Source: Dyella amyloliquefaciens (GTDB lineage: Bacteria > Pseudomonadota > Gammaproteobacteria > Xanthomonadales > Rhodanobacteraceae). From it: a DNA stretch of 64,000 nucleotides. The translations under genes were made by a program, and so were the position numbers. Below, piece after piece: positions 1 to 64,000 of this stretch. How positions within the stretch are numbered: the first letter of the stretch is position 1; each line of letters begins with the position of its first letter. The stretch lies in contig NZ_SAYT01000001.1 of NCBI RefSeq assembly GCF_004296575.1, positions 776,856-840,855 of the forward strand, read 5' to 3'. Under the pieces are notes generated by a model, which saw nothing but the letters and a program-made list of their open reading frames with translations, was not told the origin of the DNA and searched no databases.

Positions 1-245
1 GTCTGGAGAAGACGCAGCCTGGCGGCCAGGGCCGGCGAGGGAGCCAGAAAAACGAGGCGGCCGTCTTGCAGGTTGGCGAAGCGAACCTGCTCGCGGAGTG
101 GTGACGGTAACGTCTGGCGTAGTGCGCGATCCAATGCATCCAGCTCACGGGCTTTGCGGGCCAGTGAGGCAATGGGGCCGAAGGCGGTGACGGGCGTAAG
201 CCCAGAACCCTTGCGGCGGGAGGGTGGTGGAGCGTCGCGCTGCAT
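1..245 (-). CDS. DUF721/DciA-like protein (3' end outside window)
   Basis: The reverse strand reads from an ATG at 243-245 off the left edge, giving 81 codons without a stop. The N-terminus is basic and is followed by a segment with ARKARELDALDRALRQTLP and then LREQVRFANLQDGRLVFLAPSPALAARLRLLQ-type sequence, typical of DUF721. That family includes DciA, which helps load the DnaB replicative helicase in bacteria lacking DnaC. It diverges from the M23 peptidase gene with only 29 bp between the start codons, so the two probably share a promoter region. The order DUF721 - M23 - secA is usual in Xanthomonadales. The C-terminal part is not in the window, so a helicase-loading role is family-based inference. 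Confidence 0.75.
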   Translation of the reverse strand, partial: MQRDAPPPSRRKGSGLTPVTAFGPIASLARKARELDALDRALRQTLPSPLREQVRFANLQDGRLVFLAPSPALAARLRLLQ

Positions 246-274
246 GGATACCGACATCTTCGACGAAGAAAGAC

Positions 275-1204
275 ATGCAAATCATACTTGTGTCCCGCAC
301 CAAAAAGGTGCCCAAAACGTTCAATCTCGCCGACCGGCGCCTGCGATGGCGACTGTTGGGCGTGGCGGTCGCGGCGGTGGTGGGATGTGCGGGATTGGGC
401 GGTGCCCTCGCGATGGCCGTGGCCAGTCCGCATGACCGCGCGTTGACCGAGATCCGCCAGCTGCGCCAGCAGGTCCAGCAGCAGGACAAGCAATTGGTCG
501 GCGTCCGCAAGGATGCCCAGCGCGATATCGATGCCCTGGCCGTGAAGTTGGGCCAGCTCCAGGCTCAGTCGACCCGTCTCAATGCGCTGGGCGAACGCCT
601 CACCCAGGTCGGCAAGCTCGACGATGGCGAGTTCAATTTTGACGAGCAGCCTGCCGTCGGTGGTGTGGAAGACTCGCTGGGCGGCGGCTACGCCCTGCCG
701 CAGACCCTCGATACCAGCATCAACCAGCTAGCGAACCAGTTCGACAGCCAGCAGGCGCAGCTTTCCGCGCTGCAGAGCCTGTTGCTGGACGCCAAGATCG
801 AATCCAATCTCAAGCCCACCGGCATGCCGGTCGACGGCTACATCTCCTCCTATTTCGGTGGTCGCCCCGACCCGTTCAGTGGGCACAGCGCGTATCACAC
901 GGGTCTGGATATCTCGACGCCCAAGGGCACCGAGGTGCATGCGGTCGCCGAAGGCATGGTCACCTACGCCGGCGAGCGCACCGGTTACGGTGAGGTGATC
1001 GAAATTGACCACGGCAACGGCTACATGACCCGCTATGCGCACAACAGCAAGCTGGATGTCCGTCCGGGCCAGCGTGTGCACGTGGGCGACGTGATCTCCG
1101 AGGCCGGCTCTACCGGGCGGTCGACGGGTTCTCACGTGCATTTCGAGGTCTGGTACAAGGGGCGCGTGGTCAACCCCCTGGCCTTCGTGAAAAACCATCG
1201 CTGA
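275..1204 (+). CDS. M23-family peptidoglycan endopeptidase, membrane-anchored
   Basis: A 309-residue protein with a basic N-terminus, one membrane helix (about 27-50), a coiled-coil stretch (about 56-105) and a C-terminal LytM/M23 domain. The zinc ligands are visible: HTGLD (H208, D212) and HVHFEVW (H287, H289). Such enzymes cut peptide cross-links in peptidoglycan; the helix and coiled coil suggest periplasmic action from an inner-membrane anchor. The start at 275 is chosen over an upstream GTG because of the purine-rich stretch at 266-272 and because the protein then begins MQIILVSRTKK, directly before the membrane segment. The ligands being intact argues for an active hydrolase rather than an EnvC-like activator. 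It lies upstream of secA and diverges from the DUF721 gene. Confidence 0.88.
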   Translation: MQIILVSRTKKVPKTFNLADRRLRWRLLGVAVAAVVGCAGLGGALAMAVASPHDRALTEIRQLRQQVQQQDKQLVGVRKDAQRDIDALAVKLGQLQAQSTRLNALGERLTQVGKLDDGEFNFDEQPAVGGVEDSLGGGYALPQTLDTSINQLANQFDSQQAQLSALQSLLLDAKIESNLKPTGMPVDGYISSYFGGRPDPFSGHSAYHTGLDISTPKGTEVHAVAEGMVTYAGERTGYGEVIEIDHGNGYMTRYAHNSKLDVRPGQRVHVGDVISEAGSTGRSTGSHVHFEVWYKGRVVNPLAFVKNHR

Positions 1205-1347
1205 CCGCGGTCCCGGGAGGCCCCTTGCCGCCCTTGAAAGCCTTTGCGCGAGCCGCCACACCTAGACCGGGACGATGATCGGGGGAGTCCGCGGGGCGCC
1301 ATGACGGCGGATGTCCCGCCAGGCCGCGGGAGGGTGACCTCCGGCGT

Positions 1348-1376
1348 TTGGGATAGCCCGCCGACCCTAGTATCAT
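1348..1376 (+). promoter_or_regulatory. candidate sigma70 promoter of secA
   Basis: A -35-like TTGGGA (1348-1353) and a -10-like TATCAT (1371-1376) are separated by 17 bp, which would start transcription about 60 bp before the secA ATG. The 237-bp gap between the M23 gene and secA otherwise shows nothing recognisable. Found by eye; not tested. Confidence 0.4.
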
Positions 1377-1441
1377 CAATCCTTTCGTCCCGCCCGGTTT
1401 ACCCGGAGCGGGCGGCTCATGAATCCTGATCCGGAAGATCG

Positions 1442-4174
<2,733 letters not shown>

Positions 4175-4184
4175 TACGAAAAAA

Positions 4185-4207
4185 CCCCGCCTTGGCGGGG
4201 TTTTTTT
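4185..4207 (+). terminator. Rho-independent terminator of secA
   Basis: An arm CCCCGCC (4185-4191) pairs with GGCGGGG (4194-4200), followed by seven T. It begins 10 bp after the secA stop codon. Confidence 0.9.
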
Positions 4208-4228
4208 ATGGCGCCCGGTTTCTTCTTT

Positions 4229-4333
4229 TGTAGGAGCGCACCCAGTGCGCGATCAACGCAGCGTTGCTATCCGTTGGCCGGGCTACTGCGTTGCCGCTTC
4301 GTAGGCTTTTCGCGCACTGGGTGCCCTCCTACA
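4229..4333. repeat. REP-like inverted repeat pair
   Basis: TGTAGGAGCGCACCCAGTGC at 4229-4248 continues into GCGA and is matched at 4310-4333 by its reverse complement with one base changed, giving 24-bp arms around about 57 bp. The same arm occurs alone at 23974-23997 and as a pair, with a CCCTGTG core, at 34070-34179. Such extragenic palindromes are common in Xanthomonadales and Pseudomonas. It lies between the convergent secA and apaH genes. Confidence 0.8.
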
Positions 4334-4357
4334 AAAAAGCGGGGCGAGATGGTGGCG

Positions 4358-5209
4358 TCAGTCACCGCCGCCAGGCGGACGCTTGCGATAAGGCTCCGCG
4401 TCGACGGCGATATAGCGCGGCTCTTCCTCGTCGAGGCGTAGTGCGGTGAGCTGGCCGCCCCACACGCAACCCGTGTCGATCGCATGGATGCCCAGGCCGG
4501 CGAACCGACCGAGCGCAGACCAGTGGCCGCACACGATGCGCGTCTCGCGGCGACGCATGCCGGGCACTTCGAACCATGGATACATGCCCGGCTTCTGCGT
4601 GCCGGGAATGCCCTTGCTTTCGAAGTCGATGCGCCCCTGGATATCGCAATAACGCATGCGCGTCAGCGTGTTGATCGAGGCGCGCATGCGCTCGATGCCC
4701 TGCAGGCGACCGTTCCAGGCGGCGGGGCGATTGCCAAACAGATTCTTCAGCAGGCGCGGGTGACGCGGACTGCCGAGTTCGCGCTCGATTTCCTGCGCGG
4801 AGCGCTGCGCCTGGCGTAGCGTCCAAGAGGGCGCGAGTCCGGCATGGACCATGGTCCAGTTGAGCTGCTCGTCATGATGCAGCAGCTTCTGCGAACGCAG
4901 CCATTCCATCAACACGGGCGCATCGTCCGCGAACAGCACCTCGCGCAGCTCGGGATTCACCTTTGACTGCGCTTCGGGACGCCGCTGCGCGATCGCCAGC
5001 AGACTGAGGTCGTGGTTACCCAGCGTCACCACGGATTGCTCGCGCAGGCTGTGGATCAGGCGCAGGGTCTGCAGGGACTGGCCGCCGCGATTGACGAGGT
5101 CGCCACAAAACCACAGGCGATCACTGGCGGGGTCGAAACGAAGCTTGTCGAGCAGGCGCTGGAGTTCGGGATAGCAGCCCTGCACATCACCGATCGCATA
5201 GATAGCCAT
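4358..5209 (-). CDS. apaH: Symmetrical bis(5'-nucleosyl)-tetraphosphatase ApaH
   Basis: A 283-residue metallophosphatase that splits Ap4A into two ADP and removes NpnN caps from RNA. The metal-binding motifs are all seen: GDVQG (7-11), GDLVNRG (36-42) and GNHD (64-67), with further His residues in VHAGLAP and GHWSALG. The length matches the family. It is the last gene of the lptD operon. Its ATG (5207-5209) overlaps the apaG stop by one base, so translation is probably coupled. Confidence 0.96.
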   Translation of the reverse strand: MAIYAIGDVQGCYPELQRLLDKLRFDPASDRLWFCGDLVNRGGQSLQTLRLIHSLREQSVVTLGNHDLSLLAIAQRRPEAQSKVNPELREVLFADDAPVLMEWLRSQKLLHHDEQLNWTMVHAGLAPSWTLRQAQRSAQEIERELGSPRHPRLLKNLFGNRPAAWNGRLQGIERMRASINTLTRMRYCDIQGRIDFESKGIPGTQKPGMYPWFEVPGMRRRETRIVCGHWSALGRFAGLGIHAIDTGCVWGGQLTALRLDEEEPRYIAVDAEPYRKRPPGGGD

Positions 5210-5592
5210 CAGTGCAGCGTTCGCGGAATGGACAAGGTGAACGCCGGGATCGCCGCTTCGAAGTGGGTGCCGTCATCGGCCAGCATCTGGTAGCTGCCCT
5301 CCATGATGCCTACCGACGTTTCCAGCACGGCGCCCGAGGTGTACTCGTAACGATCGCCGGGGCGCATCCACGGCTGCTCGCCGACCACGCCCTCGCCAGT
5401 GACTTCTTCCACCTTGCCGTTGGCGTCGGTGATGACCCAGTGGCGCGACAACAGGCGTGCAGGTACATCGCCCGCGTTGTGCAGGGTGATGGTGTAGGCG
5501 AAAACGTAGCGGTTGTCGCCGGGACGGGATTGGTCGGGGACAAAGCGGGGTTCCACCTGCACGTCGATCGTGTAGGAAGATCTGTCGTTCAT
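5209..5592 (-). CDS. apaG: ApaG (DUF525) protein
   Basis: A 127-residue all-beta protein of the ApaG/DUF525 family, with the typical strands [12 protein letters not shown], the motif [11 protein letters not shown], and the C-terminal [20 protein letters not shown]. The molecular role in bacteria is not settled; the fold resembles fibronectin type III, and homologous domains occur in eukaryotic F-box proteins. The reading frame stays open far upstream. The start at [11 protein letters not shown] gives the family length and leaves an 89-bp gap to rsmA, although no strong ribosome site is visible. Its TGA shares a base with the apaH ATG. Confidence 0.93.
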
Positions 5593-5681
5593 GCCGCGAT
5601 TGTACGGGTTGTCGCATCCCATGGGGGAAGCTTGCATGCGTCGGGCTGAATCGGGGCGCGATGCGCGCGGACCCTTCGTAT

Positions 5682-6479
5682 TCACTCCACGACGACACGC
5701 GCGAGGCGCACGTAATCCTGGGGCGAAAGCGTTTCTGCGCGCGCCTTGGGGTCGACATCGGCGGCCATGATCGCCTGGGCATCCATGACATGCTTGAGCG
5801 CGTTGCTCAGCGTCTTGCGACGCTGTGCGAACGCTGCCTTCACGATCGCGTAGATGCGCTCGGGGTCGGCATCCGGCAACTGGGCGGGCTCCAATGGCAC
5901 CAGGCGCACCACGGCCGAATCGACCTTCGGCGGCGGCCGGAACGCGCCCGGTGGCACCACGAACAGTGGTTCCACGCGACAGGCCAGTTGCAGCATCACG
6001 GAAAGGCGTCCGTACACCTTGCTGCCCGGCTCGGCCGCCATGCGGTCGACCACTTCCTTTTGCAGCATGAAGTGCATGTCCTGGATCGCACGCGCATGTT
6101 CCACGCAATGAAACAGGATCGGGCTGGAGATGTAATACGGCAGGTTGCCGGCGACGCGCAGCCGCTCCACGCCATGCCGATGCGCGAGCGCCGTGAAGTC
6201 CACCTTCAGTACGTCCGAGTGGATGATGCTCAGCTCTCCCACGCTGGCGGCGCGCGCCTGCAGGTCGGGGATGAGATCGGTATCGAGCTCGATGGCCGTG
6301 AGTTTCTGCGCCGCTGCGAGCAGGGGCAGGGTCAGTGCGCCTTCGCCGGGGCCGATCTCGACCACGAAGTCGTCCGCGCGCGGCGAGATCGCGCTGACGA
6401 TCCGCTCGATGTAGCGCTTCTCGTGCAGGAAGTGCTGGCCGAAACTCTTCTTGGGGCGGGCGTTCATCGGGGGAGACAT
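5682..6479 (-). CDS. rsmA: 16S rRNA (adenine(1518)-N6/adenine(1519)-N6)-dimethyltransferase
   Basis: A 265-residue KsgA/RsmA that dimethylates two adjacent adenines in helix 45 of 16S rRNA late in small-subunit assembly. It shows KSFGQHFL near the N-terminus, the SAM-binding [10 protein letters not shown] (41-50), an acidic AIELD motif and the catalytic NLPYYISSP (112-120). The start is the ATG at 6477-6479, with GAGG ten bases upstream; a TTG three codons earlier and an ATG four codons later are alternatives. It sits in the conserved order pdxA-rsmA-apaG-apaH. Loss of rsmA gives kasugamycin resistance in other bacteria. Confidence 0.96.
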
Positions 6480-6516
6480 AGGCTGCAAACCTCGGTGAAG
6501 TGGATCGTGTCGTTCT

Positions 6517-7518
6517 TCACGACATGTCGGCGCGGCGACGGATCAGGTCCAGCGCCATATTCGCCGCGGCGATCAGGCTGGACGGGTCGGCCTTGCCGGT
6601 CCCGGCAAGGTCGAGCGCGGTGCCGTGATCGACCGAGGTGCGGATGAAGGGCAGCCCCAGCGTGAGGTTGACCGTGCGGTCGAAGGCTTCGCTCTTGAGC
6701 ACCGGCAGCGCCTGGTCGTGGTACATGGCGAGCACCGCGTCGTAGCGTCCGCGTTGGGCCGGTACGAAAGCGGTGTCAGCCGGGAGCGGTCCCACCAGCG
6801 ACATGCCCTCGCTGCGCAAGGCGTCGAGCAGGGGGATGATCGTGTCCAGTTCCTCGCGCCCCAGGTGCCCGCCTTCGCCCGCGTGGGGATTGAGGCCGAG
6901 CACGCCGATACGCGGCTCGGCGAAGCCGTACTTGGCGCGCAATTCATGGTGGACGATGCGCAGCACGCGCCCGAGCACCTCGCGGGTGATCGCCGCGGGT
7001 ACGGCGGACAGCGGGAGATGCGTGGTGGCGAGCGCCACCCGCAGCTCGGGGCTGGCAAGCATCATCACTACGTCGGCCTGGGCACGCTCGGCGAAGAACT
7101 CGGTGTGACCGCTGAAGGGGATGCCGGCTTCGTTGATGGACGCCTTCTGCAGCGGTGCCGTAACGATGGCGTCGTAACGGCCCGCCATGCAGCCATCGGC
7201 GGCCTCGGCGAGCGTGGCAAGCACATGGCTGGCATTGCGCGGGTCGGGGTGGCCGGGCTGCTCTGTGGCGGCCAGTGGCACGTGGTGAACGCGCAGCTGG
7301 CCCGCCGCGCGCCGATCCGTCGCCGTGCCGTCGTCATCGATCAGCTCGATGTCCAGCCCACAGCGCGCTGCGGCGCGGCGTAGCAGTGCGCGGTCGCTCA
7401 CCGCAACGAAATTGGCCGCCAGCGGAGTGGCGGCCAATCGGATGAGCAGTTCGGGACCGATCCCCGCCGGCTCACCCGCGGTAACGGCCAGCCGGGGCAG
7501 GGCGCGGTCAGCGTTCAA
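6517..7518 (-). CDS. pdxA: 4-hydroxythreonine-4-phosphate dehydrogenase PdxA
   Basis: Catalyses NAD-dependent oxidation of 4-phosphohydroxythreonine in the DXP-dependent pathway to pyridoxal phosphate. Family motifs are present: VTAGEPAGIGPELL at the N-terminus, the metal-ligand His in SGHTEFFAERA, GLNPHAGEGG, and the second ligand region MYHDQALPVLK. The start is uncertain. A TTG at 7516-7518 has GAGG five bases upstream, begins 8 bp after the surA stop and gives 333 residues, close to E. coli PdxA. A GTG at 7564-7566 would add 16 residues and overlap surA by 41 bp. Both are non-ATG, so inefficient initiation or coupling to surA is likely. Confidence 0.93.
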   Translation of the reverse strand: MNADRALPRLAVTAGEPAGIGPELLIRLAATPLAANFVAVSDRALLRRAAARCGLDIELIDDDGTATDRRAAGQLRVHHVPLAATEQPGHPDPRNASHVLATLAEAADGCMAGRYDAIVTAPLQKASINEAGIPFSGHTEFFAERAQADVVMMLASPELRVALATTHLPLSAVPAAITREVLGRVLRIVHHELRAKYGFAEPRIGVLGLNPHAGEGGHLGREELDTIIPLLDALRSEGMSLVGPLPADTAFVPAQRGRYDAVLAMYHDQALPVLKSEAFDRTVNLTLGLPFIRTSVDHGTALDLAGTGKADPSSLIAAANMALDLIRRRADMS

Positions 7519-7525
7519 TGCGGCC

Positions 7526-8875
7526 TCAGGAGGACTTGCCGCCCTGCGGCTGGCTGCCCGGTTCACGCAGCTCGGGCACCAGGATGTTCACGTAAGCGCT
7601 GGAACGCATCTCGCGCAGGTAGTCGTCGTACACCTGCTCGGCCTTGCGGTTACCGATGGCCTGGCGCGCCTGGTTGCGCTCCATTTCATCGGTACGGTCG
7701 CTCTGGCGGGTGCCAAGGCGCTCCAGGATGTGCCAGCCCACTTCGCTCTGGAAGGGCTGCGTGATCTGGCCGTCCTTCAGGTTGGCCAGCTGTTGGCCGA
7801 TGCTCGAACCCCAGTCGCCCTGGGCGAACCAGCCCATGTCGCCGCCGTTGTTGGCGGTGGTGTCGTCCTTGGAGTTCTCCTTCGCCAGCTTGGCGAAGTC
7901 CTCATGCTTGTTGACGATACGGTTGTACAGGTCTTCCGCCTTCTGGTGGGCCTGTTCCGGCGTCAGCAGTTCGCTGGGCTTGATCAGGATCTGGCGGGCG
8001 TGGAACTCCTGCACGACCTGGCGGCTCGGGGTGCGCTGCTCGATCAGCTTGAGGATGTGAAAGCCGGTGGGGCCGCGCATGGCCGGAGTGACGTCGCCCG
8101 CCTTCATGTTGGACACGGCGTCGGCAAAGGCCGGCGGGATTTCGTCCAGGCGGCGCCAGCCGAGGTCGCCGCCGTCCAGGGCATCCTGGCCGTCGGAGTA
8201 GCGGATGGCCGCGGCGTGGAAATCCATGCCGCCCTTGATGGCGTCCACGGCCTGGGTGGCCTTGTCCTGGGCGGCCTTGATGTCCGCGGCGCTGGCGCCG
8301 GCCGGCAGGCTGACCTGGATGTGGGCCAGGTGAACTTCGCCCGCCTTGTAGGTCGGGCTGGCCAGCATGTTGTTGATTTCGCTGTCGGTGATGCTGACCT
8401 GGTCGCGCACCACGCTGTCGTGCAGGCGCTGCGCTACCAGCTGGTCACCCAGCTGATGGCGGAAGGCGGCCCAGCTGGAACCGTCCTGCTCGACGGCCGC
8501 ACGCAACTGGTCCGACGACATGTGGTTCTGCTGCGCCACGGCGTTCACGGCCTGATCGACGTCGGCGTCCGAGACACGGATGCCCTGGTCGTCGGCGCGC
8601 TGCACCTGCAGGCGCATCAGGATCAGGCGATCCAGCACCTGACGCTGCAGCACGTCCATCGGCGGCAACTGGCCCGGGTTGCGCGCGTACTGCTGCTGGA
8701 CGGAACGTACCGCCTCGTTCAGCTCGCTCTGCAGGATCACGCCCTCGTCCACCACCGCCACGATACGGTCAAGCGGCTGCTTGCCTGTCGCCGCTTGCGG
8801 CAACAGCTGGGCATGGGTGGGCAGGGCGGTCGCGGTGGCGATCGCGAGCAGGAACAACGCCAAAGGCTGCTTCAT
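7526..8875 (-). CDS. surA: Periplasmic chaperone/peptidyl-prolyl isomerase SurA
   Basis: A 449-residue protein with a signal peptide (cleavage near residue 22, PTHA|Q), an N-terminal chaperone domain (about 33-170), two parvulin/PpiC domains (about 175-280 and 290-390) and the C-terminal helix that packs back on the chaperone core. Parvulin signatures are readable, for example GGDLGWRRLDEIPPAF and GGDMGWFAQGDW. SurA escorts outer-membrane proteins to the BAM complex. It lies directly downstream of lptD, one of its known clients in E. coli, in the same operon. Confidence 0.96.
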   Translation of the reverse strand: MKQPLALFLLAIATATALPTHAQLLPQAATGKQPLDRIVAVVDEGVILQSELNEAVRSVQQQYARNPGQLPPMDVLQRQVLDRLILMRLQVQRADDQGIRVSDADVDQAVNAVAQQNHMSSDQLRAAVEQDGSSWAAFRHQLGDQLVAQRLHDSVVRDQVSITDSEINNMLASPTYKAGEVHLAHIQVSLPAGASAADIKAAQDKATQAVDAIKGGMDFHAAAIRYSDGQDALDGGDLGWRRLDEIPPAFADAVSNMKAGDVTPAMRGPTGFHILKLIEQRTPSRQVVQEFHARQILIKPSELLTPEQAHQKAEDLYNRIVNKHEDFAKLAKENSKDDTTANNGGDMGWFAQGDWGSSIGQQLANLKDGQITQPFQSEVGWHILERLGTRQSDRTDEMERNQARQAIGNRKAEQVYDDYLREMRSSAYVNILVPELREPGSQPQGGKSS

Positions 8876-8913
8876 CAGTCGGGGGCCTTCAATCGCCAGA
8901 GGCGACAGGGAAG

Positions 8914-11373
8914 TTATTGATAACCAAGAATACCATTACGCAGGGAGCTTTCCGACTGACCGGTGAACCCGCCCATGCCCTTGAACTCGACTTCCAGCAT
9001 GATTGCCGTGTTGGCCGAGCCCAGCTGCGTCGAGTAGTTATAGGTGTTCACGTAGTGCCGGCCGATCAGGCGCAGTGCCACGCAGCAGCTGTCGTACTCC
9101 ACGCCCGCCAGGGCCTCCACCGTCTTCTTGTCGAGCACTGAATAGGTCCAGTGGCCGAGCAGGCGCCAGCGATCGGAAATGGGATAGACCACCGAGGCGT
9201 CATATTGTTCCAGCAGGGGCGTTTCCGTACCCGGCTGGCGACGATAACGGTAGGAGAAGTTGATGATGCCGTCGGTCTTGATGCGCTTCTGCAGGGTCAG
9301 GGCGCCCAGGTCGGTCAGGCTGGTATTGGGGTTCCACTGGTACTGCGAGGTCAGGCGCCAGTCGTCGCTGAGCTGGGTATTGAGCTCGACCACATAGTCC
9401 GAGCCGGACCAGTCGGTGGCCGGCGAGACCGTGCTCTGGCCATTGGGCAGCTGCACTTGCTGCTGGGTGAAGTAGCGGATCTGGCCGAAGGTGGCCGACA
9501 GCCGTTCCACGCCGTTATCGTCGAGCAGGCGGGAGGTGAGCGCGGCACTCAGGTTGTTCGCGTTCATCTGACGGTCCGCGCCCGAGTACGTGTTCGTAGT
9601 GAATAGCTCCCAGGTGTCGAACGACATCAGGTTGGTATCGAACAGCGGAATGTTGTCCTGGTTGCGATACGGCACGTACAAGTAGTACAGGCGCGGTTCC
9701 AGCGTCTGTGTGTAGTTGGTGCCGAACAGTGACGTGCTGCGATCGAAGACCAGGCCGCTGTCCACGCTCACGACCGGCAGCGAGCGGCTGGGCGAGTTGC
9801 TGGTGAACGGTGAGGCTTGGTTCGGCACAAGCGGGCCCTGGTAACCGTATTGCTCGTAGTTGCCCTGCAGGTCATAGGCGGTATAGCGGTAGGCGACCCT
9901 GGGCTTGACGAACCATGCGGCGCCGCGGAAGTCCGCCGCGATATACGGGTACAGGTCCAGGCGGTTGCCTTCCACCACGTCTTCCTTGCGGAACGCGACG
10001 GCCTCGGTGTTCGCGCCGACATCCAGCCAGCGGTTGATCGGGTAGTCCACGTTGAAGGCGCCGCGCGGCCAGCGCTTGTACTGCACCACGCTGTCGGGCA
10101 GCGAAGGGTCCACGTTCTGGTAGTAGTCCGCACCCAGTTGGGCGTTCCAGTAGGCGCTGCCCCAACGGCCAGCACCATTGATATAGGTACTGGAGCCGAG
10201 CGTGCCGATGGCCGAGGTGTACAGGTCGTTGCCGAAGTCGCGCAGGTAGTTGCGATCAGAGGCGCGATTGATGGAGGCGCTGAGTGACCACGGGCCATAC
10301 AGGTGCGTGATGTCGTTGTACTTCAACAGCCAGCGATTATCGCCCTGAGTGTTCTCGGTGCTGTCCGGGTCCGACTCGCCGCGGTCATTGGGCAGGAATT
10401 CGAAGTTCAATTGGCCGAGGCTGCCCGGGACCAGGTAGCGAAATTCACCGCCCAGCATCACGCCGCGATCGGTATAGATGCGCGGATCCAGCGTCGCGTC
10501 ATAGTTCGGCGCAAGGTTGAGGTAGTACGGCGCGCTGACCGTGAAGCCCGAGCGGCTGGAGTTGCCGATGGTCGGGGTCAGGAAGCCGGTCTTGCGTCGA
10601 TCGTCGATCGGGAACGAGAACGTGGGCAGGTAGAAAAACGGCACGCCATAGACCGACATGGTGGCGTCATGCGCGACGCCTTCGCCGGTCTCCTTGTCCA
10701 TCCGGATGTCCTTGCCCTTGATCTCCCAGATGTGATCGCCCACGTCGCAGGTGGAGTAGGTGGCCTGCGTGTAACGACTGCGCTGGTCGTCCAGCATCTG
10801 GCCCTGCTGGGCGACGCCGTTGCCGCGGTTGGTCAGCATCTGATAGCTGACGTTGTCCGCGATGGCCGTACTGGCGGTCTGGTTGCCGCGGATATGGTCC
10901 GCCGACATCAGCTGGCCGGCTTCCTGGTAGCGCACGTTGCCGCGGGCGTCGTAGTCGGTGGTGTCGTCGTTGTAGTCCGCGACGTCCGCCTGCATGCGCT
11001 GGTCGGCGCGGTCCACCTTCACCTCGCCTTCCAGGTGATAGACGGTCTGGTTGGAACCGTCCACGCGCTGGGCGGTGACGTAGGTGTTGGAGGTGTCGCG
11101 TACCGAGCTGTCCTTGCTGAGTGTCGGGTCGTAGAACGACAGCATGGCGTTGGGGCGGCACATGGCATAGTTCACCGGACGCGTCGGGCAGCGGAACGCG
11201 CCCAGCGGACAGTTGGCTATGGCCGGCGGCGGCGTGTTGCTGGCCGGCGCCGTGGGCGCGGGCTGGTCCGAGGTCGACTGGGCCTCCACCGGGCCACCGA
11301 ACAGGGCGAGCGCGGCAGCGACCGCCAGCAGGCGGCGCGGGGGCAGGTGGCGCGAAGTCGGCTTGGGCGTCAC
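8914..11373 (-). CDS. lptD: LPS-assembly outer-membrane protein LptD
   Basis: An 819-residue protein: signal peptide ([15 protein letters not shown]), an OstA/LptA-like jellyroll (about 100-230, with [20 protein letters not shown]) and a large C-terminal beta-barrel rich in aromatic strands. With LptE it inserts lipopolysaccharide into the outer leaflet. Cysteines near the N-terminus ([14 protein letters not shown]), one in STCDVGD and a CC pair near the C-terminus would allow the disulfide exchange known for LptD. The start is a GTG at 11371-11373 with no clear ribosome site; no alternative Met precedes the signal peptide core. First gene of the six-gene operon, divergent from msrB. Confidence 0.95.
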
Positions 11374-11465
11374 GTTGGCGGTCTGTCGGCTGGGAGGCTC
11401 GTAAAACTAGCAGAAAGCCCCCATGGAAGGCAGTTGGACACCACCAGGATCAGAGGAGGATTCAC

Positions 11466-11867
11466 GTGAGCGAGCAGAACCCGAGCACGAAGGACGACCA
11501 GTGGCGCAGCCGGCTGACGCCCGAGCAGTACGCCGTATGCCGCTGCTCCGCGACCGAGCCGCCGTTCAGTGGAAAGTGGTACTGGCACAAGGCCGCTGGC
11601 ACCTACATATGCGTCGCGTGCCGCGCGAAGTTGTTCGCGTCCGAGGCCAAATACGATTCGGGCTCCGGTTGGCCCAGCTACTTCCAGCCGATTTCACGGG
11701 CGGCCGTCAGCGTGCTTCAGGACGAGAGCCATGGCATGCGCCGCACCGAGGTGCGCTGCGCCGGATGTGACTCCCATCTGGGACACGTGTTTCCCGATGG
11801 TCCCAAGCCCACCGGACTGCGTTACTGCATCAACTCCGTGGCGCTGGATTTCCTGCCGATCGCGTGA
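11466..11867 (+). CDS. msrB: Peptide-methionine (R)-S-oxide reductase MsrB
   Basis: A 133-residue methionine-R-sulfoxide reductase for repair of oxidised proteins. The GTG start at 11466 has AGGAGGA (11454-11460) five bases upstream, which decides it against a long open frame reaching into lptD. Zinc cysteines are in CVAC (C49, C52) and CAGC (C98, C101). The catalytic cysteine is C121 in RYCIN, and EPPFSG and SGSGWPS are the usual substrate-site motifs. Two extra cysteines at VCRC (25, 27) replace the usual region before EPPF and might serve as resolving residues. It converges on the HDAC gene with a 5-bp gap. Confidence 0.95.
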
Positions 11868-11872
11868 GGGCT

Positions 11873-12796
11873 TCAGGCCTCCAGCAGTTCGCCGACGTGC
11901 GCGGCGACGCTGGTGGCCAGGGCCAGCAGGTTGTAGCCACCTTCCAGGGTCGAGACCAGGCGGCCCTGGGCGTGGGCGTCGGCCACATTCACCAGGCGGC
12001 TGGTGATCCAGGTGTAGTCCTCGCTGCCCAGTCGCAGGTCGGCCAGCGGATCGTTGCGGTGGGCATCGAAGCCTGCGGACACCAGCACCAGCTGCGGCTT
12101 GAACGCGTGCATGCGCGGCAGCAGCACGCCCTCCCACAGCTCTCGGAAGGCGTAGGAACCATCGCCGGGTGACAGGGGGCCATTGACGATGTTGCCGGCG
12201 CCACGTTCATCCTCGCGTCCGGTTTCCGGGTACAGCGGCATCTGGTGGCTGGACAGGAACAACACGCGCGGCTCGCGCTCGAAGATGTCCTGCGTGCCGT
12301 TGCCGTGGTGCACGTCGAAATCGGCGATGGCTACCCGCTTGAGGCCATGCGCGGCGATGGCATGGGCCGCGGCCAACGCGACGTTGTTGAACAGGCAGAA
12401 GCCCATCGCGCGGTCGGGCGTGGCGTGATGGCCGGGCGGACGAACCGCACAGAAGGCACGTCCACCTTGCGGGCCCAGCACGGCATCGACCGCCGCCACC
12501 AGCGCGCCGGCAGCACGCAGTGCAGCCTCGGCGGAGCCCGGGGACATCAGCGTGTCCTCGTCGAGCCGTACCGTGCCGGTCTCGGGTAGGGTGCCGAGAA
12601 TGCGATCGATGTGCTCCGCCGTGTGCACGCGCAGGAGCTGTTCGCGCGTGGCGCGCGGTGCTTCGATGCGGTCGAGCGCGGCGAAGCGATCGTGATCGAG
12701 CGCCTGCAGCACGGCACGCAGGCGCCCGGGAGACTCGGGTTGATCCGGGCCGGGATCATGCTGCAGGCAACTTGGATGGGTATAGAGCCGCAGCAT
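11873..12796 (-). CDS. Histone-deacetylase-family (class II-like) deacetylase
   Basis: A 307-residue member of the arginase/deacetylase fold. The zinc site and charge relay are intact: PPGHHA (His pair), GFCLFNN, DFDVHHGNGT (Asp and His ligands) and SAGFDAHRNDPLA (third Asp). Bacterial relatives act on acetylpolyamines, acetoin-related regulation or acyl-lysine; the substrate cannot be told from sequence. It is the third gene of a tight minus-strand group after the BtuM-like and PduO genes (gaps of 8-9 bp), so it is co-expressed with cobalamin genes, though no functional link is known. Confidence 0.9.
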   Translation of the reverse strand: MLRLYTHPSCLQHDPGPDQPESPGRLRAVLQALDHDRFAALDRIEAPRATREQLLRVHTAEHIDRILGTLPETGTVRLDEDTLMSPGSAEAALRAAGALVAAVDAVLGPQGGRAFCAVRPPGHHATPDRAMGFCLFNNVALAAAHAIAAHGLKRVAIADFDVHHGNGTQDIFEREPRVLFLSSHQMPLYPETGREDERGAGNIVNGPLSPGDGSYAFRELWEGVLLPRMHAFKPQLVLVSAGFDAHRNDPLADLRLGSEDYTWITSRLVNVADAHAQGRLVSTLEGGYNLLALATSVAAHVGELLEA

Positions 12797-12805
12797 GGGT
12801 GGCGT

Positions 12806-13372
12806 TCAGGCCGTGGGCTTGCGACGGCGCTCGTGCTGCCACAGCACTTCGCCGTGGCCGCTGGCCCGGGCCAGCACGCGAGAGATCACGAACAGCAGGT
12901 CGGACAAGCGGTTGAGATAACGCTGCGCCTGCGGACGGATCTCCTCGACGCGGCCGAGCGCGATGACTTCACGTTCGGCGCGGCGGCACACGGTGCGCGC
13001 CAGGTGGCAGCACGAAGCCGCCATGCCGCCGCCGGGCAGGATGAAATCCTTCAGCGGGGGCAGCGGGTCGTTGAAGCCGTCGAGCACCTGCTCCAGCCGC
13101 TCGATGTCCGGATCGTGGACCATCGCCATGCCGGGAATGCACAGCTCGCCGCCCAGATCGAACAGGTCGTGCTGGACCTGCGTCAGCGCCTCGCGCACGT
13201 CGTCGCCGACGTTGTCGGAGGCGAGCACCATGCCGATCGTGCTGTTGAGTTCATCGACCGTGCCATAGGCGGACACGCGCAGCGAATCCTTGGCGACGCG
13301 GGAACCGTCACCAAGCCCCGTGCTGCCGTCATCGCCCGTACGCGTGTAGATCTTCGAAAGACGATTGCCCAC
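12806..13372 (-). CDS. pduO: PduO-type ATP:cob(I)alamin adenosyltransferase
   Basis: A 188-residue enzyme that transfers the adenosyl group of ATP to reduced cobalamin, giving coenzyme B12. Family signatures are clear: YTRTGDDGSTGLGDG at the N-terminus (ATP loop), SAYGTVDELNSTIG, DLGGELC and the C-terminal FILPGGGMAASCCHLARTVC followed by RRAER. This is the PduO/MMAB trimeric class, unrelated to CobA/BtuR. Only 8 bp separate it from the upstream BtuM-like transporter, fitting an uptake-and-activate B12 salvage pair. Confidence 0.95.
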   Translation of the reverse strand: MGNRLSKIYTRTGDDGSTGLGDGSRVAKDSLRVSAYGTVDELNSTIGMVLASDNVGDDVREALTQVQHDLFDLGGELCIPGMAMVHDPDIERLEQVLDGFNDPLPPLKDFILPGGGMAASCCHLARTVCRRAEREVIALGRVEEIRPQAQRYLNRLSDLLFVISRVLARASGHGEVLWQHERRRKPTA

Positions 13373-13380
13373 GCGCTGCC

Positions 13381-13986
13381 TCAGTGCGGCAGCTTGGAGT
13401 GGCTGGCATGACCCAGCGTGCGCGAAAGCTGTGTGGCGAGCGCATGCACCACCAGGCCAAGTGCGATGTAGAGCACCGTGGCTTCAAGGAAGAACAGGTA
13501 CCAGTCGCCCATGTTGGCGAACCAGGCGCCCATGCTGCGCGGCTGCGGCACGCTGTTGCTCAGCCAGTAGAAGCTGCCGTTGGAGATGACGTAGCAGGCC
13601 ACCCAGCCGCCCAGCACGGCGACGGCCGCCATGCCCAGGCCACGCAGGTTCAGGCCCGGCTGCTGGCGGGCGAGCCAGCTGCCGCCCAGCCACAGGCTGA
13701 AGTAGGAAGGCACCAGGAACCAGTAGGCCGCCGACACGCAGTAGTGATCCCAGAAGCTGATGCCCTGGTTGCTGATCACCACGTAGTCCACCAGCACCGC
13801 TTCGACCATCAGCAGCGGGAAGGCCCAACGGACCGAGCCGCGCAGCCAGAAGCCGGCCAGGAAGAAGATTGCCCAGGAGGCGTCCCACACGTCGTGGTGG
13901 AACAGCGAGAGATGCACGCGGGTGGCGGCCATCACCAGGGCGAGGGCCAGGAAAATGCCGAGCCGCTGGTTTTGCGTCGTAGCCAT
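13381..13986 (-). CDS. btuM: BtuM-like cobalamin transporter (predicted)
   Basis: A 201-residue polytopic membrane protein with about six hydrophobic helices. The start is the ATG at 13984-13986, with GGAG eight bases upstream; a TTG four codons earlier is less likely. A conserved-looking histidine/aspartate stretch (FHHDVWDASWAIFFLAGFWL) follows helix 1, and a single cysteine in FWDHYCVS (C83) lies just before a membrane helix. In the characterised BtuM of Thiobacillus denitrificans a cysteine at about this position (C80) binds cobalt and removes cyanide from vitamin B12. I assign BtuM from size, helix layout, that cysteine and the 8-bp spacing to the adenosyltransferase gene. Without an alignment it is a strong suggestion rather than proof. 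Confidence 0.7.
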   Translation of the reverse strand: MATTQNQRLGIFLALALVMAATRVHLSLFHHDVWDASWAIFFLAGFWLRGSVRWAFPLLMVEAVLVDYVVISNQGISFWDHYCVSAAYWFLVPSYFSLWLGGSWLARQQPGLNLRGLGMAAVAVLGGWVACYVISNGSFYWLSNSVPQPRSMGAWFANMGDWYLFFLEATVLYIALGLVVHALATQLSRTLGHASHSKLPH

Positions 13987-14087
13987 GAATTGCTCCAAGT
14001 GTTGCGCAGAGTGCAGACGATAAGTCTATCCCAAACCGGCGTGGCCCTGATGGGGCTGAGGGCTGCCTGCGCGTATCATTCGGCGCC

Positions 14088-15320
14088 ATGACTACCTCTT
14101 CCCCCAAGCTCGCCACCGGGCAGCCGCCGGTTCTCATCATTGGCGGTGGGCTGGTTGGCGCCAGCCTGGCCATCGCGCTGGACGCCGCAGGCATCGAGGC
14201 CGTGATGGTCGAGGCTGCGGCGCCGCGCATCGGCGAGCAGCCAAGCTACGACGAGCGCAACCTTGCGCTGGCCCGTGCCACCGTGAACGGCCTGGCCGCC
14301 ATCGGCGTGTGGCCGCATGTGTCGGCGCAGGCCACGCCGATCCGTCACATCCACGTCACGCGTGCGGGCGAGTTCGGCAGCGTGCGCATGGACGCGGACC
14401 GTCATGGCGTCGACGCGATGGGCTGGACCCTGCCGGCGCGCGAACTCGGTGCGGGCCTGCTGCGCCGGCTCGATGAGTGCCGCCACCTGAAACGGTTGGC
14501 GCCGGCCAAGCTGGAGGCGCTGGAATCGACACCGGGTGGCTGGCGCGCACGCATCGGCACGGCCGAGGGCGTAATTGAACTCGACACGCCGCTGCTGGTG
14601 GGTGCGGACGGCACCGCGTCGTTCGTGCGCGACCGCCTGGGCGTCGCTGCCGAGCGCCACGACTATGGCCAGACGTTGTTCGTCTGCACGGTAACGCCGG
14701 AGCGCGATCACGCGTATCGCGCGTACGAACGTTTTGCCGACGATGGCCCGGTGGCCTTGCTGCCGCTGTCGGGGCGTCGTTGCGGCCTGGTGCTGACCGT
14801 GCCGCGCGAGGAGGCCGAAGCCGTGGCGGCGCTGGACGACGAGGCTTTCATCGCACTCGCTCAGCAGCGCTTCGGCTGGCGTCTCGGTCGGCTCAGCCGG
14901 CCCGGTCGCCGCCATCCGTATGCCATCCAGCGCGTGGCGGCGAAGGAGCTGATCGGTCCTCGTGCCGTGCTGGTGGGTAATGCCGCGCAGACCGTGCATC
15001 CGATCGGTGCCCAGGGATTCAATCTCGGCTTGCGCGATGCGTTGACGCTGGCCGAACTGGTGGCAGGCGCCGATGATCCGGGGGCGGAGGCTCTGTTGGA
15101 ACGCTACGCGGCGCGTCGTGCGGCCGATCGTGACGGCACCATGGCGATGAGCCATGGCCTGGTGCAGCTGGCCTGCCTGCAGCAGCCGCTGCTGGGTCCG
15201 CTGCGTTCGATGGCGATGCTGGCATTCGATCGCGTGCCACCACTGCAGCGCCTGATGGCACGGAGCGGCATGGGTTTTCGCAGTGAGCCGCCGCGTGCGG
15301 TGCTGGAGCGCTTGCCATGA
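14088..15320 (+). CDS. ubiH: 2-octaprenyl-6-methoxyphenol hydroxylase UbiH
   Basis: A 410-residue FAD-dependent monooxygenase of ubiquinone biosynthesis. The FAD-binding GGGLVGASLA is at residues 19-28, the NAD(P)H-proximal DG motif reads VGADGTAS, and the second FAD motif is LVGNAAQTVHPIGAQGFNLG. The last form is typical of UbiH (NAAQTVHPIGAQG) rather than UbiI (GDAAH). It is the first gene of a pair; its TGA overlaps the next gene's start by four bases. It diverges from the btuM-like gene. Confidence 0.93.
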   Translation: MTTSSPKLATGQPPVLIIGGGLVGASLAIALDAAGIEAVMVEAAAPRIGEQPSYDERNLALARATVNGLAAIGVWPHVSAQATPIRHIHVTRAGEFGSVRMDADRHGVDAMGWTLPARELGAGLLRRLDECRHLKRLAPAKLEALESTPGGWRARIGTAEGVIELDTPLLVGADGTASFVRDRLGVAAERHDYGQTLFVCTVTPERDHAYRAYERFADDGPVALLPLSGRRCGLVLTVPREEAEAVAALDDEAFIALAQQRFGWRLGRLSRPGRRHPYAIQRVAAKELIGPRAVLVGNAAQTVHPIGAQGFNLGLRDALTLAELVAGADDPGAEALLERYAARRAADRDGTMAMSHGLVQLACLQQPLLGPLRSMAMLAFDRVPPLQRLMARSGMGFRSEPPRAVLERLP

Positions 15321-16540
15321 ACACCGCATCGTTGTCCCGGACCGAATCGGCCCGTCGCCGCGGACCTGCGCTGGACGTGGCGGTGGTGGGCGGCGGCATG
15401 GTCGGTGCCGCCACCGCGCTGGCCTTGGCACGCGCCGGTTTTGCCACCGCGCTGATCGAAGCCCGTGCGCCGGCGCCCTGGTCGGTACAGGACGAGGTGG
15501 ACCTTCGCGTGGTCGGCCTGGCGCCTTCGTCCGTCGCGCTGCTCGATGACCTGGACGTCTGGGCTTCCATCCGCTCGCAGCGCGCCGGCCCGTATGCGCA
15601 CATGCATGTGTGGGATGCGGCCACCGGTGCGGCGATCCATTTCGATGCGGCTAACGAAGGTCGCGACCTGCTTGGCTACATCGTCGAGAACAGCCTCGTG
15701 CAGTGGCAGCTGTGGCAGGCGCTGGAGCCGGCTGGCGTGCGGCGCCTGTGCCCCGCGCAGGTCAGCGGTTTCGACGTTCTCGAAGATCGCGTGCAGCTCA
15801 CGCTGGAGGGCGCGGAAACCGATGCGTTGTCCGCACGATTGCTGGTAGCCGCCGACGGCGCGAATTCGCCGCTGCGCACGCTGGCGGGGATCGAGACGCA
15901 GGGTCGCGACTATGCCCAGCGTGGCGTGGTTGCGCACGTCAGCACTGAGCGTCCGCATGAAGGCACCGCATGGCAGCGCTTCCTGGAGACCGGGCCGCTG
16001 GCGCTGCTGCCACTCGCCGATGGACGCAGCTCGATCGTCTGGTCGCTGCCGGAAGCCGAAGCACAGCGCGTGATGGCGCTGGACCATCAGGCCTTCCTCG
16101 ACGAACTGGGCGTGGCCAGCGACTTCCGGCTGGGACGCATCGTGGGAAGCACGCCGCGCGCTGCGTTCCCGCTGCGTTTGCAGCTGGCGAAGAGCTACCA
16201 GTCCGAACGTTTCGTATTGCTGGGTGATGCCGCGCACGCGGTACATCCGCTGGCGGGGCAGGGTGTGAATCTGGGCCTGCGTGACGTGAGCGAACTGCGT
16301 GATGCCTTGGTGGAAGCACGCGAAGACGGCGTCGATATCGCCGCTCCGCAGGTGCTGCGCCGCTACGCTCGTCGCCGGCGCAGCGCCGATACGCTCGACG
16401 CGCTCGGCTTCGATGCGCTGGCGCGCGTCTATGGCTGGACCTTCCCACCACTGGTGGCCGCACGTGGTCTCGGCGTGCGCCTGCTCGACCGTTTGAGTCC
16501 CATCAAGCGCCGGCTCGCCGAACACGCGGCCGGCCTCTGA
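15317..16540 (+). CDS. ubiI: UbiH/UbiF/COQ6-family hydroxylase, UbiI-like
   Basis: A 407-residue flavoprotein monooxygenase paralogous to the preceding UbiH. It shows GGGMVGAATALALA near the N-terminus, VAADGANSPLR, and GDAAHAVHPLAGQGVNLGLR. In E. coli ubiH is followed by visC/ubiI (C5-hydroxylation) in one operon, so UbiI is the likeliest assignment; UbiF-like C6-hydroxylation or a broader specificity cannot be excluded. The start ATG overlaps the ubiH stop (ATGA), so the two are translationally coupled. Confidence 0.88.
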   Translation: MNTASLSRTESARRRGPALDVAVVGGGMVGAATALALARAGFATALIEARAPAPWSVQDEVDLRVVGLAPSSVALLDDLDVWASIRSQRAGPYAHMHVWDAATGAAIHFDAANEGRDLLGYIVENSLVQWQLWQALEPAGVRRLCPAQVSGFDVLEDRVQLTLEGAETDALSARLLVAADGANSPLRTLAGIETQGRDYAQRGVVAHVSTERPHEGTAWQRFLETGPLALLPLADGRSSIVWSLPEAEAQRVMALDHQAFLDELGVASDFRLGRIVGSTPRAAFPLRLQLAKSYQSERFVLLGDAAHAVHPLAGQGVNLGLRDVSELRDALVEAREDGVDIAAPQVLRRYARRRRSADTLDALGFDALARVYGWTFPPLVAARGLGVRLLDRLSPIKRRLAEHAAGL

Positions 16541-16572
16541 TCTTTTCGATCCTGCAACGAGGAGTGCAAGTC

Positions 16573-17361
16573 ATGCGCATGGCCCGACTTTGCTGTTTGC
16601 TGTTGCTGTCCGGATTTGCCTTCGCCGCCCAGGCGAAGATGGTGCACAAGCCGGTGGAATGGACCGAGGGCGGTACCAAGTTCCACAGCGTGCTCGTTTA
16701 TGACGATGCCGTCGCCACCAAGCGACCTGGCCTGGTGATGGTGCCGAACTGGTATGGCGTCAACGACGGCGCCCTGAAGAAGGCTGATGGCATCGCCGGC
16801 AAGGACTACGTCATCCTGGTCACCGACATGTACGGCGAGACCGTGCGTCCGACCAGCGACGATCAGGCGATGGCGGCGGTGAAGCCGCTGTACGGCGACC
16901 GTGCGCTGATGCGCAAGCGCATCGACGTGGCGCTGGAACAGCTGAAGGCGCAGGGAAAAGATGCGCCGATCGACCTGACCAAGCTGGGCGCGATCGGCTT
17001 CTGCTTCGGCGGGTCGGCCGTGCTGGATCTGGCGCGCAGCGGTGCGGACGTGGCAGCCGTGGTGTCGTTCCATGGCGGCCTGCAGACGGATGACCCGTCG
17101 CTTGCCAAGCAGATCAAGGCACGCGTGCTGGTGATGAATGGCGCGGACGACAAGGGCACCATGCCGGATGCCGACAAGTTCATGGACGAGATGCGCGGCA
17201 GCAAGGCCGATTGGCAGTTCGTAGTGCTGGGCAACGCGGTGCACTGCTTCACCGAGACCGACCAGCACAAGCCGGGCTGCATGTATGACGAACGCGCCGC
17301 GCAGCGCAGCTACCGGCTGATGCGCGACTGGCTGCATGGGGCGTTTACCGGAACGCCGTGA
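16573..17361 (+). CDS. Secreted dienelactone hydrolase-family protein
   Basis: A 262-residue alpha/beta-hydrolase with an N-terminal signal peptide (LCCLLLLSGFAFAAQA). The catalytic triad of the DLH family can be placed: cysteine in IGFCFGG, aspartate in NGADDKG and histidine in NAVHCF. The substrate is unknown; exported DLH-like proteins are common and few are characterised. The start is the ATG at 16573 with GAGGAG eight bases upstream, not the in-frame GTG at 16564, which lies inside the ribosome site. It follows ubiI by 32 bp and may be co-transcribed. Confidence 0.85.
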   Translation: MRMARLCCLLLLSGFAFAAQAKMVHKPVEWTEGGTKFHSVLVYDDAVATKRPGLVMVPNWYGVNDGALKKADGIAGKDYVILVTDMYGETVRPTSDDQAMAAVKPLYGDRALMRKRIDVALEQLKAQGKDAPIDLTKLGAIGFCFGGSAVLDLARSGADVAAVVSFHGGLQTDDPSLAKQIKARVLVMNGADDKGTMPDADKFMDEMRGSKADWQFVVLGNAVHCFTETDQHKPGCMYDERAAQRSYRLMRDWLHGAFTGTP

Positions 17362-17398
17362 TGCGTGCGGCGGCGGGGCGAGCCTCGCCGCCTGGTGT

Positions 17399-17875
17399 TC
17401 AGTCGAGTTCGCGCCAGTGCACGCTGGCGCGGATGCAGGAAAATAGAAACGCCAGCGCCAGCACCGTCAACCCCGAGAGCAGGGCGTAGCTCGTCCAGAA
17501 GGCTGCGGCATCGAAAGTCATCGAGACGTACAGGTCGCCGCCGAAATGAGTGCGCCCGCGGACGTCCGTGAAGTCGGAGTCGCCGCAGCGCTTGAGGAGG
17601 CACGGCATGGCTCCGTTCGATAGCGCGAGATAGGAGATCCATCCCAATGGGCCGATCGCGCTGATCGCGGCGAGCAGGCCCATGACTACGCCGCCACGGA
17701 ATCCGGGAACTGGTTTCTTCGTCTTTTGGTAATGGCGTGATTCGCAGACGAGCGCAACGACGATGGTGACCACGGCCACGGCGATCATCTGCCACGGCGC
17801 CAGGGCATCGCTGTTCAGTGCGATGCGAAACGAATGGAACGTGTTCGCGGCCCACTGCGGGTCGGTCTCAGACAT
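17399..17875 (-). CDS. Hypothetical membrane protein, three helices
   Basis: A 158-residue protein I do not recognise. The start is ATG at 17873-17875 with AAGGA seven bases upstream. Three hydrophobic segments are clear: MIAVAVVTIVVALVC (about 33-48), GVVMGLLAAISAIGPLGWI (about 62-84) and SYALLSGLTVLALAFLFSC near the C-terminus. Between helices 2 and 3 lies a polar loop with two cysteines (MPCLLKRCGDSDF), possibly periplasmic and disulfide-bonded. It converges on the dienelactone hydrolase gene and lies downstream of ispB. Confidence 0.6.
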   Translation of the reverse strand: MSETDPQWAANTFHSFRIALNSDALAPWQMIAVAVVTIVVALVCESRHYQKTKKPVPGFRGGVVMGLLAAISAIGPLGWISYLALSNGAMPCLLKRCGDSDFTDVRGRTHFGGDLYVSMTFDAAAFWTSYALLSGLTVLALAFLFSCIRASVHWRELD

Positions 17876-18013
17876 CGTGTCATCCTTGAGCGCGGAACAG
17901 ATCCCGGGCCAAGTATGTCCTGCGGTGCCATCGCGAGAAAGTCCCACCCCCGTTCGCGTCGGAGCCGGTGAATTTCGAGTCGCAAGCCCGGCGGGCCAGC
18001 CGGGCACGGAAGA

Positions 18014-19015
18014 TCAGAAGCTGCGCTGCACCGAATAATCCGCGAGTGTGGCCATGGCTTCGCGCCACGGCGAATCCGGCAGCGAACGTAGCGCATCGCG
18101 GGCGGCGTCGGCGTGGAACACGGCGCGCTCGTGCGTGCGCTCCAGCGCACCCGAATCGCGGATGGCGGCGATGATGCGGTCCAGCGAATCCAGGCCGCCG
18201 TGTTCGATGGCGTGGCGCAGCGAGCGCTTCTGCTCCTCGTCGGCGTTCTGCAGCGCGTAGATCAGCGGCAGCGTGGGTTTGCCCTCGGCGAGGTCGTCGC
18301 CGATGTTCTTGCCCAGCGTGTCGGCGTCGCTCACGTAGTCGAGCAGGTCGTCGGCGATCTGGAAGGCATAGCCCAGCTCCATGCCGTAACGGCGCAATGC
18401 CGCGACCTGGTCTTCCGGCAGCCCGCCCAGGAGGCCACCCAGTTCGGTGGCGGCGGCGAACAGCACGGCGGTCTTGCGTTCGATCACCGCGAGATAGGCG
18501 GCTTCGTCCACATCGGCATTGCCGATGTTGAGCAGCTGCAGCACCTCGCCTTCGGCGATAGTGTTGGTGGTGTCGGCGAGGATACGCATGATGCGCATGT
18601 CATCCAGTTCCACCATCAGCTGGAACGAGCGCGAATACAGGAAGTCACCCACCAGCACGCTGGCAGCGTTGCCCCACAGTGCATTGGCGGTCTTGCGGCC
18701 ACGGCGCAGGTCCGACTCGTCCACCACGTCGTCGTGGAGCAGGGTGGAGGTGTGGATGAACTCGATCACCGCGGCCAGCTTGATGTGCTGGTCACCCTGA
18801 TAGCCAGCGGCATTGGCGGCCAGCACGTGCAGCATCGGGCGCAGGCGCTTGCCACCGCTGGCGATGATGTGATCGGCGATCTGGTTGATCAGCACCACGT
18901 CCGAGGACAGGCGAGTGCGTATCAGCGCGTCGACGCGCTGCATGTCCCCGGCAGCGAGCCCTTTGACGGCGGCAAAGTCGGCGGTACGGCGAGTGTCGGC
19001 GTGAGTCGTGGTCAT
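18014..19015 (-). CDS. ispB: Octaprenyl-diphosphate synthase IspB
   Basis: A 333-residue trans-prenyltransferase making the ubiquinone side chain. The first aspartate-rich motif is LLHDDVVDESDLRRGR, the second is FQIADDLLDYVSD, and GGKRLRPML binds isopentenyl diphosphate. The frame stays open for another 1.1 kb upstream, but the MTTTHADTRR start at 19015 is supported by a -10 box at 19043-19048. That box would leave the next upstream in-frame Met (19060) outside the transcript. Chain length cannot be read from sequence; C40 is the usual product in gammaproteobacteria. Confidence 0.93.
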   Translation of the reverse strand: MTTTHADTRRTADFAAVKGLAAGDMQRVDALIRTRLSSDVVLINQIADHIIASGGKRLRPMLHVLAANAAGYQGDQHIKLAAVIEFIHTSTLLHDDVVDESDLRRGRKTANALWGNAASVLVGDFLYSRSFQLMVELDDMRIMRILADTTNTIAEGEVLQLLNIGNADVDEAAYLAVIERKTAVLFAAATELGGLLGGLPEDQVAALRRYGMELGYAFQIADDLLDYVSDADTLGKNIGDDLAEGKPTLPLIYALQNADEEQKRSLRHAIEHGGLDSLDRIIAAIRDSGALERTHERAVFHADAARDALRSLPDSPWREAMATLADYSVQRSF

Positions 19016-19042
19016 GAGGGAGTCGCAGCGTCTTGTGCCGTG

Positions 19043-19048
19043 ATTATA
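19043..19048 (-). promoter_or_regulatory. -10 box for ispB
   Basis: On the reverse strand the sequence is a perfect TATAAT about 28 bp before the ispB start; no good -35 is seen. It implies a very short leader and helps choose the ispB start codon. Confidence 0.45.
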
Positions 19049-19112
19049 GAGAGACTTCATCGCAAGAAACCGCCGCGACACGGGACCGCGTCTTGTTTTG
19101 CGGGTCCAAACG

Positions 19113-19118
19113 TATAAT
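19113..19118 (+). promoter_or_regulatory. -10 box for the MFS gene
   Basis: A perfect TATAAT lies 33 bp before the GTG start of the transporter. TTGTTT at 19093 is only 14 bp away, so the -35 is unclear. Together with the ispB box it forms a compact divergent promoter region. Confidence 0.45.
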
Positions 19119-19150
19119 CGGGGGAGAAACCGCCCAGAGAAGAACCCTCG

Positions 19151-20368
19151 GTGAGCAAACTTTCCCCACTCGAACGGCGCAGCGCGCTGACGCTGGCCTG
19201 CGTGATCAGCCTGCGGCTGTTCGGCCTGTTCCTGATCATGCCGGTGTTTTCGCTGTACGCGCAGAAGATGCCGGACGCCACGCCGCTGCTGATCGGGCTG
19301 GCGCTGGGCGTCTACGGGCTGGGGCAGGTGCTGCTGCAGATTCCGCTGGGCCTGCTGTCGGACCGTATCGGCCGCAAGCCCGCGATCACCCTGGGCCTGC
19401 TGGTGTTTGCCGCCGGCGGCCTGGTGGCGGCGCTCTCCCACAGCCTGCTGGGCATCGTGATTGGCCGTGCGCTGCAGGGCATGGGCGCCGTTGCGGGTGC
19501 CGGCACGGCGCTGGCCGCCGACCTCACGCGCGAGGAAAACCGCGGCAAGGTGATGGGCATCATCGGCGTATCCATCGGCGTAGCCTTCCTGCTCGCCCTG
19601 ATCCTGGGGCCGCCGCTGGAGGCGATCCAGGGGCTGTCCGGTCTGTTCGGCGCCACCTCGATCCTGGCGCTGGCCGCGCTGGTGCTCTTGTGGCTGATCG
19701 TGCCCACGCCGGAGCGCCGCAAGGCGCCGGCGGCCGCGGCATTCGGCAGCGTACTGTCCATGCTGCGCGACGGTCGCATGCTGGTGTTGAACGGTTCGGT
19801 GTTCTTCCTGCACATGCTGTTGACGGCCAGCTTCGTCGGTCTGCCGCTGTTGCTGGCCGACCGGCTGCAGTTGCCGGTGAACCGTCACTGGGAGCTGTAC
19901 CTGCCGGTGATGGTGATTGCCGCGTTCGTGATGGGCGCCAGCCTGCATCGCATGCGAGACGTGGCCCAAAGCCTGCGCATCGTGGGCATCTGCGTGGTGG
20001 CGATCGGACTGGGTCTGCTCGGGTTTGCGCTGTCGGGTCATCATCTGGCGGCGTTGGGCGTGGCGGCGGCGGTGTTTTTCTCTGCGTTCAATCTGCTCGA
20101 GGCGGCACTGCCGAGCCTGGTCTCGCGGTTGGCGCCTTCGCATCTGCGCGGCGCGGCGATGGGGGCCTATTCCACCAGCCAGTTCCTGGGCGCCTTCGTG
20201 GGTGGTGCGGCGGGCGGCATCGCGCTGGGGCGACTGGGCACGGATGGCGTGTTTCTCTGTGCCGCCGCGATGACGCTGCTATGGTTGCCGCTGGTGCTGG
20301 CCGGCGCACGCCGGATCCGCGAAGGTGACGCCGACATCGATTCGGCCGTGGTGGCGCGGGGCGCCTGA
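19151..20368 (+). CDS. MFS transporter, YajR-like drug-efflux group
   Basis: A 405-residue, 12-helix major facilitator. Motif A reads GLLSDRIGRKPAI after helix 2, and motif C-like glycine-rich sequence (GVSIGVAFLLALILGPPLEA) marks an antiporter. It resembles YajR-type proteins but lacks the extra C-terminal cytoplasmic domain, ending shortly after helix 12. The substrate is unknown; proton-driven export of small molecules is the family norm. The start is a GTG at 19151; upstream GGGGGAGAA and a TATAAT at 19113 support the region. Confidence 0.85.
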   Translation: MSKLSPLERRSALTLACVISLRLFGLFLIMPVFSLYAQKMPDATPLLIGLALGVYGLGQVLLQIPLGLLSDRIGRKPAITLGLLVFAAGGLVAALSHSLLGIVIGRALQGMGAVAGAGTALAADLTREENRGKVMGIIGVSIGVAFLLALILGPPLEAIQGLSGLFGATSILALAALVLLWLIVPTPERRKAPAAAAFGSVLSMLRDGRMLVLNGSVFFLHMLLTASFVGLPLLLADRLQLPVNRHWELYLPVMVIAAFVMGASLHRMRDVAQSLRIVGICVVAIGLGLLGFALSGHHLAALGVAAAVFFSAFNLLEAALPSLVSRLAPSHLRGAAMGAYSTSQFLGAFVGGAAGGIALGRLGTDGVFLCAAAMTLLWLPLVLAGARRIREGDADIDSAVVARGA

Positions 20369-20536
20369 CCCCTCAGCGGACTGACCCGCGGCGCGCTGCC
20401 CGACATGTGGCGGCGTTCCTTGGCAGCGGTGCGGCCAGGGTGTATGACGACACGTCTTGCAGCGTGATGTGGCGGTGGCGCAGTTGGCCATGACGCATGG
20501 CGCCGCGCTTCCTGTTACGTCGACGAGGCCGTCCGC

Positions 20537-22327
20537 ATGGCGATATCCCGCATTTCGCGTTTCCCAGCCGTCACCTTGTTGGCCGCGGCGACCAGCCTGC
20601 TTGCCGGCCAGGCGCTGAGCGCCGACATCGGCCGGGGCGATCGTTACTCAGGCAACACCTGGGCCTCTCGTTCCCCGGTGATCGCCCAGCACGGCATGGC
20701 GGCCACCGAGCAGCCGCTGGCTTCCCAGGCGGCGCTGGATGTCCTCAAGAAGGGTGGCAGCGCGGTCGACGCGGCCATTGCCGCCAATGCGGCACTGGGC
20801 TTGATGGAGCCGGTGCTCAATGGCATCGGTGGCGATTGCTTCGTGATCGTGTGGGACCCGAAGACGCACAAGCTCTATGGCTACAACGGTTCGGGCCCGT
20901 CGGCCAAAGGCCGTGACCTGGCGAAGATGAAGGCCGAGGTGAAGGCTGCCTACACCAAGGCCGGCATGCCGGTGAAGGAGCACATCCCCGCCGTGGGTTC
21001 GTTGCCGGTGACCGTGCCGGGCACCGTCGACGCGTGGTTCGCGCTGCACGAGAAGTTCGGCAAGCTGCCGATTGCCGAGGATCTCGCCCCCGCCATCGGC
21101 TACGCGAAAGACGGCTTCCCGATCACCCAGCTCGTCGCCAAGTACTGGAAGGGCAACTTCGCTGCGTTCGAAAAGCAGAAGGGCCTGATCGAGGAACTCG
21201 ACAACGCCCGTCACACGTATCTGATAGACGGCCATACGCCCGCCGAGGGCGAAGTGTTCCGCAACCCGGATCTCGCACGCACGCTGTCGATCATCGCGAA
21301 GGATGGTCGCGACTCGTTCTACAAGGGCGAACTCGCGCACACGATGGATGCGTATTTCAAGCGCATCGGTGGTGACCTTCGTTATGAGGATTTCGCCGAT
21401 TACCACGGCGAATGGGTGACGCCGCAATCGGTCAACTATCACGGATACGACGTCTACGAACTGCCGCCCAACGGGCAGGGTTTCGCGGCACTCGAGATGC
21501 TGCAGATCCTCAAGGGCTTCGATCTGCGCAAGATGGGCGTCGGCAGTGCTGAAGCCATTACCGCCATGCTGGAAGCCAAGCGGCTGGCCTATGAGGATCT
21601 GGCGAAGTTCTACGCCGATCCTAAATTCGTGAAGGTCCCGATGAAGGGGCTGATTTCCGAAGGCTACGCCGACCAGCGCCGCAAGGAGATCCATCTCGAT
21701 CACGCCAACCCGTCGATCGGCCCGGGCGATCCGCGCCTGTTCGACGGCGACACCACCTATTTCACCACCGCCGACAAGGACGGGATGATGGTGTCGATCA
21801 TCCAGTCCAACTATCGCGGCATGGGCTCGGGCCTGGTGGCTGACGGCCTTGGTTTCATGTTCCAGGATCGTGGCGAGCTGTATTCGCTGGATGCCAAGGC
21901 GGCAAACGTCTATGCGGCGGGCAAGCGTCCCTTCCACACCATCATTCCGGGCTTCGTGCTGAAGGATGGCGAACCCTTTCTCGCGTTCGGCGTGATGGGT
22001 GGCGACATGCAGCCCCAGGCCCATGTGCAGGTGCTCACCAACATCATCGATTTCGGCATGAACGTACAGGACGCCGGCGACGCCGCGCGCTGGCGGCACT
22101 ATGGCAATGCCGAGACGACCGGCGAGCCGTCCATCGGTATCGGCAAGGTTGAGATGGAGTCGGGCTTCGACCCAGCGGTGAAGGCTGAACTGGCTCGGCG
22201 CGGCTATACGATCGAGCCGGGTACCGGCAATTTCGGTGGCTACGAGGCGATCCTGTTCGACGCCAGGCAGCGGGTGTACTGGGGCGCCACGGAAATGCGC
22301 AAGGACGGCGAGGTGGTGGGGTACTGA
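20537..22327 (+). CDS. ggt: Gamma-glutamyltransferase (periplasmic)
   Basis: A 596-residue Ntn-hydrolase precursor. A signal peptide (VTLLAAATSLLAGQALS|A) exports it; the chain then cleaves itself before the nucleophile threonine. The site is seen as GDTTYFTTADKDG with T406/T407, so the large subunit is about 380 residues and the small about 190. The usual third residue after the two threonines is His; here it is Tyr (TTYF). The motif SNYRGMGSG and the glycine-rich FGVMGGDMQPQAHVQ fit the family. It acts on glutathione and gamma-glutamyl compounds in the periplasm. No operon partner is evident. Confidence 0.93.
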   Translation: MAISRISRFPAVTLLAAATSLLAGQALSADIGRGDRYSGNTWASRSPVIAQHGMAATEQPLASQAALDVLKKGGSAVDAAIAANAALGLMEPVLNGIGGDCFVIVWDPKTHKLYGYNGSGPSAKGRDLAKMKAEVKAAYTKAGMPVKEHIPAVGSLPVTVPGTVDAWFALHEKFGKLPIAEDLAPAIGYAKDGFPITQLVAKYWKGNFAAFEKQKGLIEELDNARHTYLIDGHTPAEGEVFRNPDLARTLSIIAKDGRDSFYKGELAHTMDAYFKRIGGDLRYEDFADYHGEWVTPQSVNYHGYDVYELPPNGQGFAALEMLQILKGFDLRKMGVGSAEAITAMLEAKRLAYEDLAKFYADPKFVKVPMKGLISEGYADQRRKEIHLDHANPSIGPGDPRLFDGDTTYFTTADKDGMMVSIIQSNYRGMGSGLVADGLGFMFQDRGELYSLDAKAANVYAAGKRPFHTIIPGFVLKDGEPFLAFGVMGGDMQPQAHVQVLTNIIDFGMNVQDAGDAARWRHYGNAETTGEPSIGIGKVEMESGFDPAVKAELARRGYTIEPGTGNFGGYEAILFDARQRVYWGATEMRKDGEVVGY

Positions 22328-22418
22328 AAGCTCGCACCCCGGCCAACCGGCCAATTGTTTTCGGCCCGTGTCGACCCAATGAACGGCGTGCTGCAGGAAC
22401 ATCGATGGTGAGGTTCGC

Positions 22419-23390
22419 ATGGCCCATCAAATCGTCGCGCTGATTGCCCAGTACGGTTTGCTGCTGGTGTTCCTCAACGTGCTCGTCGAACAGGCGGGTG
22501 CGCCGGTGCCCGCGGTGCCGACCATGATCGTGGCGGGTGCGCTGGCCGCGATGGACAAGCTACCGTTGGGCGGAGTGCTGGCGGTGGCGTTGGTAGCCTG
22601 CCTGCTGGCGGATTTCGCCTGGTACCTGGCGGGCCGTTACTTCGGCGGCGGGGTGATGCGCACGCTCTGCCGCATCTCGCTTTCGCCCGATTCGTGCGTG
22701 AAGCAATCCGAGCTTCGCTTCCAGCGCTGGCGCGGCAGCGTGCTGCTGCTCGCCAAGTTCGTGCCCGGTTTGTCGACCGTGGCGCCGCCGCTGGTGGGCG
22801 CCATGGGATTGCGTGTGGTGCCCTTTGCCTTGTTCGATGGCATCGGCTCACTGCTCTGGATCGGCTTGCCCGTGTCATTGGGCTTTGTGTTTGCCGATCA
22901 GGTCGATGGCGTGATCGAGGCGCTGGCCAATGCTGGCAGCGTCGCACTGATGCTGGTGGGCTGCCTGCTCGCCTTGTACATCATCGCCAAGTGGTGGCAG
23001 CGGCATCGCCTGCTGAAGACGCTGCGCATGGCACGCATCACCGTAAACGAGCTCAACGAGGCGATCGAGGGTGGTCGCACGCCGGTGGTGGTGGACGTTC
23101 GCTCCGACGCGTCCCGAACGATCGACGGCCGCATCATTCCCGGCGCCTTGCTGGCGGACGTGAACAGCGTCGAGCGCATCGCTGCCGAAGTGCCGGTCGA
23201 AGCCGAGCTCGTGATCTATTGCACCTGTCCGAACGAGGCCTCCGCGGCGATGGTGGCAAAGGCGCTGATGGATCATGGCTACAAGCGCGTACGGCCGCTG
23301 TTGGGTGGGTTGGACGCGTGGGAGACGGCGGGTTTTCCGGTGCATCGGGTGACGGGGGAAGAGTCGGTGGTGGTTTCGCACGCGGCGTAA
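22419..23390 (+). CDS. DedA-family membrane protein fused to a rhodanese domain
   Basis: A 323-residue fusion. Residues 1-200 are a DedA/SNARE-associated membrane domain with several helices and the motif KFVPGLSTVAPPLVGAMG. Residues 210-310 are a rhodanese-like domain (VVVDVRSDASRTIDGRIIPGA, GGLDAWETAGFPV), probably cytoplasmic. The presumed active cysteine is in IYCTCPNEAS, which has a second cysteine two residues on. DedA proteins move or flip lipid carriers and support proton-motive-force homeostasis. The rhodanese could carry persulfide or sense redox state. Both parts are in one frame with no sign of a frameshift. Confidence 0.88.
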   Translation: MAHQIVALIAQYGLLLVFLNVLVEQAGAPVPAVPTMIVAGALAAMDKLPLGGVLAVALVACLLADFAWYLAGRYFGGGVMRTLCRISLSPDSCVKQSELRFQRWRGSVLLLAKFVPGLSTVAPPLVGAMGLRVVPFALFDGIGSLLWIGLPVSLGFVFADQVDGVIEALANAGSVALMLVGCLLALYIIAKWWQRHRLLKTLRMARITVNELNEAIEGGRTPVVVDVRSDASRTIDGRIIPGALLADVNSVERIAAEVPVEAELVIYCTCPNEASAAMVAKALMDHGYKRVRPLLGGLDAWETAGFPVHRVTGEESVVVSHAA

Positions 23391-23618
23391 GTGCATACCG
23401 TTTGTAGCGTTGATAGCGACGCTAGGTGCCAAGGTGTCGGCTGCGTGGCGTGCCAGTAATCCCCGCCCTTGCTTTAAGTCCTCAGTGCACCGGCGCGTTG
23501 CGGTGTAGCGGCGCCCTATGAGGTAACACGTCCCTGATTCGGCTTGCCCCGATCATCCGACGCTTCTATCCCCCGGACTGCTATGAGCCCTGGCTCTAAA
23601 GGCCATTTTCTTTGGGTT

Positions 23619-23648
23619 ACTTTTCTTTTGGGCCAGCAAAAGAAAAGT
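23619..23648. repeat. Perfect 12-bp inverted repeat, Xanthomonadales-type intergenic element
   Basis: ACTTTTCTTTTG (23619-23630) and its exact reverse complement (23637-23648) flank a 6-base loop. Similar elements occur in many copies between genes in Xanthomonadales genomes. It could fold as an RNA hairpin or act as a bidirectional terminator. Confidence 0.7.
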
Positions 23649-23831
23649 GACTCGAGCGCCGGCAGGGGATCGAAACGCCCGCCGCGTCCCACAGGGACTA
23701 GCATTGCGTCGTAGGCGGCAACCTGGCGGCAACGCATCATCGGGAGCCGGGTATTGGGGTGACCAGCCATGGGCCGCTAGCTCCAGCCACTAGTAGGACA
23801 ACAGCGGGTAGGGGACTGCGCGAGAGCCGCA

Positions 23832-23892
23832 CCCTCTCCCCAGCCCTCTCTCCCACAGGGACTACCTTCGGGTCGCCGGGGGAGAGGGAGTA
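23832..23892. repeat. Dispersed CCCTCTCC/GGAGAGGG repeat, copy 1
   Basis: About 61 bp from CCCTCTCCCCAGCCCTCTCT to GGGGGAGAGGGAGT. The reverse complement of 55727-55788 matches it closely, including the central block GGGTCGCC. The outer arms pair, so the element can form a long hairpin. Confidence 0.75.
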
Positions 23893-23973
23893 ACGGCTCG
23901 CTTCCTGGGGCGTGTTCGTCTCCGTTTCCAGGTGCACCCGAAAGACGGCATGGGAGGAATCGGGGCGCGCCTA

Positions 23974-23997
23974 TCGCGCACTGGGTGCGCTCCTACA
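23974..23997. repeat. REP-like arm, single copy
   Basis: The same 24-bp arm (TCGCGCACTGGGTGCGCTCC then TACA) as the right arm at 4310-4333, here without a partner, about 140 bp before the kdp genes. Confidence 0.75.
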
Positions 23998-24136
23998 GGT
24001 GGAGGAGCGAGGACGTTGCGGGGCGGGGCGTCAAAATTTTACGGGTTCTATACGCGCCCGCCGGGTTTCGCTACCCCTTTCTTATACGCAGGTTCCGACA
24101 ATTTGCATCGTTGAAGAACACGATGAGTCGGTGCCC

Positions 24137-24229
24137 ATGGATGTCGTCTACCTCCTCTTTTCGTTGGTGCTGTTCGCCGCCTCGATCGGCTTCCTGCTGA
24201 TCTGCGACCGCCTCGGCCGACGTCCCTGA
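24137..24229 (+). CDS. 30-residue membrane peptide upstream of kdpF
   Basis: ATG at 24137 opens a 30-codon frame for a single hydrophobic helix (VVYLLFSLVLFAASIGFLLI) ending CDRLGRRP. It has exactly the length of the KdpF peptide 65 bp downstream and a similar beginning (MDVVYL against MNVIYL), so the two may be distant paralogues. Small proteins of this kind precede kdpF in various proteobacteria; none is characterised as far as I know. The ribosome site is weak. I consider it real because of composition, length and position. Confidence 0.65.
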   Translation: MDVVYLLFSLVLFAASIGFLLICDRLGRRP

Positions 24230-24294
24230 TCGACCGCCGCCGCCCGGACGGCGGCGCCTTCCCAGCTCGCGCCCTTCCTGCGGGAGATCCAACC

Positions 24295-24387
24295 ATGAAT
24301 GTCATCTACCTCGTGGCTGCCGTAATCGCGGTGGCCCTGACGGGCTACCTGTGCGTGGCCCTGCTCAAGCCGGAGTGGTTCGAATGA
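24295..24387 (+). CDS. kdpF: KdpF, small stabilising subunit of the K+ ATPase
   Basis: A 30-residue single-helix peptide, MNVIYLVAAVIAVALTGYLC then [10 protein letters not shown]. The ending LLKPEWF is typical of KdpF (L-hydrophobic-KPE-F). It stabilises the KdpFABC complex in the inner membrane. GGGAGA lies seven bases before the ATG. Its TGA overlaps the kdpA ATG in an ATGA junction, so translation is coupled. Confidence 0.92.
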   Translation: MNVIYLVAAVIAVALTGYLCVALLKPEWFE

Positions 24388-26186
24388 CCACCAATGATTT
24401 CCTCCAGACAGCGATCTACCTGGTCGTCCTGTTGCTGCTGCTGAAGCCGGTGGGCAGCTATATGGCGAAGGTGTTCGCCGAAACGCCCAACGGCGTGCTG
24501 CGTGCCGGCCGTCCTGTGGAAAACCTGCTGTATCGCCTCAGCGGTGTGCGCGCCGAGGAGCAGATGGGCTGGCGTCGTTACGCCATCGCCATGCTGATCT
24601 TCAACATGGCGGGCCTGGTCGTAGTGTATGCGTTGCAGCGCCTGCAGCAGTGGCTGCCGCTCAACCCGCAGCATTTCGGTGCGGTGACGCCGGATTCGGC
24701 GATGAATACCGCCATCAGCTTCGTCTCCAATACCAACTGGCAGGGCTACGCGAGCGAAAGCACGATGAGCTACCTGACCCAGATGCTGGGCCTGGCGGTG
24801 CAGAACTTCCTGTCGGCGGCCACGGGCATCGCGGTGCTGGTGGCCGTGGTGCGCGGCTTCGTTCGTCGTGGCGCCGACAGCATCGGCAACTTCTGGGTCG
24901 ACATGACCCGCAGCACGCTCTACATCCTGGTGCCGTTCTCGCTGGTGATCGCGCTGCTGCTTGCATCGCAGGGCGTGGTGCAGAACTTCCGCTCTTACGT
25001 CGACGTGCCGTTGGTGGAGCACACCACGGCGGTCGAGACGGTGAAGGATGCGGCCGGCAATACCGTGAAGGATGCCGCCGGCAAGGATGTCACCAAAGAA
25101 ACGACGGTAACCACGCAGACCTTGCCGATGGGCCCGGCCGCGTCGCAGATCGCGATCAAGCAGCTCGGCACCAATGGCGGCGGCTTCTTCAATGCGAACT
25201 CCGCGCATCCGTACGAGAACCCGACGCCGTTCAGCAACTTCATCGAGATGTTGGCGATCTTTCTGATTCCGGCAGGTCTTTGCTTCACTTTCGGCAGCAT
25301 GGTGGGAGACCGGCGGCAGGGCTGGGCGATCCTCGCCACCATGCTGCTGATCTTTGTGCCGCTGGCGCTGGGTGCGGTGGCTGCGGAACAGGCCGGCAAC
25401 CCGGCGCTGCACGGGCTGGCGATTGACCAGCAGGCCAGTACGCTGCAGGCCGGCGGCAACATGGAAGGCAAGGAAACGCGCTTCGGCATCGCCGCCAGCG
25501 GCCTGTTCACCGCCATCACCACGGCCGCCTCGTGTGGCGCGGTGAACAACATGCACGACTCGCTGACGCCGCTGGGTGGCCTGGTGCCGATGTGGCTGAT
25601 GCAGCTGGGCGAGGTGATCTTCGGCGGTGTCGGTTCGGGCCTCTACGGCATGCTGGCCTTCGCCGTGGTCGCGGTGTTCATCGCGGGCCTCATGGTGGGT
25701 CGTACGCCGGAATACCTCGGCAAGAAGATCGAGGCACACGAGATGAAGATGGCGAGCCTCGCCGTGCTGGTGCCGTGTGCGCTGGTGGTGATCTGCACGG
25801 CCATCGCGGTGGCTACGCCGGCGGGCGTGGCAGGCGTAGCGAACCCCGGCGCGCATGGTTTCAGCGAGATGCTCTACGCCGTCACCTCCGCGTCCAACAA
25901 CAACGGCAGCGCGTTTGGTGGATTGTCTGCCAACACGCCGTTCTGGAACGTGCTGCTGGGCCTGTGCATGTATTTCTCGCGCTTCCTGCTCGCCATCGCG
26001 ATGCTCGCCATGGCCGGCTCACTGGCCGCCAAGCGCCATGTGCCGCCGTCGGCGGGCACGCTGCCCACCCATACACCGCTGTTCATCACGTTGCTGGCAT
26101 GCGTGGTGATCGTGGTCGGTGCGCTCACCTTTTTGCCGGCGCTCGCGCTGGGGCCCATCGCCGAATTCCTGATGTCGGCCCATTGA
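24384..26186 (+). CDS. kdpA: Potassium-transporting ATPase channel subunit KdpA
   Basis: A 600-residue polytopic subunit of the high-affinity K+ pump, related to the SKT channel superfamily; it binds and conducts K+ through four selectivity-loop repeats. Glycine-rich filter regions are visible: [43 protein letters not shown] and [14 protein letters not shown]. The start is the ATG overlapping the kdpF stop; the frame extends 11 codons upstream without a ribosome site. A lysine/threonine-rich hydrophilic loop follows about residue 215. Expression is expected under K+ limitation through KdpD/KdpE at the end of the cluster. Confidence 0.97.
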
Positions 26187-26205
26187 TGCCCAACGGATAT
26201 CGATC

Positions 26206-28287
26206 ATGACAACGACTCATACCCACGTACACGCGGTACGCAGTTTCGACCGCGGATTGATCCTCCAGGCCATCGCCGATTCGTTCCGCAAGCTGTCGCC
26301 GCGGTTGCAGTTTCGCAATCCGGTGATGTTCGTGGTGTTCGTGTGCAGCGTGCTCACCACCTTGTTGTGGGTGCAGGCACTGGCGGGCCATGGCGAGGCG
26401 CCCACGGCCTTCATCTTCTGGGTGACGATCTGGTTGTGGTTCACCCTGCTGTTCGCCAACTTCGCCGAGGCGCTGGCCGAAGGCCGCGGCAAGGCACAGG
26501 CGGCCGCGCTGCGCAGTTCGCGCAAGGACGTGGTGGCCAAGCGCCTGGCGTCGCCGCATCGTGATGCCGCGGTAACCTTCACGCCTTCGTCCGAGTTGCG
26601 CGTAGGTCATCTGGTACTGGTGGAAGCCGGCGACCAGATGCCGGGTGATGGCGATGTGGTGGTCGGTGCGGCAAGCGTCGACGAAAGTGCCATCACCGGC
26701 GAATCCGCACCGGTGATCCGCGAGTCCGGCGGCGATCGCAGCGCGGTGACCGGTGGCACGCGTGTGCTGTCCGACTGGCTGGTGGTGCGTATCAGCAGCA
26801 ACCCGGGGGAGAGCTTCCTGGACCGCATGATCGCGATGGTGGAAGGCGCCTCACGCCGCAAGACGCCTAACGAGATCGCGCTCACCATCCTGTTGGCGAA
26901 GTTCACCCTGATCTTCTTGCTGGCCTGCGCCACGCTGCTGCCGTACTCGATCTACAGCGTGCAGGCGGCAGGCTCTGGCCATCCGATCACCATCACCGTG
27001 CTGGTCGCCCTGCTGGTGTGCCTGATCCCCACCACCATCGGCGCGCTGCTGTCGGCCATCGGCATCGCCGGCATGGATCGCATGATCCGCGCCAACGTCA
27101 TCGCTACGTCCGGCCGCGCCGTCGAAGCAGCGGGCGACGTGGACGTGCTGCTGCTGGACAAGACCGGCACCATCACGCTGGGCAATCGCCAGGCGGTGGC
27201 GTTCCTGCCGGCGCCGGGTGTGGAGGAGGGGCGCCTCGCCGATGCCGCCCAGCTGGCTTCGCTGGCTGACGAAACGCCGGAAGGCCGCAGCATCGTGGTG
27301 CTGGCCAAGGAGCGCTTCAACCTGCGCGAGCGGCAGCTGGAAGAGGGGCATGCGGAGTTCGTGCCGTTCACCGCGCAGACCCGCATGAGCGGCGTGAACA
27401 TCGGCGAACGTCATATCCGCAAGGGTGCGCTGGATGCGGTGGAGCGTTACCTGGAAGCCAACGGCAGCCACCTGCCGCCGCTGGTGAAGCACATGGCCGA
27501 GGACATCGCGCGCCGCGGTGCCACGCCGCTGATCGTCACCGAAGGCATCGCCGCGCTGGGCGTGATCGAGCTGAAGGACATCGTGAAGGGTGGCATCCGC
27601 GAGCGCTTCGCCGAAATGCGCCGCATGGGTATCAAGACCATCATGATCACCGGCGACAACCCGCTGACGGCAGCCGCCATCGCCGCGGAAGCTGGCGTCG
27701 ATGATTTCCTCGCCGAAGCGACGCCGGAGGCCAAGCTCAAGCTCATCCGCAAGATCCAGGCCGAGAACCGCCTGGTGGCGATGTGCGGCGATGGCACCAA
27801 CGATGCGCCTGCGTTGGCCCAGGCCGACGTGGCGGTGGCGATGAACACCGGCACGCAGGCGGCGAAGGAAGCCGGCAACATGGTCGATCTCGACTCCAAC
27901 CCGACCAAGCTGATCGAGGTGGTGGAGATCGGCAAGCAGATGCTGATCACCCGCGGCGCGCTGACCACGTTCTCCATCTCCAACGACGTGGCCAAGTACT
28001 TCGCGATCATTCCGGCGGCGTTTGCCACCACGTATCCCGCGCTCAATGCGCTCAACGTGATGCATCTGGCTACACCGCAGAGCGCGATCCTGTCGGCGGT
28101 GATCTTCAACGCGCTGATCATCATTTTCCTGATTCCACTCGCGCTGAAGGGCGTGAAGTACCGCGCGCTGGGTGCTGGCGCACTGCTGCGGAGGAACCTG
28201 CTGGTCTACGGCCTGGGCGGCATCGTCGTGCCGTTCCTTGGCATCAAGCTGATCGACATGCTGCTGGTCCTGTTCGGACTGGCCTGA
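26206..28287 (+). CDS. kdpB: Potassium-transporting P-type ATPase catalytic subunit KdpB
   Basis: A 693-residue P-type ATPase energising KdpA. The phosphorylated aspartate is D318 in DKTGT. The actuator loop has ITGES, the hinge has MITGDN and [15 protein letters not shown], and the nucleotide domain is complete. E. coli KdpB is inhibited by phosphorylation of a serine in the TGES loop; that serine is present here. The N-terminus ([13 protein letters not shown]) is slightly longer than in E. coli. It starts 19 bp after kdpA. Confidence 0.97.
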
Positions 28288-28302
28288 AGCGAGGTTTGAA
28301 TC

Positions 28303-28503
28303 ATGCAAACGCTCAAGCTGCTTGTTTCGATGCCGGATGAGACTCATCCGGACATGGAGCTCCGCCTTTCCGCGAATGACTCGCCATGCGACGTGGTGAT
28401 CGCGCTGCCCGTCGCACCCCGTGCGCGCACGCAGTCGCGCGATACCGAAGCACCGCATAGCGACCAGGACGACTACGTGCTTGGCGGTTACGCCGGCATC
28501 TGA
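28303..28503 (+). CDS. Hypothetical 66-residue protein in the kdp operon
   Basis: The frame begins 15 bp after kdpB with GAGG nine bases before the ATG. The peptide is soluble in character, rich in Asp, Pro and Arg, has one cysteine (SPCDVVIALPV) and ends DDYVLGGYAGI. I do not recognise it. Its spacing and codon use fit a real gene, but with no family match the coding status is moderate. Confidence 0.45.
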   Translation: MQTLKLLVSMPDETHPDMELRLSANDSPCDVVIALPVAPRARTQSRDTEAPHSDQDDYVLGGYAGI

Positions 28504-28506
28504 TCC

Positions 28507-28560
28507 AGGCGCCTGCGCGGCGCCTCTACTCACCAGAAAAGGACGGCTCGCCCCGAGCCG
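28507..28560 (+). other. Two intercistronic hairpins before the porin gene
   Basis: AGGCGCC (28507-28513) pairs with GGCGCCT (28519-28525), and CGGCTCG (28544-28550) pairs with CGAGCCG (28554-28560); both are perfect 7-bp stems. No T-run follows, so they are not classic terminators. They could act as RNA-processing or stability elements that set porin levels apart from the ATPase. Confidence 0.5.
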
Positions 28561-28576
28561 ATATTCAGGAACACCC

Positions 28577-30073
28577 ATGATGTCCAAGAAGTTTCTTTCG
28601 TGCGCGCTTCTTTTGGCTCTCGCCCCGGTTGGCGAAGCCGTTGCCTCGACAACGCCGCTGGCGTCCTCCACTGACGTGACCGCCGCGGCCGACCTTGGTG
28701 AGGTCGCTTCGTCCACGCCGGCAGCGGCCAGTGATGACTGCTCGCAGGGCTTCTTCTCGCGCCTGGCCAACGCCTATCGAGAAGACGCGCAGCCTGCCGA
28801 CCCGAACGCGCCCGCTGCGACCCGCCGCGCGATGGATGCCCCGCTGGACTCGCCCCCGTTCCCCAACGGGGAATGGCAGCTTGGCGGCGTGGCCGCTCCG
28901 ATTGGCGTGCCGGTGGCCTACGGCCAGTACCCCGTGCAGAAGGCGCTGGCGTGCACCAGGCTTGGCAACTGGATGCAGCGAAACCGTATCGAGATCAACG
29001 GCTGGATCAATCCGTCGGTGAACGTCAGTTCGTCCAGTTTCACCAACTATCCGCTGTCGTACGCAACGCGGCCCAATCGCGTGGAATTCGACCAGCTGGT
29101 GTTCAACATCACCCGCGTCGAAGACACCGTGCAGACCGATCATGTGGACTGGGGCTTCAATGTTTCGGTGCTGTACGGCTACGACTATCACTACACGGTG
29201 ACCAAGGGCGTGTTCAGCAACCAGCTCCTGAACAGTCCCAAGTCGAATAGCGCGCTTCAGGGCAATATCTATGGCATCGACCCGATGCTGTTCTATTACG
29301 ACCTCTATATCCCGTCGGTGGCCGAGGGCATGGTGATCCGTATCGGTCGCTATCTGTCGCTGCCGGACATCGAGGCACAGTTCTCGCCGCAGAACTACCT
29401 GGTGACGCATTCGATCCTGTACACGGTCGACCCGTACACGCAGACCGGCATCATGACGACGACGAAGTTCAGTCAGCAGTGGACGCTGCAGGTGGGTATA
29501 AACGGAAGCAACGACACCGCGCCGTGGAATGGCTCGGCTCGTCCCACGTTGCAGGCTTGCGTTCGCTGGGTGTCGAAAGACAACAACGACATGCTCTACC
29601 CCTGCATCAACAGTCTCAATTCGTTCGACTACAACTACAACAACGTGCAGATGTACGTGATGACCTGGGGTCATCGCTTCAACGCGAGCGTGCACATGCA
29701 GACCGAGGCGTACTACATGTACGGGCGGAACATCCCGGGCTTCGGTCCGGATGGCGAGCCGGGCGTGGTGGCATCGTCCCCGTATCCCGGCAAGGCCGGT
29801 GAATACGGCGTGGTGAACTACCTCAACTTCGAGTTGAACTCCAGCAACATGCTGTCGTTCCGCAACGAGTTCTACAACGACCAGAAAGGCCAGCGCACCG
29901 GCTACGCCACCAAGTACAGCAGCCATACGCTGGGCCTGACGCATTGGGTGTCGTCCGATCTGGAGATCCGTCCGGAGCTGCGTTACGAGCACTCCTACGA
30001 CGTGAACGCCTATGACGGCGGCAAGAAAAACTACCAGGCGATCGCGCTCGTCGACGCGATCCTCCACTTCTGA
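28577..30073 (+). CDS. Outer-membrane beta-barrel protein (OmpL-like BBP2 type) inside the kdp operon
   Basis: A 498-residue exported protein. A signal peptide ([19 protein letters not shown]) is followed by about 80 low-complexity Ala/Asp-rich residues and then a long region of alternating aromatic and polar strands ending VDAILHF, the terminal Phe being a hallmark of outer-membrane barrels. Phrases such as [33 protein letters not shown] and [21 protein letters not shown] resemble the putative beta-barrel porin-2 (OmpL-like) family. The frame is open upstream, but ATG 28577 has AGGA six bases before it. It lies between kdpB and kdpC and ends 10 bp before kdpC. The inference is an outer-membrane channel serving K+ uptake. 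Confidence 0.8.
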
Positions 30074-30083
30074 GGTGATGAAC

Positions 30084-30653
30084 ATGGTCAGGCTGATTCG
30101 TAGCGCGATCGTGATGCTGCTTTTGTTGACCGCGGTGACGGGCGTGTTCTACCCGCTCGTCGCCACCGGTCTGGCCCAGGCGTTGTTCCCATCGCAGGCG
30201 AACGGCAGCCTGATCGAGAAGGATGGCAAGCCCGTTGGCTCCACACTGATCGGCCAGTCGTTCACCGGCGCCAAGTACTTCTGGGGCCGCCCGTCCGCCA
30301 CCACGCCGCAGCCGAACAACGCGGCGGCGTCCACGGGTTCCAACCTTGGGCCGACGAATCCCGCGCTCGCGGATGCGGCCAGGCAGCGTATCGACGCGTT
30401 GCATGCCGCCGACCCGGACAACCACGCGCCGGTGCCGGTAGACCTGGTCACCGCGTCGGGCAGCGGCCTGGATCCGGAGATATCACCGGCTGCGGCGGCC
30501 TACCAGGTGCCTCGGGTGGCGCGTGCCCGCGGACTGAGCGAATCGCAGGTGCAGGCGATGGTCGCAATGGCGACCACGGGGCGGCAGCTCGGCGTGCTGG
30601 GCGAGCCGCGCGTCAACGTGCTCAAGCTCAATATGGCGCTGGATGCCCATTAA
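30084..30653 (+). CDS. kdpC: Potassium-transporting ATPase subunit KdpC
   Basis: A 189-residue single-helix subunit ([20 protein letters not shown]) whose periplasmic domain binds next to KdpA and raises ATP affinity of KdpB. Family motifs: [28 protein letters not shown]-like (here [11 protein letters not shown]), [17 protein letters not shown]. The ATG at 30084 is chosen over one at 30078 because GAGGTG at 30072-30077 then lies at a proper distance. Confidence 0.96.
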
Positions 30654-30693
30654 GGCATAACGTATTCATCCATCACCCACGGCACTGCGACGC

Positions 30694-33360
30694 ATGTCCG
30701 AACCCTCCCGCGAAGCACGCGCCGATGCCCTGCTCGATTCGGTGCAGGAAGAGAACGGCCGGCGGCTGAAGATCTTTCTTGGTGCAGCGCCCGGTGTGGG
30801 CAAGACCTACGCCATGCTCTCCGCCGCGCGCGAACTGAAGCGCCAGGGCATCGACGTGGTGGTCGGCCTGGCGGAGACCCATGGTCGCGCGGAGACCCAG
30901 GCGCTGATCGAAGGCCTCGAAGTGCTGCCTCGGCGCAAGGTGAACTACCGTGGCCGCGACTTCACCGAGTTCGACCTGGACGCGGCCCTGCAGCGGCGTC
31001 CGGCCGTGATCCTTGTTGACGAACTGGCACACAGCAACCTGCCGGGCGGGCGCCACGAGCGCCGCTGGCAGGACATCGCCGAACTGCTGGATGCCGGCAT
31101 CGAGGTGTACAGCGCGCTCAATGTGCAGCATCTGGAGAGCCTCAACGACCAGGTACGACGCATCACCAACGTGACCGTGCGCGAGACGGTGCCCGATGCC
31201 TTCCTCGATCGCGCACGTGACATCGTACTGGTCGATCTGCCGCCACGTGAGCTGATCCAGCGCCTCAAGCAGGGCAAGGTCTATGTGCCGGAAACGGCGG
31301 CGGCGGCGCTGGATGCGTTCTTTTCGCCGACCAACCTGGTCGCGCTGCGCGAACTGGCGGTGGATACCGTGGCCGGCCACGTGGACAGCGATCTGCGTGA
31401 ACAGATGCTGGCGCGCGGTGGCGTCATGCCGGTGCGCCGTCGCGTGATGGCCGCCATCGATGGCCATTCGCAAAGCGAGTACCTGGTGCGCATTGCGCGG
31501 CGCATTGCCGAGCGGCGTGGCGCGCCGTGGAGCGTTGCCTTCGTCGACACCGGTGCGGCCTTGGACAAGGCGCGTCGCGAACGCCTGGACTCCGCCATGC
31601 GCCTGACGCGCCGGCTGGGTGGCGATACCGTGGTGCTGCGCGGCCACGCTGTCGCGGACGAACTGATCGCGCACGCGGATCGCGAGGGTATCGGCCAGAT
31701 CATCCTTGGCCGCACACGCGAGCGTCCGTTGGCGCGCATGCTGGGCCGCTCGCTGACGCAGCTGCTGTTGCGTCGCGGCGCTCATCTCGAACTGACCATC
31801 ATCGCCACCCCGGCGGAGCGTGCGAAGTCGCGCATGCGCCTTCGCATGCCGGGCGGCCCCGGTCGCCGCGACGAGTATGTGTTCGCCACCATCGCCACCT
31901 TGGCGGCCTTCGGCCTGTCCTTCCTTGCGGACCGCTATCTGTCGGTGGCGAATCTCGCGCTGATCTTCCTGATGGCCGTGATGGTGGTGGCCGCCAGGAC
32001 GCGCATGTCGGTGGCGGTGTATACCGCGATCCTGTGTTTCCTCGGCTACAACTTTTTCTTCGCGCCACCACGCTACACGCTGGCCATCGCCAGCTTCGAC
32101 GATGTGCTGGCGGTGTGCCTGTTCCTGGTGACGGCGCTGGTGTGCAGCCGGTTGGCGACGCGGCTGGCGAGTCAGGTGGAGTCGTTGCGCGTCGCGCATG
32201 CCAATGCGCGGGCGCTGCTGTCGTTGGGCCAACGCCTTTCCACCAGCACCGATGCTGCCGGGATTCGCAAGGTGGGCGTGGACATGCTCTCCCACGTCAT
32301 GCGCTGTGATGCGGCCATCCTCGCGCGCGATGCCAGTCAGGTGCTGCGCGTCGTCACCACGGCACCGCGCGATTTTCCACTCACCACGCAGGATCTCGGC
32401 GCTGCTTCATGGAGTGAACAGCACGCCGAGCAGGCCGGACGTTATACCGACACGCTGAATGCGGCGCCGTGCTGGGTGCTGCCGCTGGGCAGCACCGACA
32501 ATCCGCTGGGCGTGGCCGCACTGCGCTTTCCGTCGGAGCTGAGGGAGCCGCCGGTCGACGAGCGCAGCCTCGCGCTGGCCATGGTGCAGGACATCGGCCA
32601 GGCATTGCAGCGTGCCCGACTCGCCGATGAACTGGAAGGCGCGCGCGTACAGGGCGAGACGGAGCGCCTGCGCAATGCGCTGTTGTCCTCCGTGTCGCAT
32701 GACCTGCGCTCGCCGCTCGCATCGATGATCGGTTCGGCTGGCACGCTGGCCAGTTACGGCGACCAGCTTCCCGCCGGCGAACGTCGCGAGCTGCTCGAGG
32801 CGATTCTTGGGGAAGGGCAGCGGCTGGATCGTTATATCCAGAACCTGCTGGACATGACCCGTCTGGGACACGGCACGCTCAAGCTCAATCGCGACTGGAC
32901 CGACGTGGCCGAGATCGTGGCCGCAGCGTCCACCCGATTGCGCAAGCTGTTTCCCGATCTGCGGCTCGATACGGTGCTGCCGCCCAGCACGGTCCTGCTC
33001 TATGTCCATCCGGCGCTGATCGAGCAGGCCTTGTTCAACATCCTCGAGAATGCCGCGCGCTTCTCGCCTCCCGGCGAGGCCGTGCGCATCGTGGCGCGAC
33101 CGAACGGCGAGAAGGTGCAGATCGACGTCACCGACCGCGGTCCCGGCATCCCCGAGGACGAACGCGCGCTCATCTTCGACATGTTCTATTCCGTAGCGCG
33201 GGGCGACCGCGCACCGCAGGGCACGGGCCTTGGGCTTGCCATCTGCCGCGGCATGATCGGTGCCCATGGCGGCAGCGTGGAAGCCTTGCCCGGAGACGGC
33301 ATTGGCACCACCATCCGCATCACCTTGCCGTTGCCGGCGCCGCCCGATAACAACGCATGA
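30694..33360 (+). CDS. kdpD: Osmosensitive K+ sensor histidine kinase KdpD
   Basis: An 888-residue sensor kinase. Domains in order: KdpD N-terminal domain with Walker A GAAPGVGKT and VILVDELAHSN; a USP-like domain (about 250-370); a DUF4118 region with four membrane helices (about 395-500); GAF-like segment; HisKA with SHDLRSPL, H669 being the phosphorylated residue; and HATPase with NILENAARF, DRGPGIPEDER and GTGLGLAICRG. It senses low K+ or c-di-AMP/ionic state and phosphorylates KdpE. The stop overlaps the kdpE start. Confidence 0.97.
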   Translation: MSEPSREARADALLDSVQEENGRRLKIFLGAAPGVGKTYAMLSAARELKRQGIDVVVGLAETHGRAETQALIEGLEVLPRRKVNYRGRDFTEFDLDAALQRRPAVILVDELAHSNLPGGRHERRWQDIAELLDAGIEVYSALNVQHLESLNDQVRRITNVTVRETVPDAFLDRARDIVLVDLPPRELIQRLKQGKVYVPETAAAALDAFFSPTNLVALRELAVDTVAGHVDSDLREQMLARGGVMPVRRRVMAAIDGHSQSEYLVRIARRIAERRGAPWSVAFVDTGAALDKARRERLDSAMRLTRRLGGDTVVLRGHAVADELIAHADREGIGQIILGRTRERPLARMLGRSLTQLLLRRGAHLELTIIATPAERAKSRMRLRMPGGPGRRDEYVFATIATLAAFGLSFLADRYLSVANLALIFLMAVMVVAARTRMSVAVYTAILCFLGYNFFFAPPRYTLAIASFDDVLAVCLFLVTALVCSRLATRLASQVESLRVAHANARALLSLGQRLSTSTDAAGIRKVGVDMLSHVMRCDAAILARDASQVLRVVTTAPRDFPLTTQDLGAASWSEQHAEQAGRYTDTLNAAPCWVLPLGSTDNPLGVAALRFPSELREPPVDERSLALAMVQDIGQALQRARLADELEGARVQGETERLRNALLSSVSHDLRSPLASMIGSAGTLASYGDQLPAGERRELLEAILGEGQRLDRYIQNLLDMTRLGHGTLKLNRDWTDVAEIVAAASTRLRKLFPDLRLDTVLPPSTVLLYVHPALIEQALFNILENAARFSPPGEAVRIVARPNGEKVQIDVTDRGPGIPEDERALIFDMFYSVARGDRAPQGTGLGLAICRGMIGAHGGSVEALPGDGIGTTIRITLPLPAPPDNNA

Positions 33361-34052
33361 CTGCCGCTACGCCCTGTGTCCTGGTCATCGACGACGAGGC
33401 GCAGATCCGGAAATTCCTCGACATTGGCCTGCGCGCCGAGGGTTACGAGGTGCTGCTCGCGCCGAACGCGGCCGAGGGCCTGGCGCTGGCTGCCACACGA
33501 TCGCCGGACCTGGTGGTGCTAGACATCGGCCTGCCCGACCGCGAAGGCCACGAGGTGCTGGCCGAGCTGCGCCAGTGGAGCCAGGTGCCGGTGCTGATGC
33601 TGTCCGTGCGCGACTCGGAGAGCGAGAAGGTGAAGGCGCTCGACGCCGGCGCCAATGATTACGTGACCAAGCCGTTCGGCATCCAGGAACTGATGGCCCG
33701 CCTGCGCGTCCTGTTGCGCAGCCGCCCTGGCGAGCCCGAGGCACCGCAGCGCTACGACGACGGCCGGCTGGCCATCGATCTGGCCCGGCGCGAAGTCGCG
33801 CTGGACGGCCAGCCGCTGGCGCTTACCCGCAAGGAATACGCCGTGCTGGCCCTGCTGCTGCGCCATGCCGGGCGCGTGGTGACCCAGCAGCAACTGTTGC
33901 GTGACATCTGGGGCGCCACCCACACCCACGACAGCCATTACCTGCGCATCGTCGTGGGCAAGCTTCGCCAGAAGCTGGGGGACGACCCGGCTACGCCCAA
34001 GTGGCTCAAGACCGAGCCCGGGGTGGGGTACCGCTTCATCAGCGGCAACTGA
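33357..34052 (+). CDS. kdpE: KDP operon response regulator KdpE
   Basis: A 231-residue OmpR/PhoB-type regulator. The receiver has the acidic pair D12/D13, phosphoacceptor D56 in VVLDIGLPD, the switch serine in MLSVRDSE and K105 in YVTKPFG. The C-terminal winged helix (about 130-228) ends with LRQKLGDDP and EPGVGYRF. It activates kdp transcription when phosphorylated by KdpD. It overlaps kdpD in an ATGA junction and is the last gene of the potassium island. Confidence 0.97.
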
Positions 34053-34069
34053 TCAGCAAGAACGCCTGC

Positions 34070-34179
34070 TGTGGGAGCGCACCCTGTGCGCGACCGTCCC
34101 CTGCACGGAATCTCTGTCCTGGGCTGCCGCGACCGGGCAGGGGTCGCAGGACCCGTCGCGCACAGGGTGCGCTCCCACA
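34070..34179. repeat. REP-like inverted repeat pair downstream of kdpE
   Basis: TGTGGGAGCGCACCCTGTGC then GCGA (34070-34093) and its exact reverse complement (34156-34179) enclose about 62 bp. It is the same family as 4229-4333 with two base changes per arm. It begins 18 bp after kdpE and may protect or end the kdp transcript. Confidence 0.8.
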
Positions 34180-34414
34180 AAATCGGGTCCCCGCTGTGTC
34201 GCAGCCGCTGAGAACCGCCAGTGGTCTGATTCGGCGGGTTTTTCGTCCGATCCGGACGTCGGCCGGGGCCGTTGCCGGGCCGGCAGGCGGGTCGCGACGG
34301 AAAAATCCATCCTGTTTTCGACGGCCGACCCACGGTTATGATGGCCGCCGGTTCAACCATCCCGGCGCTGACTGCCCCAGAACGCAGCGCCGGCTCACAG
34401 AGGACATTCCTTCC

Positions 34415-34993
34415 ATGGCACGTGGCATCAACAAAGTCATCATTGTCGGCAACCTCGGTGCCGATCCGGAAACCCGCTACACCAGCGGCGGCGCGGCGAT
34501 CACCAGCCTGCGCATCGCGACTTCCGAGAACTGGACCGACAAGCAGAGCGGCGAAAAGCAGGAGCGCACCGAGTGGCACCGCGTGAAGCTGTTCGGCCGT
34601 CTCGCTGAGATCGCCGGCGAGTACCTGAAGAAGGGCCGCCAGGTCTACATCGAAGGCTCGCTGCGCACCGACAAGTACACCGACAAGGACGGCATCGAGC
34701 GCTTCAGCACGGACATCATCGCCAACGAGATGCAGATGCTCGGCGGCGGCTCCGAAGGCGGCGCAGGCGGCGCAGGTGGCGGCGGTGGTGGCTTCCAGCG
34801 CTCGCAGGGCGGTGGTGGCGGTGGCGGTGGCCAGCGCCAGGGTGGCGGCAATTACGGTGGCGGCCAGTCCCGTGGCGGCAACGACTACGGCAACCAGCGC
34901 GGTGGCGGCGACAACTACGGCAATCAGCAGCGCCAGTCCGCTCCGGCGCCGGCCCAGAACAACAGCTTTGACGACGACGATATTCCGTTCTGA
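34415..34993 (+). CDS. ssb: Single-stranded DNA-binding protein SSB
   Basis: A 192-residue SSB. The OB fold occupies residues 1-112 ([48 protein letters not shown]). It is followed by a long glycine/glutamine/asparagine-rich linker with runs of Gly, and the acidic tip DDDDIPF that docks SSB-partner proteins. It works as a tetramer in replication, repair and recombination. AGAGGA lies about ten bases upstream and a perfect terminator follows, so it is probably monocistronic. Confidence 0.97.
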
Positions 34994-35024
34994 TCAAGGC
35001 CGCCTTCCAAGGCGCTGCGTATCC

Positions 35025-35055
35025 AAAAAGGCCATGATCTTCATGGCCTTTTTTT
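35025..35055 (+). terminator. Rho-independent terminator of ssb
   Basis: AAAAAGGCCATGA (35025-35037) and TCATGGCCTTTTT (35041-35053) form a perfect 13-bp stem with a 3-base loop and continue into T. It could work in both directions. Confidence 0.88.
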
Positions 35056-35287
35056 GTGCTCGAAGAAGACCGTTTTGGGTGCAAGGAAGCCCGTGCTCCA
35101 GGTCATGGGGCAGTGCGCCTTCGAGGAGGGCCTCAGCCTCAGGGGAGGGAGCCCGCGTGCTAACCCCTCGCACCGCCTGGAAATATTGCCCAGCCCATAA
35201 CGGAATCCACACCTGGGCGCCACCGAGGCTTGCGACGGGTTTGGTGTAACCTGAACCAGACCGGGAGCGGCAAGGGAGGTCGAGCAA

Positions 35288-37546
35288 ATGGCCACAGAGT
35301 CCGCCTCTGCTGCCTGGATTGCATTCGGCACGATCGAGATCGATACCTTGGGCCATCGCCTGTTTGTCGATGGCGAGGAAGTCGGGCTCGAGCGCAAGGC
35401 ATTCGCCGTACTCGTTCTGCTGGCGCGCGATTCCGGTCGCGTACTGGGCCGAGACGAGATCCTCGACGAAGTGTGGGGGCATCATCACGTCACGCCCGGT
35501 TCGCTCAGTCGCGTCATCGCCTTGCTGCGTCATGCGCTGGGTGAGAGCGGGGATGAATGCCGTTACCTGCATACCGTGCATGGCGTCGGTTTCCGCCTCG
35601 ATGCCGATGTCCGGTCCGCCGCGTCGCGCGAAGAGTTGATGGCGGACCGGGCGTCAAGCGTCGCGGAAGTGGACGACGTGCCGGCTCTCATCAGCGAACT
35701 CGGCACGTCTCCAGCCCCACCGGTTGAGAGCGAAGCGCCCCTCGTGCAGCCTGCCAGACCGCGCCGAATCGACAGGAGATTGATCGCGCTGATCGCGGGC
35801 GTGCTCGTGGTGGTGGCTGTCCTGCTTGGCCGCTACACGTTCATGCACCATCCTGGTGGCGCGGCTGCGGACGCGGATCTCAAGTCGATCGCGGTGTTGC
35901 CGTTCGCGAACCTCAGTACAGACCAAGACAATGCTTATTTCGCCAGCGGCATGCAGGACATGATCCTGACCCAGCTGGTGGGCATCGGTGGGCTCAAGGT
36001 GATTTCCCGCACCTCGACCGAGAAGTATCCGAGCCATCCCGAAGACGTGAAGACCATCGCCCGGCAACTGGGCGTGGCGACGCTGCTCGAGGGCACGGTA
36101 CAGAAGGCCGGTAACCAGGTGCTGATCAATGTGCAGCTGATCGATGCGAACAGCGGCAACCACCTCTGGGCGAAGGCGTATACGCGCACGCTCGACAACG
36201 TTTTCAACGTGGAAGGCGAGGTCGCGCAGAACGTGGCCGAGGCGCTGAAGGTACAGCTGACGTCGGCCGAGACCGCGCGCATGGATCGCATGCCTACCTC
36301 GAACGCCGAAGCCTATGACCTGTACCTGCAAGCCGGCGTACACGCCAACCGGGCCTACGACGATACGTTGCAGTCATCGTCCGAGCTGCCGCTGGCGATC
36401 TCGTTGTATCAGCAGGCCCTGGCTCGGGATCCGAACTTCGCACTCGCCTCGGCCGCGCTGGCTCGTGCGCACATGCACATGTATTTCTTCGCACCGGATC
36501 GCACGAATGCGCGATTGGCTGAGGCGAAGGCCGCTGCCGAACGCGCCCTGGCGCTGCAGCCCAATCTGGGCCAAGGGCACTACGCGTTGGGGTTGTATGA
36601 CTACTGGGGGCATCGCGATTACGCCCATGCCAGTGCCCAGCTGGAGTTGGCGCGGCAGGCTTTGCCCAACAGCGCCACCGTCGAGCTCCTGATCGCCGCG
36701 CTCGCCAGGCGGCAGGGGCGCTGGGATGAGGCCGTTGGGCTTTTCCACGCAGCGACCGTTCTGGATCCGCATAGTGAATTCGCGTTCAACCAGCTTGGCG
36801 TGACCTACCAGAGCATGCATCGCTACGCCGATGCCGATAAGGCTTTCGCCGCTGCTCTCGCGGTGAGCCAGAATGCCACTGGCGAACGCATGGCCCAGGA
36901 TTTCAACGACTTGATGTGGAAGGGCAATGTGGCACCGATGCGTACTGCACTCGCGGGGCTTACGCCGGGCAGTGATGCTTACGCCGGCAATGTTGCGGGC
37001 ATGTATTTCGATCGCTCGCTGGCGCGTGATTATGCCAACGCAATCAAGGTGGTCGAGGCGGACAAGCAGGAGTACTGGTCCGATCCCAACAACATAGCGT
37101 TGCCCCGTCGCCTGTTCCTGGCGTGGGCGTTGCAGTCGGCCGGAGACACGGACAAGGCGACCGCGGCGTATACGGAAGTGGCGGCGACTTCCCGTGCTGC
37201 CCTCGTCGATCGGCCGGACGACGCGGACCTGCATCTCGCATTGGGCTTTGCCTATGCGGGACTCGGCCGAAAATCCGAGGCTGTCGCCGAGGGTGAGCGC
37301 GCCGTGGCCTTGATGCCGGTCGCTGAGGATGCCCTCACCGGAGCGGACATGCTCGCGCAGCAGGCGGCGCTCTATGTGCGTGTCGGCCAGCCCGACCAGG
37401 CGATTCCCTTGCTCGAACGGGTGTTGTCCATGCCTACGGGCATGATCCTGTCCGGTGCCTTGTTGCGCATCGATCCGCTGTGGGATCCGCTGCGTGACGA
37501 TCCGCGCTTCCAGGCGCTGCTGCAGAAGTATCCCAACGGCAGCTAG
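35288..37546 (+). CDS. CadC-like membrane-bound transcriptional regulator with TPRs
   Basis: A 752-residue protein. Residues 12-107 are an OmpR-type winged helix (FGTIEIDTLGHRLFVDG, CRYLHTVHGVGFRLD), residues 164-183 a membrane helix, and 200-340 a FlgO/adenylate-cyclase-associated type domain (SIAVLPFANLSTDQDNAYFA, LEGTVQKAGNQVLINVQLID). The remainder is a TPR array. The layout matches CadC/ToxR-like one-component regulators in which a periplasmic part senses a signal and the cytoplasmic part binds DNA. GGGAGG lies upstream of the ATG. Its target is unknown; the adjacent GH92 gene, 230 bp downstream, is a natural candidate. Confidence 0.88.
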   Translation: MATESASAAWIAFGTIEIDTLGHRLFVDGEEVGLERKAFAVLVLLARDSGRVLGRDEILDEVWGHHHVTPGSLSRVIALLRHALGESGDECRYLHTVHGVGFRLDADVRSAASREELMADRASSVAEVDDVPALISELGTSPAPPVESEAPLVQPARPRRIDRRLIALIAGVLVVVAVLLGRYTFMHHPGGAAADADLKSIAVLPFANLSTDQDNAYFASGMQDMILTQLVGIGGLKVISRTSTEKYPSHPEDVKTIARQLGVATLLEGTVQKAGNQVLINVQLIDANSGNHLWAKAYTRTLDNVFNVEGEVAQNVAEALKVQLTSAETARMDRMPTSNAEAYDLYLQAGVHANRAYDDTLQSSSELPLAISLYQQALARDPNFALASAALARAHMHMYFFAPDRTNARLAEAKAAAERALALQPNLGQGHYALGLYDYWGHRDYAHASAQLELARQALPNSATVELLIAALARRQGRWDEAVGLFHAATVLDPHSEFAFNQLGVTYQSMHRYADADKAFAAALAVSQNATGERMAQDFNDLMWKGNVAPMRTALAGLTPGSDAYAGNVAGMYFDRSLARDYANAIKVVEADKQEYWSDPNNIALPRRLFLAWALQSAGDTDKATAAYTEVAATSRAALVDRPDDADLHLALGFAYAGLGRKSEAVAEGERAVALMPVAEDALTGADMLAQQAALYVRVGQPDQAIPLLERVLSMPTGMILSGALLRIDPLWDPLRDDPRFQALLQKYPNGS

Positions 37547-37587
37547 GCCACCATTCGCTTTCGAGGACGATGCAAACCCCATGGGGA

Positions 37588-37610
37588 CGACCTCTTCCGT
37601 CGAGGTCGTT
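37588..37610 (+). terminator. Possible terminator after the CadC-like gene
   Basis: CGACCTC (37588-37594) pairs with GAGGTCG (37602-37608), followed by only TTTC. The T-run is weak, so this is a candidate only. Confidence 0.35.
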
Positions 37611-37776
37611 TCGACGACTTTGCCCATTCGATCGTGGTGTCCGGAAATCGGCCCAGATTGAAATAGACGTCTTACGCTTCCTTTGTCACCCTACGGTGCG
37701 CGCGACTCGTCGCTAAGCACGGCATATCCGTGTGCGATGCTTGGCGGACAGTGTGATCAGGGGCAAAGGGGAAGAC

Positions 37777-40032
37777 GTGGTCAAAGCAAGCGCAGTTCTC
37801 AAGGGGAGCCGGGTCAAATTCGCACTCGCGCTGCTGTGCCTTTCCATGCCTGCCATCGCGGCACCTGCCGTGCCGGCCACGCCGATCGATTGGGTCAACC
37901 CCTATATCGGGACCCAGGGAAGCGGTTCGGAATACGGCGGCACCATGCCCCTGGTCACCACCCCGTTCGGCATGACCAACTGGACGGCGCAGACGCGCCA
38001 GAACAGGGTCGGCGTCAGCTCCTACAACTACGCCGACAGCCGCATCGAGGGCTTCATCGGAACGCATCAACCGGCCATCTGGATGGGCGACTACGGGTAC
38101 GTCACCCTGATGCCTGAAATCGACGACGCCAAGTACACGCCCGATGCCCGGAAGCTGCGCTTTTCGCGCAAGGACGAAACGGCCTCGCCCGCCTACTACG
38201 CGGTGATCATGCAGGCAGGCAGCGGACGGCAGCTCCGCACGGAAGTCACGGCAACCGATCACTGCGGCTACCTGCGCTTCTGGTTTCCCAAGGCCGCCAA
38301 TGCAGGCGTACTTATCGAGGCCACGCGCCCAGGCATCCACGGTTACGTGGAGGTCGACCAGGAACACAACGAAGTCCGCGGTTACAACCCGGATCGCCAG
38401 GACGCCCAGCTGGGTCCGTTGGCGTTGCCCAACTTCAAGGGCTATTTCGTGGTGCGCTTCAAGCAACCCATGAAGTCCGCGCGCGTCTACCGGGAAGCTG
38501 CGGCCGTACAGGGGCGCAGCAATGTGGAAGGCAATAACGTGGGTGCCTACGTGGCATTCGAGACACCGGAAAGCGAGCCGGTCGAAGCACAGGTAGGAAC
38601 CTCGTTCATCAGCGAGGCGCAGGCCGAGGCCAACCTCGATGCCGAGCTGCCCGCATGGGACTTCGATGCGCGTCGCCAGTCACTGAAGGACACCTGGAAC
38701 GCCAAGCTGGGCCTGATCGATGTCGACGGTGCCGATACCGATCAGCGCCAGATCCTGTACACGGCGCTGTACCACGCACTGCTGTACCCGCGACTCTTTT
38801 CCGAGCACGGGCGCTACTACAGCGCCTTCGACGACCAGGTGCATGACGGCGAGTCGTATACCGATTATTCGATCTGGGACACTTTTCGCGCCGAACACAG
38901 CCTGCTGACGCTGCTCGCGCCCGAACGCATCGACGGCATGATCCAGGCCTTGCTGCAGGATTACCGCGAGGGCGGATGGATGCCCAAATGGCCCAATCCT
39001 TCGTACACCAACATCATGATCGGCACCCACGCCGACTCGCTGGTCGCGGAGGCGATCGCCAAGGGTTTCCATGGCTTCGATTGGCAGCTGGCCTACGCTG
39101 CCGTGCGCAAGGACGCCATGACGCCTCCGGACGGCGACACCACGCGGCGCTGGAGCGATCGCGAACCGCATACGCCCTATGAGGCGCGCGCCGGCCTGAC
39201 CTACGCGTTGAAGCTGGGTTACCTGCCGTCCGACAAGGTGGCGGAGTCGGCCTCGAGCACGCTCGAGGAGGCCTATGACGACTATGCGGTTGCCCGCGTG
39301 GCTCAGGCCACCGGTCACGCCGATGACTACGCTTACTTCCTGCAGCGCTCATCCAATTACCGGCTGCTGTTCAATCCTGCACGCGGCTTCATGCAGGCGC
39401 GTCGCGCCGATGGCTCCTGGGCGTGGTCGTGGGAGGGCTGGACGGAAGGCGACCAATGGGCCTACCTCTTCGCGGCGCTGCATGACATTCCCGGCACCAT
39501 CGAACTGCTGGGCGGCCCGTCTGCGGCGGAGGCAAAACTCGATGCCCATTTTCGTGGCGGCCATAACCACCACGACAACGAACCGAGCCATCACTACGGC
39601 TACCTCTACGACTTCATGGGCGTGCCCTGGAAGACGCAGGCCCAGGTGCGCGACATCGCCACCCATGCCTACTCGAACACGCCGACCGGCATCCTCGGCA
39701 ACGAAGACTGCGGCCAGATGTCGGCGTGGTATGTCTTCACCGCGATGGGCTTTTATCCGCTCAATCCCGCCAGCGGCGAGTACATGATCGGCAGCCCGCT
39801 GTTCAGTCGCCTTTCGTTGAAGCTCGGCAACGGCAAGAGCTTCCTCGTGACCGCACAGAACAATTCGACGGAGAACGTGTATATCCAGTCCGCCACGCTC
39901 AACGGCAAGGTGTTGGATACACCGATGATCACCTACGACCAGATCATGGCCGGCGGAACGCTGGCTTTCGTGATGGGGCCGCGGCCATCGACCTGGGCGG
40001 CGTCATGGCGGGCGCAGCCACTCAAGCACTAG
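37777..40032 (+). CDS. GH92-family alpha-mannosidase, exported
   Basis: A 751-residue glycoside hydrolase of family 92, calcium-dependent exo-alpha-mannosidases acting on N-glycans or yeast mannan. The N-terminal beta-sandwich begins VNPYIGTQGSGSEYGGTMPL. The catalytic (alpha/alpha)6 domain has YTDYSIWDTFRAEHSLL, NEPSHHYGYLYDF and the family hallmark GNEDCGQMSAWYVFTAMGFY around residue 645. A signal peptide (FALALLCLSMPAIAA) exports it. I place the start at GTG 37777, which has AGGGGAAG before it; a GTG at 37732 is an alternative. It stands alone without other CAZymes in the window, next to a CadC-like regulator. Confidence 0.88.
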   Translation: MVKASAVLKGSRVKFALALLCLSMPAIAAPAVPATPIDWVNPYIGTQGSGSEYGGTMPLVTTPFGMTNWTAQTRQNRVGVSSYNYADSRIEGFIGTHQPAIWMGDYGYVTLMPEIDDAKYTPDARKLRFSRKDETASPAYYAVIMQAGSGRQLRTEVTATDHCGYLRFWFPKAANAGVLIEATRPGIHGYVEVDQEHNEVRGYNPDRQDAQLGPLALPNFKGYFVVRFKQPMKSARVYREAAAVQGRSNVEGNNVGAYVAFETPESEPVEAQVGTSFISEAQAEANLDAELPAWDFDARRQSLKDTWNAKLGLIDVDGADTDQRQILYTALYHALLYPRLFSEHGRYYSAFDDQVHDGESYTDYSIWDTFRAEHSLLTLLAPERIDGMIQALLQDYREGGWMPKWPNPSYTNIMIGTHADSLVAEAIAKGFHGFDWQLAYAAVRKDAMTPPDGDTTRRWSDREPHTPYEARAGLTYALKLGYLPSDKVAESASSTLEEAYDDYAVARVAQATGHADDYAYFLQRSSNYRLLFNPARGFMQARRADGSWAWSWEGWTEGDQWAYLFAALHDIPGTIELLGGPSAAEAKLDAHFRGGHNHHDNEPSHHYGYLYDFMGVPWKTQAQVRDIATHAYSNTPTGILGNEDCGQMSAWYVFTAMGFYPLNPASGEYMIGSPLFSRLSLKLGNGKSFLVTAQNNSTENVYIQSATLNGKVLDTPMITYDQIMAGGTLAFVMGPRPSTWAASWRAQPLKH

Positions 40033-40039
40033 GCGATCG

Positions 40040-40963
40040 TCAGGCCTCTGCAAACGGCCTGTCCCGTCTCCGGCGATAGGCCTGGTGAAAGCCCGCTGTG
40101 TGATGCAGCTGGGTGCCTTCGGCGAGCGCTTCGTCGGAAGCCATGCGGCCGAGGAAGAACGTGTGCGAGCCCATGGTCTCGCTATGCACGATGGCCAACT
40201 CGCGAATGCGCAGGGCGGCGGCAACGGCCGGTAGGTCGAACTCGCGCGAGGGCCGAGTGGGAAAGGGCAGCAGGTTCCAGTCCTGCAACGCCTGCTTGTG
40301 GTGTTCGCTGAGTTTGTACACGACGGCCTTCATCGTGGCCGGCATACTGGAGAGCGCCACCTTGCGCATGTTGCGCATGACCGGCTCCGAGACATTGGTG
40401 CTGCGTAGCGCGAGCGAGAACAGTCCGCTGCGCTCCAGTGGACCGATCAGGTCCATCGGGAAAATATTCTGGTGGCCGGGTGCGCCCACCGAGACCAGGA
40501 TCACCGGGCGGGGACACAGGTAGGCGATCATCAGCTGCTGCACCGACGCCGGTTCCATGAGGTCATGGTGCGCGTTGTTGCCCCTGCGCATGGCGCGGTT
40601 CTGCAGCCATGCATTCCACGGGCGTCGCGCCCAGCTGAGGCAGCGATGCCCGCCGCCGGCCACGCGGTAGATGGCGATGGATGCGCCTTCGGTGGCGATC
40701 GACGTTGCCTTGGCGAGGCGCAGCACGCCGAGCAGCTTGCCCGTGGCGTTGTCCGAGTACTCGATGGAGGGATGCTCGCCGGCATCGACGCTCGTAGCGA
40801 TCGCCAGTGGCTTGAGCGAGGCCACGGTGTGGTCCCTGGTCACGTCGGCCCATTGGCCGTCCCAACGGAGGGTGGCCGTGACGGCCTTCTGCGGCGGATC
40901 GACCGCAATGGTCGACCACTGCGGCAGCGGGCGTACGAACGGTCGTATCCAGTCTTTCCACAT
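40040..40963 (-). CDS. Flavin reductase-like (FMN-binding split barrel) protein
   Basis: A 307-residue protein. The C-terminal part (about 155-260) is a flavin-reductase-like split barrel: LMIAYLCPRPVILVSVGAPG, NIFPMDLIGPLERSGLFSLA, LRSTNVSEPVMRN, KVALSSMP. The N-terminal 150 residues are a separate region without a motif I know, containing two basic stretches. Members reduce or bind FMN; the partner enzyme is unknown. It begins one base after the stop of the methyltransferase gene, so both form a transcription unit. It converges on the GH92 gene with 7 bp between stops. Confidence 0.75.
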   Translation of the reverse strand: MWKDWIRPFVRPLPQWSTIAVDPPQKAVTATLRWDGQWADVTRDHTVASLKPLAIATSVDAGEHPSIEYSDNATGKLLGVLRLAKATSIATEGASIAIYRVAGGGHRCLSWARRPWNAWLQNRAMRRGNNAHHDLMEPASVQQLMIAYLCPRPVILVSVGAPGHQNIFPMDLIGPLERSGLFSLALRSTNVSEPVMRNMRKVALSSMPATMKAVVYKLSEHHKQALQDWNLLPFPTRPSREFDLPAVAAALRIRELAIVHSETMGSHTFFLGRMASDEALAEGTQLHHTAGFHQAYRRRRDRPFAEA

Positions 40964-40964
40964 G

Positions 40965-41594
40965 TCAGGTGCGCCTGAACAACAGGAACATATAGAGGTG
41001 GGTTGCGAGTCCAAGCCCGCGCGGCGTGATGCGCTCGAGCTTGAAATACGGTGCCGCAGCACGTGCCACGACACGCGGCGCGAAGCGGTGGATGCGGCTC
41101 TCGCTCTCGATGGCGTAACGGCCGGTGCGCATCAGGGTCAGCAGGTTGTGCCGCCACCAGCGATAACGCGCATCGCCCAGGTAGTAGGGATTGAGCATGC
41201 TGGCCAGCACGAAGCCGCCCGGATCGACCACGCGATACAAGGCTTCAAAGAGCGGAGCGTGGTTCTCTATATGGTTGAGGACGGCGAAGTTCGCGGTAAC
41301 GGCCTGTACCTTGCAGTCATCTGGCGAATCGATCGCGACGACGGTCTTGCGAACGATCTCGTCGCGGCAGTGATGTCCGAGATACGCGCGCATGGCCTCC
41401 GACGGTTCGTAAACGAACGTCTGGTGTCCGTGCGTGGAATACGCCTTGGCGTCGATGCCGGTTCCGGCGCCGAAATCGAGAATGTCCGCTCCCTTGGCAA
41501 GCAGATCCAGCGCCATCTTCTGAAACTGATCGCGTACCGCGTGGTCGCGTTCAGAGGCCAGCATGAACTTGTGGTACTGCTCGCCTGTATGCAT
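40965..41594 (-). CDS. Class I SAM-dependent methyltransferase
   Basis: A 209-residue methyltransferase with motif I ILDFGAGTGIDAKAYS, an acidic motif (VYEPSEAM), and motif IV-like ANFAVLNHIEN, followed by VVDPGGFVLASMLNP. The start is ATG 41592-41594 with AGAGG upstream; 14 further in-frame codons lie before it. The substrate cannot be told. The C-terminus (ITPRGLGLATHLYMFLLFRRT) is hydrophobic, as in methyltransferases acting on lipids or quinone-like compounds. Co-transcribed with the flavin reductase-like gene. Confidence 0.82.
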   Translation of the reverse strand: MHTGEQYHKFMLASERDHAVRDQFQKMALDLLAKGADILDFGAGTGIDAKAYSTHGHQTFVYEPSEAMRAYLGHHCRDEIVRKTVVAIDSPDDCKVQAVTANFAVLNHIENHAPLFEALYRVVDPGGFVLASMLNPYYLGDARYRWWRHNLLTLMRTGRYAIESESRIHRFAPRVVARAAAPYFKLERITPRGLGLATHLYMFLLFRRT

Positions 41595-41729
41595 GTCGCC
41601 GGTGCCTCTAGGGCAGATCGATTGACAGCGCGACATGGCGCGCGGGTCTCACCGTGGTGAGTGCCCGCGGAATCTGGAAAGGTTGCCGGGCCCGTAGCCG
41701 TCCAGCAGCGGTGGTGCCTGGGTGTCCCG

Positions 41730-42269
41730 TCAGGCAGCGGTGCCTGAGCCCCACCAGGCCGCGATCTGGTCGGCAAGGGTGGGCACGGGGTCGAGGGCAT
41801 GGACGGCCAGCACGCGAGCCTCGCCGACAGGAGACTCCAGATCGTGGAACTGGCTGTCGACCAGGGAGGCCGGCATGAAGTGGCCCGACCGATGCGCCAC
41901 GCGCTCGATGGCTTCCTCCCGCGATAGCTCCAGAAAGACGAAGCCGAGATGAGGGACGGCATGGCGTAGCGAGTCGCGATAGCGTTGCTTGAGTGCCGAG
42001 CAGGCGAGTACGGCGAGCTCATGGCTGGCGAGCACGCGCGTCAGCTCCCGCCCCAGGCTGTCCAGCCAGTCTTTTCGGTCCGCATCCGTAAGCGGAGTGC
42101 CTGAGGCCATCCTGCGGATGTTCGCTTCGGAGTGAAACGCATCGCCTTCGATCAGGTGCGCGCCCATGCGTTCGCACAAGGCCGTGGCGACGGTGCTTTT
42201 TCCGCAGCCGGTCACGCCCATCACGACGATGGCGCGCATGTGATTCGGCATGGTCGGTGTTTTCGGCAT
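41730..42269 (-). CDS. gntK: Gluconokinase
   Basis: A 179-residue P-loop kinase phosphorylating gluconate to 6-phosphogluconate. Walker A is MGVTGCGKST; LIEGDAFH, TPLTDADRKDWL, CSALKQRYRD and HFMPASLVDSQFHDLE are diagnostic of the GntK family. The frame is open for 113 codons upstream. I place the start at MPKTPTMPNH by comparison with family length; MPNH six codons later and MSMPKT two codons earlier are possible, and none has a good ribosome site. No gluconate permease or regulator is adjacent. Confidence 0.9.
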   Translation of the reverse strand: MPKTPTMPNHMRAIVVMGVTGCGKSTVATALCERMGAHLIEGDAFHSEANIRRMASGTPLTDADRKDWLDSLGRELTRVLASHELAVLACSALKQRYRDSLRHAVPHLGFVFLELSREEAIERVAHRSGHFMPASLVDSQFHDLESPVGEARVLAVHALDPVPTLADQIAAWWGSGTAA

Positions 42270-42554
42270 AGACATGTCGGACAGCATATCCGGTGCGTCG
42301 GAATGCCGGGTGTTGATAGCACCGGCGATGTCGTCGCGGCTTGTCCGCGGATCGGTGGCAGCGTTCGGCCAGTTCGATTTCGTAGACGCAGGCCGCAGCG
42401 CCCTTGGGCAGGCTGCCGGGGTGAGGTTTAGGTCCTGCGCCGTGCTTTGCCAGCTCACCGGCTGCGCGGAGCCGAGCAGCTTCACGCTGCGCACGCCATC
42501 GGCCGGCGTGGCGCCAAGCCGATGGCAGCGTGGCGGAGTGGCGGAGTGGTGACG

Positions 42555-42573
42555 GCGCCGCGTGCTGCGGCGC
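42555..42573 (-). terminator. Hairpin at the end of the TIR-SLOG gene group
   Basis: GCGCCGC (42555-42561) pairs with GCGGCGC (42567-42573) around five bases, 12 bp beyond the stop of the SLOG gene on the reverse strand. There is no T-run. The 316-bp gap to gntK otherwise shows nothing. It fits the SLOG gene being last in the unit. Confidence 0.35.
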
Positions 42574-42585
42574 GGGAAGGCAACA

Positions 42586-44400
42586 TCAGAACTTGCTGTG
42601 CTCCACATCGCGTTCGCGATGCATCAGGGTCCACTCGGCATGCTCGGTCAGGGCTGCGTCGCCCAGTGCGAGGAGGATTTCGCGTTGCTTGGCGGGATCG
42701 CTGGTGCGATCGAGCGCGGCGCGCGCGCTGGCGAAGATGCGTTGCATGAAGCGGTACTGGCGGATCAACTCCTTGTCGGCCTTGCGATACGCATAGGCCT
42801 CGCGCACGGCGGCGACGATGGAAAGTACCGCCATCATCATGACCATGGTGGTCTTGACGCTCTCGGGAAGATGCAGCGCGAATATCGCCAGGAACACGCT
42901 GATCGAGATGCCACCCCACAAGCTGATCATGCCGATGGTCTCGGTGACATGGTGCAGGCCGGTGCGCTCGATGGTCTTGCGCTGGAAGTAGTACAGCTGG
43001 CCGCTCTTGCCCGATTCGCCCACCCACTCGTCGATGACCTCGGATAACGCCGACGCGCGGGGAGTGTCGACGTTGGGCAAGGGATCGACGCCAGCCACGC
43101 GCATCATGTGGCGGATCCAGCCCAGCTCGATGTTCTGCTTCTGCAGGAAGTTGTCATGGGCGAATTCGTGTTCGCCTGTGGCCGATATGCCGGCATGGCG
43201 CCAGTAGGCTTGCACGCGCAGGCCTTCGGCGAGCGCCCGGTAATCAAGGTACTTGCGGTGCCAGCCGCGATGTCGCGCGAGTATCGCGATCAGGGCGCCG
43301 AGTCCAAACAGCAGCAGGAACGTATAGATGAGGAAGTCCTGTGCGGACATGTGCGCGTAGAAGGTGAAGGCAATGCCCATCAAGGCTGCCAGCACGTAGG
43401 TGAGCCTGAGCGCGAGCAAGACGCGCTTCTGGAAATGGATTGCCAGCCAGTCCGCCGCGCGGAAGATGCGCGCGAGTGCGCTGCCATTGGTGAGTATGCT
43501 GTCGGGATCGTCGTCCGGTTCTGCCGCGATGTCATCCGCATACTTCGTGCAGTCGGCGTTGAACTCCGACATGTGTGCGAACATCTGGCAGAACTCGGGT
43601 GGAGGCGTGCGATCGGTGGTGGTGAAGTCACCGCAGCGCCAGTATGTCTGCAGTGGTTGCAGGCCTGGCGCGACGTCGCCGTGGTCACCCTCGCGCGAAC
43701 AGACGATATGGTAGAGCAGGCGCTCATCGCCGCTGCCCAGGACGTGCCTGGCTTCGCGGTGACGCTCGACGAGGCCGGGCAAGGTGCCATTAAGATGGTA
43801 GTTGACGACCTGTGCCGTGCCTCCGAGCCGCCCCGAGTCCTTGCCGTCCCAGATGGCGAGCAGGATGTGGCAGTGACTGGCGATGAATACGCCTGCCTTG
43901 GCGTACTGCCGGTCGCGCGATGGTCCCGGCAAGGCGATCGCGTGATGCGATGGCCCGCGTGGCAACGGGAGTGTAAGCACGTGGGCCTGTTCGCACAGGG
44001 CCTCGAAGCGCGCGCGCGCGGAAGGAGCGGGAAAGTCGTCGAGATAGAGCTCTGCAGGTAGCGGCAAGGGGGCGATCAATCGTGCACCGGCTTCCAGGGC
44101 GACATGTGCGACCAGCTGGTCGCCGCCTTCGGCCAGCGCGGAGAGCACGCATAGCGGCAAGCCCGGGAATTCCTGTCGCAGCATCGCGAAGAACGCGGTC
44201 ACCCGCTCGCGTATGGGCTCGATCTCGGAGGCTGAGATGTTGCGGTGGCTGGTGATGCCGACGACCAGAGGCGTCATGGTGGCGCCGGGTTGTATCGCCG
44301 ACGCCGGATAACTTGTCTGGCCAGATGACGGGCCATGCATCGCAGGTGGGTTCATCGACACGTCCTGCGATTCCACATCCGAGTTGTCCCTGCGATGCAT
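42586..44400 (-). CDS. SLOG domain protein with four membrane helices (SLATT-like)
   Basis: A 604-residue protein. Residues 43-205 look like a SLOG/LOG-type Rossmann fold: PLVVGITSHRN, LCVLSALAEGGDQLVAHVAL, ARLIAPLPLP and HILLAIWDGKDSGRLGGTAQ. SLOG domains bind nucleotide signals in immunity proteins such as ThsA. After a linker come helices at about 328-348 and 355-374, followed by YLDYRALAEGLRVQAYW, the kind of motif that follows the helix pair in SLATT domains; a second helix pair (487-509, 516-534) is followed by a similar basic helix. SLATT proteins are predicted pore-forming effectors. The start at 44400 has AAGGAG five bases before it. It follows small gene D by 19 bp. Domain names are my reading, without a profile search. 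Confidence 0.72.
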   Translation of the reverse strand: MHRRDNSDVESQDVSMNPPAMHGPSSGQTSYPASAIQPGATMTPLVVGITSHRNISASEIEPIRERVTAFFAMLRQEFPGLPLCVLSALAEGGDQLVAHVALEAGARLIAPLPLPAELYLDDFPAPSARARFEALCEQAHVLTLPLPRGPSHHAIALPGPSRDRQYAKAGVFIASHCHILLAIWDGKDSGRLGGTAQVVNYHLNGTLPGLVERHREARHVLGSGDERLLYHIVCSREGDHGDVAPGLQPLQTYWRCGDFTTTDRTPPPEFCQMFAHMSEFNADCTKYADDIAAEPDDDPDSILTNGSALARIFRAADWLAIHFQKRVLLALRLTYVLAALMGIAFTFYAHMSAQDFLIYTFLLLFGLGALIAILARHRGWHRKYLDYRALAEGLRVQAYWRHAGISATGEHEFAHDNFLQKQNIELGWIRHMMRVAGVDPLPNVDTPRASALSEVIDEWVGESGKSGQLYYFQRKTIERTGLHHVTETIGMISLWGGISISVFLAIFALHLPESVKTTMVMMMAVLSIVAAVREAYAYRKADKELIRQYRFMQRIFASARAALDRTSDPAKQREILLALGDAALTEHAEWTLMHRERDVEHSKF

Positions 44401-44419
44401 GGCAGCTCCTTGCGGTCGG

Positions 44420-44803
44420 TCAGTTGTTCTTGATCGATGGGTTGGTGGCGGTTCCGACGCCGGTGGTGGCGATTGGATTGCTTTGATAGGTGTTGCCGCC
44501 AACAGCGACCGTCAATATGTAAAACCATTCACCCGTGGTGTTGCTGCTGTTGTTGAGGTCGGCCATGGCCATCGAATTTCTGGCCGGAGAAAATGTAGGC
44601 GCCCCAAAAATGCCGCTCCGTGGCGGAGTGCCGGCCCAGGTCAAGGACACGATGCTTCCCGTCGCGGCATTGCCGTTGAGGTGCCAGTCGACGCTCTGCA
44701 ATGCTTCGCTGCGCGCCACGTGATGGGCGTTGCCCGTCTGGTCGATATCGACGGTCCACGGATTCGTGCTCTCGTTCAGGGTCACTCTCAGGTTGTTGGC
44801 CAC
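44420..44803 (-). CDS. Small protein D with NPSIKNN tail
   Basis: A 127-residue protein of no known family. GTG start at 44801-44803 with GAGGAG six bases upstream; alignment with C sets the same start. It begins VANNLRVTLNESTNPWTVDI, then has WHLNG, SGIFG, MADLNN, TTGEWFY and ends TATNPSIKNN. These features recur in C (most similar) and A. No signal peptide or membrane helix. The composition (short strands, Asn/Thr/Gly turns) suggests a small beta-sandwich. It lies between C and the SLOG gene and is a tandem duplicate of C. Confidence 0.78.
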   Translation of the reverse strand: MANNLRVTLNESTNPWTVDIDQTGNAHHVARSEALQSVDWHLNGNAATGSIVSLTWAGTPPRSGIFGAPTFSPARNSMAMADLNNSSNTTGEWFYILTVAVGGNTYQSNPIATTGVGTATNPSIKNN

Positions 44804-44869
44804 AGTTTGCTCCTCATTTCCGGATGTAAAGGGACCCGTGTTAGGCAATGCTTCCAGGCGGAATGCTCG

Positions 44870-44923
44870 CTACTGCGGATCGCTCCTGGCTGGCGCTGCC
44901 GGCACGCGCTGCTGGAATGCGGT
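44870..44923 (-). pseudogene. Duplicated remnant of the TIR gene 3' end
   Basis: Read on the reverse strand this segment still encodes AFQQRVPAAPARSDPQ and a stop, against AFQQRLQAALARNDPQ and a stop at the true end of the TIR gene (45389). The DNA downstream (44820-44870) also matches the region after the TIR gene (45330-45388), including GGCGGAATGCTCG and ACTGCGGATCG. It is the scar of the tandem duplication that produced gene D. Confidence 0.8.
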
Positions 44924-45321
44924 CAGTTGTTCTTGATCGATGGGTTGGTGGCGGTTCCGGTGATGGCAACGGCGCCGCTGTAGTAAATGGTGCCGTTTGC
45001 GACGAGCTGGACCCCTATCTGGTAATACCATTCGCCCGTGGTGTTGCTGCCGTTGTTGAGGTCGCTGAGAGTCATCGATTTCCCGTTCGGAGCGATGACG
45101 AATGGCCCGAAAATGCCGGAGGGTGGCGGGTTGAACGTAGGTGGATCGTTGAGCCAGCTGCAGCTCACGATCCTTCCGGACGCCGCATTTTCTGTGAGCT
45201 GCCAGGTGATGGTCTGTTGGTTGTTGCCGCGTGGTACATGATTGGCATTGTCCTTCTGGCTGACATCCACGAGCCACGGGCTCGTGGTTTCGTCCAAAGT
45301 CACGGAAAGGTCGTTGGCCAT
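44923..45321 (-). CDS. Small protein C with NPSIKNN tail
   Basis: A 132-residue protein, closest relative of D: MANDLSVTLDETTSPWLVDV, then NANHVPRG, WQLTEN, SGIFGPF, MTLSDLNN, TTGEWYYQIGV and a final TATNPSIKNN. The start has GAGGA seven bases upstream. The last 39 bp of coding sequence are identical in C and D, pointing to recent duplication or gene conversion. No signal peptide. Function unknown; its place between the TIR and SLOG genes suggests it works with them. Confidence 0.8.
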   Translation of the reverse strand: MANDLSVTLDETTSPWLVDVSQKDNANHVPRGNNQQTITWQLTENAASGRIVSCSWLNDPPTFNPPPSGIFGPFVIAPNGKSMTLSDLNNGSNTTGEWYYQIGVQLVANGTIYYSGAVAITGTATNPSIKNN

Positions 45322-45388
45322 CGTCTGGTCCTCAAGTCAGGATGCGGAAGGAACCCTGTTGGGCAGCTACTACTGGGCGGAATGCTCG

Positions 45389-47578
45389 TTACTGCGGATC
45401 GTTCCTGGCGAGCGCCGCTTGCAGGCGCTGCTGGAACGCCGCATTGGCGGGGTAGTCGATGTCGTGCTGTTTGAGCGTGACGAGAAGATCGAGATCGCGG
45501 TAGCCCGAATCCCATAGCTGCTGCACCAGCGGTGCTGCTTCGGGGCCACGGCCGAGGCTGAGCAAGGTGTCGACGCGCAAGGCGATCAGGCGTGGATCAC
45601 CCGCGCCGCTGGAGACGGCGGTGACGTCCTTGAGCACGTCTTCGCGCCACTTGCTTGCCTTGTCGGCATCGTTGGTAGTGGCGGCGAGCAGCAGGCGTAC
45701 GGTTGCCGTGTCCAGCAGCAACGTGCGCTCTGCAGGCTGGTTTTCATGCAAGGGTGAAAGCACGGCAAGCGCCTTGGTGGCCTGGTCATGCGCCTGGTCG
45801 GGGTTGCTGGCGAGTGACTGATTCGCCTGTTCCACCTGCGCCTCGGCGAAGTCCTGCTGCCACTCTGTATTGCTCGGATCGGTGTGTGTCATGTCGCCGA
45901 AGATCTTCAGCGCGCGGTTGTTCAGTTCCGTCGCCGTGGCGTCGTCGCCGGATAGTCGGCGCAGTCGCGCAAGTTGTGTGGAATACAGCGCCACCTTTGC
46001 ATGGAAGCTCGTTTCGTTGGGCTCGAACTTTGCGAGCTCTATGGCTCCATCAACGGCTTGCTGGAGATGCTCGCTGCCCGCGTTGACATCGCCACCCAGC
46101 GCCATGGTTCGCCCGAGGATGGCGCGCACGCGCACCATGTTTTCCTTCTGGTCGTTGTTTTTAGGATCGCTCTCGCTCAGCGCGGTCTCGATCGCGTCGT
46201 CGGCACGGTATTCCGCGATAGCAGTGACAAGGTCGCCCTGCATCAGCGCCATCTTGCCGAGATTGTTGTGTGCTTCGCCCAGCAGCTCCTGCCAGTCCGT
46301 CTTGGGGTTCTTGCCGCGCACCAGCTCACGGCAGTGCGCAAGCATGCTCTGATACTGCGCGGTGGCTTGATCGAGCTTTCCCTGTGCCTCCAGCACGTGG
46401 CCAAGGTCGTCGTCCACGGTCGCCCATTGCTGGATGAATTCCTTGTCGGACGCGGAAGTCAGTGGAGTGCGCCGCAGGATGTTCTGCGCCATCGCGAATT
46501 GCTCCTCTGCCGAGGGAAGATTGCCGCGGTACCAGTCGGTCATGCCGATGAACGTGACGATGCGCGAGTAGGCCACCTGCCTGGCGACATCGGCGGGTGC
46601 ATGCTGCGCGAGCCCCCCGGAGATTTTCGCGGCGGCCTGATAGGACTGCATGGCGGTGTCGAGATGGCCCTGACTGAGACGCACACCACCGATCTTTTCC
46701 AGCGCCTTGGCGCGCTGCTCGAGCGAGACGTCGGTGACGTCGTCGCTCGGCAGTGACTGGAAATAAGCCATGGCGCGGTCATCGACGGCTTCCATGATGT
46801 CCAGCCGTTGCACCTGGCCCAGCTTGTCGTTGAGGTCGCCGAGCATGAAGCCGACCAGGCTTTCGGCCTGGTTGCGCTCGCGCTCCGCCACACGCTGCGC
46901 CTGGACGGCGATGACGGCGAGCGTCGATGTCATCAGGGTGATGGCGACGGCAACGGCGGCGATCGCTGCGAGCCGGCGCTGATGGCGTTGCTGCTCTCGT
47001 TGCTTGAGCTTGTCGAAACCGATGTCGAGCATCCCGGCAATCAGTTTCAGCTTGGCATTGGTCCTGCCGTCCTTGCCGGGACGCGCATCGGCCGCGATGG
47101 GTTCGGTGCGCTGCTCGGACAAACCATCGGAGCCATCCCATTCGAAGCGCAGCGCCCGTGCGAAACACTCTTCGGCTTCGCGTCCGGCGACCTCGCTGGT
47201 GTTGGGTTCACCGCCGACGATCAGGCAGAAAATGCGATCGGAATGCCCAAGCCGCTTGAACGCCAGCACTTCCTCGTTGACCCAGTGCGACCGGGCCGAC
47301 TGCGGGGAGCAGATCACGACCAGGTTGGCCGATTCGGACAGTGCTTCGTTGACCTTGCGGCCCAGGTCGGTCGCACTGGCCAACTCGTCGCGGTCGCGGA
47401 AGACCGGCAGCAGGCGCTTGGGCACTACGCCGGCAGGCGTGACCTGTCCGACCAGCCGTTGCGGAACCCGGTAGCTTTCCAATGAGCGGTGCAGCCAGTC
47501 GGCCCAGGCTTTGTCCTGGTGGCTGTAACTGATGAATGCGCGATACCGAAATGCCGGCACGCCGGATTCCTGCGCCAT
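45389..47578 (-). CDS. TIR domain - transmembrane - TPR protein
   Basis: A 729-residue protein. Residues 10-135 are a TIR domain: YRAFISYSHQDKAWADWLH, LLPVFRDRDELA, NLVVICSPQSARSHWVNEEV. E103 in WVNEEV aligns by eye with the catalytic glutamate of NAD-cleaving TIR domains (WVHKE in SARM1). A membrane helix lies at about 202-225, then a segment with LVGFMLGDLNDKLGQVQRLD, common in TIR/STAND-TPR proteins, then TPR-like helices to the C-terminus. It probably senses or scaffolds through TPRs and may produce an NAD-derived signal. The start at 47578 gives a compact N-terminus; GGAG is 11 bases upstream. It is separated from the small genes B (288 bp) and C (67 bp). Confidence 0.85.
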   Translation of the reverse strand: MAQESGVPAFRYRAFISYSHQDKAWADWLHRSLESYRVPQRLVGQVTPAGVVPKRLLPVFRDRDELASATDLGRKVNEALSESANLVVICSPQSARSHWVNEEVLAFKRLGHSDRIFCLIVGGEPNTSEVAGREAEECFARALRFEWDGSDGLSEQRTEPIAADARPGKDGRTNAKLKLIAGMLDIGFDKLKQREQQRHQRRLAAIAAVAVAITLMTSTLAVIAVQAQRVAERERNQAESLVGFMLGDLNDKLGQVQRLDIMEAVDDRAMAYFQSLPSDDVTDVSLEQRAKALEKIGGVRLSQGHLDTAMQSYQAAAKISGGLAQHAPADVARQVAYSRIVTFIGMTDWYRGNLPSAEEQFAMAQNILRRTPLTSASDKEFIQQWATVDDDLGHVLEAQGKLDQATAQYQSMLAHCRELVRGKNPKTDWQELLGEAHNNLGKMALMQGDLVTAIAEYRADDAIETALSESDPKNNDQKENMVRVRAILGRTMALGGDVNAGSEHLQQAVDGAIELAKFEPNETSFHAKVALYSTQLARLRRLSGDDATATELNNRALKIFGDMTHTDPSNTEWQQDFAEAQVEQANQSLASNPDQAHDQATKALAVLSPLHENQPAERTLLLDTATVRLLLAATTNDADKASKWREDVLKDVTAVSSGAGDPRLIALRVDTLLSLGRGPEAAPLVQQLWDSGYRDLDLLVTLKQHDIDYPANAAFQQRLQAALARNDPQ

Positions 47579-47866
47579 GACGAGTCGCACTCCAGTAGCA
47601 GGCAGCGCATTCCCTTGCCGGGAAGTCCACATTCATGGGCGGCGGTCACACTTGGCAGGCACGATGCACGATCGATACCGGCTCCCCTTCTCGCCAGCCT
47701 AACACGGTGTTCGAGAGCTTATGGACGGCCAGATGGCCGATTGGGTGGCCATATGGCCGACGATCATGGGCGTTCTCCTGGGCAGCAAGCCTGGCGTCAG
47801 CCATGCACGCCGCCCACGCGTGTGCACATCCGGGCGGCGGGATGTGCTTTCCGAGTGTGCGGTGGA

Positions 47867-48052
47867 TCAGTTGTTCTTGATGCTGGGGTTGCGGGCCGGG
47901 TCCGCACCGGATGGCAGAGGCGGGGCCGGTGCGGGTGCCGGGGCCGGCGCGGGAGCGGGTGCGGGAGCAGGGGCTGGCGCCGGAGACTGTCCCATCGCAT
48001 AAGCAAAGCCCGGGTCGAGTGCCCATTGACCCTCGATGTCTATACGGTACAT
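47867..48052 (-). CDS. 61-residue Ala-Pro-rich peptide B with NPSIKNN tail
   Basis: A short protein: a 22-residue start MYRIDIEGQWALDPGFAYAM, a run of about eleven Ala-Pro pairs encoded by a near-hexameric DNA repeat (47922-47982), and a C-terminus GADPARNPSIKNN. GGGAGA lies six bases before the ATG. The tail is identical to those of C and D although the rest is unrelated, so the tail appears to be a portable element on a rigid Ala-Pro stalk. Coding status is supported by the tail, the ribosome site and position 30 bp after gene A. Confidence 0.68.
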   Translation of the reverse strand: MYRIDIEGQWALDPGFAYAMGQSPAPAPAPAPAPAPAPAPAPAPPLPSGADPARNPSIKNN

Positions 48053-48082
48053 GTCGTTCTCCCAAGGAATCAGGGTGGCTGG

Positions 48083-48592
48083 TCAGCGATTCTTGATCGT
48101 TGGATTGGTGGCTGCTGAGATCCCGTAGCCGTCACCTGGGCCAGGGATGGGGCCGGCAATAGTGGAGCCGCGCGTGGTGGCCGCGAGCATGCGGCTGCTG
48201 CGCAATGGTTTGATGCGGGCAGGATAGGGCGGCTGGAAGCGGGTGCGATAGACCACGCCGTCAATCGTGGCGCTGAGCCGGTAGTACCAGGTGCCGACCT
48301 TCTCCTCGAAGTTGAATTGGTCTTCCAGGGTGATGGTCTGCCCGCGATCGCCGACCTTGGGCGGACCGAAGATGCCGGGGAATGGTGGGCTTATCCAAAG
48401 AAAGCCCGGTGATATCGCGTCGTCCATCGCATTGAAGTGACCGGACGTCCCATGGTGCTGCAGCTGCCAGCGGATGGGCTGGGGCCGGGGCATCCGCTTG
48501 AGTCGGGTGGTTTCCCTGGGGACATCTACATAGAGGTAGGGCGGCGTGCCTCGCGGCACGATCAACCTCACGGTAATGGCGTGTACGGTCAT
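48083..48592 (-). CDS. Small protein A with NPTIKNR tail
   Basis: A 169-residue protein, first gene of the group. AAGGAG lies six bases before the ATG. It has no signal peptide. Shared features with C and D are WQLQHHG, FPGIFGPP, TITLEDQF, VGTWYYRLSA and the tail AATNPTIKNR. It carries an insert of about 35 residues between the domain and the tail (PPYPARIKPLRSSRM and on). The N-terminus MTVHAITVRLIVPRG is strand-like. I find no known family. Its divergence from C and D shows that the domain family is older than the local duplication. Confidence 0.78.
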   Translation of the reverse strand: MTVHAITVRLIVPRGTPPYLYVDVPRETTRLKRMPRPQPIRWQLQHHGTSGHFNAMDDAISPGFLWISPPFPGIFGPPKVGDRGQTITLEDQFNFEEKVGTWYYRLSATIDGVVYRTRFQPPYPARIKPLRSSRMLAATTRGSTIAGPIPGPGDGYGISAATNPTIKNR

Positions 48593-49215
48593 GGGTTGCT
48601 CCTTTCCGTCAAGGGATGCGTTGGCTCGTCAACAGCAAGACCTTCCCGCCGCGCGTTGCGCGGATGTCGCTGAAAAAATCCAAAGGCACGACGAGGCTCC
48701 ACGCGGAGGGCGTGGGCATGAGACAGGCAACGTCGGTTGATCGACACCATGCGCCATGGCGCGCCCGCTCCTGCACAAGGCAAATGTCATCCCTGGACGG
48801 GAAGTCCTCGTACGTCGGGCGGTAGGTCGTGTATCGCCAGCGTGATCAAGGCGGCTGGCGTCCCCTCGGTGGTGGAGACTAGCACGGCATCTTGCGGTCG
48901 GCGTGATCTCTTGCGTTCGCCATCTCACCGGAAACGCGCGAATTACGCTGCAATTTCACTTCATCGTCACGCTGGCGGCGAACGCGGATTATGTGCACTG
49001 ATCCCGCAATACCGTAATTTTGCTTAGGCCGCATACGTAGACTTCCTGATTGCCATGGATGGGCAAATCCGCGACCGTTCAGACACCCACGTCAGCGAGA
49101 CGTAATCACTTCGTCTGTCGATGGCCAGCAGGCGTGTTTCTGCAGGCCAGGTCCGGCGACGTGCCGACGCTCGCAATGCGACGTGGCGACCAGAGCAGTC
49201 GCAAGGAGAACGAGC
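48593..49215. other. Intergenic region between the TIR-SLOG group and the HAD-sulfatase cluster
   Basis: About 620 bp between divergent transcription units. Short open frames on both strands have no ribosome site or recognisable product. It must contain the promoters for both sides, but I cannot place them with confidence. No repeat or tRNA-like end is seen, so there is no visible attachment site for a mobile island. Confidence 0.5.
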
Positions 49216-50259
49216 GTGTACGTATCGAGTTCCACGGACGGGAGAGAGTGGACCCGCCGAAGCTCATGGGTTGCGCGCGTGCTGTCCGTGCTGCTCCTGC
49301 TTCCGTTGGCCTGGGGGAATGTCGCGTTCGCCGCACAGGACGCGTTGCCTTCGTGGAACGACGGGGCGGCCAAGCAGCAGATCCTGGATTTTGTGAAGAA
49401 GGTCACGACGACCGGGTCTTCCGACTTCGTGCCGCCTGATCAGCGCATTGCCGTGTTCGACAACGATGGCACGCTGTGGTCCGAGCAGCCCATTTACTTC
49501 CAGTTCTTCTTCGTCATCGACCAGTTGAAGGCACAGGCGCCGCAGCATCCGGAGTGGAAGACCACCGAGCCGTTCAAGTCCGCGCTGGCGGGTGATCTCA
49601 AGGGCGTGGCCGCCTCTGGCGAGAAAGGCATTGCCCAGCTGATGGCGGCAACACACGCGGGCATGACCACCGACGAGTTTGCCAAAAGCGTCAACCAGTG
49701 GGTGTCCACCGCGCGCCATCCGAAGACGCATCGCGTGTTCACCGAGATGGTTTACCAGCCAATGCTCGAGTTGTTGCACTTCCTGCGCGACAACGGTTTC
49801 AAGACCTACATCGTTTCCGGTGGCGGCCAGGACTTCATGCGTGCCTGGGCAACCGCGGTGTATGGCATTCCCCCCGAACAGATCATCGGCAGCCAGGGCG
49901 AACTGAAGTTCGAGCTGCGCGACGGTAAGCCCGTGCTGTTGAAGGAAGCGAAGGTGGCGTTGATCGATGACGGCCCGGGCAAGCCCGTGGGCATCGAGCG
50001 CTTCATTGGGCGCAAGCCGATTCTCGCGTTCGGCAACTCCGATGGTGACCAGCAGATGCTCGAGTGGGTGGCATCGGGCGACGGCGCGCGCTTTGCGGGC
50101 TTGGTGCACCACACCGATGCGGCGCGTGAGTGGTCCTACGACCGCCAGTCATCGGTGGGCAAGCTCGACAAGGCACTGGATGAGGCCACAGCCAAGGGAT
50201 GGACCGTGGTCGATATGAAGAAGGACTGGAAATTGGTCTTTCCAGCGGACCAGAAGTAA
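49216..50259 (+). CDS. Exported HAD-superfamily phosphatase
   Basis: A 347-residue phosphatase with an N-terminal export signal (RVLSVLLLLPLAWGNVAFA|A) preceded by arginines. HAD motif I is FDNDGTLW with D82 and D84, motif II TYIVSGGG, motif III K in LLKEAKVALIDDGPGK, and motif IV FGNSDGD. It belongs to the phosphoserine phosphatase-like C1 group; the substrate is unknown. The GTG start at 49216 follows AAGGAG by seven bases, overruling an in-frame Met 11 codons upstream. It heads the sulfatase/MoxR-Bat cluster. Confidence 0.88.
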   Translation: MYVSSSTDGREWTRRSSWVARVLSVLLLLPLAWGNVAFAAQDALPSWNDGAAKQQILDFVKKVTTTGSSDFVPPDQRIAVFDNDGTLWSEQPIYFQFFFVIDQLKAQAPQHPEWKTTEPFKSALAGDLKGVAASGEKGIAQLMAATHAGMTTDEFAKSVNQWVSTARHPKTHRVFTEMVYQPMLELLHFLRDNGFKTYIVSGGGQDFMRAWATAVYGIPPEQIIGSQGELKFELRDGKPVLLKEAKVALIDDGPGKPVGIERFIGRKPILAFGNSDGDQQMLEWVASGDGARFAGLVHHTDAAREWSYDRQSSVGKLDKALDEATAKGWTVVDMKKDWKLVFPADQK

Positions 50260-50357
50260 CGCAGTGAGGGTTGCGGCGCCAGGCCAGGGTGCCGTCATGG
50301 ATTGGCTTGTGACTACCGCCGGTTGCCTGTGCAACCGCAACACCCAGGAGGTACCCC

Positions 50358-52025
50358 ATGTTTCCCCCGTGGCAGCGCAGTACCTTGTTGAAATCACTCA
50401 CGACGGTAGTCGCGACGGCTCTGCTCGTCGTAGGCGCCGTGACCATGGAGCCAAGTGCCGTCAAGGCGCGACCGGCGCAGGACCAGCAACAGGAGCAGGG
50501 CGACAACGGCAAGCCGAACATCCTGGTGATCTTCGGTGACGACGTCGGCCAGTCGAACATCAGTGCCTACACGATGGGCCTGGTGGGCTACCGGACGCCG
50601 AACATCGACCGCATCGCCCGCGAGGGCATGATCTTTACCGACTACTACGCCGAGAACAGCTGTACGGCAGGCCGTTCGACTTTCATCACCGGCCAGACCG
50701 TGTTGCGCACGGGCCTGTCCAAGGTCGGCATGCCGGGTGCTGCCCAGGGTCTGCAGGATCGCGATGTCACCATTGCGCAGGCGTTGAAGGGCCTCGGTTA
50801 TGCGACGGCCCAGTTCGGCAAGAACCACCTGGGTGACCAGGATCGCTTCCTGCCGACCAAGCATGGCTTCGACGAATACTTCGGCAACCTCTACCACCTC
50901 AACGCCGAAGAAGAGCCGGAACGTCCGTACTGGCCGGGAAACAACCCCGCGTTCCTGAAAATGTACAACCCGCGCGGCGTGCTCCACACCTATTCGGACG
51001 GCAAGATCGATGACACCGGTCCGCTCACCGTCAAGCGCATGCAGACCATCGACGACGAGACGACGGGCGGCGCCATCTCGTACATCCAGAAGCAGGCGCA
51101 GGCCAAGCAGCCGTTCTTCGTGTGGATGAACTTCACGCGCATGCACATCTTCACCCATGTGCGGCCGGACTACATCGGCAAGGCTGGCCTTGGCAAGGGA
51201 CACGAATATGCCGACGGCATGTGGGAGATGGACCAGAATGTCGGCAAGCTGCTGAAGACGCTGGATGACGCAGGCATCACCAAGAACACCATCGTCATCT
51301 TCACTACCGACAACGGTCCGAACTTCTTCACCTGGCCGGATGCGGCGAATACGCCATTCCGCAGCGAGAAGGATTCGAACTGGGAAGGCGCGTTCCGCGT
51401 GCCGGCGATGATCCGCTGGCCGGGGCACATCCGTCCCAACCTGGTGAGCAACGCCCTGATCTCAGGTCTCGACTGGTTCCCGACCCTGGTGGCTGCTGCA
51501 GGTGATGCGGACATCACCAACAAGCTGCTCAAGGGCACCAGCATCAGTGGCAAGTCGTTCAAGGTGCATCTGGATGGCTACAACTTCCTGCCATACCTGA
51601 CAGGAAAGACGAATACATCGCCACGCGATGAATTCTTCTACTTCAACGACGATGCCGAGATGGTCGCGGTCCGATGGGATCCCGTCGAGGTAGGCGGTGT
51701 CAGGCCGGATGCCTGGAAAGCCGTGTTCTGCGACCAGCGCGCCCCGGGTGGCCTGCAGATCTGGATGGAACCGTTCACCTGCCTGCGCCTGCCCAAGCTC
51801 TACAACCTGCGCATGGATCCGTATGAGCGTGGCGACATCGGTCCGACCAGTGGCTACTACCAGTGGGAGACCGAGAATGCCTACCTGACCGCCGAAGCGG
51901 GCCGCCGTGCCGGCGAGTTCCTGGCGACGTTCAAGGATTATCCGCCCAGCCAGAGTCCAGGCTCCTTCACCATCGACAAGGCCGTCGAGCAGTTGAAGAT
52001 GGAACTGCAGAAGCAGGGCAAGTAA
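50358..52025 (+). CDS. Exported arylsulfatase-type sulfatase (CTAGR motif)
   Basis: A 555-residue alkaline-phosphatase-fold sulfatase with an N-terminal hydrophobic export segment (about 12-30). Metal residues are seen in FGDDVG (D61, D62) and TTDNGPN. The nucleophile motif is SCTAGRSTFITG with C102, so the sequence is C-x-A-x-R instead of the common C-x-P-x-R; the cysteine must be turned into formylglycine for activity. No maturase gene lies in the window. Substrate unknown. The gene follows the HAD gene by 98 bp. Confidence 0.9.
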   Translation: MFPPWQRSTLLKSLTTVVATALLVVGAVTMEPSAVKARPAQDQQQEQGDNGKPNILVIFGDDVGQSNISAYTMGLVGYRTPNIDRIAREGMIFTDYYAENSCTAGRSTFITGQTVLRTGLSKVGMPGAAQGLQDRDVTIAQALKGLGYATAQFGKNHLGDQDRFLPTKHGFDEYFGNLYHLNAEEEPERPYWPGNNPAFLKMYNPRGVLHTYSDGKIDDTGPLTVKRMQTIDDETTGGAISYIQKQAQAKQPFFVWMNFTRMHIFTHVRPDYIGKAGLGKGHEYADGMWEMDQNVGKLLKTLDDAGITKNTIVIFTTDNGPNFFTWPDAANTPFRSEKDSNWEGAFRVPAMIRWPGHIRPNLVSNALISGLDWFPTLVAAAGDADITNKLLKGTSISGKSFKVHLDGYNFLPYLTGKTNTSPRDEFFYFNDDAEMVAVRWDPVEVGGVRPDAWKAVFCDQRAPGGLQIWMEPFTCLRLPKLYNLRMDPYERGDIGPTSGYYQWETENAYLTAEAGRRAGEFLATFKDYPPSQSPGSFTIDKAVEQLKMELQKQGK

Positions 52026-52137
52026 GAAGGATGAATTCGGTGACAAGGACGTCGCCGTACCTCCCCGCATCGCCGGCCGCCAGCACTTGCGCTGCCGGTC
52101 GGCGATCCCCTCATACTCCTAGGGAGTCCATCCTCGC

Positions 52138-54678
52138 GTGAGTTCCATGCCCAGTGCCGTACAGCACCGCCGCGTTGGAAAGCTTGCTTCCGCGGCTACA
52201 CCGGTGGCGTCGGGTGCCGCGTTCTGGCCCGCGCTGCTGCTGTTCGGATCCGGCGCCGCGTCGCTGGTCTATCAACTCCTCTGGATCAAGCAGCTTTCGC
52301 TGGTGGTGGGCGTAGAGGTCTACGCCGTCACCATTGCCGTGAGCGCATTCTTCGCAGGCCTGGCCATCGGTGGTGCATGGCTGGGCCGCATCTCCGATCG
52401 GCTTGAACATCCGCTGCGCCTGTATGCATGGCTGGAAGCCGCCGTGGCGTTGCTGGCTGTGGCATCCACGGTCCTGCTGGCGCACAGCGCCCCCGCGTTC
52501 GCATGGCTCGAATCACATGCCGGCTGGTTCGCCTGGCTGTTGCCGTTTGCGCTGGTGGGGTTGCCTGCCGTGGCCATGGGCGGCACCTTGCCGGTGCTGG
52601 TGCGCGCGAGTGCGCGCGGCAGCGTGGCGCGCACGGGCGGTCGCCTGTATGCCGCCAATACCGCCGGCGCGATCACCGGCGTGCTGTTGGCTCCGTTCGT
52701 GTTGCTGCCCGCGCTTGGCGTGCAGGGATCGGCGCTGGCGGCGGCGACGCTCAACGTGCTGGCGGCCCTCGTCGCCATCGTGCTCGATCGCTCGTCTTCG
52801 CTGGCGCAAGCTGCGCACCCGAAGGACGCGCCCATCGAGGCGATGCCCTCCGCGCGGCTCGCGCTGGTGCTCTATGCCGTCGCAGGCGGCATCGCACTCG
52901 GTTACGAGGTGGTGTGGTCGCAGACCGTGGTGCAGTTCATGAGCACGCGCGCCTTCGCCTTCGCCATGATGTTGGCTGTCTACCTGTTGGGACTGATGGC
53001 GGGTAGCGCGATCTACGCGCGCTTCGCCGAACGCGTGCGCGACGCGTGGACCGCGTTCGGCGCGCTCATTGCGCTGGCGGGATTGGTCGCCCTGCTGCAG
53101 ATCAGCTGGCTGGGTCCCTGGCTCGGCAATGCGCAGGCCGCACTGGCCGGCATGGTCACCGATGCCACGGACAGCCGCCTCGCCGCGATGTGCGCCCGCT
53201 TTGCATTGGCGGCCGCCGCCATCGTGCTGGCGCCCACGTTGTTGCTGGGCGCGGCATTTCCCGCGGTCCTCCGTTTGTGCGCCCATCCGGAGCGGAGCGG
53301 GCAGGGGGTGGGAAGCGCGGTGGCTTTGAATACTCTCGGCGGCATCGTGGGCACGACGCTGACCGGTTTCGTGCTTGTACCAGCGTTTGGCCTGGTGCGG
53401 ACGCTGGGCTTGCTTGCCGTGGCCGCTGCGCTGGTGGGACTGGTGGCGGTATTCGCCGGGCGGACCACGCGTGGCGGGCGACGCTGGCTGGTGCCGGTCG
53501 TGGCCCTTTGTTCGTTGGCGGTCGCCGTGTTGATGCCTGCCAACAAGATGGCCAGCCTGCTCGCGCAGGCACGCGGCGGTGAGGTGACCTATTACGAGGA
53601 AAGCCGCGGGGGCACCGTGGCCGTACTGGCGCAGGGCAACACGGATACCAGCTTCCACCGCCTGTATATCCAGGGCGTATCGAACTCCGGCGACACCTTG
53701 CCGTCGCAACGCTATATGCGGTTGCAGGCGTTGTTGCCACTCATCATCCACCAGGGCGAGCCGAAGTCGGCGCTGGTGATCGGCTTCGGCACCGGTATTA
53801 CTGCCGGGGCCATGTCGCAGTATCCCGGGCTCACCTCGCGTGTCGTGGCGGAACTGCTGCCGGCGGTGGTGCGTGCCGCACCGCAATTCCAGGGCAATTA
53901 CGGGGCGGGCACGACCGACAAGGGCCTCGACATCCGCTTGCGCGATGGTCGTCGCGAGCTGCTGCGCAGCACGCAGCACTACGACATGATCACGCTGGAG
54001 CCGCCGCCGCCTTCCGCCTCCGGCGTGGTGAATCTCTACTCGCGCGACTTCTACCGGCTCGCCGCTTCTCGTCTCAACGAGCATGGGCTGCTGGCGCAAT
54101 GGTGGCCCATCGCAACGCAGAACGACGAGGACTCCCGCGCCATGGTGCGTGCCTTCCTCGACGCGTTCCCGCACGCGACGCTGTGGACCACCGAACTCCA
54201 CGAAATGCTGCTGGTCGGCTCGAACGATCCCATCGAGCTGGATGCTGCGCAGATCGAACGGCGCTTCAACCAGCCGACGGTAGCGGCCTCGTTGCGCGAG
54301 GTGGGCGTCGGTTCGCCCGGCGCGCTGCTCGCCACCTGGGTGGCCGACCGCTCCGCGCTGGTGCGTTATGCAGGCGACACGCCGGCGGTGACGGACGATC
54401 GCCCCAGCATCGAGTACGCCACCTGGGTGCGTCGCAACGAGATCGTGCGCGTCCTTCCCGAGCTGATGAATCTGCAGACGCCACCGCCCGTGCATGGCGC
54501 CAGTGCGGATCTGCAAGCGGAGATGCAACTCCAACGCGACGTGCTGTTCACCTTTTACGCCTCAGGCTTGGCTGCGTACCAGGGCGATCGTGAGCGCTGG
54601 GGTGCTGCCATGGAGCAGGTGATGCGGGTGGACAGTGGCAATCCGTATTACCGGTGGATCGCAGGCGGCGGCCAGTAG
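52138..54678 (+). CDS. Fused MFS/spermidine synthase-like membrane protein
   Basis: An 846-residue protein. The first about 465 residues form some twelve to fourteen membrane helices in two halves. The C-terminal about 300 residues are a spermidine-synthase-like Rossmann domain (ALVIGFGTGITAGAM, LRDGRRELLRSTQHYDMITL, LEPPPPSASGVVNLYSRDFY). Such fusions are widespread and largely uncharacterised; aminopropyl or methyl transfer onto a membrane-exposed substrate has been proposed. The acidic residues that bind polyamine are not obvious, so polyamine synthesis is doubtful. The start is GTG 52138; ATG 52147 is possible. Confidence 0.82.
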   Translation: MSSMPSAVQHRRVGKLASAATPVASGAAFWPALLLFGSGAASLVYQLLWIKQLSLVVGVEVYAVTIAVSAFFAGLAIGGAWLGRISDRLEHPLRLYAWLEAAVALLAVASTVLLAHSAPAFAWLESHAGWFAWLLPFALVGLPAVAMGGTLPVLVRASARGSVARTGGRLYAANTAGAITGVLLAPFVLLPALGVQGSALAAATLNVLAALVAIVLDRSSSLAQAAHPKDAPIEAMPSARLALVLYAVAGGIALGYEVVWSQTVVQFMSTRAFAFAMMLAVYLLGLMAGSAIYARFAERVRDAWTAFGALIALAGLVALLQISWLGPWLGNAQAALAGMVTDATDSRLAAMCARFALAAAAIVLAPTLLLGAAFPAVLRLCAHPERSGQGVGSAVALNTLGGIVGTTLTGFVLVPAFGLVRTLGLLAVAAALVGLVAVFAGRTTRGGRRWLVPVVALCSLAVAVLMPANKMASLLAQARGGEVTYYEESRGGTVAVLAQGNTDTSFHRLYIQGVSNSGDTLPSQRYMRLQALLPLIIHQGEPKSALVIGFGTGITAGAMSQYPGLTSRVVAELLPAVVRAAPQFQGNYGAGTTDKGLDIRLRDGRRELLRSTQHYDMITLEPPPPSASGVVNLYSRDFYRLAASRLNEHGLLAQWWPIATQNDEDSRAMVRAFLDAFPHATLWTTELHEMLLVGSNDPIELDAAQIERRFNQPTVAASLREVGVGSPGALLATWVADRSALVRYAGDTPAVTDDRPSIEYATWVRRNEIVRVLPELMNLQTPPPVHGASADLQAEMQLQRDVLFTFYASGLAAYQGDRERWGAAMEQVMRVDSGNPYYRWIAGGGQ

Positions 54679-54738
54679 GTACGGCACCCTGCCGTCGGGA
54701 CGACACCGGGCAAGCAAGTCCGGAGGGAGCGAGAAAGC

Positions 54739-55722
54739 ATGAACGCGCGAGAGGCGATCAACACACTGCAGACGGAGATGGAGCGTTCGATCATCGGCCA
54801 GCAATCGCTGATCCGGCAGATGATCGTGGGTCTGCTGGCGAACGGCCACCTGTTGCTGGAAAGCCTGCCTGGTCTTGCCAAGACGCGTGCGGTGAAGAGC
54901 ATGGCGAAGAATCTCGATGCGCAGATGCGCCGCATCCAGTTCACGCCCGACCTGCTGCCCTCCGACATCACCGGCACCGAAGTGCTGCACCAGCAGGGCG
55001 GACAGAACGTGTTCCAGTTCCAGCCCGGTCCGATCTTCGGCAACGTGATCCTCGCCGACGAAATCAATCGCGCGCCCGCCAAGGTGCAAGCGGCGCTGCT
55101 CGAAGCGATGGAAGAGCGACAGATCACTGTCGCCGGCGCGACGCACAAGATGCCCGACCTGTTCATCGTGATGGCGACGCAGAATCCGATCGAGCAGGAA
55201 GGTACGTACCCGTTGCCCGAAGCCCAGCTCGACCGCTTCCTGATGAAGGTGCTGGTGGACTATCCCGATCGCGAAAGCGAGATCGGCGTGCTGGAGCTGG
55301 TGCGCAGCGAAGAGGTCCCGAGTGGCGGCGACGGCAGTGCCGGCGTCGAAACGGTGCGCATCGAACCCGAGCGTGTGTTCGAGGCGCGCAAGGAGATCCA
55401 CGGCATCCACGTTGCGCCTGCCATCGAGCAATACATCATGGCCATCGTCGATGCCACGCGGCATCCCGACCGCTATGACAAGACCCTGGGCACATGGATA
55501 CAGATCGGCGCCAGCCCGCGTGGCGGCATCGCGCTGGAACGCACCTCGCGCGTCAACGCCTGGCTGGAGGGTCGTCCGCATGTGACGCCGGACGATGTGC
55601 GCGCGATGGCGCATGGCGTGCTGCGTCACCGGTTGATCCTTACCTATGACGCCAGTGCCGAGGGCATCCATGCGGATCAGGTGATCGACAAGATATTGGA
55701 GCTGGTGGCAGTGCCGGCTTGA
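54739..55722 (+). CDS. MoxR-family AAA+ ATPase
   Basis: A 327-residue AAA+ ATPase. The P-loop is the MoxR form ESLPGLAKTR (41-50), Walker B is VILADEINRAPAKVQAALLEAMEE with sensor residues ATQNPIEQEGTYPLPEAQLDRF. MoxR proteins act as chaperones that load or activate metal- or VWA-domain partners; the VWA genes downstream are the expected partners. CGGAGGGAGCGAG precedes the ATG. It lies 60 bp after the MFS/spermidine synthase gene. Confidence 0.94.
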   Translation: MNAREAINTLQTEMERSIIGQQSLIRQMIVGLLANGHLLLESLPGLAKTRAVKSMAKNLDAQMRRIQFTPDLLPSDITGTEVLHQQGGQNVFQFQPGPIFGNVILADEINRAPAKVQAALLEAMEERQITVAGATHKMPDLFIVMATQNPIEQEGTYPLPEAQLDRFLMKVLVDYPDRESEIGVLELVRSEEVPSGGDGSAGVETVRIEPERVFEARKEIHGIHVAPAIEQYIMAIVDATRHPDRYDKTLGTWIQIGASPRGGIALERTSRVNAWLEGRPHVTPDDVRAMAHGVLRHRLILTYDASAEGIHADQVIDKILELVAVPA

Positions 55723-55726
55723 ATTC

Positions 55727-55891
55727 ACTCCCTCTCCCCTCGGGGCGACCCGGAGGTAGTGCCGTGGGAGAGAGGGCTGGGGTGAGGGGCTGGTGCTCGA
55801 GAAATCTTCGCAAGGAGGCGCGGCTCAGACAGGCCTTTTCGCAAGCCCCGCCCCCTCATCCCAACCTTCTCCCCAGAGGGGAGAAGGAGTC
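55727..55891. repeat. Dispersed CCCTC/GAGGG repeat, copies 2 and 3, inside the MoxR-Bat operon
   Basis: 55727-55788 is an inverted copy of 23832-23892, including GGCGACCC and GTGGGAGAGAGGGCTGGGG. A shorter related segment at 55853-55891 (CCCTCATCCCAACCTTCTCC to AGAAGGAGT) faces the other way. Together they fill the gap between moxR and the DUF58 gene, where the other junctions of the cluster overlap or nearly touch. Confidence 0.72.
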
Positions 55892-55912
55892 CAACGTGCT
55901 GTGGTAACCCAC

Positions 55913-56863
55913 ATGGCCCAGACACAATCCGACGACATTGGTACCGTCTACGTCACGCCCGCACATCTCGCGCGGCTGGAGTACGACGCGCGTCGTCTGG
56001 TGACGATGCCGCACCGGCCGCACCACAGCATCCTCGCCGGGCGCCATGCATCGCGCCTGCGCGGACGTGGGCTCAACTTCGAGGAAATCCGTGCCTACGT
56101 GCCGGGCGACGACCTGCGCCATCTGGACTGGAAAGCGTCCTCCCGCGTGGGGCATGCGCTGGTGCGCTCCTATACCGAAGAACGCGATCGTCCCGCGCTG
56201 TTCGTGGTGGACCAGCGCATTTCCATGTTCTATGGCACGCGGCGCGCGATGAAGTCCGTGGTGGCCGCGGAGATGGCGGCGTTGGGCGCGTGGATGGCGT
56301 TCCAGGCCGGCGATCGTGCCGGTGCCGTGGTGTTCGATGACACGCGCATTGATACGGTGCGGCCGCATCGCAGCCGTAGCCGCGTGCTCGCTACATTGGG
56401 CGCGCTGGCACGCAGCAACCAGGCGCTGCATGCCGATACCCCGGTGCGCCCCAATGCGGGCCAGCTGGATGCGGCGCTGCGCTCGGCGCTGCACCTGGCC
56501 ACGCATGACTATCTGATCTGCGTGGTGAGCGACTTCCTCGGCGCGGATGAGCAGACGCTGCAGCTGATGCGTGAACTGGCCTCGCACAACGATGTGATCG
56601 CCGTGCTGGTCTACGACCCATCGGCTCGTTCGATGCCGGGCAGCGGCAAGATCGTGGTCACCGAAGGCGAGTTGCAGGTAGAGCTCGACTTCGGCCGCAG
56701 GACCGTGCGCGAACCGTTGGGCGCGATGTTCGATACCCGACTGCAGCAGACGGTGGATCTCCTGAAGCGCTGCGGCGTGCCGCTGCTCGTGCTCGACACC
56801 GAGCAGCCCACCGTGCATCAGGTCGCCCGGCTGCTGGGCAGCTTCTCGCAGCGGAGGGTCTGA
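55913..56863 (+). CDS. DUF58 protein
   Basis: A 316-residue protein with the DUF58 signature YVPGDDLRHLDWKASSR (about 65-81) followed by a degenerate VWA-like fold (ALFVVDQRISMFYGTRR, LICVVSDFLGADE). DUF58 proteins accompany MoxR and Bat genes. Function is unknown beyond that. The start ATG at 55913 has no clear ribosome site because the repeat element lies just upstream; translation may be weak or use another start. It is 5 bp from the DUF4381 gene. Confidence 0.88.
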   Translation: MAQTQSDDIGTVYVTPAHLARLEYDARRLVTMPHRPHHSILAGRHASRLRGRGLNFEEIRAYVPGDDLRHLDWKASSRVGHALVRSYTEERDRPALFVVDQRISMFYGTRRAMKSVVAAEMAALGAWMAFQAGDRAGAVVFDDTRIDTVRPHRSRSRVLATLGALARSNQALHADTPVRPNAGQLDAALRSALHLATHDYLICVVSDFLGADEQTLQLMRELASHNDVIAVLVYDPSARSMPGSGKIVVTEGELQVELDFGRRTVREPLGAMFDTRLQQTVDLLKRCGVPLLVLDTEQPTVHQVARLLGSFSQRRV

Positions 56864-56867
56864 GGCG

Positions 56868-57371
56868 ATGCTTGCGCTGCCCGTACCGCCACCGGCGCCA
56901 TCGATCGCGGACCTCAAGGAGATTCCGCTACCGCCGCCGGTTCCCTACACACCGCAGACGGCGGGCTGGTGGGTGCTGCTCGCGCTCGTGCTGCTGCTGG
57001 TGCTTTGGTACGTCGCACTGCGCTTGTACCGGTGGTGGCGCAACCGTTACCGACGTGCTGCGCAGAAGGAGTTGCTGGCGATCGAACAGGCCATGGCCGA
57101 TCCGTCGCGGCGGCAACAGGCGCTGGCCGCGCTGCCAGCCCTGGTCAAGCGCACCGTGCTGACCTGGGCGCCACGTGACGCCGTCGCACCGCTCAGCGGT
57201 GAAGCATGGCTCGGCTATCTCGATCAGACGCTCGCCGGTGAGGGCTTCACGCACGGCCCCGGACGGTATCTGCAGGCGCTGGTCTATGGTGATGGCGCCA
57301 TCGCGAGTGGAGATACCGATGCATTGATGTCCCTGCTGCATCGCTGGATCGACGACCATGTTCCAGCTTGA
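56868..57371 (+). CDS. DUF4381 membrane protein
   Basis: A 167-residue protein: proline-rich start (LPVPPPAPSIADLKEIPLP), one membrane helix (about 33-55, WWVLLALVLLLVLWYVALRL), then a basic, cytoplasmic helical part with LSGEAWLGYLDQ. It matches DUF4381, a usual member of MoxR-Bat operons. It overlaps the next VWA gene by 14 bp and follows DUF58 by 4 bp. Confidence 0.88.
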   Translation: MLALPVPPPAPSIADLKEIPLPPPVPYTPQTAGWWVLLALVLLLVLWYVALRLYRWWRNRYRRAAQKELLAIEQAMADPSRRQQALAALPALVKRTVLTWAPRDAVAPLSGEAWLGYLDQTLAGEGFTHGPGRYLQALVYGDGAIASGDTDALMSLLHRWIDDHVPA

Positions 57372-58383
57372 GCACCCCTGGCTGCTGTTGGTGCTTCCCC
57401 TGCCACTGCTGGTGTGGTGGCTGCTGCCGCCGTATGGCGAACGCACGCGGGCGATACGCGTGCCGTTCTTCGACGAGCTGGCGCGCATCACGGGACAGAC
57501 GCCGTCGCGCGGTGCGGTGATCCTGCGCAGCAACTGGCTGCGGCGCATTCTTGCGCCGCTGTGCTGGGCGCTGGCGGTATTGGCGCTGGCCAGCCCGCAA
57601 TGGCTGGAGCCTCCGGTCGAGCGCACCGAGTCGGCGCGCGACCTGCTGCTCGCCATCGATCTTTCCGGCTCGATGGCGACACCGGACTTCGTTGATGATC
57701 GCGCCGAACGCATCGACCGGCTCACGGCGGTGAAGGGCGTGGTGGACGATTTCATTCGTCGTCGCACCACCGACCGCATTGGCCTGATCGTGTTCGGTAC
57801 CAATGCGTTCCCGCAGGCGTCGCTTACGCTCGATCACGTGGCCGTACGCGACCTGCTGCAAGAGCTTCGCGTGGGCATGGCCGGGCCGCAGACCGCCATT
57901 GGCGATGCGATCGGCATGGCGGTGAAGATGACCGAGCATTCGCAGCAACGCGAGCGCGTGCTGATCCTTCTTACCGATGGCAATGACACCGCCTCCAAGT
58001 TGCCTGCCGAAAAGGCGGCGGCCATAGCGAAGGAACACCACATCATCATCCACACCATCGGCATCGGCGATCCCCATGCCGTGGGCGAGAACCGCGTGGA
58101 CCTGGACGCGCTCAAGCGCATCGCGGCGGCCACCGGCGGCCACAGCTACCGTGGCGAGAACCGGCAGCAGCTCGCCGACATCTATGCGCTGCTCGACCGC
58201 ATCACGCCGAGCAAGGTGAAGCACTCCGTCTACCGTCCGAAGGTGAAGCTCTACTACGTGCCGCTCGGCGCGGCGCTGCTGCTGATGCTTGCCTACCATC
58301 TGCTGATGCTCGGTCTGGTGGCACCCATACGGCAGCGTCGCACGGCCGCCGCCGATGCTGTCACAGACACGGCGGAGGCCTGA
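57358..58383 (+). CDS. BatA-like VWA domain membrane protein
   Basis: A 341-residue protein with N-terminal membrane helices (about 8-24 and 64-80), a VWA domain with an intact MIDAS (DLSGS, D101-S105; later TAIGDAIG and LLTDGND), and a C-terminal helix (YVPLGAALLLMLAYHLLMLG). The VWA domain is placed between membrane helices and should be periplasmic, as in BatA of Bacteroides and Francisella. It probably forms a metal-dependent complex with the downstream BatB-like protein and MoxR. Confidence 0.92.
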   Translation: MFQLEHPWLLLVLPLPLLVWWLLPPYGERTRAIRVPFFDELARITGQTPSRGAVILRSNWLRRILAPLCWALAVLALASPQWLEPPVERTESARDLLLAIDLSGSMATPDFVDDRAERIDRLTAVKGVVDDFIRRRTTDRIGLIVFGTNAFPQASLTLDHVAVRDLLQELRVGMAGPQTAIGDAIGMAVKMTEHSQQRERVLILLTDGNDTASKLPAEKAAAIAKEHHIIIHTIGIGDPHAVGENRVDLDALKRIAAATGGHSYRGENRQQLADIYALLDRITPSKVKHSVYRPKVKLYYVPLGAALLLMLAYHLLMLGLVAPIRQRRTAAADAVTDTAEA

Positions 58384-58386
58384 GTG

Positions 58387-60021
58387 ATGGACCAGGGCTT
58401 CCACTTCATCCGACCGCTATGGCTGCTGCTGGTGCCGCTGGGCCCGCTGCTGCTTTGGTGGTGGCAGCGTCGCAATGATCCGTTGCAGCGCTGGAAGGGC
58501 ATGATCGCCCCGCATCTGCTGCCACACCTCGTGGTGGGCGATCACGGGCACTGGCGCGTGCGGCCCATCCATCTGGTGTGCGCCGTGCTGGTCATCGGCG
58601 GCATCGCCTGCGCCGGTCCGACCTGGGAGCTTGATCCGCCGCCGTTCGCCGAGGACCGCGCACCGATGGTGGTCGTCATCGACCTGTCGCCGGCGATGAA
58701 TGCCATCGACGTGGCGCCGACGCGGCTGGAGCGCAGCAAGCAGAAGGTGCGCGACCTGATGAAATTGCGTGCGGGTGGCCGCGTGGGCCTCATCGTGTAC
58801 ACCAGCAGCGCACACATGGTGTTGCCGCCCACGGATGATCCAGGCCTGATGGATCTTTTCCTCGGCGCGCTGTCCACCGACTTGCTGCCGGGAAAAGGGC
58901 AGAACGCCGCCGCCGCGCTCACGCTGGCCGACCGCATGCTCGATGCGGAGACCGATCCCGGCACCATCGTGTTCTTCACCAGCGGCTTTGATGACACGCA
59001 GATCCAGGCGTTCATGCGGCATCACGAGGAGTCGCACCAGCAGGTGCTGATGCTCGCCGTGGGTACCACCAAGGGCGGTCCGCTGCGAGCGCCATCAGGC
59101 GCGCTGGTGACCGGTGCCGACGGCTCGCCGGTGGACGCCAAGCTCGACGACGAGGCATTGCAGCGTCTTTCCGACAAGGCGCATGTGCCGCTCGCGAGCA
59201 TCACCACCAATGACGACGACATGCGCTGGGTGCAGCGCGAGGCCCTGCATCACCTGGCCATCATGAAGGACACGACCTCCACGGTGCGCTGGAAGGAGTA
59301 CGGCTACTACCTGTGCTATCCGCTGGTGCTGCTGGCCTTGCTGTGGTTCCGGCGCGGCTGGGTGGTGCGTTGGGTATTCGTGATCGGCGCGCTTGGGCTC
59401 GGCGGCCTGCCAGCGCCGGCTCATGCTGACGACTGGAAGGTGGTGGACTGGTTCTTTACGCACGATCAGCAGGGGCGCTGGTACTACGAGCATCGCGACT
59501 TCGCCAAGGCATCGGAGCTGTTCGAGGATCCCTACTGGAAGGGCCTGGCGCTGTACGAGCATGCGCGCTACGAGGATGCGCAGAAGGTGTTCGCGACGCT
59601 GTCGACCCCCGAGGCGAAGTTCATGGAGGGCAATTGCTACGCCCGGCTCACGCAATACGAAGAAGCCAAGGATGCCTACGACCAGGCCTTACGCATGCAC
59701 CATCCGTTCCCTCAGGCGCAGGCCAACATGCAGCTGATGGACAAGCTGCTGAAGCTGGCCGAGAAGGTGCCGCCCGAGGACGAAGATGAGGAATACAAGC
59801 CGGACAAGGTGAAGTTCGACAAGGAAGGCAAGAAGGGCACCGGCACGACCAAGATCATGGGCAAGCTGCCGCAACAGGTGCCGTCCGACGTATGGATGCG
59901 CAACCTCAACGTGTCGCCGGCGGACTTCCTGCGCACCAAGTTCAACATCGAGAACCAGGCGCCGCCGCCTGGACAGCCGACCACACCCGCGAAGGAAGTG
60001 ATCAAGGAGCCGGGGACATGA
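58387..60021 (+). CDS. BatB/BatC-like VWA-TPR protein with degenerate MIDAS
   Basis: A 544-residue protein. Two N-terminal helices, a VWA domain (about 93-300), two further helices near 305-345, and a TPR part (KASELFEDPYWKGLALYEHA, ARYEDAQKVFATL, AKDAYDQAL) with a charged C-terminal tail. The first metal motif reads DLSPA (99-103) where DxSxS is usual, so one metal ligand is lost. BatB and BatC are separate in many species; here they are joined. The start ATG at 58387 is set by GGAGG eight bases upstream. Confidence 0.9.
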   Translation: MDQGFHFIRPLWLLLVPLGPLLLWWWQRRNDPLQRWKGMIAPHLLPHLVVGDHGHWRVRPIHLVCAVLVIGGIACAGPTWELDPPPFAEDRAPMVVVIDLSPAMNAIDVAPTRLERSKQKVRDLMKLRAGGRVGLIVYTSSAHMVLPPTDDPGLMDLFLGALSTDLLPGKGQNAAAALTLADRMLDAETDPGTIVFFTSGFDDTQIQAFMRHHEESHQQVLMLAVGTTKGGPLRAPSGALVTGADGSPVDAKLDDEALQRLSDKAHVPLASITTNDDDMRWVQREALHHLAIMKDTTSTVRWKEYGYYLCYPLVLLALLWFRRGWVVRWVFVIGALGLGGLPAPAHADDWKVVDWFFTHDQQGRWYYEHRDFAKASELFEDPYWKGLALYEHARYEDAQKVFATLSTPEAKFMEGNCYARLTQYEEAKDAYDQALRMHHPFPQAQANMQLMDKLLKLAEKVPPEDEDEEYKPDKVKFDKEGKKGTGTTKIMGKLPQQVPSDVWMRNLNVSPADFLRTKFNIENQAPPPGQPTTPAKEVIKEPGT

Positions 60022-61349
60022 AGGCCTGGCTCGCTTGCGCGCTGCTGTTGCTGGCCGCGGCGGCGTGGGCCGACGAGCCAGTTCCACCGCCGCCCCGCAT
60101 GCAGGTACGCGTGCACCAGGAGCCTGCCGGTGCGCTGGTCGAGGGCGAGACGGCACGCATCGTGGTCGACATGCTTACGCCGGATTTCTTCACCGATGCA
60201 CCGGTGTTGCCGGTGCCGCACGTGGAGGGCGTGTACGTTGCCCTTTCCGATGAGACGCCGGGGCACCTGGTCGATACCATCGACGGCGCCACCTGGTCGG
60301 GTGTCTCGCGCACCTACCTGGTCACGCCGCTGATCTCGGGCAAGGTTGAAATTCCGTCGTTCGACGTCGTCGCGCATATCGGTCCGCAAGCCACCGCCGT
60401 CACCGTGCAGACCACGCCGCTCATCTTGACCGTGCAGGCGTTGGTGCTGCCCAAGGGCGTGACCGAGGCGCTGATCGCCAGTTCGGTGAAGATCACCCAG
60501 ACCGTGCTGCCCCAGGACAGCGGCCTGCATGTGGGCGACAGCGTCACGCGGCGCGTGGAAATCACCGCCGAAGGCGCACCTGCGATGATGTTGCCCCCGG
60601 TGAACTTCGCACCCATCAACGGGCTGGAGTTGTATGCATCGCCACCCGCCACGCGCGACGTGATCGGTAACCAGGGCGGCTTCGTGGGTGGCAGTCGCGT
60701 GGACTCGGCCAGCTACGTCATCCAGAAGCGCGGGCGCTACACGTTGCCGCCGATTACGGTGCGCTGGCTGGACAGCCGCACGCGTACATGGCGGGTGAGC
60801 GAAGCGCCGGCGGTGCGCTTCCATGCATGGTGGGGCACGCCCACGCGGCCGCGCTTTGCGTTGCCGGGGCAAGGCGTCATGCCCCGGCTGATCGGCTTCC
60901 TTACCAGTGACCTGGGCATCGCCATCCTGCTGCTGGCGGTGCTCGCCTGGTTCGCCTGGATCTTCCGCGTGCGCTTGCAGCGCTGGCGGGATGGCTACAA
61001 GGCATGGCGATATCGCCGGTGGCATTCCGAGGCAGCGGCATTCGCAACATTGCGACGCCAGCGACACACGACATCAGCGGTGACGCTGCACGGTGCGGCG
61101 GACGCATGGGCGCGCCGAAGTGCCGAGGATGGGGCTCCCGCATCCGTGGAGGGCTGGTGCAAGCGTTATGGCGATGCGGCGTTGACGTCGCAATGGACGG
61201 CGCTCGACACCTCGCTCTACGGCGCCGCCAGCGCACCCTGGTCGGCGCAGGCGTTGATCGAAGGCCTGACGGCCGCGCGGAAACGCTGGAAACACGAGCG
61301 CCGCCAACGTCGTCGCCGCGTCGTGCTGCCGCCCTTGAACCCCGCCTAG
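60018..61349 (+). CDS. BatD-like exported membrane protein
   Basis: A 443-residue protein: signal peptide (ACALLLLAAAAWA|D), a long periplasmic beta-rich region (VRVHQEPAGALVEGETARIV, GRYTLPPITVRWLDS), a membrane helix (about 300-322, LGIAILLLAVLAWFAWIF) and a basic cytoplasmic tail. This is the BatD layout. Its ATG overlaps the stop of the previous gene (ATGA). It closes the MoxR-Bat block; the next gene follows after 109 bp. Confidence 0.88.
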   Translation: MKAWLACALLLLAAAAWADEPVPPPPRMQVRVHQEPAGALVEGETARIVVDMLTPDFFTDAPVLPVPHVEGVYVALSDETPGHLVDTIDGATWSGVSRTYLVTPLISGKVEIPSFDVVAHIGPQATAVTVQTTPLILTVQALVLPKGVTEALIASSVKITQTVLPQDSGLHVGDSVTRRVEITAEGAPAMMLPPVNFAPINGLELYASPPATRDVIGNQGGFVGGSRVDSASYVIQKRGRYTLPPITVRWLDSRTRTWRVSEAPAVRFHAWWGTPTRPRFALPGQGVMPRLIGFLTSDLGIAILLLAVLAWFAWIFRVRLQRWRDGYKAWRYRRWHSEAAAFATLRRQRHTTSAVTLHGAADAWARRSAEDGAPASVEGWCKRYGDAALTSQWTALDTSLYGAASAPWSAQALIEGLTAARKRWKHERRQRRRRVVLPPLNPA

Positions 61350-61458
61350 CGCGCGTCTTCACGAACTCATCGCATCGGCCCGCTACCATGCCTCGACACG
61401 GTAGTCGGTCGGCGCACGCAGATGTGCCGCATCCACGGGCGAAACAGGGGAGGAAGGC

Positions 61459-63918
61459 ATGGGCCGTTCCAAAAAGCGCCAGCAACGACGCTCGACGGCC
61501 GCCACGCCTCCGCCTCCCGCATCGCCATCGCCATCGCCTTCGACATCCGATCACGTGCCGGGCCGCTGGTGGTGGCTGCCGCTCGTCGTGGGCCTGCTGG
61601 TGATCGTTGCGCTGGGCGTGTGGTGGTTGCGCAGGCCGGCGACGAAGAGTCCGACGCCGGTGGCATCGTCGACGGCGCCTGCGCCGTCCGCGCCGCCCAA
61701 GCCGGCCGCACATTACGTGGGAGCCCAGGCCTGCGTGTCATGCCACGCCAAGGAAGCCGCCGCGTGGCAGCAGTCGCATCATGCGCTCGCCATGCAGGCC
61801 GTGGATGAGCACACCGTGCTGGGCAACTTCGACAACACCAGCCTGAAGCAGGATGGCACCCAGGCCAGCTTCTTCAAGCGCGATCACGCCTACTTCGTGA
61901 AGACCGACGGGCCCGATGGCAAACCCGGCGAGTTCGAGGTGAAGTACACCTTCGGCGTCTATCCGCTGCAGCAGTACCTCGTGGCGTTTCCGGACGGTCG
62001 CATGCAAGCTTTGCGTGCCTCCTGGGATGCACGGCCCGCTGCCGAGGGCGGGCAGCGCTGGTTCAACCTCTACCCCGGCGAACACATCGATGCGCGCGAC
62101 ACGCTGCACTGGACGCGCCTCAACCAGAACTGGAACTACATGTGCGCGGATTGCCATTCGACGAATGTGCAGCGCAACTACGATGTAGCCAGCGATACCT
62201 TCAAGACCCGCTGGAGCGACATCAATGTCGCCTGCGAGGCCTGCCATGGCCCGGGTTCCCGTCACCTGGAATGGGCGAAGTGGAGCGATGCCCAGAAACA
62301 GGCGGATGCCAGCAAGGGCCTGTCCATCGCGCTCGACGAGCGCAAGGGCATGCAGTGGATACCCAACGCCGCCACCGGCAACCCGGTGCGCAGCACGCCA
62401 CTCGCGACGCATCGCGAAGTGGAAACCTGCGCGGTATGCCACTCGCGGCGCAACATCATCGCCAAGGACACGGCGCCGACCGGCCGGCTAATGGATACGC
62501 ATGACCCGGTGCTGCTGGTGGCAGGCCGCTATCACGCGGATGGCCAGCAGCTTGACGAAGTCTATGTGTACGCCTCGTTCCTGCAGAGTCGCATGTACGC
62601 CAAGGGCGTGACCTGCAGCGACTGCCACGATCCGCACACGGCCAAGGTGCGCGCGCAGGGCAACGCGCTGTGCGAAAGCTGCCACTCGCCCAAGGTTTAC
62701 GACACCACCGCACACCACATGCATCAGGAAGGCAGCGCCGGCTCGCAATGCGTGGCCTGCCATATGCCCGCAAAGAACTACATGGTGATCAACGCGCGGC
62801 CGGACCACTCGATCCGCGTGCCGCGGCCGGACCTCACCGTGAAGTACGGCGTGCCCAATGCCTGCGCCAACTGTCACGCGGACAAGGGCGCCCAGTGGGC
62901 CGCCGATGCGATCGAGAAGGCGCATGGCCCCGAGCGCAAGGGCTTCCAGCACTTCGTCGAAGCGCTGGATGCGGGCCGCCACGGCAAGCCGAACGCGGCC
63001 AGCCTGCTCACGGATCTGGCGAATGACGCCAGCTCCCCGGTGATCGCGCGCGCCACGGCCGTGGGCGAACTGGAGCACTACGTCAGCCCCGCGGCCGTGC
63101 CCACCCTGCAGGCGGCGCTGGGCGATGCCGATCCGCTGATGCGCAAGGCGGCGCTGGAGGCGCTGACGGCATTCCCGACCCGCGTGCGCGGGCCGATGGC
63201 CGCGCCGCTCGCGGACGATCCCGTGCTGGATGTGCGCATCAAGGCGGGGCGCGTGCTCGCCGGAGTGCCCGACGCGGAGCTGGATGCGGGGCAACGCGCC
63301 GCGCGCGATCGCGCCTTTGCCGCCTTCGTCGCGTCGCAGGAGGCGATTGCCGAACGCCCCGAAGCGCATTACGACCTCGGTCTGGTTTACGCCGAACGCG
63401 GCGAGACGGCGAAGGCCGAGCAGGCATTTCGCCAAGCCCTGAAGCTGCAGCCCGATTTTGTGCCGGCTTACATCAATCTCGCCGACATGTATCGATCACT
63501 GGGGCGCGAGGACGACGCGGAAAAGGTCATCGACGAAGGCATCGCAGCGGTCCCGTCCAATGGCAGCCTGCTGCATGCAAAGGGACTCACGCTGGTGCGG
63601 CAGAACCGGCAGCAGGAAGCGCTGGGCTGGTTTGAACGCGCCCATCGGGCCGATCCGGCAAATCCGCGCTTTGCCTACGTGTATGCCGTCGCCCTGCACT
63701 CGGCGGGGAAGGAAGATCAGGCGCGGAAGGTGCTCGAGGATACGCTGCAGTCGGCGCCCTACGATCCTTCGCTGCTGCTTACCCTGGCCAGCCTGGAGCG
63801 TGATGCAGGCCATGCCGACAAGGCGCGTGACTACGCCCAGCGCGTACTGGCGGTAGCACCCCAGTCGAGCGAAGCCCAACAACTGATGCAGAGCCTGGGC
63901 GGGCCTGCGCCGAAGTAG
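61459..63918 (+). CDS. Eight-haem c-type cytochrome with HEAT and TPR repeats
   Basis: An 819-residue protein. A basic N-terminus and one membrane helix (about 36-57) anchor it, followed by eight CxxCH haem sites in order CVSCH, CADCH, CEACH, CAVCH, CSDCH, CESCH, CVACH and CANCH within about residues 91-475. After residue 500 come HEAT-like helices (VIARATAVGELEHYV, RKAALEALTAF) and then TPRs (AHYDLGLVYAERGETAKAEQAF, PAYINLADMYRSLGREDDAE). The haem part resembles multihaem cytochrome c554/NrfA-like families; the reaction is unknown. No haem-site CxxCK is seen, so nitrite reductase activity of the NrfA kind is not indicated. GGGGAGG precedes the ATG. Confidence 0.9.
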   Translation: MGRSKKRQQRRSTAATPPPPASPSPSPSTSDHVPGRWWWLPLVVGLLVIVALGVWWLRRPATKSPTPVASSTAPAPSAPPKPAAHYVGAQACVSCHAKEAAAWQQSHHALAMQAVDEHTVLGNFDNTSLKQDGTQASFFKRDHAYFVKTDGPDGKPGEFEVKYTFGVYPLQQYLVAFPDGRMQALRASWDARPAAEGGQRWFNLYPGEHIDARDTLHWTRLNQNWNYMCADCHSTNVQRNYDVASDTFKTRWSDINVACEACHGPGSRHLEWAKWSDAQKQADASKGLSIALDERKGMQWIPNAATGNPVRSTPLATHREVETCAVCHSRRNIIAKDTAPTGRLMDTHDPVLLVAGRYHADGQQLDEVYVYASFLQSRMYAKGVTCSDCHDPHTAKVRAQGNALCESCHSPKVYDTTAHHMHQEGSAGSQCVACHMPAKNYMVINARPDHSIRVPRPDLTVKYGVPNACANCHADKGAQWAADAIEKAHGPERKGFQHFVEALDAGRHGKPNAASLLTDLANDASSPVIARATAVGELEHYVSPAAVPTLQAALGDADPLMRKAALEALTAFPTRVRGPMAAPLADDPVLDVRIKAGRVLAGVPDAELDAGQRAARDRAFAAFVASQEAIAERPEAHYDLGLVYAERGETAKAEQAFRQALKLQPDFVPAYINLADMYRSLGREDDAEKVIDEGIAAVPSNGSLLHAKGLTLVRQNRQQEALGWFERAHRADPANPRFAYVYAVALHSAGKEDQARKVLEDTLQSAPYDPSLLLTLASLERDAGHADKARDYAQRVLAVAPQSSEAQQLMQSLGGPAPK

Positions 63919-63930
63919 CCGGGCTTGTCG

Positions 63931-64000
63931 TCAATCCGCTGCCTGCGGGCGCGCATCGTAGTCGCACGGCTGCGGTGCGTCGGCGAACCACGGTGCCGTA
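63931..64000 (-). CDS. C-terminal end of an unidentified gene (continues outside)
   Basis: The reverse strand has an open frame entering from the right edge and stopping at 63931-63933; the visible end reads TAPWFADAPQPCDYDARPQA then AD. It converges on the cytochrome gene with a 12-bp gap. Only 22 residues are visible, so no family can be named, and another frame is also open here. Confidence 0.35.
   Translation of the reverse strand, partial: TAPWFADAPQPCDYDARPQAAD

What the first reader, a model, noticed from the sequence alone, without database searches (positions are those of the whole stretch)
42586..48592. Candidate undescribed TIR-SLOG system with four tail-bearing small proteins
Six co-directional genes encode small proteins A and B, a TIR-TM-TPR protein, small proteins C and D, and a SLOG protein with four membrane helices. 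Known: in Thoeris a TIR enzyme makes a cyclic ADP-ribose isomer that a SLOG domain (ThsA) senses. Seen here: a TIR domain with the putative catalytic Glu, a SLOG-like fold and a SLATT-like membrane part. Inferred: the TIR signal opens a SLOG-gated membrane effector, and the four small proteins act as sensors, inhibitors or adaptors. I know of no described system with this composition.
Basis: partly seen in the sequence, partly recalled or inferred. Interest (0 to 1): 0.92.

Follow-up and report, generated by a model that had tools for sequence, protein, structure and literature searches.

The report
TIR receptor with tail-tagged partner proteins
A soil bacterium carries a likely immune or stress circuit in which a membrane TIR enzyme, small proteins that share one short end-tag, and a single nucleotide-sensing membrane protein go together; the shared tag looks like a plug for the TIR receptor and seems not to have been described.

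Summary
Six co-directional minus-strand genes encode two tail proteins, a TIR-TM-TPR protein, two more tail proteins and a SLOG protein with four membrane helices. The TIR (catalytic Glu in 93 of 93 relatives), the SLOG fold (YpsA, Z 16.1) and a DUF4231/SLATT-type membrane part are confirmed. The core works like Thoeris by composition but is not a Thoeris member: the effector has no SIR2 or macro domain. In 20 Dyella genomes SLOG and TIR-TPR genes occur in the same 14, also when unlinked; some genomes have two or three TIR units for one SLOG. The new part is the tail: (N/D)PxIxN at the end of Ig-like, disordered and Sec-leader proteins, in 96 of 6725 short frames beside these genes against 2 of 18752 farther away. 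Tails mostly stay with the TIR gene when the SLOG is elsewhere, and tail divergence follows the TPR region rather than the TIR domain or SLOG. Best reading: the tail docks its carriers on the TPR receptor, which signals through an NAD-derived nucleotide to one SLOG-gated membrane effector. NAD cleavage, tail binding and phage defence are untested.

The parts
48083..48592 (-). A: Ig-like (by homology to C) tail protein, 169 aa, with a long variable linker of roughly 50 residues before tail ...ATNPTIKNR
   Evidence: ORF; aligns with C and D; conserved in G005, G007, G017
47867..48052 (-). B: 61-aa PA-repeat (looks disordered) protein ending ...RNPSIKNN
   Evidence: similar gene with tail SNPLIKNR in three other Dyella genomes
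45389..47578 (-). TIR-TM-TPR receptor, 729 aa from the conserved ATG at 47578 (747 aa if ATG 47632 is used): TIR, one membrane helix near residues 204-225, TPR region
   Evidence: Pfam TIR_2, ThsB_TIR, TPR_12; Glu of W-V-x-x-E invariant in 93 of 93 relatives
44923..45321 (-). C: Ig-like tail protein, 132 aa, tail ...TNPSIKNN
   Evidence: AlphaFold2 mean pLDDT 89.6, tail strand 128-131; VIA best match SO1698 Z 10.2
44420..44803 (-). D: Ig-like (by homology to C) tail protein, 127 aa from ATG (142 from TTG 44848), tail ...TNPSIKNN; paralogue of C
   Evidence: 55% identical to C
42586..44400 (-). SLOG-4TM (SLOG + two SLATT-like pairs of helices) putative membrane effector, 604 aa
   Evidence: YpsA Z 16.1, DprA 12.5, ThsA 7.4; DUF4231 above cut-off; NCBIfam SLATT_3 29.4 bits, below its cut-off of 45

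Best explanation
A two-layer signalling circuit. Input: a membrane-anchored TIR-TPR receptor whose TPR lobe recognises the short C-terminal tail (N/D)PxIxN carried by small proteins encoded next to it; the carriers (Ig-like, disordered, or exported) are its ligands, co-receptors or inhibitors. Output: on triggering, the TIR domain turns NAD+ into a nucleotide signal that binds the single SLOG protein of the cell, whose four-helix membrane part then damages or opens the inner membrane. Several receptor-plus-tail units can feed one SLOG. Shown here: gene composition, folds (predicted), co-occurrence, tail-TIR linkage. Inferred: NAD cleavage (intact catalytic Glu), SLOG sensing (YpsA-like fold), membrane effect (SLATT likeness), tail-TPR binding (linkage and co-divergence).
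For: SLOG and TIR-TPR in the same 14 of 20 Dyella genomes, including unlinked cases such as G018, about 235 kb apart; 9 of 12 SLOG genes without a TIR found in the flank have a TIR-TPR gene elsewhere in the genome. Eight loci with two TIR-TPR frames over 1.5 kb, each with one SLOG; G001 has three TIR genes and one SLOG. Other SLOG-SLATT genes sit by other TIR types: Caballeronia plasmid, L223 and L095, and a SIR2-TIR protein in L111. Tail pattern: 96 of 6725 near versus 2 of 18752 far frames; GTDB loci not looked at before the pattern was set, 52 of 3626 versus 1 of 8027; scrambled patterns near versus far: reversed 0 and 5, swapped 3 and 3, shifted 5 and 0. The tail is the most constant part of 48 Ig-like carriers (invariant M1, Y100, P127, N131) and occurs on unrelated carriers. 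Of 24 strict tail matches in 20 Dyella genomes, 21 lie within 1 kb of a TIR-TPR gene, one by a TIR remnant, two look like chance. Partial Mantel: tail~TPR given SLOG 0.488 (0 of 500 permutations as high); tail~SLOG given TPR 0.024; tail~TIR domain given TPR 0.002. The signal peaks at residues 421-480 in the TPR region.
Against: Topology: the membrane helix has the more positive flank on the TIR side in 89 of 93, so the TPR should be periplasmic, whereas the Dyella carriers show no leader; carriers with Sec leaders or lipoboxes (judged by eye and hydropathy) exist in relatives. The AlphaFold2 model lets the tail of C dock back on its own domain, so there the tail may be just a last strand. The TPR diverges faster than the TIR domain, which can inflate its correlation, and the test ignores the tree. 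28 of 89 TIR loci have no tail on a TIR's strand by the pattern, though some of these carry Ig-like proteins with variant ends. Three SLOG genomes have no TIR-TPR gene. Of 11 SLOG relatives drawn from outside the near order (L223-L233) only one has the TIR-TPR type; two sit by patatin-like genes. One carrier, L081, ends NPRIKST, without the last Asn. No biochemical or phage data.
Confidence: 0.5

Rival explanations
1. The tail is the last strand of the Ig-like fold and works as an exchangeable strand: tails of B-type disordered proteins insert into the Ig-like domains of A, C or D, so the small proteins assemble with each other (perhaps even with bond rearrangement, as in the DP-EP protein SO1698), not with the TPR.
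For: AlphaFold2 gives residues 128-131 as a strand after a linker (119-123) under pLDDT 50; the block 121-130 averages 69 and 131-132 average 92. Best structural match is SO1698, whose deposited mutants cluster at S114-Q118; Pfam calls PF08985 DP-EP (that SO1698 belongs to it is recalled).
Against: Loci L081, L082, L139 and L129 show only a disordered tail carrier and no Ig-like one; for two of these genomes (G265, G152) the Ig-like profile found nothing genome-wide. No invariant or near-invariant Lys or Asp column in 48 carriers. The residue before Pro is Asn in 49 of 87 tails. In protein A a long linker separates domain and tail.
Confidence: 0.25
2. The tail is a processing or secretion tag: the conserved end is cut off as a peptide signal or toxin, as proposed for FxSxx-COOH proteins.
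For: FxSxx-type precursors also have variable bodies and conserved ends and go with TIR/TPR proteins (PMC7159879 section 24). Small Sec-leader carriers resemble pro-peptides.
Against: I recognised no metallopeptidase or radical-SAM gene beside the loci listed, by eye and from partly printed proteins only. Many carriers are folded proteins of about 130 aa without leader. The motif is not always at the very end (L093).
Confidence: 0.12
3. An ordinary Thoeris-like circuit in which the tail proteins are fast-evolving accessory genes with no direct part in signalling.
For: Some TIR-SLOG loci lack any tail gene by the pattern, for example Luteibacter L083-L087.
Against: The tail is kept on unrelated carriers and follows the TIR gene at sites away from SLOG: a tail frame beside the TIR in 7 of the 12 loci (L246 and L247 were already known, L252 and L257 are one contig).
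Confidence: 0.13

Closest known systems
Thoeris (ThsB TIR, ThsA SIR2-SLOG or TM-macro)
   Same: TIR with catalytic Glu; separate SLOG protein of YpsA/DprA fold (ThsA Z 7.4); one effector may be served by several TIR genes (Thoeris: PMC11204291 introduction passage)
   Different: No SIR2 or macro domain in the effector; TIR is a membrane TPR receptor; tail proteins are added; no defence data
SLOG/SLATT nucleotide-signal systems predicted by Burroughs, Aravind and colleagues
   Same: SLATT as a nucleotide-responsive pore predicted beside TIR genes and in related conflict systems (passages; the 2015 paper itself is recalled and not held)
   Different: Here SLOG and two 2TM units are one protein, with a TIR-TM-TPR receptor and (N/D)PxIxN carriers; I found no description of these in the searches made
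DP-EP / SO1698 of Shewanella (PF08985)
   Same: SO1698 is the best structural match of C (Z 10.2, rmsd 3.0, 108 residues); self-cleavage at Asp-Pro near the C-terminus is recalled, its paper was not held
   Different: No sequence match; no conserved Lys/Asp; Asn-Pro in most tails; tail also on disordered proteins
FxSxx-COOH peptide systems with TIR/TPR proteins
   Same: Variable small proteins with a conserved C-terminal motif, coupled to TIR/TPR effectors (PMC7159879 section 24)
   Different: Other motif; no radical SAM, peptidase or vWA gene recognised by eye beside the loci

Membership tests
Thoeris | TIR (ThsB) with catalytic Glu | tested here: met
   Glu column E in 93 of 93; Pfam ThsB_TIR 1.1e-8; that this Glu is the catalytic one is recalled from SARM1/ThsB
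Thoeris | Effector is SIR2-SLOG or TM-macro (ThsA) | tested here: not met
   No SIR2 or macro match by Pfam at E up to 1; model is SLOG plus helices
Thoeris | SLOG binds a cADPR isomer | not testable with these tools
   Fold relation to ThsA only (Z 7.4, 7.2)
Thoeris | One effector, one or more TIR genes | tested here: met
   Eight two-TIR loci with one SLOG each; G001 three to one
Thoeris | Protects against phage | not testable with these tools
   No assay
SLOG superfamily (YpsA-like) | SLOG fold with conserved nucleotide-site residues | tested here: met
   YpsA Z 16.1; H52 R53, G193 G194 T195 invariant in 23 diverse members; their role in binding is recalled
SLATT / DUF4231 | Profile above curated cut-off | tested here: inconclusive
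   DUF4231 29.0 bits over its cut-off of 24.7; Pfam SLATT_3 23.6 under 26.3; NCBIfam SLATT_3 29.4 under 45
DP-EP (PF08985) | Pfam profile match | tested here: not met
   Not among the families matched by the 48 carriers at E up to 10; no match in G000
DP-EP (PF08985) | Catalytic Asp and Lys, Asp-Pro bond (recalled) | tested here: not met
   No invariant or near-invariant Asp/Lys column in 48 carriers; Asn before Pro in 49 of 87 tails
FxSxx-COOH systems | C-terminal FxSxx motif | tested here: not met
   Tail is (N/D)PxIxN
FxSxx-COOH systems | Neighbouring radical SAM and metallopeptidase | tested here: inconclusive
   None recognised by eye among genes called; no family search of the neighbours

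The most novel reading that the evidence does not exclude
(N/D)PxIxN is a receptor-addressing tag: a short C-terminal plug that lets folded, disordered and exported proteins of unrelated origin dock on the TPR lobe of a TIR enzyme, so that bacteria build many interchangeable sensors onto one TIR-SLOG alarm by adding a tag to a new protein.
Probability: 0.4. Interest if true: 0.87.

Novelty: new variant of a known kind. Interest (0 to 1): 0.74.

Why it matters
How bacterial TIR proteins notice their trigger is largely open. A conserved tag that ties proteins of different origin to a TIR-TPR receptor would be a direct handle on that step, testable with one synthetic peptide and one purified TPR domain. 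The genome-wide pairing of this receptor with one SLOG membrane protein also predicts an NAD-derived signal and an effector that can be tested separately.

Tried and rejected
Chance tails: rejected by near/far counts, unseen loci and scrambled patterns (the shifted pattern gave 5 near and 0 far, so a small excess is not specific). Tail as part of the SLOG: rejected, since tails stay with TIR genes far from any SLOG; exception: L078 has a tail gene beside a SLOG with no TIR found in its flank, its TIR-TPR gene lying elsewhere in G255. SLOG fused to a further domain (L091 941 aa, L116 765 aa): rejected by eye, the extra N-termini look like over-long starts. Mobile origin: no SLOG match in 50,697 phage records; 9 plasmid records with 26-30% of the query covered; C has no plasmid match; two weak viral contigs. 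Within-locus likeness of tails on unrelated carriers was weak evidence: 4.5 of 7 positions within loci against 4.1 to 4.2 between loci of similar SLOG identity.

Sequence searches for the small proteins gave nothing convincing. Weak matches set aside: B to biotin-carrier and ZorF profiles (low complexity), single carriers to Ig-like or other Pfam domains at 0.0047 or worse, C to tau repeats at 3e-5 with no single significant stretch. The Foldseek hits to PD-1 and antibody domains (none at E 0.001 or better) were taken as generic Ig-like likeness. Literature listings: 'NPSIKNN' 0 papers (the only search for the tail itself); SLOG with SLATT 2 papers; SLATT with TIR 7; DUF1888 one paper on vesicles, listing only; SO1698 0 papers. 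Not held: Burroughs 2015 and the DOI I tried for the SO1698 paper.

Weak points: loci were made non-redundant by identical sequence only, and relatives are not independent. The pattern was fitted on the earlier loci; only the GTDB subset was unseen. The gene caller was my own and missed genes in low-GC loci; six-frame searches were used for counts. The general TIR profile was built partly from the loci it was used on (L095, L111, L115, L116); L095 and L111 are confirmed by Pfam, L115 and L116 were recognised by eye. The 14-of-20 co-occurrence ignores phylogeny. One search found Ig-like tails in 10 of 250 genomes while SLOG was in 65 of 250: many loci lack Ig-like carriers of this profile.
Full report
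WHAT IS THERE. The six genes exist as described. They run on the minus strand from 48592 to 42586 with short gaps. The genome belongs with Dyella: contigs of genomes of the same genus group (G005, G011, G017) have the exact lengths of named Dyella records. A, C and D are homologous; B is a proline-alanine repeat with the same end. All four end in NP[ST]IKN[NR].

THE TIR PROTEIN. Pfam gives TIR_2, ThsB_TIR and TPR_12. In 93 relatives the Glu of the W-V-x-x-E segment is Glu in all 93, and the membrane helix has its more positive flank on the TIR side in 89 of 93. That predicts TIR inside and TPR outside the inner membrane. The equivalence of this Glu with the SARM1 catalytic Glu is recalled, not computed.

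THE SLOG PROTEIN. AlphaFold2 on 23 diverse relatives gave mean pLDDT 80.2. VIA-align 2 gives YpsA Z 16.1 over 162 residues, DprA 12.5, and ThsA 7.4 and 7.2 (the last two are at the level where the tool warns of common arrangements). DUF4231 covers residues 320-399 above cut-off; SLATT profiles are below theirs. Hydropathy shows four membrane segments in two pairs. So 'SLOG plus two SLATT-like units' is well supported for SLOG and fair for SLATT.

THE SMALL PROTEINS. The model of C (mean pLDDT 89.6) is an Ig-like sandwich whose tail, after a poorly ordered linker (119-123 under 50), returns as a strand at 128-131. Its best structural match is SO1698 of Shewanella (Z 10.2, rmsd 3.0, 108 residues, 22% identity), with deposited mutants around D116-P117. 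From memory, SO1698 is the DUF1888 or DP-EP protein that cuts itself at Asp-Pro and links a Lys to the Asp; the paper was not held, and Pfam calls PF08985 DP-EP. In our 48 carriers no Asp or Lys column is conserved, so self-cleavage is not supported, but the shared architecture may explain why a Pro-x-Ile strand closes this fold.

THE TAIL IS MORE THAN THE FOLD. The same end is found on proteins without an Ig-like domain by profile: PA-repeats, acidic proteins of about 49-60 residues that look disordered (L082, L139, L149, L089, L109; L081 has a variant NPRIKST without the last Asn), small Sec-leader proteins (L125, L153, L154), and, in other families, longer Sec-leader or lipobox proteins ending DPRIKNGGAD or DPMIENEG (leaders judged by eye and hydropathy). 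In 87 tails assigned to a TIR gene, the last Asn of the motif is Asn in 87, the Ile is Ile in 79, and the residue before Pro is Asn in 49 and Asp in 38. The pattern allowed Asp at the last position, so its constancy there is not built in; Asn/Asp before Pro was required by the pattern, and variants such as QPSIKNN, TPTIKNN and HPSIKNT exist. Short frames within 1.5 kb of SLOG or TIR and on the same strand match in 96 of 6725 cases, farther ones in 2 of 18752; in the GTDB loci not seen before, 52 of 3626 against 1 of 8027; scrambled patterns near and far: reversed 0 and 5, swapped 3 and 3, shifted 5 and 0.

WHO GOES WITH WHOM. In 20 Dyella genomes SLOG is in 14 and TIR-TPR in the same 14; with random placement such an exact match is 1 in 38,760 (my arithmetic, ignoring kinship). 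The strict tail pattern gives 24 matches: 21 lie within 1 kb of a TIR-TPR gene, one (G011:C13) beside a TIR remnant, and two (G012, G013:C3) look like the same short chance frame in two genomes. Where TIR units lie apart from SLOG (in G018, G001, G002, G255) a tail gene sits beside the TIR; L078 in G255 has one more tail gene beside its SLOG. Of 113 SLOG loci, 85 have the same TIR-TPR type, 9 another TIR, 7 I judged cut by a contig end, and 12 have none found in the flank; 9 of these 12 genomes have a TIR-TPR gene elsewhere. Of the 12 TIR-TPR loci returned by that call, 7 show a tail frame beside the TIR (two of the 7 were known before, and two of the 12 are one contig). Among 89 loci with TIR, 61 have a tail on the strand of a TIR, so 28 do not; eight loci have two TIR frames over 1.5 kb and one SLOG each.

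TAIL AND TPR DIVERGE TOGETHER. Over 87 tails, tail distance correlates with TPR distance at 0.664, TIR-domain distance 0.501, SLOG distance 0.515. Partial values: tail~TPR given SLOG 0.488 (0 of 500 permutations as high), given TIR domain 0.503; tail~SLOG given TPR 0.024; tail~TIR given TPR 0.002. In 60-residue windows the value is 0.45-0.46 in the first four windows (TIR domain to membrane helix) and peaks at 0.70 for residues 421-480; SLOG windows of divergence 0.55-0.60 reach 0.39-0.48 against 0.63 for a TPR window at 0.58. The test does not model the tree, and a faster-evolving region can look better; it supports, and does not prove, TPR as the partner. Within-locus likeness of tails on unrelated carriers was only slightly above that of loci of similar kinship.

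BEYOND THE FAMILY. By profile SLOG-4TM occurs in 65 of 250 genomes of the order, 5 of 321 of the class draw and 11 of 349 of the phylum draw, members of the own order included. Of 11 such loci drawn from these two calls (L223-L233) one (L224) has the TIR-TPR type, with a tail ending DDPRIRNRPV; L223 has two TIR-TPR genes of another type (one checked by Pfam); L229 and L231 sit by patatin-like genes (patatin and RyR confirmed for L229); for the others no TIR-TPR type was found, other TIR types were not sought, and L225 and L226 are contigs under 5 kb. Elsewhere: TIR beside DUF4231-SLOG on a Caballeronia plasmid, TIR, caspase and TIR around a bare SLOG in Rhizobium, a SIR2-TIR protein and nSTAND1 in L111. 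The link of this SLOG type to NAD-acting enzymes is thus wider than the tail, but outside the order not general.

MECHANISM. The most likely reading: receptor TIR-TPR, tail-tagged partners, NAD-derived signal, one SLOG-gated membrane effector. The many-to-one copy number resembles Thoeris, where one ThsA may go with several ThsB (PMC11204291, introduction passage). The unsolved point is topology: leaderless carriers would not meet a periplasmic TPR unless exported in an unknown way or unless the helix does not cross as predicted.

KNOWN OR NEW. The core is a variant of predicted TIR/SLOG/SLATT signalling (passages seen) and works like Thoeris without being one. FxSxx-COOH systems are the nearest precedent for small proteins with a conserved end that go with TIR/TPR proteins (section read). 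I found no description of the (N/D)PxIxN tail, but only searched for the tail itself; the other nine searches were for domains and relatives, and only open-access papers are covered.

Noticed in passing
L111 (G262): 3468-9799: SLOG-4TM gene directly after a SIR2-TIR fusion protein and an nSTAND1 ATPase protein: the same effector with another NAD-acting input.
   Followed up: partly
L229 and L231 (G586, G633): Distant SLOG-SLATT gene overlapping a patatin-like gene, with a RyR-domain protein upstream in L229.
   Followed up: no
L245 (Rhizobium bangladeshense plasmid p3): 3617-5986: Tight four-gene run annotated TIR, caspase, hypothetical (the SLOG match), TIR, found by SLOG similarity.
   Followed up: no
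L153 7657-7854, L154, L125 7309-7503: Small Sec-leader proteins with a mature part around ISNWFACAIGSQSC followed by the tail; they look like secreted peptides.
   Followed up: no
G011:C13 (L027: 9828-10761): Tail gene beside a short TIR fragment (145-residue frame), apparently a decayed receptor unit whose tail gene is still intact.
   Followed up: partly
G000:C16:122951-123304 (L032: 8070-9620): The window's genome has one more TIR protein (227 aa), directly after a 287-aa protein that looks membrane-bound by eye, unlike the TPR type.
   Followed up: no
L093: 9919-10542: A carrier in which the motif HDPVIRN is followed by a hydrophobic C-terminal stretch, so the motif need not be at the very end.
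   Followed up: no

What the first reader, a model, noticed from the sequence alone, without database searches (positions are those of the whole stretch)
44420..48592. Shared C-terminal peptide NP(S/T)IKN(N/R) on four otherwise different small proteins
Genes A (TNPTIKNR), B (RNPSIKNN), C and D (both TNPSIKNN) all end in the same heptapeptide exactly at the stop codon. B has nothing else in common with the others. A conserved extreme C-terminus on non-homologous bodies suggests a docking, processing or degradation tag read by a partner, perhaps the TPR or SLOG protein. A, C and D also share a domain core: W-Q/H-L, GIFG, a T/A-L/D-N block and G-x-W-Y/F-Y.
Basis: seen in the sequence. Interest (0 to 1): 0.88.

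Follow-up and report, generated by a model that had tools for sequence, protein, structure and literature searches.

The report
Shared C-terminal tail for TIR-TPR receptors
Small, otherwise unrelated proteins next to a bacterial immune-type (TIR) receptor all end in the same short peptide, and that peptide travels with this receptor in many bacteria, so it is probably the part the receptor recognises.

Summary
All four small proteins end in NP[ST]IKN[NR]; A, C and D are related Ig-like proteins, B is a disordered PAPAPA peptide. In the 4.83-Mb genome the tail pattern occurs four times, all in this locus. A pattern scan of 198 related genomes gave 48 matches (reversed control: 1), and all 26 true-stop loci checked sit in this cassette. 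Starting from TIR-TPR homologues alone, 51 of 61 loci carry a neighbouring P-x-[IV]-x-N tail, against 13 of 4052 distant ORFs. The tail sits on several unrelated bodies: Ig-like, other beta-rich, acidic 47-65-aa and Sec-exported peptides. Seven genomes have no Ig-like body at all, only a peptide with the tail (three) or a variant of it (four). Tails on unrelated bodies of one locus co-vary without codon conversion. Tails follow the TIR-TPR gene, not the SLATT gene. Best reading: a transferable linear motif bound by the TPR superhelix of a TIR-TM-TPR receptor that signals to a SLOG-like/SLATT membrane effector. Cassette, motif and association are shown; binding and signalling are inferred. No description was found in the papers searched. 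Unexplained: most carriers lack export signals while the TPR is predicted periplasmic.

The parts
48083..48592 (-). Gene A, tail carrier (Ig-like body, long linker, tail)
   Evidence: homologues in L033 and L035
48083..48106 (-). tail of A: NPTIKNR-stop
47867..48052 (-). Gene B, tail carrier with disordered PAPAPA body
   Evidence: equivalents in L033 and L035
47867..47890 (-). tail of B: NPSIKNN-stop
45389..47578 (-). TIR - one transmembrane helix - TPR superhelix protein (P0005), predicted reader of the tail
   Evidence: Pfam TIR_2 1.7e-13, TPR_12; TM helix and charge bias; AF2 of the L091 homologue and Foldseek to LGN/OGT TPRs
44923..45321 (-). Gene C, tail carrier, Ig-like beta-sandwich
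44923..44946 (-). tail of C: NPSIKNN-stop
44420..44803 (-). Gene D, tail carrier, tandem duplicate of C (GTG start)
44420..44443 (-). tail of D: NPSIKNN-stop
42586..44400 (-). SLOG-like N-terminus (by motif only) plus DUF4231/SLATT membrane module (P0006), predicted effector
   Evidence: DUF4231 in 22/22 and SLATT_3 in 21/22 homologues at E<=0.01; present in most cassettes

Best explanation
A compact conflict/signalling cassette. A membrane protein with a TIR domain, one transmembrane helix and a TPR superhelix is encoded next to one or more small tail-carrier proteins and, usually, a SLOG-like/SLATT membrane effector. The P-x-I-x-N tail is a transferable linear motif that binds the TPR superhelix of the TIR protein. 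The bodies in front of it are interchangeable, so they set when or where the tail is presented (sensor domain, disordered spacer or exported peptide). Binding or loss of the tail switches the TIR domain, which makes an NAD-derived signal; the SLOG-like domain senses it and the SLATT module permeabilises the membrane. Shown: cassette, motif, association with TIR-TPR, co-variation.
For: Tail ORF beside 51/61 TIR-TPR loci sampled without regard to the tail, against 13/4052 distant ORFs. Among loci sampled by the tail protein, TIR-TPR in 35/36. Pattern scan: 26/26 checked true-stop loci in the cassette (25 with TIR-TPR, 1 with SLATT and body only). Among SLATT-sampled loci, eight without TIR-TPR have no tail ORF beside SLATT. 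TIR-TPR plus a DPx[IV] tail occurs in distant relatives (L150, L151, L153, L154, L156, L158) and in Novosphingobium. Seven near-complete genomes have TIR-TPR and SLATT but no Ig-like body anywhere; three have a P-x-I-x-N peptide, four a variant. Same-locus tails on unrelated bodies co-vary (permutation P=1.5e-4) without codon conversion. TPR model resembles the peptide-binding superhelices of LGN and OGT. In the fusion model the linker is below pLDDT 50 up to residue 786 and only the last seven residues, NPGIKNT, rise above it. W99 and E103 (WxxxE) are invariant in the TIR domain.
Against: AF2 packs C's tail as an ordered strand on its own body, so it may not be free. One TM helix with positive-inside charges puts the TPR in the periplasm, yet most carriers lack a signal peptide. 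Ten of 61 TIR-TPR loci lack the strict pattern, though several have variants (KPRIKPS, NPRIKST). The pLDDT rise to 50-54 in the fusion is weak and could reflect column conservation; no coordinates were available to see a contact. The SLOG assignment rests on motif recall; no library confirmed it. Nothing here shows defence function; flanking genes identified are housekeeping.
Confidence: 0.6

Rival explanations
1. The tail is the last beta-strand of the Ig-like fold. The disordered peptides supply or compete for that strand in trans, like donor-strand complementation, and the TPR is not the reader.
For: AF2 of C models residues 128-131 as a strand with high confidence after a less certain linker.
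Against: Seven near-complete genomes have TIR-TPR and SLATT with a tail or variant-tail peptide but no Ig-like body anywhere. Several carriers have long linkers before the tail (A; L047; L063). Unrelated folds carry it.
Confidence: 0.15
2. The C-terminal peptide is cut off and acts as a diffusible signal between or within cells, as with RRNPP pheromones or FxSxx-COOH peptides; periplasmic TPRs sense it, making TIR-TM-TPR a bacterial peptide receptor.
For: Carrier gene directly follows the TPR receptor gene; 47-65-aa carriers with only the C-terminus conserved; some carriers have Sec-type signal peptides (L076, L087, L145; L212); TPR predicted periplasmic.
Against: Most carriers lack export signals; no conserved peptidase or modifying enzyme in the cassette; many carriers are folded domains.
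Confidence: 0.2
3. The tail is a degradation or export tag read by general housekeeping machinery.
For: Extreme C-terminal position on unrelated proteins.
Against: All 26 checked true-stop hits in 198 genomes are in the cassette; the variants co-vary per locus.
Confidence: 0.05
4. The SLOG-like/SLATT protein, not the TIR-TPR protein, reads the tail.
For: SLATT gene present in most cassettes; L062 has tail and SLATT without an adjacent TIR-TPR.
Against: SLATT loci without TIR-TPR have no tail ORF beside SLATT; several TIR-TPR/tail loci have no SLATT within 6 kb.
Confidence: 0.1

Closest known systems
FxSxx-COOH peptide-processing systems of VMAP/FtsH ternary conflict systems (Kaur et al. 2020, PMC7159879)
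   Same: Variable small proteins with a conserved C-terminal peptide, coupled to TIR and TPR proteins.
   Different: Different motif; no radical-SAM or metallopeptidase gene conserved here; carriers include folded Ig-like domains; Proteobacteria rather than Actinobacteria; TIR, TM and TPR in one protein.
RRNPP peptide-receptor pairs (PMC10075063)
   Same: TPR receptor gene next to a small gene whose C-terminal peptide is the conserved part.
   Different: Receptor carries TIR and TM segments; Gram-negative; most carriers have no signal peptide; some carriers are folded domains.
Thoeris and TIR-SLATT systems (described in PMC9503650)
   Same: TIR protein encoded with a SLOG- or SLATT-type sensor/effector.
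   Different: Effector is DUF4231/SLATT, not a sirtuin; extra TPR and TM on the TIR protein; dedicated tail carriers.
TPR readers of C-terminal motifs (Hop-EEVD, PEX5-PTS1; from general knowledge)
   Same: TPR superhelix proposed to read a short C-terminal motif on unrelated proteins.
   Different: Here 1-7 residues may follow the core, so a strict carboxylate clamp is unlikely; reader and carriers are genetically linked.

Membership tests
Thoeris | TIR-domain protein | tested here: met
   TIR_2 1.7e-13, ThsB_TIR 1e-8; WxxxE invariant
Thoeris | SLOG sensor domain on the partner | tested here: inconclusive
   Motif only; no Pfam, PADLOC or PDB hit for the N-terminus
Thoeris | ThsA-type sirtuin effector | tested here: not met
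   Partner is DUF4231/SLATT
FxSxx-COOH systems | C-terminal FxSxx motif | tested here: not met
   Tail is P-x-[IV]-x-N
FxSxx-COOH systems | radical SAM or metallopeptidase neighbour | tested here: not met
   Only three gene clusters recur in most loci: TIR-TPR, carrier, SLATT
RRNPP | TPR receptor with adjacent small propeptide gene | tested here: met
   Carrier start usually within 200 nt of the TIR-TPR stop
RRNPP | exported propeptide | tested here: inconclusive
   Signal peptides in only a few carriers
SLATT effectors | SLATT/DUF4231 2TM domain | tested here: met
   DUF4231 above Pfam cut-off in the window protein; SLATT_3 just below its cut-off
NADase TIR | NAD hydrolysis or cyclisation | not testable with these tools
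   needs an enzyme assay

The most novel reading that the evidence does not exclude
TIR-TM-TPR proteins are bacterial ligand receptors with a Toll-like layout (outside recognition domain, one membrane helix, cytosolic TIR). Their dedicated ligand is a P-x-I-x-N peptide tail that evolution has attached to many unrelated carrier proteins.
Probability: 0.25. Interest if true: 0.92.

Novelty: new variant of a known kind. Interest (0 to 1): 0.78.

Why it matters
It gives a concrete, testable ligand motif for a widespread family of TIR proteins whose trigger is unknown, with a ready-made control (delete or mutate seven residues). A tail that moves between unrelated bodies would show how bacterial TIR systems swap sensors while keeping one receptor, and it flags small unannotated peptides as partners of immune-type proteins.

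Tried and rejected
Pfam, NCBIfam and PADLOC gave no family for carriers A-D; B's weak hits are low-complexity. PDB sequence searches with carriers found nothing. The SLOG-like N-terminus found nothing meaningful in PDB. DP-EP family hits to L126 and L145 are sub-threshold, so not claimed. C has no phage match, and P0005 one distant plasmid match. One hmmscan call failed on wrong coordinates and was repeated. Literature searches for SLATT/TIR/TPR/tail found no description; the 2015 SLOG/SLATT paper is not held. Gene conversion rejected. Considered but not run: residue co-evolution between tail and TPR, too confounded by phylogeny with about 60 loci.

Full report
Check. The four proteins and their tails are as described. 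On the minus strand the order is A (48592-48083), B (48052-47867), the TIR-TPR gene (47578-45389), C (45321-44923), D (44803-44420) and the SLOG-like/SLATT gene (44400-42586), all in one direction. The NPxIKNx-stop pattern occurs four times in the 4.83-Mb genome, all here, with none in the reversed control. The tail is conserved as protein: codons differ between A, B and C/D, and only C and D share the same tail DNA.

Relatives sampled by C. A search of 198 genomes of the family found homologues in 32. Regions around them show a small cassette with varying flanks: TIR-TPR in 35 of 36 loci, a tail carrier, and SLATT in 28. Nearly all Ig-like carriers end in the tail, with P, I and N invariant in the alignment. 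Several loci also carry short, non-homologous peptides with the same tail.

Relatives sampled by TIR-TPR. A scan of genome contigs brought in Dyella, Rhodanobacter, Frateuria, Luteibacter and other loci without using the tail in the query. 51 of 61 loci have a P-x-[IV]-x-N ORF nearby, against 13 of 4052 distant ORFs. Carriers fall into unrelated groups: Ig-like, other beta-rich (L122, L126, L129, L145; L121, L130; L131), acidic disordered peptides of 47-65 aa, and peptides with Sec-type signals (L076, L087). Distant TIR-TPR relatives sampled at phylum level also have neighbours ending in DPx[IV] motifs (L150, L151, L153, L154, L156, L158), and so does Novosphingobium sp. RL4 (DPDIKN).

Relatives sampled by pattern alone. 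In 198 genomes the DNA pattern matched 48 times, the reversed control once. Of 29 fetched loci, 26 end in a true stop and all are in the cassette (25 with TIR-TPR, one with SLATT and the Ig-like body); the other three carry TGG in the stop position and have no cassette gene.

Which partner. Eight SLATT-sampled loci without TIR-TPR, leaving out one at a contig edge, have no tail ORF beside SLATT, while several TIR-TPR/tail loci have no SLATT within 6 kb. Seven near-complete genomes with TIR-TPR and SLATT have no Ig-like body anywhere, while the positive control G163 was found. Of these, G090, G033 and G179 carry a P-x-I-x-N peptide, and G011, G113, G171 and G162 a variant (NPRIKST, KKPGIKPS, KKSGIKPS, NTGVKNN). 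So no Ig-like body is needed for the peptide to be kept. Three further loci of the same genus (L231-L233) showed no such ORF between TIR-TPR and SLATT.

Co-variation. In 16 loci with both a body-type carrier and a peptide carrier, the variable tail positions match more within loci than after shuffling (2.81 against 2.13 of 4, P=1.5e-4), while codon identity is similar within and between loci (0.73 and 0.68). This fits a shared local reader. The shuffle does not remove the relatedness of loci, so the P value overstates independence.

Structure. AF2 of C (pLDDT 91.6, 33 sequences) gives an Ig-like sandwich with the tail as a strand; Foldseek finds only weak Ig matches. A model of the L091 TIR-TPR protein, read through its stop into the adjacent 49-aa carrier, shows TIR, long helices and a TPR superhelix; the linker is below 50 pLDDT and only the final NPGIKNT rises to about 50-54. 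The TPR part resembles LGN and OGT superhelices. The fusion is an in-frame read-through made for modelling, not a natural protein.

Topology. One hydrophobic helix with positive charge on the TIR side predicts a cytosolic TIR and a periplasmic TPR. Most carriers have no signal peptide. Either the carriers leave by another route, or they meet the receptor only after envelope damage, or the topology prediction is wrong. This is the main unexplained point.

Mechanism. Inferred: the TPR binds the tail, the TIR domain makes an NAD-derived signal, and the SLOG-like/SLATT protein opens the membrane. The last two steps rest on what is known of TIR-SLOG and SLATT systems (PMC9503650), not on data here.

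Known relatives. The nearest concepts are FxSxx-COOH systems (PMC7159879) and RRNPP pairs (PMC10075063, abstract). Neither motif nor gene content matches, so this is filed as a new variant that works like a receptor with a C-terminal peptide ligand.

Noticed in passing
L076 8828-9022, L087 9191-9388, L145 5584-6057: Tail carriers with Sec-type signal peptides, unlike most carriers.
   Followed up: partly
L207 (minus-strand carrier beside TIR-TPR) and L119 2277-2831: Carriers ending in a C-terminal transmembrane-like helix; in L207 a VIRN motif precedes it.
   Followed up: no
L076 and L087: Three different tail carriers in one locus between TIR-TPR and SLATT.
   Followed up: partly
L055/L084, L061, L064, L121, L126, L138: Two TIR-TPR genes in one locus.
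   Followed up: no
window 35288-37546 (+): CadC-like winged-helix, TM and TPR protein near the locus, same general layout as TIR-TM-TPR (by eye, not tested).
   Followed up: no
window 49183-52025 (+): Phosphatase-like and sulfatase-like genes (by eye) flank the cassette at the same site in L033, L035 and L060.
   Followed up: no
L126 8335-8739 and L145 5584-6057: Sub-threshold matches to the DP-EP family reaching the C-terminus; possible wider family.
   Followed up: partly

What the first reader, a model, noticed from the sequence alone, without database searches (positions are those of the whole stretch)
44420..45440. Tandem duplication of about 518 bp that copied the end of the TIR gene
Between C and D lies a fossil of the TIR 3' end, still readable as AFQQRVPAAPARSDPQ-stop against AFQQRLQAALARNDPQ-stop. 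The start codons of C and D are 518 bp apart and the two stop regions 519 bp apart. The last 39 bp of C and D are identical while the bodies have diverged. This dates gene amplification inside the cassette and suggests diversification of C and D with a constrained tail.
Basis: seen in the sequence. Interest (0 to 1): 0.72.

Follow-up and report, generated by a model that had tools for sequence, protein, structure and literature searches.

The report
Tail-tagged twin genes beside TIR gene
A soil bacterium carries two diverged copies of a small protein gene beside a probable immune signalling gene, and relatives of that protein keep the same short tail, as if variable parts plugged into one common partner.

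Summary
The duplication is real: the TIR gene's 3' end, the leader and one small gene were copied in tandem. The fossil matches 39 of 47 bases; the next best place in the window has 28. It occurs in 1 of 68 TIR loci scanned. It is not recent: C and D differ at synonymous sites as much as D and its counterpart in another Dyella (pS 0.45 and 0.45), and a tree rejects C+D as sisters (AU p 0.014).

The constrained tail is the larger finding. All 66 family members found end in P-x-[IV]-x-N, mostly NP[ST]IKN, over fast-changing Ig-like bodies. The same tail ends small proteins with unrelated bodies in these operons. A tagged gene lies within 1.3 kb downstream of 64 of 66 TIR-TM-TPR genes; 5 of 6 in loci fetched without using the tag.

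I read C and D as duplicated sensors or adaptors whose exposed tail docks on a shared partner, most likely the TIR-TPR protein, in a Thoeris-like module with a SLOG/SLATT membrane protein. Docking is inferred, not shown; predicted topology speaks partly against it. Nothing like the tag was found in the paper library.

The parts
48083..48592 (-). gene E, 169 aa, distant Ig-like relative of C and D, ends NPTIKNR
47867..48052 (-). gene F, 61 aa, Pro/Ala-rich, no body similarity to C/D, ends NPSIKNN
45389..47578 (-). TIR-TM-TPR protein, 729 aa; TIR_2 and ThsB_TIR above Pfam cut-offs; E103 after W99 invariant in 16 of 16; one hydrophobic segment at 205-223
44923..45321 (-). gene D, 132 aa, Ig-like beta-sandwich with flexible C-terminal tag NPSIKNN
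44870..44916 (-). fossil of the TIR 3' end (39 of 47 identical)
44804..44869 (-). copied leader between fossil stop and C start (48 of 66 identical to the leader of D)
44420..44803 (-). gene C, 127 aa (GTG start; TTG at 44848 possible), ends NPSIKNN
44417..44456 (-). 40-nt tail identical to 44920-44959
44920..44959 (-). 40-nt tail identical to 44417-44456
42586..44400 (-). SLOG/SLATT membrane protein, 604 aa from the ATG at 44400 (core from 44277); DUF4231 above Pfam cut-off; N-terminal part of the model resembles YpsA/DprA

Best explanation
Shown: E-F-TIR-D-C-SLOG is a same-strand gene set with four genes ending in one C-terminal tag, and C arose with D by an old tandem duplication whose breakpoint lay in the last codons of the TIR gene. 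Inferred: the tag (P-x-I-x-N) is a docking peptide. It hangs free from a folded, fast-changing Ig-like body and is read by a constant partner of the same operon, most likely the TIR-TM-TPR protein (TPR arrays bind peptides in other systems; recalled). The bodies act as sensors or adaptors; a bound or changed body lets the TIR domain make a nucleotide signal from NAD, which the SLOG domain of the SLATT membrane protein reads, damaging the membrane or stopping growth. Duplicating a tagged gene adds a second body to the same receptor: the body may drift, the tail may not.
For: 66 of 66 family proteins keep P-x-[IV]-x-N near the end, with all four Pro codons and both Asn codons in use, so the peptide and not the DNA is kept; 45-sequence alignment: P and N of the tag invariant, median top-residue fraction of body columns 0.47. 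In 7 of 7 places where the match itself stopped short of the tail the tail was still there. Bodies of the Pro/Ala-rich, acidic, signal-peptide-like and L082/L163 tagged proteins show no BLASTP similarity at 1e-3 to those of C/D/E. Tagged gene within 1.3 kb downstream of 64 of 66 TIR-TPR genes; 14 of 15,906 other ORFs end so, 13 of them genes of these loci. In G012, which the family profile had missed, the TIR gene is followed by a tagged gene and the lone SLOG gene is not. Tail of the D model is disordered (residues 127-131 pLDDT under 50, body high). TIR Glu103 invariant in 16 of 16. SLOG fold, DUF4231.
Against: No binding is shown by any search. The TIR-TPR protein has one hydrophobic segment with the more positive side towards the TIR domain in 16 of 16, which puts the TPR part outside the cytoplasm, while 0 of 45 C/D-type proteins have a hydrophobic segment; only L129, L147/L148 and L188 have signal-peptide-like tagged proteins (judged by eye). 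Exceptions: L093 and the first TIR gene of L143 have no tagged gene; L063 has a tagged gene with no TIR or SLOG in the stretch and L070 none with TIR, though both genomes have a TIR-TPR elsewhere. Five more distant TIR proteins (L094-L098, 173-300 bits) have none. Most loci were fetched through the tagged family, so 64 of 66 is not an unbiased rate. No phage test exists.
Confidence: 0.42

Rival explanations
1. The tail is a self-cleavage site, as in the Shewanella protein SO1698 (DUF1888, now Pfam DP-EP): the beta-sandwich cuts before the Pro of the tail and perhaps forms an isopeptide link.
For: SO1698 is the best structural match of the D model (Z 10.8, rmsd 3.0, 108 aligned, 21% identity), its deposited mutants name S114, P115, D116, P117, Q118, D37, K98, Y26, so its Asp-Pro site lies at a like place near the C-terminus; self-cleavage there is recalled (paper not held). 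The residue before Pro is N or D in 57 of 66.
Against: 9 of 66 have G, T, S, H or Q before the Pro. No Asp or Lys outside the tag is invariant among 45 members. The tail also ends proteins without this fold. No member hits DP-EP in Pfam at E up to 10.
Confidence: 0.1
2. The tail is an export or targeting signal for secretion or for a surface, read by machinery outside the operon.
For: Very different proteins share a short C-terminal signal; C/D-type proteins lack a signal peptide-like segment (0 of 45) and the TPR part is predicted outside.
Against: Some tagged proteins already have a signal-peptide-like N-terminus (L129, L147, L188). Six F0-negative Dyella genomes lack TIR and SLOG too, so the tag goes with this module.
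Confidence: 0.17
3. The tail is read by the SLOG/SLATT protein, or is a degradation tag that keeps an inhibitor short-lived; C and D are antitoxin-like brakes on the TIR protein.
For: SLOG gene present in 51 of 59 fetched stretches with C/D-type genes (counted); small gene directly after the effector gene.
Against: Tagged genes follow the TIR gene where no SLOG gene is near (L060, L064, L071) and the lone SLOG gene of G012 has no tagged gene.
Confidence: 0.17
4. C is not a duplicate that diverged here but an allele of another lineage joined in tandem by recombination; the shared tail served as the crossover site.
For: C+D rejected as sisters (AU p 0.0144); C and D have 0 of 9.8 synonymous differences in the last 13 codons while D differs from G006 and G008 there at 3 and 2.
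Against: C is not near any sampled species either (best 57% to L135) and its branch is long; the tail is short and codon bias is strong, so the identity is only mildly surprising (by hand, chance 0.003 to 0.05).
Confidence: 0.3

Closest known systems
Thoeris (ThsB TIR plus ThsA with SIR2-SLOG or TM-macro)
   Same: TIR signal maker with a separate SLOG-containing or membrane effector; TIR hits Pfam ThsB_TIR above cut-off. Passages on both ThsA types seen in PMC11204291.
   Different: Effector here joins SLOG to SLATT-type membrane helices, no SIR2 or macro hit in Pfam; TIR carries TM and TPR; extra tagged proteins. No Thoeris model hit in PADLOC.
SLOG/SLATT/TIR nucleotide-centred conflict systems (Burroughs et al. 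2015, cited in PMC7159879 passages)
   Same: TIR, SLOG and SLATT parts; SLATT predicted there to be a nucleotide-responsive pore former.
   Different: The passages seen describe no shared C-terminal tag on small beta proteins.
SO1698 / DUF1888 / Pfam DP-EP (PF08985)
   Same: Fold of the D model (Z 10.8) and a Pro-containing site near the C-terminus.
   Different: No sequence match; conserved catalytic residues not seen; tail shared with other folds.
PixA/AidA (4lzk) and MakD (6tct)
   Same: Similar beta-sandwich (Z 7.4 and 8.3).
   Different: No sequence match; fold resemblance alone at this Z is weak.
FxsA/FxSxx-COOH and other peptide-processing conflict systems (passage in PMC7159879)
   Same: Short C-terminal motif on small proteins beside TIR/TPR proteins.
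   Different: Other motif, AP-ATPase and processing enzymes; only a weak FxsC_Nterm hit (19.9 bits, cut-off 130).

Membership tests
Thoeris | TIR protein of ThsB type | tested here: met
   PF08937 ThsB_TIR 35.9 bits, cut-off 21.2; TIR_2 51.5, cut-off 28
Thoeris | ThsA effector with SIR2-SLOG or TM-macro | tested here: not met
   Pfam gives DUF4231/SLATT and no SIR2 or macro; SLOG fold by Foldseek, YpsA E 1.6e-3
Thoeris | phage-triggered nucleotide signal | not testable with these tools
   needs experiment
SLATT family | SLATT or DUF4231 domain above cut-off | tested here: met
   DUF4231 29.0 bits, cut-off 24.7; SLATT_3 23.6 is below its 26.3
SLOG superfamily | Rossmann-like SLOG fold | tested here: met
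   model residues 1-160 confident; best matches YpsA, DprA, ShosA, prob 1.00, E 1.6e-3 to 7.8e-3; none at 0.001 or better, and no Pfam SLOG hit
DP-EP (DUF1888) | Pfam DP-EP match | tested here: not met
   0 of 45 members at E up to 10
DP-EP (DUF1888) | beta-sandwich fold of SO1698 | tested here: met
   VIA-align Z 10.8, 108 aligned, rmsd 3.0; Foldseek itself ranks PD-1 first, E 8.9e-4
DP-EP (DUF1888) | catalytic Asp and Lys, scissile Asp-Pro | tested here: inconclusive
   no residue-level alignment to SO1698 was available; no invariant Asp/Lys outside the tag in 45; D before Pro in 5 of 66, N in 52
C/D family of this report | P-x-[IV]-x-N near the C-terminus | tested here: met
   66 of 66

The most novel reading that the evidence does not exclude
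A bacterial immune receptor with a constant tail and variable bodies: TIR-TPR takes in any protein that bears the P-x-I-x-N tail, so new sensors are added by duplicating or capturing a tagged gene, and the receptor and membrane effector stay fixed.
Probability: 0.27. Interest if true: 0.85.

Novelty: new variant of a known kind. Interest (0 to 1): 0.6.

Why it matters
If the tail is a docking code, these operons show how a bacterial TIR system could widen what it senses without changing its core, and the code gives a simple way to find its unknown sensors. The C/D pair is a case where drift of the body against a fixed tail can be measured within one genome.

Tried and rejected
Sequence searches of the family against Pfam, NCBIfam, PADLOC, PHROGs and PDB sequences gave nothing useful. 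DP-EP was sought in 229 and 79 genomes of the class: 0 of 229, and 1 of 79 below the cut-off (E 0.0066); no control genome rang, so absence is not shown. Family profile in the class: only the own genome, 1 of 369. TIR and SLOG profiles in viral contigs: no relatives among 6 and 90 pattern matches; SLOG in phages: none; D in plasmids: none; SLOG in plasmids: 9 records at about 30% over 28-29% of the query, beside TIR and caspase genes, and no strict tag was printed for those stretches. Viral Foldseek hits were weak (none at E 0.001 or better).

Recent duplication with fast divergence in place was rejected by pS and the AU test. C with D, G006 and G008 as one clade is not rejected (p 0.158). Autoproteolysis was kept as a rival only. 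Signal peptides and disorder of the second tagged proteins were judged by eye. Motif strings in papers gave 5 physics papers.

Full report
Setting. The window lies in contig 1 of a 4.83 Mb genome. Three of the genomes called 'same genus' have contigs of the same length as named records: Dyella sp. EPa41, Dyella jiangningensis SBZ 3-12 and Dyella solisilvae, so the host is most likely a Dyella. On the minus strand run E, F, TIR-TM-TPR, D, C and SLOG/SLATT.

Observation. The repeats, spacings and the readable TIR fossil are as described. The fossil scores 39 of 47; the next best place on either strand of the window scores 28. Of 68 TIR loci scanned, only this one has a second copy of its TIR end within 3 kb (37 of 45; next best 26). 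The junction follows D's stop as TGACCG then CATTCC, the first part as after the stop in the 5 relatives.

Age. Between C and D, pS is 0.45 and pN 0.32; D against G006: 0.45 and 0.15; TIR 0.49 and 0.10; SLOG 0.47 and 0.05. The fossil is 38 of 45 identical to the TIR end of the own genome and of G006 and G008, and 37 of 45 to that of G004. In the tree without the tag, D groups with G006 and G008 (99/98); C+D is rejected (AU p 0.0144), while C with D, G006 and G008 is not (p 0.158); C has a long branch. So the copy is about as old as the species, or C was brought in. The identical tail (0 of 9.8 synonymous differences against 2 to 3 for D with G004, G006 and G008) hints at local exchange, weakly.

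The tail. A pattern for NPxIKNx-stop gave 25 matches in 148 relatives and none for the reversed control; 2 of the 25 read TGG, not a stop. The profile A1 found the family in 55 of 233 genomes of the bacterial family. Of the loci fetched, 66 proteins were collected and 66 end in P-x-[IV]-x-N with 1 to 3 residues after it. A1 contains the tail and so could favour tailed proteins; but in 7 of 7 places where the match stopped short of it, the tail is present. All four Pro codons are used (35/14/14/3) and Asn is AAC 53, AAT 13. Besides C/D/E-type proteins the tail ends Pro/Ala-rich proteins (own F, G004, G006, G008), short acidic ones (L126, L128, L130, L135, L141 with L for I, L144, L147, L148), signal-peptide-like ones (L129, L147/L148, L188), more distant Ig-like ones ending DPEIHN (L054, L153, L186), and two of another kind ending DPTIRNNPVMK and DPRIRNRPV (L163, L082). 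BLASTP of bodies without tails links the DPEIHN type weakly to the family, and finds no link between the other kinds and C/D/E at 1e-3.

Association. 64 of 66 TIR-TPR genes (over 400 bits, over 600 bp held downstream) have a tagged ORF ending within 1.3 kb downstream; L093 and the first TIR gene of L143 do not. Elsewhere 14 of 15,906 ORFs end so, 13 of them genes of these loci. Most loci were fetched through the family. Of those fetched by TIR or SLOG alone, 5 of 6 are tagged (L082, L186, L187, L188, L189 yes; L093 no); five with weaker TIR similarity (L094-L098) are not. L082, from another family of the class, has TIR (37%), SLOG (45%) and a 171-aa tagged protein that A1 does not find. Six family-negative Dyella genomes lack TIR and SLOG; the seventh, G012, has both apart, with a tagged gene after TIR and none beside SLOG. 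SLOG is present in 51 of 59 stretches with family genes (from; some stretches end at contig ends).

Structure. D: pLDDT 88.6, tail disordered. Foldseek ranks Ig V-type domains first (PD-1, E 8.9e-4); VIA-align ranks SO1698 first (Z 10.8), then MakD 8.3, 4q52 8.0, PixA 7.4. The SLOG model is weaker (66.5), its N-terminal part good and nearest to YpsA and DprA. TIR-TPR has one hydrophobic segment at about 191-227 in 16 of 16 (one protein shows a further weak one in the TIR domain); the SLOG protein has four in its membrane part in 13 of 14 and three in one; the family has none in 45.

Reading. A fixed peptide on varied bodies, tied to one constant neighbour, is best explained as a docking tail. 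The TIR-TPR protein is the likeliest reader because tagged genes follow it even where no SLOG gene is near (L060, L064, L071). The topology forecast is against a simple version of this. The step from TIR to SLOG is by analogy with Thoeris (passages of PMC11204291) and with SLATT as predicted pore (passages of PMC7159879). The self-cleaving chemistry of SO1698 is recalled; its paper is not held.

Novelty. No paper with DUF1888/SO1698 in this context, with DUF4231 and TIR domain together, or with the motif strings was found (listings only); the library lacks most subscription papers.

Noticed in passing
44332-44346 and 44389-44403: A 15-nt perfect inverted repeat pairs over the likely start codon of the SLOG/SLATT gene (MFE -39.1, z -2.26, 5 of 200 shuffles as good). 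Arms of 15, 14 and 12 nt are present in G006, G008 and G004, with a paired change in G006; not in G007 and G019. Possible translational control.
   Followed up: partly
L069 and L137, about 655-664 bp after the TIR stop: Further ORFs end in STRDPTIINRTS and ATRDPTIINRTR, perhaps another tail variant.
   Followed up: no
L146, L153, L054, L162, L163: Two TIR-TPR genes in one locus, each with its own tagged gene downstream: whole TIR-tag units may be duplicated.
   Followed up: partly
L165-L168: Plasmid genes similar to the SLOG part lie beside TIR and caspase or DUF4231 genes in Rhizobium, Agrobacterium, Caballeronia and Novosphingobium.
   Followed up: partly
L129, L147/L148, L188: Small tagged proteins with a signal-peptide-like N-terminus and, in L129 and L147, a shared SNWFACAIGSQSCVS stretch.
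   Followed up: no
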